In this document: piece by piece, positions 1 through 30,266 of the stretch | Layout of the letters: every line of letters begins with the position of its first letter | How positions within the stretch are numbered: position 1 is the first letter of the stretch | From: a virus | Virus record (IMG/VR): IMGVR_UViG_3300030107_000331 | Location: 1 to 30,266 of that record | Length of the DNA: 30,266 nt | Strand: one strand, 5' to 3' | The notes under the pieces: model-generated | Databases searched by the model: none | What the model saw: the letters and a program-made list of their open reading frames with translations, nothing else | What the model was told of the DNA's origin: nothing | Made by a program: the position numbers and the translations under genes

Positions 1-1
1 T

Positions 2-973
2 GTATGGTCTTTACAAGAACAGTATGATTATAAAAGAGGTGCTAACTGGCCTTTAATACCTTTTGGTTATTTAAGTGGAGGAGTAAGTGATTTAGGTTTA
101 TTTTGTTCTGCTTTTTCTGCTGCACAAGGAACAGATGTTTTAGATTTTGTTACCATTTCAACAACAGGTGATGCTGCTGATTTTGGAGACTCAACAGCTA
201 ATAAATATTATGTACAAAGTCATGGAAATGCTACAAGAGGTATTACTGCTTATGGCGGTGGTGGCGGCACTGGTACTATTGATTATGTAGAATTTGCAAC
301 TAAAGGAAATGCTGCAGACTTTGGAGATACTGCCACTGCTTTTGGTGCTCAACTAGGAGGTGGTTGTGGTAATAATACTAGAGGTGTTTTTGGAGGAGCA
401 ACTGCAAACAACTCTGATATAATGGAGTATGTTACAATGGCATCTCTTGGAAACGGAACAGATTTTGGTAATCTATCCCAAGCTAGAGCTAGGCTAACAG
501 CAACAAGTTCAACTACAAGAGGGGTATTTGCAGGTGGATTTACAGCTAGTGCAAATTATGTAGATACAATAGATTATATAACTATAGGTAGTACAGGTAA
601 CGCTACAGACTTTGGTAATTTATCTTCTGGCCGTACTTTTTTAGCAGGAGCAGCTTCAGCTACAAGAGGTGTATTTGCAGGAGGTTATAGGGATGGTGCA
701 GGAAATCAACAAAATACAATAGATTATATTACTATAGGTTCAACTGGTAATGCAACAGACTTTGGAGATTTAACTGCTGCAAGGTCTGGGCCTGCAGGAA
801 CATCAAATGCTACAAGAGCTATATTTGGTGGTGGAGATGAAGGTAGTGCTGTTAATACAATAGAATATATAACTATAGGATCAACAGGTGATGCATCAGA
901 TTTTGGTGATCTTACTATAGTTAAACGATGGGGCGATGCAGTTGGTTCTGCAACAGCAGCAGGAGCAGCATAA
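2..973 (+). CDS. Tail fibre / receptor-binding protein with beta-propeller-like repeats (5' partial)
   Basis: The frame is open from base 2 to the stop at 971-973, so the start lies before the window; 323 residues are visible. It begins with VWSLQEQYDYKRGANWP, similar to junctions seen in phage fibre proteins. Six units of about 47-50 residues follow, each with a core like DYITIGSTGNATDFG and a segment like TRGVFAGG; the cores start near bases 140, 284, 428, 575, 728 and 869. Such Gly-rich units are common in marine phage fibres and resemble kelch or galactose-oxidase blades. I infer a tail fibre or adhesin that contacts the host surface. The repeats become more alike toward the C-terminus, which suggests recent duplication. 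The repeat structure is certain; the fold and receptor role are inferred. Confidence 0.8.
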   Translation, partial: VWSLQEQYDYKRGANWPLIPFGYLSGGVSDLGLFCSAFSAAQGTDVLDFVTISTTGDAADFGDSTANKYYVQSHGNATRGITAYGGGGGTGTIDYVEFATKGNAADFGDTATAFGAQLGGGCGNNTRGVFGGATANNSDIMEYVTMASLGNGTDFGNLSQARARLTATSSTTRGVFAGGFTASANYVDTIDYITIGSTGNATDFGNLSSGRTFLAGAASATRGVFAGGYRDGAGNQQNTIDYITIGSTGNATDFGDLTAARSGPAGTSNATRAIFGGGDEGSAVNTIEYITIGSTGDASDFGDLTIVKRWGDAVGSATAAGAA

Positions 974-1040
974 ACACTTGCAATATTTAACAATATATGA
1001 TATAACTCAATAAAAGCAATAATAAACGGAGTTACAGTAA

Positions 1041-1880
1041 ATGTCAAACACAGAACTAGCTATTACTACTACACTAAACGAAGCACTACCTACTGCTGCC
1101 CCTGAGTATAAATCTATGTTGACTAACATCTCTGAGAAGATGCCAGCAGTCACACAGGCCACCAGCAACTTCCATAAGTCACACAGTCAGTTTATGGGAG
1201 TTACACTAGACGTAACAGCTATCACACCCATACGCAGCATCAAGCATACACTAGCTGAGATAGACAAAACAAGAAGTGCCTTACAAGAAGCTTATGTAAA
1301 CTTACGCAAGAAAGAAAACAAATTAAAAAAGAAAGAACTTAAATTACTAGAGTGTACAGATGAGTTAGACCGTGAGTTACTAGAGATACAAATACTAGAG
1401 ATACAGGGTCACTTAGAAGGTACACGGAATGCAGTACAGGGTGCTGTACGTAAGATGAACTTTTTTACTAATCAGTATGACAATTTGATGAAGAAGATAG
1501 GTAAAGAAGAACTGACAGAGGAAGACTACGAGTTAGAAGAAGCACGTTACCACATTATGACTTGTATGAAGCAAGCATTAAATAGTGCAAGACCTAGAAA
1601 TGGTGTGATTGACGAAGGTAACATGATCTACTTGTTTGACTTAGGTATCAATGCAGCCCAAGCTCAAGCAGAAGTATTCTCTTATCTTAACTGGGAGAAT
1701 GAATTAGTTACAAAAGGCAAAGCCCCAGAGCATCATCACACAGTACAGTGGCTTGAAGGTTGTGCAGATAAATGGGCAGGGTGTCCTGCAGCGTTTGCTA
1801 ACAGTAGAGGGTTTGATGTATTTGATCCTACTTCGTTAGCTAACACCCCACAAATAGAGGATAAAAAAGATGCCGTATAA
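1041..1880 (+). CDS. Coiled-coil phage protein, probably structural
   Basis: 279 aa of unrecognised function. The start has GGAG nine bases upstream. Residues about 70-150 are rich in K, E and L with heptad-like spacing (RKKENKLKKKELKLLECTDELDRE is part of it), indicating a long coiled coil. The C-terminal third holds two Trp-rich stretches and a HHH triplet (residues about 230-233). It lies directly after the fibre gene and overlaps the next gene by 11 nt, so it is probably co-transcribed with tail genes. A tail accessory, chaperone or connector role is possible but nothing in the sequence decides between them. Confidence 0.75.
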   Translation: MSNTELAITTTLNEALPTAAPEYKSMLTNISEKMPAVTQATSNFHKSHSQFMGVTLDVTAITPIRSIKHTLAEIDKTRSALQEAYVNLRKKENKLKKKELKLLECTDELDRELLEIQILEIQGHLEGTRNAVQGAVRKMNFFTNQYDNLMKKIGKEELTEEDYELEEARYHIMTCMKQALNSARPRNGVIDEGNMIYLFDLGINAAQAQAEVFSYLNWENELVTKGKAPEHHHTVQWLEGCADKWAGCPAAFANSRGFDVFDPTSLANTPQIEDKKDAV

Positions 1881-2214
1881 AGTAGTAAGATATAGGTTAG
1901 AGTCAAATGGCACAATACCTACATGGTTAAAGTTTGGCGTATCTCAAGCTACAGGCGGTATGTACCCTGTAGCTGATGCAGGTACAGCTAGTCCTCAAGA
2001 TTGGATTATGATAGGTATAGCTAACGATGGTGCAGATATATCTGATGCCGTTGAACACATTACAACACAATCAAATTTACAAACTTATTTATCCACACAA
2101 GCCTCTGCTAATAGTTGGACAGATAAAGATGCAAATGGTAATAATGTTTCGTTTGATGCAGCAGCCCATGCTACTAGAGTCTGGAATGATTTAAATACAC
2201 TTAATGGAGGTTAG
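1870..2214 (+). CDS. Small conserved phage hypothetical protein
   Basis: 114 aa. The ATG lies 11 nt inside the preceding gene and has GAGG about nine bases upstream. The protein is neutral to acidic, with no membrane segment or Cys motif. Its N-terminal part reads like a beta-rich domain (YKVVRYRLESNGTIPTWLKFGVS) and its C-terminal half is helix-prone with several Trp. It sits among tail and virion genes, so a minor virion role is the simplest guess. I do not recognise the family. Confidence 0.7.
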   Translation: MPYKVVRYRLESNGTIPTWLKFGVSQATGGMYPVADAGTASPQDWIMIGIANDGADISDAVEHITTQSNLQTYLSTQASANSWTDKDANGNNVSFDAAAHATRVWNDLNTLNGG

Positions 2215-2216
2215 CT

Positions 2217-2462
2217 ATGGCAGACCTAACAGAAGAACAATTAGAAGCAATGTTAGATCGTGCAGCTAAAAAGGGTGCTGCAGAGGCTCTTCGTGAAGTA
2301 GGTTTGCAAGATGAAGATGCAGCAAATGATATTAAAGAAATGCGAGGTCTACTAGACGCTTGGAGATTGACTAAAAGAAGTATGTGGTCTACAACAGTAA
2401 AAATGGGAACAGTAGCCATATTAACATTTATAGCAACAGCAGTCTGGATGACATTTAAGTAA
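2217..2462 (+). CDS. Small C-terminally anchored membrane protein (DUF6127-like; possible holin)
   Basis: 81 aa, two bases after the previous stop, with a strong GGAGG before the ATG. Residues 1-57 are helical and charged, with the stretch IKEMRGLLDAWRLTKR; residues about 62-79 (MGTVAILTFIATAVWMTF) form a single hydrophobic segment. The Asp/Glu-rich helix with a LLDAWR motif before one C-terminal membrane span recalls the DUF6127 family, from memory. A single-span membrane protein of this size next to tail genes could be a holin or a spanin-like factor, but the cell wall hydrolase lies elsewhere on the other strand, so the lysis role is only a possibility. Confidence 0.7.
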   Translation: MADLTEEQLEAMLDRAAKKGAAEALREVGLQDEDAANDIKEMRGLLDAWRLTKRSMWSTTVKMGTVAILTFIATAVWMTFK

Positions 2463-2485
2463 TACAAGCGTAGGGGAGAACGCTT

Positions 2486-2947
2486 TTGATTGATCCAGTA
2501 ACTGCAATTTCTGCAGCTAGTGCTGCATTTGGAATTTTAAAACAAGGAATATCTGTTGGAAAAGACCTTCAAGATATGGGTGGTCAGTTATCTCAATGGG
2601 CAGGAGCAATAGCAGATTTAGATTTTGCTGATCGTCAATGTCAAAAACCTCCTTGGTATAAAGCATTAGGTGGTGGTGTTGAAGCACAAGCAATGGAAAT
2701 ATTTGCAGCTAAAACTAAAGCTGCAGCAATGAGAAAAGAATTAAAAAGTTATATTTCTGCAATGTATGGGCCTAGTAAATGGGAAGAAATACTAGAAATA
2801 GAAGCACAATTAAGAAAACAAAAACGAGAACACGAGCACAGACAAATGGAAATTAAACAGGCAATAATAGAGTGGACTGCAGGTGGAATATTGTTTGCCA
2901 TATGTATGACAGCTTTGCTTGGTTTGATATGGATAGGAACTAAATAA
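2486..2947 (+). CDS. Phage protein with coiled coil and C-terminal membrane segment
   Basis: 153 aa starting at a TTG codon with AGGGGAG about nine bases upstream; no ATG gives a plausible longer form. The N-terminus (MIDPVTAISAASAAFGILKQGI) is Ala-rich and amphipathic, the centre (about 85-125) is a charged coiled coil, and residues about 133-150 form a membrane helix. This arrangement is frequent in proteins found beside internal virion proteins of marine podoviruses, so a role in the tail or ejection complex is suggested. It ends in TAATG, sharing one base with the next start, which implies translational coupling. Function is not otherwise known to me. Confidence 0.75.
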   Translation: MIDPVTAISAASAAFGILKQGISVGKDLQDMGGQLSQWAGAIADLDFADRQCQKPPWYKALGGGVEAQAMEIFAAKTKAAAMRKELKSYISAMYGPSKWEEILEIEAQLRKQKREHEHRQMEIKQAIIEWTAGGILFAICMTALLGLIWIGTK

Positions 2948-5900
2948 TGATACAATTTAAAGGATTTAAACCTCAAGCTATGCAACGTATCGCTGGCACT
3001 CTAGGGTATCAAGGAGACATGGAAGGTTTTAAAGATTACCTAGATCAAAATCCTGACAAGATGCAACAGATGGGTATGTATCAACAAAAAGCTCTTGAAA
3101 TGGTTAATGGTGGTATGGTTCAATACTTAGCTAATGGTGGTTCTCCTTCTTCTTCAGTTGATCCTGCTACAGGTGCGGCAGTTGATCCTGTTACAGGAAT
3201 TCCAATTACATCTGCAGAACAAATGTCAGAAGATCAAACTGTTCAACCAGCAGCACCACAACCAACAGCACCTGAACCTGCACCACAGCCAGAAACAACA
3301 CCTGTAACACAATTTGATCCTCGTGATGCAATTTCTGATCCAGCTATACAGCCTTTTACACCAACTCAACCTGATCTTAGTACAACTTTTAAACCAATGA
3401 CAAAAGATGAAATTCTTGTTGAACGGTATGGTTGGACTATGGGAGCAGATGGTATAGCAACTCCACCTACAACTCAACAGCCAACAGAACCTTTACCTAG
3501 AGAAGATACTATAGAAAGAGGAATACCATCTCAACCACCAGAGCCTATTGGTCGAAGACCTGCTCCCACCGATCCTTTACCTGATGATTTTGACCCTGAA
3601 CCTTTACCTGATTATGATCCAGCGTCAGGCCCACCAGAACCTACTAGTTTTATAAATCCTGTAACAGGAGAACCAGAAGTAGACATAAACCTTAGTGGTC
3701 GCACATGGGGTGATTTAACATGGGCAGCACATTCAGATAAAGGTATTAATATGCTACTGCAGTCTGGTAAATTACCTGCTGATCCTAGTACATATGAAGT
3801 ATCTGGTGGAAGAGAAAATTGGATATTTACTTTTCCAAATGGTGCTAAAACTGTAGTTAATAGAGCAAGACAAAGTAATGCTGAAGCAACATTAAAATCT
3901 GAAATAGTACCTGTTATAAACAAATTAAAAGAAACTCCAACATATAAACAATTTCAAAAAGAAGAAGACATTTATCGTGACTATCTTGGCAAAGGAACCA
4001 CAGAAGATGTAATTAGAGACTTAGAAAATATTGAAACCGAATATGGTAAAGCCAATGACAGTGTACAACAACAACAAATAGAACTTGAAAGACTAAAAAA
4101 ACTAGCTGAAGATAACCCAGATAATCCATACTATACCGATCTTGTAAATAATAAAGTAGAAGAACTTGCAGATAGTATGGAGCGTGTTAACGATTTACAA
4201 CCTGCATATATTTCTGCCCGAAGAACAGTTAAAGATATAACTAAATCTCGCTTTGAAGACCCTTCAGAATTTATAACTGAAGAATTGGGTACTAAAGCAG
4301 TTGCTGCAAAAACAGAAATGACAGATGAACAAGACATTGCTGAAGGCACAGGACGATTAACTAGCGTAGGACAAGGCACAACAACAAGAGCTGATGCTTT
4401 TGATGCAGATACAGCAGATACTGCTAGAGCTTTTGGTGTAAGGCCAGATAAAGTAACTGATACAGCAGAGGAAAAATTAAAAACATTAGATGCACAAACA
4501 CAAGAAGACCTTACACGAGAAGTAGAGGCACAAACAGGAACTATAAGACCTGAAGGTATAGCTGATGAAGCTATTAAAATAGGTTTAGATCGTATTGAAC
4601 GTGCAGTTAATCCTACAGATTTAGAAGTTACAAAAAATCAACTTGCAGAAGTTAAAGGTAAAGAGTTAAAATCAATAGAAGCTAACATTTCTATATCTGA
4701 TAGACTAAAAAAGATTGTAGCTCAAACAAGTACAGTTGATCCTAAAGAACTACCACCACCTGCTAAGATTTCAGACAGTATAATGCGAAGTGTACAGTCA
4801 TTAAAAGAAACTGATCCTAGCCTGTCAGAAGAAACTACAAATTACATAGCTGCAAAAATGGAAGCATTTACTGTAGATGCTGGTACACTTGCAGTGGCAA
4901 TGCAAGGTGAAGTTAGAGCACAAGCAACTGTACAAGGCCAACTCTCTAGTCTTATGAAAAGTTTTGACAATGGTACTCCTGCATGGGCTGCAGGGGCTAT
5001 ACGTGCAGCTAACCAAGCTATGTTATCTCGTGGTATGGGAGCCTCTTCTATGGCTGCTGAAGCTATTGTGCAAGCTGCTATGGAAAGTGCCTTACCCATT
5101 GCACAACAAGATGCACAAATATTTGCAGCAATGGACATGGCTAATTTAGAGAATAGACAAAAGGTGTCTTTAACTAATGCTGCTGCACAACAAGGTTTAT
5201 CGTTGCAGAATTTAAGCAACGAACAACAGATGAACCTGCAAAATAGTGTGCAATCATTTGACCTACAGAAAGTTAATTTATCTAACAGGCAAAGCGTAGA
5301 GTTAGCTAATGCACAAATTAGAACTAGCTTACAAGGTAAAGTGTTAGACAATACACAACAGTCTAATATTATAACTGCAGCTAGGTACGCTGAACAAGCT
5401 AACCTAAACTTAAATAATAAACAACAAGCTGTTTTACAAGATAATGTAGGTGAACTACAAACTAACTTAGCTGATGCCAGTGCAAGACAACAATCTTATA
5501 TTACCAGCGCTAATCTTGCACAAGCTTTACAAGGTCAAGTATTAACTAACGATCAACAAGTAGCTATTGGTAATGCTGCACGTTATTCTGATGCAGCTAA
5601 TCTTAACTTTACTTCAGATCAACAAGAAGTTTTACATAACTCTTCATTGATGCAGACTATTGGATTAGCTGAACTTAATGCTACGCAAGCAACTACACTA
5701 CAAAATGCAGCAAACTTTGCATCTATGGATATGGCTGAACTTACTAATCAGCAACAAGCACAAGTTCTTAATGCACAAAACTTTTTACAACTTGACTTAG
5801 CTAATCTAAGTAATGAGCAACAAGTAGCTATATTTAAAGCACAAGCTATTCAACAAACTCTTCTATCTGATCAAGCATCTGTAAATGCATCTAGGCAATT

Positions 5901-6432
5901 CAATGCTACAACACAAACACAAGTAGATCAGTTTAATGTTAATTTAAAAACACAAGTTGAACAGTTTAATCAAGCTCAAAAAACTGCTATATCACAGTTT
6001 AATGCTGGACAAGCTGATGCTATGGAACAATTTAATGTTTCACAATCTAATGCAGCAGATCAGTTTAATGCACAGAATGAATTAGTTATAGCACAATCTA
6101 ATGCTACATGGCGTAGAGAAGTAGCAGCCGCAGAAACAGCCGCACAAAATAGAATGAATGAAATAAATGCTAAAGCTGCTCTTGACATGCAAGCTAAAGC
6201 ATATGATAATATGTGGCAACATTATGGCGATCAAATGGATAATGCATATAAATCTTATGAAAATGAAGAAGATCGTGCAAGTGCATATGCTATAGCTCAA
6301 TTAGAATCTGATACTGATTTAGCTCAACAAGAAGCAGCACTTGATGCAAGTGCCTCTGCATCATTAGGTGGTCTTGCGGCAACGTTACTTACAGGTGATC
6401 TTTCTAGCGGTATACTTGGTGGAATATTTTAA
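2947..6432 (+). CDS. Large repeat-rich virion protein (1161 aa) with long hendecad coiled coil
   Basis: The N-terminal 50 residues are a compact helical domain (FKGFKPQAMQRIAGTLGYQG). Residues about 60-235 are Pro/Thr/Gln-rich and probably disordered. Residues about 300-730 are mixed helical, acidic and Lys-rich. Residues 734-975 are eleven consecutive 22-residue units of the form LxNxQQ...L.NA, and residues 976-1052 are seven 11-residue units ending in QFN (QSN in the last). A Gly/Ala-rich hydrophobic tail (SLGGLAATLLTG...GILGGIF) closes the protein. The size and position among tail genes suggest an internal virion (ejection) protein or a tail rod. The family is not recognised by name. The start shares one base with the preceding stop. 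Minus-strand ORFs within it are shadows. Confidence 0.85.
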   Translation: MIQFKGFKPQAMQRIAGTLGYQGDMEGFKDYLDQNPDKMQQMGMYQQKALEMVNGGMVQYLANGGSPSSSVDPATGAAVDPVTGIPITSAEQMSEDQTVQPAAPQPTAPEPAPQPETTPVTQFDPRDAISDPAIQPFTPTQPDLSTTFKPMTKDEILVERYGWTMGADGIATPPTTQQPTEPLPREDTIERGIPSQPPEPIGRRPAPTDPLPDDFDPEPLPDYDPASGPPEPTSFINPVTGEPEVDINLSGRTWGDLTWAAHSDKGINMLLQSGKLPADPSTYEVSGGRENWIFTFPNGAKTVVNRARQSNAEATLKSEIVPVINKLKETPTYKQFQKEEDIYRDYLGKGTTEDVIRDLENIETEYGKANDSVQQQQIELERLKKLAEDNPDNPYYTDLVNNKVEELADSMERVNDLQPAYISARRTVKDITKSRFEDPSEFITEELGTKAVAAKTEMTDEQDIAEGTGRLTSVGQGTTTRADAFDADTADTARAFGVRPDKVTDTAEEKLKTLDAQTQEDLTREVEAQTGTIRPEGIADEAIKIGLDRIERAVNPTDLEVTKNQLAEVKGKELKSIEANISISDRLKKIVAQTSTVDPKELPPPAKISDSIMRSVQSLKETDPSLSEETTNYIAAKMEAFTVDAGTLAVAMQGEVRAQATVQGQLSSLMKSFDNGTPAWAAGAIRAANQAMLSRGMGASSMAAEAIVQAAMESALPIAQQDAQIFAAMDMANLENRQKVSLTNAAAQQGLSLQNLSNEQQMNLQNSVQSFDLQKVNLSNRQSVELANAQIRTSLQGKVLDNTQQSNIITAARYAEQANLNLNNKQQAVLQDNVGELQTNLADASARQQSYITSANLAQALQGQVLTNDQQVAIGNAARYSDAANLNFTSDQQEVLHNSSLMQTIGLAELNATQATTLQNAANFASMDMAELTNQQQAQVLNAQNFLQLDLANLSNEQQVAIFKAQAIQQTLLSDQASVNASRQFNATTQTQVDQFNVNLKTQVEQFNQAQKTAISQFNAGQADAMEQFNVSQSNAADQFNAQNELVIAQSNATWRREVAAAETAAQNRMNEINAKAALDMQAKAYDNMWQHYGDQMDNAYKSYENEEDRASAYAIAQLESDTDLAQQEAALDASASASLGGLAATLLTGDLSSGILGGIF
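5146..6102 (+). repeat. Tandem 22-residue (11 copies) and 11-residue (7 copies) coding repeats
   Basis: Counting codons, bases 5146-5871 encode exactly eleven 22-residue units (for example LSNEQQMNLQNSVQSFDLQKVN) without a single insertion or deletion. They pass in register into seven 11-residue units at 5872-6102. In the latter, the CAA/CAG of QFN recurs every 33 bases at 5896, 5929, 5962, 5995, 6028 and 6061. Copies differ in DNA sequence while keeping length, so selection on protein periodicity maintains them. An 11-residue period corresponds to three helical turns and is typical of right-handed or straight coiled coils. Confidence 0.9.
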
Positions 6433-6442
6433 ATAGGAGAAT

Positions 6443-6664
6443 ATGATGGAAACTAATCCAGCTAAAAGAGTTTATATAAACTATATGAACAATAGAATAT
6501 CAAGTGCTAATAAACCTGCAGAACCTAAACCTAGAGGTATCATGGGTATGTCTCGTACACAACCTGAACAACAAAAGAAACCACAACAACCTATGGAAAG
6601 AGCACAAGAAATGTTTAATCAGATACGTGATCAAAGAAAGAAAATGAGCAATGGAAGAGCCTAA
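6443..6664 (+). CDS. Small basic, Gln/Pro-rich phage protein
   Basis: 73 aa (or 72 if the second ATG at 6446 is used; that one lies a better six bases from AGGAG, the first only three). It is basic and low in complexity in the middle (QPEQQKKPQQPME), with a helical basic C-terminus (MFNQIRDQRKKMSNGRA). It sits between two virion genes and overlaps the next by 14 nt. A scaffold, DNA-binding or linker role is conceivable; I do not recognise it. Confidence 0.65.
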   Translation: MMETNPAKRVYINYMNNRISSANKPAEPKPRGIMGMSRTQPEQQKKPQQPMERAQEMFNQIRDQRKKMSNGRA

Positions 6665-7175
6665 CTTTGAAAGACATATACCAGGCCAAAGTTTAACTAG
6701 TGAACTAGGCCAGTATCCTTGGCAAAGACCTGCACGATATACCACTGTAGATGACGCAATGGATTTTTATGCTAAACGTATAATGAACCCAGTGTTTCGT
6801 GATCAAATAGCTGAGACTATGGAGCTTGGTGTACCTCTTACATCTATTGCAAATGCTTTGCAAGGTAATGGAGTTATGATGGGCTTACATACTATTGATG
6901 TAGGTGTTCTTATATTGCCAGTGATTATGGAAATGTTAGCTTATGTAGGTGACGAAGAAGGTGTTGATTATGTTATGGGTACAGAGTTAGAAGAACCTGA
7001 TGAAGATAAGTTTAGAGATTCTACTATAGCTTTAGCTATGAAGAAGGTTAAGTCTAAGATGGAAGCTGCAGGTGATGCACCTATGGAAGACACAGAGCCT
7101 ATGATGGATGAAGAACCTGCAGAGGTGGAGCCTACAGATACGCCCCCTACAGGCTTGATGGCAAGGAGAGTTTAA
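6651..7175 (+). CDS. Conserved phage virion-region protein, 174 aa
   Basis: It starts inside the preceding gene, without a strong Shine-Dalgarno, so translation probably depends on coupling. The N-terminus (HIPGQSLTSELGQYPWQRPARYTTVDDAM) resembles a motif in structural-region proteins of marine phages as I recall them. Residues about 40-105 are helical with a hydrophobic stretch (GLHTIDVGVLILPVIMEMLAYV) that could be buried or membrane-associated. Residues about 110-170 are strongly acidic and Pro-rich, so probably disordered. The gene ends one base before the next start. No function can be assigned. Confidence 0.75.
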   Translation: MEEPNFERHIPGQSLTSELGQYPWQRPARYTTVDDAMDFYAKRIMNPVFRDQIAETMELGVPLTSIANALQGNGVMMGLHTIDVGVLILPVIMEMLAYVGDEEGVDYVMGTELEEPDEDKFRDSTIALAMKKVKSKMEAAGDAPMEDTEPMMDEEPAEVEPTDTPPTGLMARRV

Positions 7176-7176
7176 T

Positions 7177-8457
7177 ATGGCATTTAATTTTTTGCAGTTT
7201 GCAGGTGGGTTTGCAGATGTTGTTGTAGAAAAAGTAAAAGCTGAAGAAGCGCAAGCTCGTGAAGACGAGTCATGGGATAGACGATTTCAAAAACAACAGG
7301 ACGCTATCAACGCTAGAACTCGTGGTCAAGCAAGACGTGATAGGGAAAAAGCTGCAGAGGAAATGTTAGGTGAATTACTTTCGTTGGGATACACAGAGGA
7401 AGAAGCAAATTATGCTGTATCTAGTGGAAAAGGAACATATAATATTTGGAAAAAATTTGGATTGGACGCTGTAACGAAAGGTGTTACAGGTAGTAGTCTA
7501 CTTAACGCACATGACAAGTTAAAACAACCTCAACCTCGAACTCGCTACAAGATAGGGGAGGAAATAATAAACGATGCTCAAAAAACTCTTGAAGGAACTA
7601 ACTCACCACAAATTATACCTACTACTCTTGCACCTTTTTCTTTTAATCCAAAGTCTGTAGCTGCTTTGTACACACCACTTGATGATACTGACATTAGTTT
7701 GGATATGCAACTTTCTAACAATACACAACGACAGTTAAAATTAATTCAAGATACTAATGCTCCTGATTATGATAATAAAATAAAAGCGTTAAGAGAAGAA
7801 GAAACTTTTTTGTTAAATCAAATTGGTAAGTTAGCTGATACAAAAAGAAAAGAGTCAAATACTAATCAACCAGTTAATGTAACAGAACATAATACTTTAA
7901 ATAATATTATAGGTAAAAATCATCTTTACGCTATTCGAAGAGCAGGTTTTAGAGTTGATGCTGAAACACAATTTATGGAGGCTTTTGAAGGCAAAGAAGG
8001 AAGAGGTTTTTCTGCTCAACTAGAATCTGTTGACCTTATGGAGAAAACAATATCATCTCTCGGTGATTTTGCTGTTGACAGATTAGCCGCAGAAAAAGTA
8101 GTTGTTCTTAAAGGATTAGAAAGACATGGAAAAAGTGAGTACTATAAATCTATAACTCCTTCAGTAGATAGTAATGGCGTTGTACAGAAAGATAATAATG
8201 GACAATTTAAAATGCAAGGAAAACCATTACAAAAGTTTGATAGTTTTACAGATTTTAATAATGCTATTGTAGCAGGTGGAATGATAAAAATTGGAGAACC
8301 TGTTTTAGTGCCAAACGCAAATGGTACTGGTTATATAATAAGTATATTTACTAATGTTCTAAATAAAAATGCATTTCCTATGTTTGAAGGTGTTGATCCT
8401 ATAACCCTACCTGTATATTCTTTTACTATTCCATCATTAATTGAAGGTGGAAATTAA
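7177..8457 (+). CDS. Putative internal virion / tail protein, 426 aa
   Basis: The ATG has AAGGAGAG upstream. The first about 90 residues form a highly charged helix (DESWDRRFQKQQDAINARTRGQARRDREKAAEEM), followed by mixed helical sequence and, from about residue 300, a beta-prone domain. No catalytic motif, signal peptide or membrane span is visible. It lies between a small acidic virion-region protein and the 1242-aa protein, three bases before the latter, so it probably belongs to the same internal or tail complex. I do not recognise the family. Confidence 0.75.
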   Translation: MAFNFLQFAGGFADVVVEKVKAEEAQAREDESWDRRFQKQQDAINARTRGQARRDREKAAEEMLGELLSLGYTEEEANYAVSSGKGTYNIWKKFGLDAVTKGVTGSSLLNAHDKLKQPQPRTRYKIGEEIINDAQKTLEGTNSPQIIPTTLAPFSFNPKSVAALYTPLDDTDISLDMQLSNNTQRQLKLIQDTNAPDYDNKIKALREEETFLLNQIGKLADTKRKESNTNQPVNVTEHNTLNNIIGKNHLYAIRRAGFRVDAETQFMEAFEGKEGRGFSAQLESVDLMEKTISSLGDFAVDRLAAEKVVVLKGLERHGKSEYYKSITPSVDSNGVVQKDNNGQFKMQGKPLQKFDSFTDFNNAIVAGGMIKIGEPVLVPNANGTGYIISIFTNVLNKNAFPMFEGVDPITLPVYSFTIPSLIEGGN

Positions 8458-8460
8458 AAT

Positions 8461-11400
8461 ATGGCTGAATTAAATACAAATGATTGGGCTGCACAATTAG
8501 ATAAAAATTTAAATTTAATTGGTGGTTCTGAAACTGTAGATATCCCATCTATTATACCTAATGATTGGGCTGCACAATTAGATAAAAATTTAAATGTTGA
8601 AGAAAACGTTGTTGAAGAAGACATTGTTGAAGAAGACATTGATACTTTTACTAGTGCAAGTATGATACCATCTGCTGATGATTACATAGAAGTTGAAGAA
8701 CCTGTAGAAAAATATGACGGTACTATTTCTGGTTTTGATAGAACAAAAAGAGCATGGGATGAATGGACTGAATCATTAGCACCCATAGTAGATGAAAATA
8801 ATAATATTATAACAAATGAAGCTATGGAAAAAATAGGTCAAGAACTTTCTAATGCTCTTATAGAAACAGACAATAGTGGTAGGTCTAAACTTACTCCTAG
8901 TCGTGCTCCTACTCCCGATGAAGTACTTTTAGCAAAAGCTTTAGATTCAGGTGGTAGTACAGGTACAAAAGTTCTTTTAAATGTAGCTGGCGCATTATCT
9001 GTAGGTGGTAATGTTGTATTAGATGTAGTAGAGGATACACTAGAAAGAGGATCACAACAAAAAATTGCTGGTGGTGCATTAAACTTTGTTGCTAAATTAG
9101 CTACAGAGTTAAGAAACTTTGGTGGTTATGGTAGATATAAAAGTGATAAAGATATAGAAGTTAATCCTAAACAATGGATAGATGCTTTAGCTGAGGGGTC
9201 TATAAATGCGCTTGAGTTTAGTGAACAACTACCTGCTTTAGGTGCAGTATCTACATTATTAAGTATTAGGTCTTTACGTGCTGTTAACCAAGCTAAAGAA
9301 GGTTCTAAAGTATATAATGCTAAGTTAAAAAATTTAGAGGAAGCTAGACGTAATAACTATGAAGGTGCTAGGCTTGCTACATCTGAAGCAAAAATAGAAG
9401 CAAAAGCTATTGCAACAAAAATAGCTGAAGATAACTTAGAACTACGAGATGAAATAATTTTAAAGTTTGAATCAAATCTTGATGGTAGAAAAATATCTAA
9501 AGAAAAAGATGGTCATTTAGTAATAGACTATGACTTAGCTACTGTAGAAGGCAAAAAAATAATACGAGAAGACATTAAAATTGTAAAAACAGCAGAAGGA
9601 AATGTAGCAGAACTTGATCCCCTTGCAAGTGTAATAGGCACAGAAGGTGGCATTATATCTCCGATACTTAACCCTGAAAAATTAAACAGTTTGGTTGCTG
9701 TTGTAGCTGAATACAAAAAGAAAATGCAAACTGCAGGTAAACCAGATGCATTTAAACCTAAAAATGCTGAACGTATACGTAAATTAAATGCTAAAAAGAA
9801 ACTTGGTAATCTTAGTCAAGCAGAAACTGAAGAACTAAAAGCCTTAAATAAAGCCAACAAAGGCCCAATGAAAATTTTGTTAGATATAACTATAATGCAA
9901 GATTTAGAGGCAACGTCAGAGTTAATTGATATTTTAAATAAATATGATTTATCTTTAGAGGAAATGATTCTTAGTAGTGTGGGTTCTTTTTCTGAAGCTG
10001 GTACTGTTTTACAAATAGCTCGTCAATTAAATAGAGTAAGACCAGACGCAGACATTGATGCAGAAAAAACTAAAAAATTATTAGAAGCAGAAGCTGGTAT
10101 TGCTAATGCTTCACAAAGATTAGAGAATGTACGTAGAGGTATGTTGGTAAGTAAGTTTGCTACTGCTGCACGTAACTTTGAATCTACTGCTGCACGTATG
10201 CCAATGGAAAGTCTTATGAATGTAATTGATGAGGTTGTATATTCATTTAAAAAACCTATTAAAGGTGGTATAATAGGACCAGATGTGGAAGGAGGTTTTG
10301 TTGGTGCAACAAAAACACTTACCAGAAAAGAAACATGGAGAGATAGTTTTAAAGCACATAAGTATGCTTTTAGTAGACCTGATATAGCTAATGGGTATAT
10401 GCGTCTTATGTTAGAACAACCAGAGTTTGCAACTTATTACAGTAAAATGTATGAAAACATAAATGAAATACAAAAAGCTACAGGTAGGGGTGTTGGTGGT
10501 ACTGTAGATACAACTATGTCTTTCTTAGAAGATGTAACTTCTTTAGTTAATACTGCTAACAGGTGGCAAGAAAGTGTTAGTAGAAATGCTTTTGCTTTAG
10601 CTGACCTTGAAAGATTAGTTAAAAGAGAATACAATATAGATTTAATAGATGCTCTTAATGAAGGTAAGCTAAAAGATTTAATGAATGATGCCTCAACAGT
10701 TAAACCTGAAGGAGCAAGATCATTTCATGTTTTGATGGCAGAAGCTACAAATCGTGCATTGACAGCTACTTATGCCAATCAACCAGAAGGAAAAATATTT
10801 AAATATTTAACAAACTTTTTAACTACCCAAAAACTAGGTGGTGTTATACCACTAACTGTTGCAGTAGAGTTTCCTAGATTTATGTTTTCTAGTATGGAAT
10901 TTATTGGTCAGTCTTCTTTTGGTGCTGCTATGCCAATGCTTAAAAAATCAATTGGTCTACGTAAGGATGGGTTTAGTGCAAAAGAACAACGTGCTATTCA
11001 AAGAAATCTTGTAGGTGCTTCCTTTATAGGTGCAGCGTATATGTATCGCAGTAGTGAAAATGCACCTGAACAATTTGATAATATTAATGTTTCTGGAAAA
11101 GATATTGATATTACTGCTCAATTTCCTTTTAAACAGTTTTTTTATATAGGAGAAACTTTAAAAAGATTAAAAGAAGGAACTTTTGATCAATGGTGGGATG
11201 CTAAAGTTTTTGCTGAAACATTTGTTGGTACTGCATTTAGAACTGGTACTGGCAATATATTTATAGAAGAACTTGCCTCTATTGCTGATGGCTTAGATGT
11301 TAGTGGTGGTGTTAAAGCTGCAGAAATAGTTGGTGAAAGTGTTAGCAATTATATATGGGGTTATTTTAATTTTTTTACACAAATACCTGACTTACAAAGA

Positions 11401-12189
11401 GCTAGACAAGAACCAATGCCAGAGGCATTTTCAATAGCTACTGGACTATACCCAAGACCACTTGAATACAGAAAAGATATTTCCATAAGTGTACCTAAAG
11501 GACCATTTGAAGCAGGTTTTAAGGAATTAGGTAGAGGTGGTGTGCGTGGTGGTTTAACTATTTCTGCAACAGAAGAAGCTGCTCTTCCAATACAATCAGA
11601 AGTATTTCAAAGCCAAGGAACAAGACCCGATCCTTTATGGAAAACATTTTTAGGTCTTTCTGTAAAAGATGAAGCAGACGAAAATGAAAAATTTGTAGGT
11701 CGTTTGGGTATACCTTTATGGAAGGTAAGGAGTAACTCTGATGTTGCTGCTGTAAAAGATTTTGAAAACAAACAACTTTCTTTATTTATGCCAATAGTAG
11801 TTGATGTAATAAAAGCTAGAGAACAAGACTTTAAAATGCAATATTGGCAAGAAAGTACTCAAGAAGCTAGAGATAAAATAACAGTAGAAAATTTTGTTAA
11901 CAGAAAATCTAGGTCTATGTTTGAGGCATTAGTAAGAACAAAAAAAGCAACGTTAAAAGCTACATCTTCTGCTGTAGCAGATAAATACTCCGCAGCAATG
12001 ATAGAGTATAACAAGATACCTAGATCATATAGAAAACAAGCTATTATAAATTATATGTTAAATAAAAATGGTGCATCCCCAGACTTGGGGGATGTAACTG
12101 TAATAACAGAGCTTACTATAAATGCTAAACTCCTTAAAAAAACAGATACAAGTATAGCTAGAGATGCTGCAGGACAAAGAAAAAATTAA
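8461..12189 (+). CDS. Very large internal virion / ejection-type protein (1242 aa)
   Basis: 1242 aa and last gene of the plus-strand block. Residues 7-18 and 34-45 are an identical peptide, NDWAAQLDKNLN, followed by an acidic repeat (VEEDIVEEDI). Residues about 150-550 are Ala-rich and helical with many charged residues; a longer helical section (about 690-860) contains moderately hydrophobic stretches such as LGGVIPLTVAVEFPRFMFSSM and NLVGASFIGAAYMY. Proteins of this size and composition at the end of podovirus structural operons are usually internal core or DNA-ejection proteins; this is inference from size, position and composition. No lytic transglycosylase signature was found. The stop lies at the base of the terminator stem. 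Confidence 0.8.
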   Translation: MAELNTNDWAAQLDKNLNLIGGSETVDIPSIIPNDWAAQLDKNLNVEENVVEEDIVEEDIDTFTSASMIPSADDYIEVEEPVEKYDGTISGFDRTKRAWDEWTESLAPIVDENNNIITNEAMEKIGQELSNALIETDNSGRSKLTPSRAPTPDEVLLAKALDSGGSTGTKVLLNVAGALSVGGNVVLDVVEDTLERGSQQKIAGGALNFVAKLATELRNFGGYGRYKSDKDIEVNPKQWIDALAEGSINALEFSEQLPALGAVSTLLSIRSLRAVNQAKEGSKVYNAKLKNLEEARRNNYEGARLATSEAKIEAKAIATKIAEDNLELRDEIILKFESNLDGRKISKEKDGHLVIDYDLATVEGKKIIREDIKIVKTAEGNVAELDPLASVIGTEGGIISPILNPEKLNSLVAVVAEYKKKMQTAGKPDAFKPKNAERIRKLNAKKKLGNLSQAETEELKALNKANKGPMKILLDITIMQDLEATSELIDILNKYDLSLEEMILSSVGSFSEAGTVLQIARQLNRVRPDADIDAEKTKKLLEAEAGIANASQRLENVRRGMLVSKFATAARNFESTAARMPMESLMNVIDEVVYSFKKPIKGGIIGPDVEGGFVGATKTLTRKETWRDSFKAHKYAFSRPDIANGYMRLMLEQPEFATYYSKMYENINEIQKATGRGVGGTVDTTMSFLEDVTSLVNTANRWQESVSRNAFALADLERLVKREYNIDLIDALNEGKLKDLMNDASTVKPEGARSFHVLMAEATNRALTATYANQPEGKIFKYLTNFLTTQKLGGVIPLTVAVEFPRFMFSSMEFIGQSSFGAAMPMLKKSIGLRKDGFSAKEQRAIQRNLVGASFIGAAYMYRSSENAPEQFDNINVSGKDIDITAQFPFKQFFYIGETLKRLKEGTFDQWWDAKVFAETFVGTAFRTGTGNIFIEELASIADGLDVSGGVKAAEIVGESVSNYIWGYFNFFTQIPDLQRARQEPMPEAFSIATGLYPRPLEYRKDISISVPKGPFEAGFKELGRGGVRGGLTISATEEAALPIQSEVFQSQGTRPDPLWKTFLGLSVKDEADENEKFVGRLGIPLWKVRSNSDVAAVKDFENKQLSLFMPIVVDVIKAREQDFKMQYWQESTQEARDKITVENFVNRKSRSMFEALVRTKKATLKATSSAVADKYSAAMIEYNKIPRSYRKQAIINYMLNKNGASPDLGDVTVITELTINAKLLKKTDTSIARDAAGQRKN
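8479..8595 (+). repeat. Perfect 36-bp direct repeat within the coding sequence
   Basis: Bases 8479-8514 and 8560-8595 are identical, 81 bases (27 codons) apart and in the same frame. Both encode NDWAAQLDKNLN. The identity holds at every codon position, so this is a recent duplication or the product of gene conversion rather than convergent protein evolution. Confidence 0.9.
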
Positions 12190-12214
12190 GGGGCAATTAA
12201 GCCCCTCTTTTTTT
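12189..12214. terminator. Intrinsic terminator between convergent gene blocks, probably bidirectional
   Basis: The stem AGGGGC (12189-12194) pairs with GCCCCT (12201-12206) around a six-base loop, followed by a T run to 12214, a classic intrinsic terminator for the plus-strand virion genes. On the minus strand the same stem is followed by a T-rich stretch (complement of 12181-12188), so it can also stop the leftward transcript after mazG. It overlaps the stop codons of both flanking genes. Confidence 0.85.
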
Positions 12215-12542
12215 ATCTAGTGTCACCACTTCCACCAAGAGTACCTGCATGTTTTCTAGCCATGAGTTTCTTTTCGTTTTGACCAACAATCATACCCAAG
12301 GTAAGGTTAAGATCAGTAGCTAGTGCAGCGCAGTACCACAGTACGTCACCTATCTCACTGGCTATATCTTCTCTCCATGTCTCAGGTCTATTCTCTGGCC
12401 CATCACGTATAAGTTTCTTGACCTTGTTTGCTACCTCTCCTGCCTCACCAGCCAACCCTAACGCAGGGTATAATATCTTATGCTGATTAGGATAGATTGC
12501 AGTGCGTGATGCACTCCTTTGGTACGCATTAAAGTCAGACAT
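12213..12542 (-). CDS. mazG: MazG-like nucleoside triphosphate pyrophosphohydrolase
   Basis: 109 aa from the ATG at 12542, which has AAGGAG nine bases upstream; a longer reading to 12671 exists but runs through the neighbouring gene and lacks such a site. The all-alpha MazG fold is indicated by YPALGLAGEAGEVANKVKKLIRD and EIGDVLWYCAALATDL. Two metal-binding pairs are present, E33xxE36 and E63xxD66, with the family's usual spacing. Such enzymes hydrolyse dNTPs or alarmone-like nucleotides to monophosphates. In phages they are thought to clean the dNTP pool or lower (p)ppGpp, though the substrate cannot be read here. It is the last gene of the leftward block. Confidence 0.88.
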   Translation of the reverse strand: MSDFNAYQRSASRTAIYPNQHKILYPALGLAGEAGEVANKVKKLIRDGPENRPETWREDIASEIGDVLWYCAALATDLNLTLGMIVGQNEKKLMARKHAGTLGGSGDTR

Positions 12543-12543
12543 T

Positions 12544-12795
12544 TTATACTTCTCCTTTAGGAATTGTTCTGCCTCTGCCTGTAGTTCGTTCATGCTGCTT
12601 AACCCTTTTAAGTTGGTCAAAGTAGGCTTTGTTAAACCCACGTTCCCACTCACGATGACGCATTGTGTCACTGTTAAATGGGCTTGATTGGGTATGTCCG
12701 TTTTTGAAAGCGGTATAACCCATTTGGTATTGCACCTTTAATGGTGCATCGTATTTACCCAAGCCTCTTTCGGCCCTGCTTTTAATTTTCTTCAT
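12544..12795 (-). CDS. Small basic protein resembling the ribosome modulation factor family
   Basis: 83 aa with AAGGAG upstream; its stop lies one base before the mazG start and its 3' end carries the mazG Shine-Dalgarno. The sequence YQMGYTAFKNG...PF...HREWERGFNKAY has the G...A...G...P...W..G pattern of Rmf-like proteins, which bind ribosomes in enterobacteria. The Rmf link is a weak pattern match: the protein is longer than Rmf (about 55 aa) and has a basic tail (KRVKQHERTTGRGRTIPKGEV). Binding to RNA or DNA is plausible given the charge. Confidence 0.7.
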   Translation of the reverse strand: MKKIKSRAERGLGKYDAPLKVQYQMGYTAFKNGHTQSSPFNSDTMRHREWERGFNKAYFDQLKRVKQHERTTGRGRTIPKGEV

Positions 12796-12806
12796 AAGTA
12801 ATCTCC

Positions 12807-13286
12807 TTATGCTAGTTTAAGTTTATGTTCTGCGTGTTCTTGTAGAAAAGATAAAGGTAGTATTGTCATTAGATCACCTCTGTTAGGACGAGTATGTAAT
12901 CCAAACTCACCTCTGTAATAATCTTTACACTTTTTATTTATTTTGTCAATAACTTTTTCTGGTTTAACTAAGAAAAAGTATTCGTCAGTTTTAATTGCAA
13001 TGTACCTGTCAATACCATTAGGTACACCCCAACCCTTTGCTGACTTATTATTAGGTGGACGTTTAACTGTTTTTAGTTCCCACCAAATAGTATTGTCAAT
13101 AGGACCATTACGATACTTACGTTTAGCTGCTTTGACATCTACCTTACCGAACTCTTTATCTAGTACATCCCAATGCTCATTAACATTTTCATTCCAGTTA
13201 GCTTCACGTAAAACGTTACTGCCTCGTAGTGCAATAAACTCTTTCTCTGCTGCTGTTCCTTCTCTGTAAGATTTTGTTTTATCCAT
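12807..13286 (-). CDS. Putative PD-(D/E)XK-type nuclease
   Basis: 159 aa; GGAG lies seven bases before the ATG. The N-terminal half has an acidic/Lys pattern typical of PD-(D/E)XK enzymes: E in EKEFIALRG (about 14), then WDVLDKEFGKVDVKAAKRK (about 38-57), where D51-V-K53 would be the (D/E)XK element after a beta hairpin, followed by a Trp-rich strand. Basic C-terminal half. A role in host DNA degradation or recombination would fit its place beside RNR and DNA metabolism genes, but the superfamily is diverse and the active-site assignment is inferred. Confidence 0.65.
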   Translation of the reverse strand: MDKTKSYREGTAAEKEFIALRGSNVLREANWNENVNEHWDVLDKEFGKVDVKAAKRKYRNGPIDNTIWWELKTVKRPPNNKSAKGWGVPNGIDRYIAIKTDEYFFLVKPEKVIDKINKKCKDYYRGEFGLHTRPNRGDLMTILPLSFLQEHAEHKLKLA

Positions 13287-13305
13287 AAGAGAACTCCAAT
13301 TCTGT

Positions 13306-13491
13306 TTATGTTTCTAGGGATTTTTTTATTTTGTCAATTAGAATGTCGTTAGTGGCATTCAAACTAACTATTTGATATTTAAGTTGTGTAACTAACTTAT
13401 TACAATATGATAACTCACCAAGGAGTTTGTTCTGTTCCTCAGTAAAGTTATCTGTATTGTATTCTTTTTCACCTATGGTAACGGTTGCCAT
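13306..13491 (-). CDS. DUF6447-like small protein
   Basis: 61 aa with AAGGAG upstream. It begins MATVTIGEKEYNTDNFTEEQ and continues as a helix with QLKYQIVSL, the layout of DUF6447 proteins as I recall them (a short beta hairpin carrying the name-giving GKEY motif, then a coiled coil). The function of the family is unknown. It lies 14 bases after the RNR stop and is probably co-transcribed. Confidence 0.7.
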   Translation of the reverse strand: MATVTIGEKEYNTDNFTEEQNKLLGELSYCNKLVTQLKYQIVSLNATNDILIDKIKKSLET

Positions 13492-13505
13492 GTTTTTATA
13501 CTCCT

Positions 13506-15407
13506 TTATACTAAGTCTACTATTTCACATACGTCACCAGTACAAGCTATAGTTTGCATTGCTACGGTGTTATCGTCTTTCTCGTACTCAGACAGCCCAG
13601 CCCAATCTATCTTATCGGGCATGATTGACAATAGCATACTGTAGTCATGCTTGCCAACCTCTTGATAAGGTGCTTGTTGATATGTATGGTCTGAGTGTGG
13701 TAAAAATGACACACCTGACATTTCATCAAAGTGTTCATATACAAATGCACCTACAGTCATCCATTCATCATCACGAACTGTACAAGTAATACTTGGTTTG
13801 TGTTCGCACCAGTGACGTTGATATATTAACCATGTCTCAAGCTGTTGAATAGCTGACAAATGATTACGTGTAACTGATCCATGAGGTGACTTAATTGGAA
13901 AGCTAAACACTGTTGTAGCGTCAGGTTTCATTATGTCAGGCTCAGAGGGTATGCCTTGATCTTTCATAAACTGTGTCAAGGGGTCTTTGTTATCTCCCCT
14001 GACTGTTCTAATATAGTACTGTGAGTGTCGGGCGTGGATACCAGAGGCTGAGTCAACAAGTTGGGAGACTGTGCCTGATGGTTTGACACAGGTAATAGCG
14101 GTGGAGATGGGAACACCCAAGCGATCAGCCCACATAGCATTAATATTAACAGCAACTTCACGTAATGTCTCAAGAGTTTTCTCCAATCCTTTGTTAGTAG
14201 TTGTCATTAGTGGGTTATCCATTATCCCTGTGAGTGACACACCAAGCAGACGCTCTTCTTCTGTATTACGCTGCCACACTTTTCGCAGATATGGAAACTT
14301 TGTGTAGGTTGATTGAATTGTTCCCAATATAGTTGCCAAACGGACTTTTCGCTCAAGATCATCCATATTATCCGTAGCCCTGATGACAACTTCCGTAAGA
14401 TTGCAGAACTGATATGGACGCAGAATGATTTCACTGCATGGATTAGTGCCAAACTCATAGTTTGAATCACGCCTACCATACTTAGCAGCCTGTGCTTGAC
14501 TAGCTTTCCTATTGAATACACCTCGTTCTCCTGACTTGCTTTCAACCAATGCCAGCCATTCACGCATAAACGTTTCGGAATCTGGCTTCTCTGTATAACA
14601 AACACTGTTGTTTGCTAATGCTCTGTGTGATGCATTATCCCACCACTGACCTGACTTAGCGTGACGCATACGATCATCAGATAAGTTAGACAAGCTAATC
14701 ATAGCTGACCTGCGTACACCACCTACTACAACTACTTCACCTATCTTACACATAAGATCATGGCATTCAATAGAAGACAGTTTACGTCCTTGTGCATGTT
14801 TAAATGTAGTTACGGCAAAATTAAATAAGTCTATCAAGGGTGCAGGACCACTAGCCCTACCACCAAACGTCTTTAGCCTTGCACCTGCAGGGCGTACACG
14901 AGAGACATCCCACTGAGGTATCTCACCAGCCCACAAAAGAGCCAGCACTTGTCGGAAAGCCTTTGCCCAACCCTCTTTACTATCTTTTACCACGATGATA
15001 GTTTCACTATCGAAGAGTTCAGGAACTTCAGGGAGCTTACTAACGAATTGCCTCTCGACGCTGAACCCAACACCAGTTCCACACAACAAAATAAACATAG
15101 CTTCATCGAAGGATTTAGGATCATCTACGGCTAAGTAGCTACAGTTGTAGCCAGCAGTATTGTCACGCTCTAGTGCAGGTCCAGCGGTCATTAAGGCTCT
15201 CATACTAGGCATTACTTCAAGTGTAAGTATAGCTTCCTCAATCTCTGAAATTGTAGCTGCATCTACATGATGAGCAACTACATTATTTATGTAACGTGAT
15301 ACTGTCTCACTCCAATTTTCTCTCCGAGAGTCGTCGTCTAACCACCTAGCATAACGTGACTTGTGTATAAATGCTTGATAGTCTGTTGGTATATAATTAT
15401 TATCCAT
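13506..15407 (-). CDS. nrdJ: Adenosylcobalamin-dependent (class II) ribonucleoside-triphosphate reductase
   Basis: 633 aa. It reduces ribonucleotides to deoxyribonucleotides for phage DNA synthesis, using host vitamin B12. Aligning by eye with the monomeric Lactobacillus enzyme, C89 (YNCSY) and C335 (QFCNLTEV) are the redox pair, C324 and E326 (NPCSE) the thiyl radical Cys and acid, 11 residues before C335 as in that enzyme. The C-terminus has C622 and C627 (CTGDVC), the CX4C pair that accepts reducing power. The finger-loop motif KPSGTVSQLVDSASG is also present. No iron-binding or glycyl radical signature was seen, which supports class II. Downstream is DUF6447; upstream a 53-aa gene ends a few bases away. 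Confidence 0.93.
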   Translation of the reverse strand: MDNNYIPTDYQAFIHKSRYARWLDDDSRRENWSETVSRYINNVVAHHVDAATISEIEEAILTLEVMPSMRALMTAGPALERDNTAGYNCSYLAVDDPKSFDEAMFILLCGTGVGFSVERQFVSKLPEVPELFDSETIIVVKDSKEGWAKAFRQVLALLWAGEIPQWDVSRVRPAGARLKTFGGRASGPAPLIDLFNFAVTTFKHAQGRKLSSIECHDLMCKIGEVVVVGGVRRSAMISLSNLSDDRMRHAKSGQWWDNASHRALANNSVCYTEKPDSETFMREWLALVESKSGERGVFNRKASQAQAAKYGRRDSNYEFGTNPCSEIILRPYQFCNLTEVVIRATDNMDDLERKVRLATILGTIQSTYTKFPYLRKVWQRNTEEERLLGVSLTGIMDNPLMTTTNKGLEKTLETLREVAVNINAMWADRLGVPISTAITCVKPSGTVSQLVDSASGIHARHSQYYIRTVRGDNKDPLTQFMKDQGIPSEPDIMKPDATTVFSFPIKSPHGSVTRNHLSAIQQLETWLIYQRHWCEHKPSITCTVRDDEWMTVGAFVYEHFDEMSGVSFLPHSDHTYQQAPYQEVGKHDYSMLLSIMPDKIDWAGLSEYEKDDNTVAMQTIACTGDVCEIVDLV

Positions 15408-15411
15408 ATAT

Positions 15412-15573
15412 TTACTCCGTCATTGTTTTGATTTTTTTAATTGTTACTCCATCTATATCATAGATGTATTCTTGAATAGCGTCTTGTAACTCTTCTTCTA
15501 CCATACCGTCTACAGGAACAGATGGATACTCTTCTTCATCTACAACAAGAGTTAAAAGAATCTTAACTATCAC
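15412..15573 (-). CDS. Short acidic protein, GTG start, upstream of RNR
   Basis: 53 aa beginning at GTG, preceded by GAGGAAG at suitable distance and overlapping the end of the DUF3310 gene by 11 nt. It reads MIVKILLTLVVDEEEYP then an acidic stretch with EEELQDAIQEYIYDIDG, and ends seven bases before the RNR start codon, whose Shine-Dalgarno (ACGGAG) lies in its last codons. Absence of a stop over the whole interval, tight fit and codon use support a real gene. No recognised family. Confidence 0.65.
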   Translation of the reverse strand: MIVKILLTLVVDEEEYPSVPVDGMVEEELQDAIQEYIYDIDGVTIKKIKTMTE

Positions 15574-15838
15574 TATTTTCTTCCTCTATCAACTGGTTCA
15601 AGTACCATTGAGCCTTCTGTAAATCTTCAATGCCATTCTTATATCTGTATCTCCACAGGTACTTCATTATGTTACCTTGTAAATAGTAACAGAAACCGTC
15701 TTGTCCTGTGGCTGCACGTATAGCATCAATACATTCTATGCCAGCAAAATTATAGTGATCAGGAGAGTTTACATTGTCACAAAGTGTAGTGTCGTTAATG
15801 TTAAGTGTTTCTCCATTTATTGTTAATGTGTCTGTCAT
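15563..15838 (-). CDS. DUF3310 (SaV-like) protein
   Basis: 91 aa. The core VNSPDHYNFAGIECIDAIRAATG...YLQGNIMKYLWRYRYKNGIEDLQKAQWYLNQLI is the DUF3310 signature, with the HY, GIECID and KYLWRY elements in order. The family is widespread in phages and sometimes annotated as a nucleotide kinase, but its activity is not established. The start overlaps the preceding gene by 4 nt. Residues 1-22 are a short extension before the domain. Confidence 0.9.
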   Translation of the reverse strand: MTDTLTINGETLNINDTTLCDNVNSPDHYNFAGIECIDAIRAATGQDGFCYYLQGNIMKYLWRYRYKNGIEDLQKAQWYLNQLIEEENSDS

Positions 15839-16182
15839 GGTTTCTCCTTTTTAAAATCTACATTTATTACGTTACCATCAATGTTCTCAAGTTTAAGCTT
15901 GGGAGCATTTTTCTTTTTCCTTTCTTCTAATGAGTCTTTAGCATACTTAGCTAATATTTCTTTTACAAAGTCATTGTTTTCCATAGCAGGTATAGCAGCT
16001 AGTATCATCTGTGTCAACTGCATAAGGTTTATATAGTCATCATCGTTTAATGTATTATCGTCTGTTGTACAACTGCCCACATGTAACTCTCCTGTCCACC
16101 TACCTCTATTATCTGTAAACGGACTAATGCGTATTATGTAGTCGTTTGGTTCAAAGTCTAAAAATATTCTATCTTCTGCCAT
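15835..16182 (-). CDS. Conserved phage hypothetical protein
   Basis: 115 aa, overlapping the DUF3310 gene by 4 nt. The N-terminal half is beta-prone (DRIFLDFEPNDYIIRISPFTD then GELHVGSC) and the second half is a helix (DDDYINLMQLTQMILAAIPAMENNDFV) with a Lys-rich tail. No motif indicates an enzyme. It stands between endonuclease I and DUF3310 in a compact DNA metabolism cluster. Confidence 0.75.
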   Translation of the reverse strand: MAEDRIFLDFEPNDYIIRISPFTDNRGRWTGELHVGSCTTDDNTLNDDDYINLMQLTQMILAAIPAMENNDFVKEILAKYAKDSLEERKKKNAPKLKLENIDGNVINVDFKKEKP

Positions 16183-16183
16183 A

Positions 16184-16636
16184 CTATTTCCTCTTCACTT
16201 TCTTTAATGGAAAAGGTATCAAATCAGGATGTTTGTCTTTACCTTTCTCATACAACCAATCTTCAGGTATGATCCTGTCATGGTACATAAACTTGTTTCT
16301 CTCACACCACTGACCATAAGATGTCTTTGCACCTTTACTCAGCTTACGCCTACTGCTTTCAAACACAAACCTAATGTCTAGCTTTGGATGCTGTAGTTTT
16401 ATAAAGGCATGTTTACGTCTGTCATCTGCTGTAAACCTGCCCTTAGTTTCAACTATGATACCATTAGGTAGTACAAAGTCAGGGGTATAGATGCGGTACA
16501 TGAGGTCTTCCCATTCTATCTTTAGTTCCTCGTATTTAACTTTAATACCTCTCTCAACTAAGAAGTCTTTGTTCTTTATCTCAAGACCACTTCTATACCC
16601 AAGTCTTAATGCATTGGCGAAACGCCTACCATTCAC
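16184..16636 (-). CDS. T7-type endonuclease I (Holliday junction resolvase)
   Basis: 150 aa. Residues D53, E63 and K65 (TPDFVLPNGIIVETKG) match the T7 gp3 active site D55, E65 and K67, and E19 matches E20. DDRRKHAFIKLQHPKLDIRFVF is also characteristic. The enzyme resolves branched DNA and in T7 helps to degrade host DNA. The start is GTG, sharing a base with the preceding TAG (TAGTG), so translation is coupled. It is close in length to the T7 protein (149 aa). Confidence 0.95.
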   Translation of the reverse strand: MNGRRFANALRLGYRSGLEIKNKDFLVERGIKVKYEELKIEWEDLMYRIYTPDFVLPNGIIVETKGRFTADDRRKHAFIKLQHPKLDIRFVFESSRRKLSKGAKTSYGQWCERNKFMYHDRIIPEDWLYEKGKDKHPDLIPFPLKKVKRK

Positions 16637-16866
16637 TAGAACCGCCAGCTTGTGTCGAATGTGAACGGATTAAGACCAGTAAAAGAACTAATGCCCAATG
16701 CTTTTAGTTCCTGTTTAACAAGATCGTCTGCCTCTTTACGAGCGTTTATAGCTTCTCGTAGAGATGCATATTTAGCTTGATGCAGTTGCTTCTTGCGCTC
16801 CGATAGTTCTTTTTCCATAGCCCGTACTTGCTCATGCATTTCTTTTATTTCATCATCACCTATCAT
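16636..16866 (-). CDS. Small coiled-coil protein
   Basis: 76 aa with a strong GGAGG upstream. Residues 5-60 are an almost continuous charged helix (EIKEMHEQVRAMEKELSERKKQLHQAKY), then a short Phe-rich tail (FTGLNPFTFDTSWRF). Coupled by a one-base overlap to endonuclease I; a partner or regulator of the nuclease is possible but there is no direct evidence. Not recognised. Confidence 0.7.
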   Translation of the reverse strand: MIGDDEIKEMHEQVRAMEKELSERKKQLHQAKYASLREAINARKEADDLVKQELKALGISSFTGLNPFTFDTSWRF

Positions 16867-16881
16867 ATAGACCTCCTTTTA

Positions 16882-17724
16882 TTATATAACATATTGAACA
16901 ATAGGTTTGTTCTTAGCTTGTGATACCTTAGAAGGTATTTCCTGTAACGTAGGAAAACACTCTTTCCTATAGTCACAGAACTTACAGTTACTATTTAGTA
17001 TAGTATTTCCAGTTGCCTTACTCCTAAACATTTCGGGTACAGGAGTGAAGCACCTTTCAAATTCATTACTTTCTAATGTAGCAACAGTGCTATTTAATTT
17101 AGTAATTTCCGTGTCAATGTCAAGGCCATTAGCAGAAATATATTTAATATTACCGTTAGCTTTGTTTACTACCCACCAGCCACCTGCTTTTTTACCTGTA
17201 GCTTTAGCGTAGCCAGCAAGCTGACCTATATAACCAAATGGATCACTGGCACTCAGAGTTTCATATGAGTCAAACTTATTCCTGTATGACCAATCACTAG
17301 CAGACTTAACGTCATCTACTGCATCATCAATCACAAGGTCATATGATCCTTTAACAGTTGCATCTTCTAATTCAAGCTCAACATGATTGTCTTTGTCTTC
17401 ATACTTGACACCTGCCTCTTTGAGTATACCCTTGAAGGCAGCTTCAACTATATCACCCAACAACATGTTCATCACAAACGTTGAAGGTTTGGGTAAAGCT
17501 GTCTCTGGCTTGTTCTTCTCAAACCAAAGCTGACAAGTTGGCCTACCAATGTTAGACATCCGTAAGCGAAACTTGTCACGCTTGTTACCCCCACCAAACT
17601 GACGTTGCATTGCATCCATTACATCCTTGCCAATCTGTTTAATTGTTTCTTCAGACATGGTTGTTTTACCAGATGTAGCATTATCAAGATACTGATGTAT
17701 CGCCAGTTCAGCAGGATGGTTCAT
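16882..17724 (-). CDS. RecB/Cas4-like PD-(D/E)XK exonuclease with Fe-S cysteines
   Basis: 280 aa. Motifs in order: E94 (DIVEAAF), D129 (GSYDLVID), D138-V-K140 (DVKSAS) and Q168xxxY172 (YIGQLAGY), giving a PD-(D/E)XK active site. C64 plus C247, C250 and C256 match the four-Cys iron-sulphur clamp of AddB/Cas4-type nucleases. The likely job is 5'-3' or end-processing exonuclease in replication and recombination, the counterpart of T7 gp6. It shares a base (TAATG) with the upstream putative SSB gene. Confidence 0.85.
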   Translation of the reverse strand: MNHPAELAIHQYLDNATSGKTTMSEETIKQIGKDVMDAMQRQFGGGNKRDKFRLRMSNIGRPTCQLWFEKNKPETALPKPSTFVMNMLLGDIVEAAFKGILKEAGVKYEDKDNHVELELEDATVKGSYDLVIDDAVDDVKSASDWSYRNKFDSYETLSASDPFGYIGQLAGYAKATGKKAGGWWVVNKANGNIKYISANGLDIDTEITKLNSTVATLESNEFERCFTPVPEMFRSKATGNTILNSNCKFCDYRKECFPTLQEIPSKVSQAKNKPIVQYVI

Positions 17725-18617
17725 TATGCAAACGCCTCTGCTTCAATGTCCACAAACTCGTCTACTGTTTCTTTATCTACTTCCTCATTCTTGTGCATGT
17801 TTTCATCCCACGCATTAAGTATGTAGGAGTTGTAGTTTTCAATCCATGCTATGAAGTTAGCAAAGTTTTCCTGTGCATCACTATCCATGTCAAGTGTATC
17901 ATTAAGATTGAGACTAGCGATTGGGATGTAAAAGCTACTACCATTAGGTAGTGGTACTTCCTTAGACTCAAGTTCAATGTAATGCTGCGGCGGTAGCCTA
18001 CGCATCTTGTTGTACTTGGAGAACATCTCACCCATGATTTTAAATGCATCACGATTATCAATCTCCCATATGAATGCGGTAGTGTCAACGTCCACAGGAC
18101 TACCACCTTCATCTACAGGATTGACCATCTCTACAGTACCAAACAATGCACGTACTCGTTTGATAGATTTGATTAGGTCTTTCATGGAGTCGGGCAATGC
18201 AGCCCAATCCTTGATGTACCCTGCAGGTTTACCACAATTAAACCCACCGTTGTTGTCCTTCATGTCACTGTTCAAGTCATTAGCCATCAATGTCTTGATG
18301 AACCTATTAGGTGTGTTGTCATTACCTTTGACAAACTTCTTGTACATGAACCGTTGTAGAAATGGACGCACAGATACACGCTCTGCGTAATATGTAGGGC
18401 CATCAGGTATCTCTAGCTTGTAGCTACCACCTGCGACAACCTCTACGTTCTTCATCTTACCACCAACCTCTTGCTGCCCCATCAAAGGTGTATGTTGTAT
18501 ACGCAATCGTGCTAGTGTACTGGCCTTACTACTTTCCTTTGGTAAGTCTGAACCCATGCCCATTGCCTGTGACATTGCTGCGAAATTGTTAGTGTCGATT
18601 GTTGTTATGTTATTCAT
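17724..18617 (-). CDS. Probable single-stranded DNA-binding protein
   Basis: 297 aa from the ATG at 18617. A longer frame starts at 18638, but its first codons contain the AAAGGAG that lies nine bases before 18617, so the downstream start is preferred. The middle is beta-rich with aromatics (FLQRFMYKKFVKG, YYAERVSV), and the last 40 residues are strongly acidic, ending in FVDIEAEAFA. An acidic, aromatic-ended C-terminal tail is typical of phage SSBs such as T7 gp2.5. With DNA polymerase upstream and exonuclease downstream, SSB is the best inference. I see no decisive motif. Confidence 0.6.
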   Translation of the reverse strand: MNNITTIDTNNFAAMSQAMGMGSDLPKESSKASTLARLRIQHTPLMGQQEVGGKMKNVEVVAGGSYKLEIPDGPTYYAERVSVRPFLQRFMYKKFVKGNDNTPNRFIKTLMANDLNSDMKDNNGGFNCGKPAGYIKDWAALPDSMKDLIKSIKRVRALFGTVEMVNPVDEGGSPVDVDTTAFIWEIDNRDAFKIMGEMFSKYNKMRRLPPQHYIELESKEVPLPNGSSFYIPIASLNLNDTLDMDSDAQENFANFIAWIENYNSYILNAWDENMHKNEEVDKETVDEFVDIEAEAFA

Positions 18618-18659
18618 ATATAAGTTCTCCTTTTTCATTTCAGATAGACGGTAGTTATA

Positions 18660-20702
18660 TCATGCTACGTCTTTTGTGTCAAGCCAATTCGGGCCTAACT
18701 TTGCTTCTAATAGCAAAGGAATATTAAAGTTAATGTTCCAACGCTTGTTAATTATTTCAATCAGCTTACAGTTAGCTGCTGATATTACTTGTAATACTTT
18801 GTCCTTCTCTTGTGGATGCACATCTATTACAATCGAATCATGCACCGTGTTTACTACACAACTGCGTAGCTTGTTTGCCGTTAGTAACTTATCTATATAT
18901 ATCAGAGATATAGGTACAATGTCAGCAGTTGCAAACGATTGTACAGGATAATTTTTAATCTGTGTGAAATATGTCACACCTCCATACCTTCGCCTAACTA
19001 CATCGGGGAATGAGAACTCACGCCCTGATGGTGTTGTGATCTTGCTAGTGTTGAGTGCCTCTTTAGCCAAAGCCTCATGCCACTTGGCAATGCCATGATA
19101 CTTCTTGGTAAACTGTTGGTAGTACGCAGCCTCTGCTTTTGATCTACCAAAGCCACTTGCCCCATACAAAGGAGCAAAGGTGTGTGACTTGGCTTCCTGT
19201 CTGGATATAGGTTGACCTGCATCAGAGATAACCTTGGCGGTATAACTGTGTACGTCAAAGCCAGTGGTAACTTCCTCAATGGCAGTCTTATCTTGTGACA
19301 GGAACGCAGCAACTCTGAACTCTAACTGTGCAAAGTCAGCTTCCATAACTGACCCACCTTCCCAACGTGAGATGAATACTTTCTTAACAGGAAACGTACC
19401 GCCTCGTGGCATGTTCTGCATATTAGGATCAGCACCTGACAGTCTGCCTGTACCAGTGCGGTGTTGCAGTAACCTAACGTGTAGCCTACCGTCACTCTTA
19501 ACATGCGTTGCTATACCCTCTACAAAGCTACTGAGATATGTCTCTACTGCTGATAACCTACGCACCTTCTGCAGGAAGGACTCCGCTTCTTTCATACCTC
19601 TGGATCGTGCAATACCCTCAAGGAATGTCAGGTTGTCCTTACCTGTACCAAAGCCATTGGCACTAACCCATTTAGCTGTAGGTGGATGAAATTTGAGTCC
19701 AGCCACCTGTTGTTTGTTCTCGTACAGGTAACCGTGTGCGTTGCATGTAGTGCAGTTGTTAGGTTTAGCAAAACGAGTGCCATCTATCTTGGTGCGATAT
19801 ACCTTACCTATGCCGTTGCAATGATGACATTGATATGCTCTTTGTTTATACAACTTAGTGCTATGTAAGTTGACTGTGCTTTTGTAGTCTGCATCTGACA
19901 TGCGTTCCTCAAATAGATCAGGCCATATCTTCTTGTCATCAGGCTTACGACTGTAGATAACCCAAGATAGTTGTTCTGGACTGTTGAGGTTGATAGGTCT
20001 GTCACCCATAAGGTCAGCTACCTGTTCCTCAAGGGCAATGGTAAGTGTTCTGCGTTCTGACTCAAACTCATCACGCACTTGTAGCAATGCGTCCATGTCC
20101 ACTTGAAACCCTCTTTGGTAGATACGTGCCAAGTGAATAGCCAGTTGATTAGTCAGCCTCAGTGTTCCTTCCAGTGTACTGCATTCCTCGTAGGATGCCA
20201 CCAAAACATTATACAGTTGTTGTGTAGCATGTAGGTCATGCGACAGATACTCTGACAGTTCAGCATGAGGTATGTCTCTGACAGATGTACCTTTACTAAA
20301 GTGTTCCTTCAATGTGTCTTGCTTCTTGGTGTCAAGCTCGTACCGTTCTGCACATGCCTCAAGAGACAGAGGTTGTTTCTGTCCACGTTGCAGCACATAC
20401 TCACCTAGCATGGTGTCAAATATTTCACCATCATAGGTAAAACCTGACTCCCATAGCCACAGTAAATCGTGGGCGGCATTGTGCATTATAAGAAGATGAG
20501 CAGCGTCAAGTTTGTATTGCACTAAACGCCGCCCATCTGTAGTGGGTGCTTGCTCTGAGTGATCGAATGTTAAAAGGTCTTCGTTACCAAGATCATCTAG
20601 CATACCCACCATAACTAATGTATTGGTTGGTTCAAACGGATCAAGATGCATCTTATTACTCCGCTTGGTTACTGTGTTCTCTACGTCAAGGGTCAGTTTC
20701 AT
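18660..20702 (-). CDS. polA: Family A DNA polymerase with DnaJ-type zinc-finger insertion
   Basis: 680 aa, replicative polymerase. The 3'-5' exonuclease is complete: D6/E8 (LDVEN), N75-D79 (HNAAHD) and Y152-D156 (YLSHD). Between the exonuclease and polymerase domains are C292/C295 (CHHCNGIG) and C317/C320 (CTTCNAHG), a DnaJ central-domain-like zinc finger. Polymerase motif A is DFAQLEFR (D456), motif B R501, K505, F509 and Y513 (RQEAKSHTFAPLYG), motif C HDS (621-623). F509 corresponds to E. coli Phe762. AGGAG precedes the ATG. I recall this domain order from the SAR116 phage HMO-2011. Confidence 0.95.
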   Translation of the reverse strand: MKLTLDVENTVTKRSNKMHLDPFEPTNTLVMVGMLDDLGNEDLLTFDHSEQAPTTDGRRLVQYKLDAAHLLIMHNAAHDLLWLWESGFTYDGEIFDTMLGEYVLQRGQKQPLSLEACAERYELDTKKQDTLKEHFSKGTSVRDIPHAELSEYLSHDLHATQQLYNVLVASYEECSTLEGTLRLTNQLAIHLARIYQRGFQVDMDALLQVRDEFESERRTLTIALEEQVADLMGDRPINLNSPEQLSWVIYSRKPDDKKIWPDLFEERMSDADYKSTVNLHSTKLYKQRAYQCHHCNGIGKVYRTKIDGTRFAKPNNCTTCNAHGYLYENKQQVAGLKFHPPTAKWVSANGFGTGKDNLTFLEGIARSRGMKEAESFLQKVRRLSAVETYLSSFVEGIATHVKSDGRLHVRLLQHRTGTGRLSGADPNMQNMPRGGTFPVKKVFISRWEGGSVMEADFAQLEFRVAAFLSQDKTAIEEVTTGFDVHSYTAKVISDAGQPISRQEAKSHTFAPLYGASGFGRSKAEAAYYQQFTKKYHGIAKWHEALAKEALNTSKITTPSGREFSFPDVVRRRYGGVTYFTQIKNYPVQSFATADIVPISLIYIDKLLTANKLRSCVVNTVHDSIVIDVHPQEKDKVLQVISAANCKLIEIINKRWNINFNIPLLLEAKLGPNWLDTKDVA

Positions 20703-20710
20703 ATTGTCTC

Positions 20711-20887
20711 CTATTTACTAGAGCAAAGATATGTTTTGGCTAGTTCCTCTTCAAAACTTTTGTTGTCAGCATATTCCTCTATTGCCTCAAGAGTTTCTTC
20801 TAAAGTCATGTTGTGCTTCTGCATAGCTTTGATAATCTTCATCTGCAATGTAAATTCTTTAGTCTCTGGTAGTACCCATTTAGCCAT
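20711..20887 (-). CDS. Small helical protein between ThyX and DNA polymerase
   Basis: 58 aa, with AAGGAG seven bases before the ATG and an 8-nt overlap with the end of thyX. It reads MAKWVLPETKEFTLQMKIIK, followed by an acidic helix (TLEETLEAIEEYADNKSFEEEL). It stops nine bases before the polymerase ATG, and that gene's AGGAG abuts the stop. Not recognised. Confidence 0.7.
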   Translation of the reverse strand: MAKWVLPETKEFTLQMKIIKAMQKHNMTLEETLEAIEEYADNKSFEEELAKTYLCSSK

Positions 20888-21551
20888 TGTTATCTCCTTT
20901 CATCAGTTCTTGCCATGATACAGGGTATATGTCTTCAAGATACTCTGCTATCTTAGCTGCAACTATTTGCGTTTCATATTGTGTGTCAGCCTTCAGCCTA
21001 AGATGACACATATCAGTGAATGCGTCAAGACTACCTGACCAGTACCATTCTGTCATGGTGCTTTGAGGCAACACCATACGTGCTTGCTCAGGGCAAACAC
21101 CATCTTTTAACAGTTGTTTGTAGTGCCACATACCTGCATTGTAAGCATGATGTGGGGTAGCAGTAGTTTCAACTACACCCTCACTGCCTTGCTTCTTATC
21201 AGCACTACGTCCACGCCATTCTTCAGGCTGGTAGAACTCTGGCTCTTCATCAACGTAACGTCTGCTTATTTCATTCCAGCGTAAGAACTTATGCTTCACC
21301 AACTGCCTAGCTACGAATATAGGGGCTTTACAATGGAAGCTGGCAAAGCAGTGACCAAAGGGTGACATGTGCCTGTGCTTTGCAAGGTAACGTATCAATC
21401 GTACATCACCATCACTTAACACAGGGCGCATGGCTCTACCCTCTGCGCCAGTGTAGCCAAGGGCTTCCTTCTGTTTACCAAAGGATACCCTTGCTGCATT
21501 AACTACAGTAAGATCATCTCCCATGTGATTTATGTATGTTACCGCTATCAT
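20880..21551 (-). CDS. thyX: FAD-dependent thymidylate synthase ThyX
   Basis: 223 aa. It makes dTMP from dUMP using FAD, NADPH and methylene tetrahydrofolate. The ThyX motif (normally RHRx7S) appears as K86-H87-K88 with S96 in KHKFLRWNEISRRY, and MSPFGH and EQARMVLPQS are also typical of the family. The basic K-H-K variant keeps the charge of RHR. The start overlaps the preceding 33-aa gene (ATGA) and the next gene starts inside its end. It works with the nearby RNR in dNTP supply. Confidence 0.92.
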   Translation of the reverse strand: MIAVTYINHMGDDLTVVNAARVSFGKQKEALGYTGAEGRAMRPVLSDGDVRLIRYLAKHRHMSPFGHCFASFHCKAPIFVARQLVKHKFLRWNEISRRYVDEEPEFYQPEEWRGRSADKKQGSEGVVETTATPHHAYNAGMWHYKQLLKDGVCPEQARMVLPQSTMTEWYWSGSLDAFTDMCHLRLKADTQYETQIVAAKIAEYLEDIYPVSWQELMKGDNNG

Positions 21552-21649
21552 TTATTTTTTCCAGATAATAGCTCCTCTATTATAGCTAGTCTTTTCTCAA
21601 GGCTTTGTACTCTTTTTAATAGATCATCTATGTAATAATTTTTATTCAT
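21548..21649 (-). CDS. 33-aa coiled-coil microprotein coupled to ThyX
   Basis: The ATG at 21649 overlaps the stop of the previous gene (ATGA) and is preceded by GGGAG at about eight bases; its own TGA overlaps the thyX ATG in the same way. The product, MNKNYYIDDLLKRVQSLEKR then LAIIEELLSGKNK, looks like a short leucine zipper. Four-base overlaps at both ends and a Shine-Dalgarno argue for translation. It could be a regulator, or simply a coupling element. Confidence 0.6.
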   Translation of the reverse strand: MNKNYYIDDLLKRVQSLEKRLAIIEELLSGKNK

Positions 21650-22197
21650 GTTTTTTTCTCCCATAACATGTCATAGTTATTGCTAACTTCATTTAAAATA
21701 TCTATGGCTTCCTGTGATGTCAACATAAACCATTCACCATTGTCATGTTTACTCCAAGGATATTTTGTTTTCTGTGCAGCAATAAGGTGTGCTTTTTTTT
21801 CTGCTTTTTGTCTGTCATCAAAGTAAATACTGTAGACTAGTTTGTAATCACGCATAGGTGAACTGGTTTGATAGCCTTTCAATCTATCCTCTGCATCTAC
21901 AGCCATACCTATCTTAACCCACTCAGGCCATGCATCATTTGCAATTACGTATACATGTCCAGACTTTTGACTGTCATATAATGCTTTTGCAAATATACCA
22001 ATGTCCTTTGGATTCATCTTATTGAATACTAAACGATCAACCTTACCACCTTGCTGTAAATAACCACTAAAGGTTCTATACTTACGCTTGTAATAAACAA
22101 GACCGTCCTCATTTAGATGATGGTTTATGCCAACTTTACGCCACGTTGAACCATCCCAACGTTTACCGTCTTCACGAATTGAGCCATTCTTTGTCAT
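21646..22197 (-). CDS. GIY-YIG / T5orf172-like DNA-associated protein
   Basis: 183 aa. The C-terminal region GHVYVIANDAWPEWVKIGMAVDAEDRLKGYQTSSP...YFDDRQKAEKKAHLI, followed by GEWFMLTSQEAIDIL, follows the pattern of GIY-YIG-derived domains of the T5orf172/MUG113 type: a VYVI strand, KIG, R near RLKGYQ, E in KAEKKAH and a closing W/F strand. The N-terminus (GSIREDGKRWDG) may bind DNA. A DNA nicking or binding function in replication or host takeover is inferred. It overlaps the helicase by 4 nt. Confidence 0.75.
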   Translation of the reverse strand: MTKNGSIREDGKRWDGSTWRKVGINHHLNEDGLVYYKRKYRTFSGYLQQGGKVDRLVFNKMNPKDIGIFAKALYDSQKSGHVYVIANDAWPEWVKIGMAVDAEDRLKGYQTSSPMRDYKLVYSIYFDDRQKAEKKAHLIAAQKTKYPWSKHDNGEWFMLTSQEAIDILNEVSNNYDMLWEKKT

Positions 22198-23417
22198 GCC
22201 ACATACCTCGCTGTCTTGTATTCAAGGTCAGTGTGAACTATACCATGCCACCCTGATAACTTATTCTTAACGACATTAACATGTCGCTGATTGTCTTCTT
22301 CCTCTTGGCCCTCAACTGTAGGGTTCTTAGAGATCATCAGCATAAGGTCAGCCTCTGCTGCCTTACCTGTACGACTACCTTCCATCATGGCTTGGTTGAG
22401 TACAACCTTACCCTCTGCATCAGCCGATAGCTGAGACATGTAGAACATGGCACACTCTTGCTGCTTGGCAATCTGTCTAGCCTGTATAGCATTAGCTTTG
22501 AGTGCCTCGTCTGGTCTAGCAAAGCCACCAGTACGTGCGAACTTGTCACCCATATCTAGTATAACTATATCAGGTTTGTAAGACTTGCACACAGACTCAA
22601 CCCAATTCATGTCACGTCCTGTTGCGTCCTTGAACATTAGGTTGCCTCGTATCTTGTCAAAGATAGCCATAGCCTGATGCTTGTTCTTAGCTATCTGATA
22701 CTTGTCCATGCCTGTAGCTGCCGTAATGTAACGATGAACAACACGATGATAGCCTTCTTCGTTGCACAGGATAATAACCTTTGCACCTTGCCATGCAAAA
22801 CCGTTAGGTGCAGCAACCAGAGAGGCATGGAAGGAGGTCTTGCCTGTATTTGGCCTTGCACCTACCTCAATCAAGTGACCTGCATTCACGCCTTCAATCT
22901 TGCGTGTCAACGTGGGTATGTTGAACGTCCACTGTGACTCAAGGTCAGTCATGGCAAGGATAGTGTCGATGTCTATGTCTTCCCACTCAATGCGTAGATT
23001 AGGTGTAAAGTCATCACCATATTGCTCAAGCATCATACGCAATGGCTCAAGGCTAGTCTTGTCACCGTTCACATAGTCAAAGCCAAGGTTTGCTATATCT
23101 TCACCTACTACCTGTTGGAACAGCTTTGATAGCACCTCTTGTGCTACGTCACTGCCCATAGGTATCTGCTTGTTCACCTGCATAAACAGGTGGCTATAGG
23201 CTTGCTTCTGTGCGGTGGTGAGAGTTGGGTTGTTAGCCATGAACAACGCCTCAATCTCTGCTGGTGTAACTGTACGTTCATAACGATCCATAGCCGTATC
23301 AATAGCTTGCTTGATCTTACGAACATCTTTACTAAACAATCTGTCAGGACAACGTGCGCCACGATGTTCATCGTAGAAGTCTTTGTCCATTAGACTGCGT
23401 ATCAATGATAGTTCCAT
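22194..23417 (-). CDS. DnaB-type replicative DNA helicase
   Basis: 407 aa. The N-terminal 140 residues are helical (DnaB-N-like). A RecA fold follows, with Walker A G186ARPNTGKT194, Walker B DIVILD (ending at D288), an H2-type catalytic E220 or E221 (CNEEG) and downstream elements such as MSQLSADAEGK and EGSRTGKAAEADLML (H4). It unwinds the fork as a 5'-3' hexamer. The T7 gp4 fusion is split here: primase is the gene immediately upstream (3-base gap). AGGAG lies in the end of the primase gene. Confidence 0.92.
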   Translation of the reverse strand: MELSLIRSLMDKDFYDEHRGARCPDRLFSKDVRKIKQAIDTAMDRYERTVTPAEIEALFMANNPTLTTAQKQAYSHLFMQVNKQIPMGSDVAQEVLSKLFQQVVGEDIANLGFDYVNGDKTSLEPLRMMLEQYGDDFTPNLRIEWEDIDIDTILAMTDLESQWTFNIPTLTRKIEGVNAGHLIEVGARPNTGKTSFHASLVAAPNGFAWQGAKVIILCNEEGYHRVVHRYITAATGMDKYQIAKNKHQAMAIFDKIRGNLMFKDATGRDMNWVESVCKSYKPDIVILDMGDKFARTGGFARPDEALKANAIQARQIAKQQECAMFYMSQLSADAEGKVVLNQAMMEGSRTGKAAEADLMLMISKNPTVEGQEEEDNQRHVNVVKNKLSGWHGIVHTDLEYKTARYVA

Positions 23418-23420
23418 ATG

Positions 23421-24185
23421 TTATTCTCCTAGTGTTGTTAAGTTATGTAAGTCGGTAGGGTTTCTGTATTTCAAATCGTCACGCAGATACATAACCTTTA
23501 CGGTAGGTACATACGTTCTTAGTTCTCTTGCGAATAGCAGTGTCTTCTGTAGGGCATCAGGGTCTAACGCAATTATAACCGTTGAGAACTGCGATAAGTA
23601 CCTCTTATGTCCTTCGGACAATGATGTACCCAACACTGCGACCCCGACATATACACCACCGTCACCTATAACAGCAGCACTTATGCAGTCCTCAACGACT
23701 ACAGCAGTTTTACCACATCCATAGAAGTATGGCAAGGGAGAATTACCATACCGTTTCCATTTAGGTAGACGCTTACCTAAAGCCCTACCTGTGGCATCTA
23801 CTGTAGCACCACCATGTACAACAGGGAACACTACACGATGTTCCTTAACGTCATACAATAGTCCTAGTTCTTGTGGGTCTAGCTCCCACTCGTCACAGAA
23901 ACCTGTGAGCTTCTTGTAGTCACGCACCAACCACTCTGGTTTAGAAAAAGTTGATACGTGTGTCTCTTCTGCAACACTGCCCAATGACTTGCGTATGTCT
24001 TCTGCTGTTAGTGAAGTGCGTATACCGCCCGACACTGGACAACTAGCCTTATAACAATTCCACACAATACTACCCATGTTATTAGTGACAGTAAAAGTAT
24101 TCTTAGACTTGCAATTAGGACAAGTCATACGTTTAGTCTCACCATTAACTAGTGATAGATCATTAACAATATCTTGTATATTCAT
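23421..24185 (-). CDS. DNA primase with zinc-binding and TOPRIM domains
   Basis: 254 aa. The zinc finger uses C22, C25, C44 and C49 (CPNC, CYKASC). The TOPRIM part has E165 (VVVEDCISAAVI) and D208/D210 (ALDPD). It matches the primase half of T7 gp4 without the linked helicase; primers would be made together with the DnaB-type helicase encoded next. The ATG at 24185 has GGAAAG upstream, a weak site. It lies 17 bases after the integrase stop. Confidence 0.9.
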   Translation of the reverse strand: MNIQDIVNDLSLVNGETKRMTCPNCKSKNTFTVTNNMGSIVWNCYKASCPVSGGIRTSLTAEDIRKSLGSVAEETHVSTFSKPEWLVRDYKKLTGFCDEWELDPQELGLLYDVKEHRVVFPVVHGGATVDATGRALGKRLPKWKRYGNSPLPYFYGCGKTAVVVEDCISAAVIGDGGVYVGVAVLGTSLSEGHKRYLSQFSTVIIALDPDALQKTLLFARELRTYVPTVKVMYLRDDLKYRNPTDLHNLTTLGE

Positions 24186-24202
24186 GTTAATTACTTTCCA
24201 TG

Positions 24203-25309
24203 TTATTCGTTATTACTCAATGATACACTGACGTTTCTCTGTGTCAAGGCATTATTTGCACTGGTGAATGTATGTTTCATATATGGTTTCACAGAAGACA
24301 CATGATTGTGTCCTGTCACAGACATAACTTGTGGCAAAGGTACACCTTTGTCTATCATTTGGGTTACACCTGTCCTTCGTAAGTCCATAAGCCTTAGTTC
24401 TTCTGGTAGTTTAGCTAGTCGCATGACACGTCTACCTACCTTAGACAAACGTTCCATTGTGTACGGCATGAACATACCTTTCACTGGTCGTGTAGGGTGT
24501 GGCGCAACAAACTCTTGAAAGCCAAAGTCATTCTTCTGTTCCTTCAACATGTGCAACAGACTGTCAGAGATAGGCAAGCTAACATCTGCCCTGCGTTTAC
24601 TCTGTTCTAACTCTAGTCTACCATAGGTAAAGTCTATGTTATCCCATGTAAGGGTACGCATGTCACCTAATCTCTGACACCACTCGTATGCCATGTGAAT
24701 AATCAAGCCAAGACTTCTGTACTCAAAGTCAGAGTACGCCATGTCAAGGAACTTGATCACCTCACCATGTGACCACACCATTTTACGTTGTGGTGCAGCC
24801 TTACGCTTGATGTTAGCCCAAGGGTTTAGTGTGGCGTACTCCATAATTATTGCGTAGTTATATATTCTACTGGCACAGGTGGCAGCGTGATTGGCAAATG
24901 GTATACCACGCTTAACCCAATCTTCATAGGCTTGCTTTGCAACTTTAGAGGTAACGTTCTTGTACTTGCGTGTACCCATAGTCTGATGTAGTACAGTCAG
25001 GAAGTACCTGTAGTCTACTTTAGTTGTGTCACGCAACATATTGAAATCATTAGATTGATAGTAATAGTTGATCAAGTCTGTGACCTTGCTACCTTTGTAT
25101 AGCTTTGCAATCTTGAGTTGTTCCTCACGCCAAAGGTCAATGGTATCATTATGTTGTTTAACTATCTTACGAACTTGCTTTAAGTCTGAACCGTAAGTCT
25201 CTCGTTTCACTATACCTTCATCCACTAGGATAGATGGTGGGTTAAAGCGGTACGAGATGTCACCAGAAGATGACACTCGTTCCTGTACATACCTTGGTAG
25301 GTTTGGCAT
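24203..25309 (-). CDS. int: Tyrosine recombinase (phage integrase)
   Basis: 368 aa. Catalytic residues by alignment: R213 (CQRLGDMRTL), K238 (EQSKRRADV), box II MDLR (M308, R311), H334 (TGH) and the nucleophile Y343 (KPYMKHT). Box II normally reads HDLR, so His is replaced by Met. The N-terminal half (about 70-170) is the SAM-like core-binding domain. The enzyme would integrate or excise the phage at an att site. It is embedded between DUF932 and the primase, sharing a base (TAATG) with the former, so it is expressed in the replication operon. Function is nearly certain at family level; activity and att site are not known. Confidence 0.9.
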   Translation of the reverse strand: MPNLPRYVQERVSSSGDISYRFNPPSILVDEGIVKRETYGSDLKQVRKIVKQHNDTIDLWREEQLKIAKLYKGSKVTDLINYYYQSNDFNMLRDTTKVDYRYFLTVLHQTMGTRKYKNVTSKVAKQAYEDWVKRGIPFANHAATCASRIYNYAIIMEYATLNPWANIKRKAAPQRKMVWSHGEVIKFLDMAYSDFEYRSLGLIIHMAYEWCQRLGDMRTLTWDNIDFTYGRLELEQSKRRADVSLPISDSLLHMLKEQKNDFGFQEFVAPHPTRPVKGMFMPYTMERLSKVGRRVMRLAKLPEELRLMDLRRTGVTQMIDKGVPLPQVMSVTGHNHVSSVKPYMKHTFTSANNALTQRNVSVSLSNNE

Positions 25310-26154
25310 TAGGCAGCTTCCAATTCAATAAACTTACTGTCACTTACCCACTTGCTCACCTCTTGCTCACGGCTAAACATACTGATAGCTTGTGTATCAT
25401 TGCCTGTGTTCTTGAGGTTGAACCCATTACGTTCATCAGCATAGCTGGCGTAGTTGGTAAAGGCAGAATACAATGCCCACTTGTTATGTCCACGAGTGCT
25501 TGCCTCTTGGCAATACAGACCGTACATTTTCTCTGCCTTGCGGCGTGATGAAATCATGTCTTCAAGCAAGGACTGTACGTTCACATACTTGAGGTCAGTC
25601 TCTGCCCACACCTGCATCTTTGCAGTCTCTGTGTAGAAGTCACGCCTTGCACGTTCTAACTCTTGTATGAACCCATCAAGCGTAAAGTTAGATGTATTCT
25701 TTTTACGGATTTTATCGTAGTCACCTCGTATCTGTCCATTGGTACAGAAGAAATCAATAGCACCAAAGTATGCTTGATTGCTACATGATCCGTCAATACC
25801 ATGCAAAGATATGATACGATTGCCTAACGTAGTTGTGTGCTTGTCTGTGCTAATTTCTACCTGCATATCTGGCAAAGTTATATCAAGCATAGACCATGCA
25901 CCATTACGAGCAGTACTCCAATTAAATTTAGCATTGGCAAGCTCTGTTGAAAGAAGGTTATCTGTTATGGTGTGGTAGACACCACGATAGAAGTCTCCAT
26001 GCGAGGCACAGGTAAAGCTCTTACCTACAATACCAAGGTATTTACCTGTGTCTGCGTTGATGACGTACTTTTTGTCTGACACTTTGGTTGGTTCAAACTC
26101 AACCGCAAAGTCAAGAGCTTCTGGTACGTCGAATTGTGTAATGTCAAATGGCAT
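25309..26154 (-). CDS. DUF932-family protein
   Basis: 281 aa with AAGGAG upstream. Stretches such as NGQIRGDYDKIRKKNTSNF and NKWALYSAFTNYASYADERN match the DUF932 (phage/plasmid) family as I recall it. Biochemical activity is unknown. It heads the integrase-primase-helicase segment after an 81-base gap and a possible promoter (26219-26224). Confidence 0.85.
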   Translation of the reverse strand: MPFDITQFDVPEALDFAVEFEPTKVSDKKYVINADTGKYLGIVGKSFTCASHGDFYRGVYHTITDNLLSTELANAKFNWSTARNGAWSMLDITLPDMQVEISTDKHTTTLGNRIISLHGIDGSCSNQAYFGAIDFFCTNGQIRGDYDKIRKKNTSNFTLDGFIQELERARRDFYTETAKMQVWAETDLKYVNVQSLLEDMISSRRKAEKMYGLYCQEASTRGHNKWALYSAFTNYASYADERNGFNLKNTGNDTQAISMFSREQEVSKWVSDSKFIELEAA

Positions 26155-26177
26155 ATTTTTCTCCTTATGCTATGTCA

Positions 26178-26195
26178 TGGGGCAACTATGCCCTA
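26178..26195. other. Hairpin in the DUF932 leader, resembling the block terminator
   Basis: GGGC (26180-26183) pairs with GCCC (26190-26193) around AACTAT; 13 of 16 bases match the GGGGCAATTAAGCCCC hairpin at 12190-12205. No T run follows on the minus strand, so a real terminator is unlikely; it could be a leader structure. Low confidence in function. Confidence 0.4.
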
Positions 26196-26218
26196 GTTAT
26201 ATAGTTCTTGTCTACTCT

Positions 26219-26224
26219 ATTATA
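26219..26224 (-). promoter_or_regulatory. Possible -10 box (TATAAT) before DUF932
   Basis: On the minus strand the gap after the hydrolase gene holds an exact TATAAT, about 65 bases upstream of the DUF932 ATG. The matching -35 region (TTCTAT at 17-base spacing) is poor, so it may be weak or activated. Context (81-base gap in an otherwise overlapping block) supports a promoter for DUF932, integrase and replication genes. Confidence 0.35.
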
Positions 26225-26235
26225 GTAACGATAAG

Positions 26236-26628
26236 CTATTTATAGAAGTGGTGTATCCCTAAAGACACAGTTTTTGTGTAGTGTTTAGCCCACCAAGGCG
26301 TAATGTACTTGGCATGGTAGTGTGTAGCTCCTTGTGTTACATCATCTATTGTACCTGACAGTACGTCACTGGCGATTAGTTGAGATTTAGCCCATGCTTT
26401 TTTATCATAGGGTTGGTCTGATTTACCGTCACAGTACCAGCTAAACTGGCAGTCATTGCGGCCCTCACGATAGCCTTGTTTGACTACACTGCATATATCG
26501 TTAGGCCAACGATCATTCTCTACACGGTTAATAACTACATGTGCTACGGCATACTGCCCTACATCTGGATCACCTCTTGCCTCGTGATACACGTTGAGTG
26601 CCAAGCACATTAACGCTGCCTCAATCAT
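26236..26628 (-). CDS. SleB/CwlJ-type cell wall hydrolase (endolysin)
   Basis: 130 aa with AAGGAG upstream. VYHEARGDPDVGQYAVAHVVINRV, followed by CSVVKQ and QFSWYCD, is the Hydrolase_2 (SleB) signature; E16 is the probable catalytic Glu. It cleaves peptidoglycan and is likely the endolysin, or an entry enzyme. There is no signal peptide; export through a holin would be needed, and none is recognised next to it. It is encoded in the early strand, far from the tail block. The family call is firm; the role is inferred. Confidence 0.88.
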   Translation of the reverse strand: MIEAALMCLALNVYHEARGDPDVGQYAVAHVVINRVENDRWPNDICSVVKQGYREGRNDCQFSWYCDGKSDQPYDKKAWAKSQLIASDVLSGTIDDVTQGATHYHAKYITPWWAKHYTKTVSLGIHHFYK

Positions 26629-26640
26629 TTTATTAACTCC

Positions 26641-26874
26641 TTATTGCACAGTCATTGGTGCGTCATATATGTAATCGTATTGATCATATTCTTCAGCTTC
26701 GTACTCGCTACAAGATATAAATTCTACTTCACTATCAGGGTGATCATGCTTTGCTATGAGCACCGCCATACTACTTGCAGTAGCCCATGATCGAATAGAG
26801 GGAAAGGTATCATCTAGTGTGATGATACTCTCATGCCCATCTACTGATACAAGTATTTCGTATCTGTTAATCAT
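26641..26874 (-). CDS. Small acidic hypothetical protein
   Basis: 77 aa, AAAGGA upstream, overlapping the preceding gene by 4 nt (ATGA). Beta-prone N-terminus (RYEILVSVDGHESIITLDD) and a very acidic Tyr-rich tail (YEAEEYDQYDYIYD). A protein of this charge could mimic DNA or bind a basic partner, but I recognise no family. Confidence 0.65.
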   Translation of the reverse strand: MINRYEILVSVDGHESIITLDDTFPSIRSWATASSMAVLIAKHDHPDSEVEFISCSEYEAEEYDQYDYIYDAPMTVQ

Positions 26875-27083
26875 TTACTGTTCCTTTGTTCTTCATATTC
26901 TGTTACCTTATCTTTCAGTAATGCTCTTATCAGATAGTGCAAAGGCATGTCACCGTAACGCATGAAGCATCCGTTAGATTCTGACCACCTCTTAGCATCA
27001 GCAAACTTTGTGATGTCCTGTGGTATTTTTTGTGCATCCTGCACTATCTGTGTAATTTTCAGTGTGTCATCTAGTGTCAACAT
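26871..27083 (-). CDS. Small helical hypothetical protein
   Basis: 70 aa with AGGAGG upstream. Helical and mildly charged (LKITQIVQDAQKIPQDITKFADAK), with a short RALLKDKVTEYEE tail. Its stop overlaps the next start (ATGA). No family recognised. Confidence 0.65.
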   Translation of the reverse strand: MLTLDDTLKITQIVQDAQKIPQDITKFADAKRWSESNGCFMRYGDMPLHYLIRALLKDKVTEYEEQRNSK

Positions 27084-27094
27084 TGTGTAGCCTC

Positions 27095-27274
27095 CTATTC
27101 CTCATATCCTGTCCAATCAAAAAAACCATCACCAACATTTTTCCAATCAAAGTTGTCATAGTTTTGGCTTATCCAATGGCAGATACCGTCATCCTCTACT
27201 ACCTCATTGGGTACTTCTACTTCTGTAGAAAAGTAAATTGTTTTCTCTGCGTCTATTGTTATCTTCATTTCCAT
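27095..27274 (-). CDS. Small acidic, Trp-rich protein
   Basis: 59 aa. The ATG overlaps the previous stop (TAATG) with GAGGAG upstream. It reads MEMKITIDAEKTIYFSTEVE, then an acidic part with WISQNYDNFDW and DWTGYEE. Its end abuts the Shine-Dalgarno of the next gene. The clean open frame and coupling support expression. Function unknown. Confidence 0.65.
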   Translation of the reverse strand: MEMKITIDAEKTIYFSTEVEVPNEVVEDDGICHWISQNYDNFDWKNVGDGFFDWTGYEE

Positions 27275-27393
27275 TACTCCTCATCTTCTGGTACTTTAAA
27301 TGTTACAGTTATATAACCAGCGCTCAACATTGTAGCTTCATACTTGTGAGTTGGACAAGTGGCAAGCCACTCCCAAAATTCTTCTCTAGTCAT
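27274..27393 (-). CDS. 39-aa hypothetical protein
   Basis: MTREEFWEWLATCPTHKYEA followed by a strand (GYITVTFKVP) and EDEE. GGAG lies seven bases before the ATG at 27393, and the stop shares a base with the next start. The helix followed by a strand suggests a folded mini-domain. Not recognised. Confidence 0.6.
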   Translation of the reverse strand: MTREEFWEWLATCPTHKYEATMLSAGYITVTFKVPEDEE

Positions 27394-27412
27394 TTATCTT
27401 CTCCACTTCTCA

Positions 27413-27604
27413 TTAGTTAATGTCTACTTCCTCTAGCAGTAACTTAACCTCTCGGTTTACTAGACCTGTTTTATTTAAGATGATTACATTGTCAGGTAAG
27501 TTTGGGCATTCACCAGCAAACAAAGCCTTCCGTAAGTCAGGCATACTCTTGTAAGTATTTACACCGAGTACGCCATCCTCACCTATCCAAATCGCTATCA
27601 GCAT
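27413..27604 (-). CDS. Hypothetical protein, 63 aa
   Basis: It starts at 27604, three bases after the upstream stop, without a clear Shine-Dalgarno; coupling is likely. The sequence alternates strands and loops (MLIAIWIGEDGVLGVNTYK, then NVIILNKTGLVNREVKLLLEE). No motif is diagnostic. Confidence 0.55.
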   Translation of the reverse strand: MLIAIWIGEDGVLGVNTYKSMPDLRKALFAGECPNLPDNVIILNKTGLVNREVKLLLEEVDIN

Positions 27605-27607
27605 GTA

Positions 27608-28069
27608 TTATGCAGTTTCGTTATACGCATTATTAAGCTCAGTGATAGCACGATCTATGTAAGTACAGGTCATGTCATCAACCTTAATGTTTGTAAGCAT
27701 ATCTTTCAAAGAATTTATTTGTTCCTGTATAGCTATCTGTGCATTGGTTCTACGGGTGCGCTTGGCCTTGATAAAACCAAGAGTTTTAAGAACATCAATG
27801 CGGTATTTAATACGGTCAGGGTATTCATTCATAGCTGTAGCTATTTCATTGATGGTCATTTCTGACCACATTTCAACCAACACCTCATCAATGACTACAT
27901 AGTTATATGTGTAGTTTTTAGCTTTCTGCATATGAAACGTATGCTCTGCATACAAGTCAGGATTAGAAGATTTTACTTTTGGTAGAGTTGATGTTGAATT
28001 TGTCATTGTATTAGCTCCTTCGCTAGTTGGGGTTGAGTTAGTTGTAATTGTGTTGGTTTGAGTAGACAT
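27608..28069 (-). CDS. Putative winged-helix DNA-binding protein
   Basis: 153 aa from 28069, or 132 aa from an ATG at 28006 that has a better GAAGGAG at eight to nine bases. The first 30 residues are Thr/Ser/Asn-rich and probably disordered. Residues about 65-105 (MWSEMTINEIATAMNEYPDRIKYRIDVLKTLGFIKAKRTRR) follow a winged-helix pattern: helix, turn, recognition helix, basic wing. The C-terminal helix may dimerise. It is the best candidate for a phage transcription regulator in the window, but identity as repressor or activator is unknown. Confidence 0.65.
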   Translation of the reverse strand: MSTQTNTITTNSTPTSEGANTMTNSTSTLPKVKSSNPDLYAEHTFHMQKAKNYTYNYVVIDEVLVEMWSEMTINEIATAMNEYPDRIKYRIDVLKTLGFIKAKRTRRTNAQIAIQEQINSLKDMLTNIKVDDMTCTYIDRAITELNNAYNETA

Positions 28070-28070
28070 G

Positions 28071-28214
28071 TTATGCTACCTTTCTTGCTTGTAGTTTATG
28101 TTTACGGGCTAGTTTACGTTCCCGTTTCCATTGGTCGTTATGCTTCTTAGACTGTCCGACATCAGACGCTTTTCGTTTGGTGAACTTAATAAAGTTCTGC
28201 ATCTCGTAGCGCAT
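28071..28214 (-). CDS. Small Lys/Arg-rich protein
   Basis: 47 aa from the ATG at 28214, chosen over 28271 because AAGGAG lies seven bases upstream. Almost half of the residues are basic (KFTKRKASDVGQSKKHNDQW, KRERKLARKHKLQARKVA), so binding to DNA or RNA is likely. It overlaps the preceding small gene by 29 nt and ends one base before the next start. Confidence 0.6.
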   Translation of the reverse strand: MRYEMQNFIKFTKRKASDVGQSKKHNDQWKRERKLARKHKLQARKVA

Positions 28215-28347
28215 CTTTGAACTCCTTTTTGCGGTTACGTTTAGCTTTGTTGCCCTTCTTTGGTAGGACAACTTGGGGTGATTTACGATCCTGTAACATA
28301 GCTTTAGCTACGGGATTTATTAAATTAGGTTTTTTTATTTTCATCAT
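28186..28347 (-). CDS. Small basic protein with NPVAKAML motif
   Basis: 53 aa from ATG 28347 (or 52 from 28344); GAGG lies upstream within the preceding gene. The longer frame to 28404 lies in another reading frame over the preceding gene and has no start signal. The motif NPVAKAMLQDRKSPQVVLPKK then a basic KAKRNRKKE run is seen in small proteins of many phages, function unknown; nucleic-acid binding is likely. Confidence 0.6.
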   Translation of the reverse strand: MMKIKKPNLINPVAKAMLQDRKSPQVVLPKKGNKAKRNRKKEFKDALRDAELY

Positions 28348-28489
28348 TGTTTGCCTCGTTAAACTCAACCCATAGGGTAAAATGAAACCCACCATCAGGC
28401 TCATGCCCCATGTCAGATAGTTTTTCTAATATCAATTCAGATAAGAAATCTATATCTTTATTTGTAAAGTCTGTAATTTCTACTTGCAT
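28325..28489 (-). CDS. Small acidic protein
   Basis: 54 aa from ATG 28489, which has GGAG eight bases upstream; the upstream ATG at 28516 has no such site. It reads MQVEITDFTNKDIDFLSELI followed by an acidic, beta-prone end (FTLWVEFNEANNDENKKT). It lies just after the promoter candidate at 28523-28550, so it is probably the first gene of that transcript. Confidence 0.6.
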   Translation of the reverse strand: MQVEITDFTNKDIDFLSELILEKLSDMGHEPDGGFHFTLWVEFNEANNDENKKT

Positions 28490-28522
28490 TTTAGGTACTC
28501 CGTTTTGTGTTGTCATATTTTA

Positions 28523-28550
28523 GTTATATATAATTTAAAGTACTAGTCAA
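28523..28550 (-). promoter_or_regulatory. Sigma70-like promoter (TTGACT, 16 bp, TATAAC)
   Basis: On the minus strand TTGACT (28550-28545) is followed after 16 bases by TATAAC (28528-28523), close to the consensus. Transcription would start roughly at 28515 and lead into the 54-aa gene at 28489. The -35 box lies at the end of the 27-bp direct repeat. Confidence 0.6.
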
Positions 28551-28814
28551 GAATTATGTTTATTGTACTTTAATTATCCTTATTTATATTCCTTAACTTG
28601 GTGTTGTTCTGGGGCATCTGGGTTTACTTCAAAACGTAAACAACCTAGTGCGTCTTTTACTACTATGACACCATTATAAGCTTTCGTTTTATTTATTGCG
28701 TCAAGCTTTGCATCAGCAAGCCTAGAATGTATTGCTAATATTTTTTTTGATTTATATACTCCAAACATTTTTAGTCCTTTCTTTATTTAGTCAAGAATTA
28801 TGTTTATTGTACTT
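28544..28814. repeat. 27-bp direct repeats flanking the 28580-28768 gene, with partial further copies
   Basis: Bases 28544-28570 and 28788-28814 are identical (they start TAGTCAAGAATTATGTTTAT). A shorter related element, TTTCTTTATTTAGTCAAG, occurs at 28777-28794 and again at about 29117-29134, and AGTCAAGAATAAT at 29320. On the minus strand all contain TTGACT. They may be binding sites or duplicated leaders. Perfect identity of 27 bases outside any gene suggests recent duplication or active use. Confidence 0.8.
28580..28768 (-). CDS. Hypothetical protein, 62 aa
   Basis: AAAGGA lies six bases before the ATG. The product (MFGVYKSKKILAIHSRLADA, then KTKAYNGVIVVKDALGCLRF) is mixed alpha/beta with a basic start. 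It lies about 40 bases downstream of the strong promoter at 28817-28844 and is the first gene of that transcript. No recognised family. Confidence 0.65.
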   Translation of the reverse strand: MFGVYKSKKILAIHSRLADAKLDAINKTKAYNGVIVVKDALGCLRFEVNPDAPEQHQVKEYK

Positions 28815-28816
28815 AG

Positions 28817-28844
28817 ATAATACATACGCAATTCCATGTGTCAA
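28817..28844 (-). promoter_or_regulatory. Strong sigma70-like promoter (TTGACA, 16 bp, TATTAT)
   Basis: On the minus strand TTGACA (28844-28839) is a perfect -35, followed after 16 bases by TATTAT (28822-28817). Transcription would start near 28810, inside the second 27-bp repeat, and run into the early leftward genes. Host RNA polymerase use fits the absence of a phage RNA polymerase in the window. Confidence 0.7.
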
Positions 28845-28851
28845 GCACAAG

Positions 28852-28867
28852 TTTAGGCTGGCCTAAA
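28852..28867. promoter_or_regulatory. 16-bp perfect palindrome upstream of the -35 box (operator candidate)
   Basis: TTTAGGC-TG-GCCTAAA is a perfect inverted repeat with a two-base centre, its left edge eight bases upstream (in transcription sense) of the -35 hexamer at 28839-28844. This is the typical place for a dimeric activator or repressor site. It could also be a short hairpin. The winged-helix protein at 27608-28069 is the obvious candidate partner, by context only. Confidence 0.5.
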
Positions 28868-29121
28868 TTAAACTGCGTATGTATCGACAAAATACAACAA
28901 GTCAACTTAGTAGACGGACACCTAGAATAAACCGATGCTACCCGTTCTTGAGCCATGCTTTACATCTGACATTGTGCGCTATCTGTCCTTGCTCAAAGAT
29001 GGTAAGCTTGTCAGGCTGACCACCTATCGGACTTCTTCGCTAAACGGTTCCTTAATCCGTCCTTTTGGTCTGCATGTTAGTGTCCACTAACTAGGGCATA
29101 ATTTAGTCTTTCAGTCTTTCT
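28868..29121. other. Noncoding stretch, structured leader or remnant region
   Basis: No convincing ORF on either strand. It contains short inverted repeats (GTCAG G CTGAC at 29010-29020; ACGG/CCGT around TTCCTTAAT near 29044-29060; TTGAGC/GCTCAA around 28948-28996), so it may hold a small structured RNA. A degenerate copy of the leader of the 28768 gene lies at about 29105-29135, followed on the minus strand by ATG CCC TAG, so it has no gene body. No tRNA or CRISPR pattern was recognised. Confidence 0.5.
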
Positions 29122-29310
29122 TTATTTAGTCAAGTAGTAGTTTAGTCTTTTTAGTTTGGTGTTTGGTGGCTCATGTGTCGCACCTTGCACCTTGCAGGAC
29201 TTGCTTGCACCTGCAGAGCTTGTAAGGTCAAAAGCAATGATCAATCTAGGCGTACCGTAGTTTGGTTTGCTATGTTTTGACTTTCCGTCATAGGTGTACC
29301 GTAAGCACAC
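29122..29310 (-). CDS. Doubtful small ORF (62 aa, GTG start)
   Basis: An open frame starting at GTG, with AGG only a couple of bases upstream, so no proper ribosome site. The protein (for example IIAFDLTSSAGASKSCKVQG) has no recognised family. It fills the gap between the noncoding leader and the next gene, which is why it is listed; it could equally be noncoding, and the local base composition differs from its neighbours. Confidence 0.3.
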   Translation of the reverse strand: MCLRYTYDGKSKHSKPNYGTPRLIIAFDLTSSAGASKSCKVQGATHEPPNTKLKRLNYYLTK

Positions 29311-29323
29311 CTAAAAGAGACAG

Positions 29324-29578
29324 TCAAGAATAATATTGCTCATACAAGTATTTAAGCTTACCCTTTTCTGGGTGGCTATGTATCCATAAGCCAGTGTCAG
29401 CGCTGAAACAATTCCGAAAGAATATATCCATTTTTGCATTGCCAGTGTCTACCGTTGTATCAATACGCTTGCACAATGTGTCAAATTCACTGTCAGACAT
29501 TATGGGCTTGTCTAGGTACTCGTAAGCGTATGCCGCTACGCTCACAAGTATTCTGTTGCGTGTCTCTTGGCAAATCAT
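29324..29578 (-). CDS. Small protein with a motif like NAD-ligase domain Ia
   Basis: 84 aa, overlapping the upstream gene by 4 nt. AYAYEYLDKPIMSDSEFDTLC (part) resembles the YYxxDxPxxSDxEYDxL signature of the N-terminal Ia domain of bacterial NAD-dependent DNA ligase, which binds NMN. The rest (DIFFRNCFSADTGLWIHSHPEK) is unlike the ligase and the adenylation domain is absent, so it cannot be a ligase by itself. The likeness may be convergent. Co-occurs with a HhH-GPD-like protein, hinting at DNA repair or nick handling. Confidence 0.7.
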   Translation of the reverse strand: MICQETRNRILVSVAAYAYEYLDKPIMSDSEFDTLCKRIDTTVDTGNAKMDIFFRNCFSADTGLWIHSHPEKGKLKYLYEQYYS

Positions 29579-30216
29579 TTTGCCACCCGTAAACTATCGC
29601 AAGCAATAGCCCAAATGTTTATGCATTCGACATGAAACCTAGAAACAATGTCACCAGTAACAAGAGAACGATTTGCAGCATTTCCAGCGACATAATCACA
29701 CCAGCTATTCCACCAGTATTCCGTACCCTTTTCTTGACATAACGCAACATAAACGGCGATTTTTTTACGCTTGCCATTGTCTGACATTGTAGCTGGAACT
29801 TTGGTAAAGTTTGCATTCATGCCAAGCCTTTTTAAATTGTGACTGTCTAAGCACGATACATTGAAACCTAACATCTGGCAAACGAAAGAAGCTTTGACCA
29901 TGCCTAAGTTTGGAACTTTCATAAATAACAATATAGCTTCAGTTATGCCCTCAATGCTATCATATCCGTACTGATCGGCTATATGCATTGCCTTTTGATA
30001 TAACCAAGCGTCATTATCAATGGCATACTTCAAACCGTCAGCTTTTAGACCCCACAAGCAATTGGCACTATAACCGCTATCAATCACCTTTTGAGCTTGT
30101 CCAGTGCAAGTTTGTAATCCCGATTGGATAGTTGAAAGAGTAAATCCGATTATTGCTGCAACACTGTTGTTATGCTTTGCCAGTGTTGCAATTTCTGTTG
30201 CGTCACGTTTGTACAT
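29575..30216 (-). CDS. Putative HhH-GPD-type (DNA glycosylase-like) protein
   Basis: 213 aa, AGGAA before the ATG. The middle, VPNLGMVKASFVCQ then LDSHNLKRLG, lines up with the helix-hairpin-helix and following Asp of the EndoIII/AlkA superfamily (LPGVGxKTA...VDTHVxRxxxRLG); N103 replaces a usual Gly, K108 lies at the position next to the catalytic Lys, and D124 is the expected acid. There is no iron-sulphur cluster. It may excise or recognise bases, or serve as a DNA-binding scaffold. The match is by pattern and needs structural support. It is the first visible gene of the leftward block. Confidence 0.7.
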   Translation of the reverse strand: MYKRDATEIATLAKHNNSVAAIIGFTLSTIQSGLQTCTGQAQKVIDSGYSANCLWGLKADGLKYAIDNDAWLYQKAMHIADQYGYDSIEGITEAILLFMKVPNLGMVKASFVCQMLGFNVSCLDSHNLKRLGMNANFTKVPATMSDNGKRKKIAVYVALCQEKGTEYWWNSWCDYVAGNAANRSLVTGDIVSRFHVECINIWAIACDSLRVAK

Positions 30217-30266
30217 TTGTTTTTCCTATTTTTTTTATGTTACTAAAATTATCAGTAAATCAAAAC

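Follow-up and report, generated by a model that had tools for sequence, protein, structure and literature searches.

Helical stalks of variable length that carry an exchangeable C-terminal module are known from the P22 tail needle gp26 and from fibres of the S74 type, and S74 domains themselves are known mainly from trimeric fibres. Repeats of 22 residues with an 11-residue sub-period occur in the exchangeable apolipoproteins and in other helical proteins composed of 11- and 22-mers. The gp14-, gp15- and gp16-like ejection proteins of podoviruses measure about 180-240, 431-982 and 609-1337 aa, respectively, and lysin modules are swapped among members of these proteins (PMC8954989). The DNA polymerase A of HMO-2011-type podoviruses contains the CXXCXGXG (partial DnaJ) motif twice (PMC6918029).

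The array gene and its neighbourhood

We analysed a stretch of viral DNA of 30,266 nucleotides (IMG/VR: IMGVR_UViG_3300030107_000331), referred to here as the window. Judged by its sequence, the window is an HMO-2011-type podovirus. Its polymerase A (18660-20702) contains CHHCNGIG, an exact CXXCXGXG motif, and CTTCNAHG, the second motif with one substitution. Genes resembling ribonucleotide reductase, MazG, ThyX and tyrosine integrase were recognised by eye, on the basis of their translations and of where they lie in HMO-2011. A comparison of ORFs showed that the gene order agrees with HMO-2011 and CRP-1: tail genes are followed by a protein with a long repeat array (the array protein), by a small, a middle-sized and a very large protein, and then by a replication module on the opposite strand. 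The parts of the array gene and the genes downstream of it are as follows.

2947..6432, + strand: gene of the array protein, 1161 aa (ORF; full-length homologues in IMG/VR and homologues in phages)
2947..3150, + strand: N-terminal motif GFKPxAMxRIAxxLGYxGDM...GGMVxxxxxGG, residues 1-68, kept in the alignment with HMO-2011 and other homologues
3151..4866, + strand: variable linker, residues 69-640, Pro/Thr-rich and then acidic (composition; alignment gaps)
4867..5145, + strand: conserved pre-array domain ATVQGQL...PAWAAGA...ESALPIAQQDAQ, residues 641-733 (left anchor, 391 ORFs)
5146..5871, + strand: eleven 22-mers, residues 734-975 (translation, lag statistics, one predicted AlphaFold2 helix-turn per unit)
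5872..6102, + strand: seven 11-mers with a consensus ending in QFN, residues 976-1052 (near-fixed length in homologues; long helix predicted by AlphaFold2)
6103..6429, + strand: C-terminal region, residues 1053-1161, with a conserved WRR...helix and then a Gly-rich apolar tail (alignment, homologue comparison)
6443..6664, + strand: small ORF, 73 aa; small genes of similar size are annotated here in several relatives
6651..7175, + strand: 174-aa protein (PIPGxSLT...PWxxPP), gp14-like from size and order only
7177..8457, + strand: 426-aa protein, gp15-like from size and order only
8461..12189, + strand: 1242-aa protein, gp16-like (IVP-D-like) from size and order only

By position and size, the 174-, 426- and 1242-aa proteins resemble a gp14/15/16-like ejection cassette, the first two lying slightly under the published ranges for gp14- and gp15-like proteins (PMC8954989). 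As with gp14, gp15 and gp16 of T7 and gp7, gp20 and gp16 of P22, they form a late cluster of helical proteins ordered small, middle-sized, very large. Unlike the T7 and P22 trios, the cluster has an extra protein ahead of the trio, which bears a variable array of 22- and 11-residue repeats, and sequence similarity between the systems was not detectable. When the cassette was compared by hhalign with T7 gp13-16 and the virion proteins of LUZ24, probabilities were <=0.4% throughout, in what is a weak test of single sequences against shallow profiles, and a profile-based equation of the cassette with these proteins was abandoned for want of any match. With its 1161 aa, the array protein also differs from T7 gp14, which has about 200 aa and several predicted membrane helices; hhalign found no match here either.

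Searches of the PDB with the 426- and 1242-aa proteins revealed zero matches. The profile of the 174-aa protein weakly matched designed PPR repeats (~5e-5 over 49 positions), which is possibly a mere helix-turn-helix resemblance. Near the N-terminus of the 1242-aa protein (window 8470-8641), TRF detected NDWAAQLDKNLN twice, followed by an acidic repeat, which may be a docking motif. A protein truncated at the window start (2-973) contains ~45-residue repeats (ATRGVFAGG...TIDYITIGSTGNATDFGDL) and has the look of a propeller-like tail protein or fibre; in MW202701, a WD40 repeat protein is annotated slightly upstream of the array gene.

Register and copy number of the array

In the frame of the ATG at 2947, positions 5146-6102 translate into eleven units of 22 residues and then seven units of 11 residues with zero slippage, as stated in a preliminary description of this DNA. 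Comparison with shuffled sequences confirmed this arrangement. Self-identity at lag 22 was 0.25 in the 22-mer block versus 0.10 after shuffling (0/2000 shuffles reached 0.25), and self-identity at lag 11 was 0.39 in the 11-mer block, again versus 0.10 (0/2000 reached 0.39). The additional claim that each 22-mer is a pair of 11-mers holds weakly: identity at lag 11 within the 22-mer block was 0.147, compared with 0.100 in shuffled sequence (26/2000 reached 0.147). At the DNA level, TRF did not detect the array repeat in the window and identity at unit lags was 0.43-0.48, which rules out a recent tandem expansion of the window array; since its DNA shows no detectable repeat, the array is old.

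A tblastn search with the array protein hit 27 phage records, among them HMO-2011, CRP roseophages, pelagiphages, Vibrio phage CHOED and phages of Aeromonas, Pseudoalteromonas, Rhizobium and Sinorhizobium, and IMG/VR yielded hundreds of homologues. The carriers of the array protein are marine phages with short tails, which form a very common group. Array lengths were measured as distances between three anchor profiles, one ahead of the array, one where the 22-mers meet the 11-mers and one behind the 11-mers. Both segments were whole multiples of 11 residues in 322/322 distinct homologues, with 20 different lengths of the 22-mer block and 8 of the 11-mer block, whereas the C-terminal tails of these proteins occupy every residue class mod 11. 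Ten further measurable arrays from bacterial and archaeal genome contigs of a separate collection all consist of whole elevens. The HMO-2011 homologue (L023 14001-16121) ends in another C-terminal module, which starts with CWVAREVYG; patterns of this type were found in 7/313 homologues.

The spacing of the repeats is conserved and the number of 22-mers differs between homologues, from 1 to 34. This stepwise variation in length, which was missed in the preliminary description, is a more striking fact than the array itself. With few exceptions the 22-mer counts are 1, 2, 3, 4, 5.5, 6, 9, 11, 14, 16, 19, 21, 26, 31 and 34, and the usual step is five units, or 110 residues. The 11-mer block is near-constant (seven units in 243 and nine in 70 of the 322 homologues), and the counts of the 22-mers follow it: proteins with seven 11-mers have mainly 6, 11, 16, 21, 26 or 31 22-mers, plus one clade at 3, and those with nine have mostly 9, 14, 19 or 34, or 5.5. 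In a tree built from the anchors (317 tips, several deep nodes poorly supported), 43 changes in count are required, and 25 of these are multiples of five, a plain count with no statistical test attached. One array (L059; 11.5 units) has an 11-residue half unit inserted near its end, with two consecutive C-type halves.

Comparisons of close pairs and of units within arrays revealed the same step. Between L069 (26 units) and L127 (21 units), the alignment has a single clean gap of 110 residues at a protein identity of 93% elsewhere, and the junction resembles a fusion of two super-units. Other close pairs differ by 110, 220 or 330 residues, and also by 11, 66 and 187. In one lineage the similarity of units was 2.9 at lag 5 versus 0.7-1.3 at lags that are not multiples of 5; in the other it was 1.6 (lag 5) to 2.2 (lag 10) versus 0.3-0.8. 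Long arrays showed similarity far above other lags at 5, 10 and 15 in the first lineage and at 5 and 10 in the second. The sequences of the super-units differ between the two lineages, and the phase preference across them is weak.

Predicted fold of the repeats

The input for AlphaFold2 was window residues 641-1161, aligned with 41 homologues. In the resulting model each 22-mer is a helix of ~16 residues followed by a turn, helix starts are 22 residues apart, pLDDT is mostly 73-87 across the array middle, and the 11-mers form a long helix at low confidence. In 97% of 1488 unique 22-mers, position 2 is occupied by a residue of the helix N-cap type (Ser, Thr, Asp or Asn); at its counterpart, position 13, such a residue was found in just 22%. 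Overall, helix-turn repeats are somewhat favoured for the window lineage. Against them stand the AlphaFold2 prediction for a 14-unit member of the other, divergent lineage, which has continuous helices of 122 and 168 residues (mean pLDDT 52), and the lack of a fold match in the PDB. In that lineage, the share of units with an N-cap residue at position 2 falls to 70%.

Pfam searches with the array protein and the array revealed zero family matches, and a sequence-profile search of the PDB with the array gave nothing significant. The PDB fold search with the array model returned none at E<=0.001 (best E 0.41), and a search of viral predicted structures matched sequence homologues only. The previous statement that a named family with this array is not known in podoviruses agrees with these searches. 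From the apolipoproteins the array is set apart by its Gln/Asn-rich composition, the absence of Pro punctuation and of a Pfam match, and the 110-residue super-period. With alpha-solenoids and designed helical repeats of the PDB the window model shares short helices and turns at fixed spacing; unlike these it has a single helix per repeat, odd copy-number steps and no better fold match than the one given above. Two-helix solenoid repeats of the HEAT/TPR-like kind were rejected, because a step of five units, an odd number, or a half unit would break their pairing.

The preliminary description had proposed an uninterrupted hendecad coil of about 47 nm, long enough to serve as a ruler, a tail rod or an ejected tube. 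All 319 residues would then form one straight or right-handed helix within an oligomeric rod or tube, tuned by phases of 11 residues, which we regard as unlikely, though it has several results on its side. Indels occur solely in multiples of 11, including single 11-residue insertions that correspond to three helix turns; such strict steps would be required to keep a helix in phase, so that a continuous helix stays compatible with the register. Gly and Pro are rare in the array, the 11-mer block is modelled as a single long helix and is borderline at period 3.67 (its apolar power was reached by 26/500 shuffles), and the long helices of the divergent lineage, modelled at low confidence, fit as well. 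Against a continuous coil, the window model is broken at every 22-mer, N-cap residues recur at one position per 22, and the 3.67 period is not significant in the window 22-mer block (reached by 81/500 shuffles); its share in the family profile is 0.06.

The length of the array is also hard to reconcile with a ruler. As a straight helix at 0.15 nm per residue, the longest arrays (31 x 22 + 7 x 11 and 34 x 22 + 9 x 11 residues) would extend over ~114-127 nm and could not fit straight inside a head, a typical podovirus head being about 60 nm; a head measurement for the HMO-2011-type group was not found in the literature. Among phages of host strain FZCC0040, the count is 3 units in CRP-3 and CRP-235 and 5.5 in CRP-207, and for host strain FZCC0023 the counts are 6 in CRP-1 and 5.5 in CRP-9. 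A ruler is unlikely because the count ranges from 1 to 34, differs for the same strain, and would make the longest straight helices exceed the typical head. Given this variation within a strain, the envelope does not determine array length, and the unit count does not track how long the gp15-like protein is (Spearman -0.23, p 0.35, n 18); an envelope or capsid ruler was rejected on both grounds. Of the proposed coiled-coil ruler, the analysis supports a real helical array of 11- and 22-mers in conserved register, and supports neither the single 47-nm coil nor the ruler.

Candidate virion roles and the five-unit step

The window array protein has no Peptidase_S74 domain (Pfam) and matches no PHROG family. 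Among its relatives, phrog_6121 ('virion structural protein') matches the CRP-3, CRP-738 and CRP-235 homologues, and phrog_4287 ('DNA ejection protein') matches those of CRP-738 and CRP-235, covering the S74-like C-terminus only. All three homologues carry a C-terminal Peptidase_S74, which takes the place of the C-terminal region of the array protein in this one clade. The CRP-235 homologue (L039 2273-4804) combines this domain with a LysM and with endolysin/transglycosylase PHROG matches at its N-terminus. The earlier designation as a virion protein is probable, with indirect support from gene position and from the PHROG matches of homologues; virion proteomics was not found for any member in a literature search. 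A C-terminal membrane anchor was ruled out by the weakly apolar tail, as the best 19-residue apolar window exceeded 1.6 in only 2/313 homologues (median best-19 score 0.84).

Because of the gene order and the LysM, Peptidase_S74 and PHROG matches in homologues, we consider the array protein more likely to be an internal virion protein that is ejected than a fibre on the outside. The best account we can offer for the observed register, copy-number series, super-period and gene order, and one we hold tentatively, is that the array protein is a fourth, repeat-bearing protein beside the ejection cassette, most likely an ejected internal protein with a modular helical-repeat array. It is consistent with this that the gene directly precedes the 174-, 426- and 1242-aa proteins, which are gp14/15/16-like in order and near in size. 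The restriction of phrog_4287 to the S74-like end and the missing similarity of the cassette to T7 or LUZ24 proteins in hhalign speak against ejection.

As an ejected protein, the array protein would leave the virion with or ahead of the DNA. Each 22-mer is predicted to be an N-capped helix of ~16 residues with a short turn, and the 11-mers a long helix of conserved length behind them. The array would grow and shrink by whole helical repeats, preferably by five 22-mers (110 residues), and such a block may be one turn of a superhelix or else the recombination unit of the array. After passage through the narrow tail, the chain of short helices would re-form beyond it and give the DNA-delivery structure an extensible segment. 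A more specific version, to which we assign a small likelihood, makes the array a single-chain helical tube, i.e. a new solenoid with five helices per superhelical turn, as part of a gene-quantised DNA-delivery channel; evolution would then gain and lose whole turns of 110 residues, so that the capped ends hold their rotational register. Should the five-unit step prove to be one turn of a superhelix, the helical-repeat fold would have no counterpart among the solved structures searched. Such arrays probably have a role in the delivery of phage DNA into the cell, and the natural series of 1-34 repeats, with 110-residue steps and a fixed 11-mer block, provides a ready-made length series with which one can ask whether the delivery structure owes its length, mechanics or capacity to the length of the array.

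An external trimeric fibre or tail needle, with the array as stalk, the C-terminus as swappable tip and Peptidase_S74 as trimerisation chaperone, appears improbable. The S74 domains of the three isolate homologues, the variable C-terminal modules and the variable stalk length would suit it, and in the last two respects the array protein is like P22 gp26 and the S74 fibres. It is unlike them in its long variable N-terminal linker and in the place of its gene, which adjoins a cassette of large late proteins resembling ejection proteins, while the tail-fibre genes of relatives lie elsewhere, upstream. The LysM of one homologue and the name of the PHROG family with the S74-like end, DNA ejection protein, also argue against a fibre.

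The five-unit step was compared with the DNA of the arrays. In the longest, recently expanded arrays, windows of 66 nt are up to 98% identical at lag 330, and unequal recombination in steps of 330 bp is therefore expected there. These longest arrays (L184, L185, L191 and L297) have 31 and 34 units; the 31-unit arrays contain near-identical super-units, which points to recent expansion. In arrays of 11, 14 and 16 units, DNA identity at lag 330 was the same as, or barely above, that at other lags, and five-unit differences were found among these arrays too. The occurrence of five-unit steps despite the lack of a lag-330 excess leans towards a structural preference; exchange between phages with different array lengths could be an alternative source of five-unit pairs. 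That the array is a largely passive spacer, a near-neutral helical tether whose five-unit steps are the mere footprint of super-unit recombination, is the reading to which we give least credence: it would account for counts of 1 to 34, for the differing counts within one host strain, for the near-identical super-units of the longest arrays and for the fusion-like junction of L069 and L127, but not readily for five-unit steps in arrays without clear lag-330 identity, for a super-period in two lineages or for a register that is never broken.
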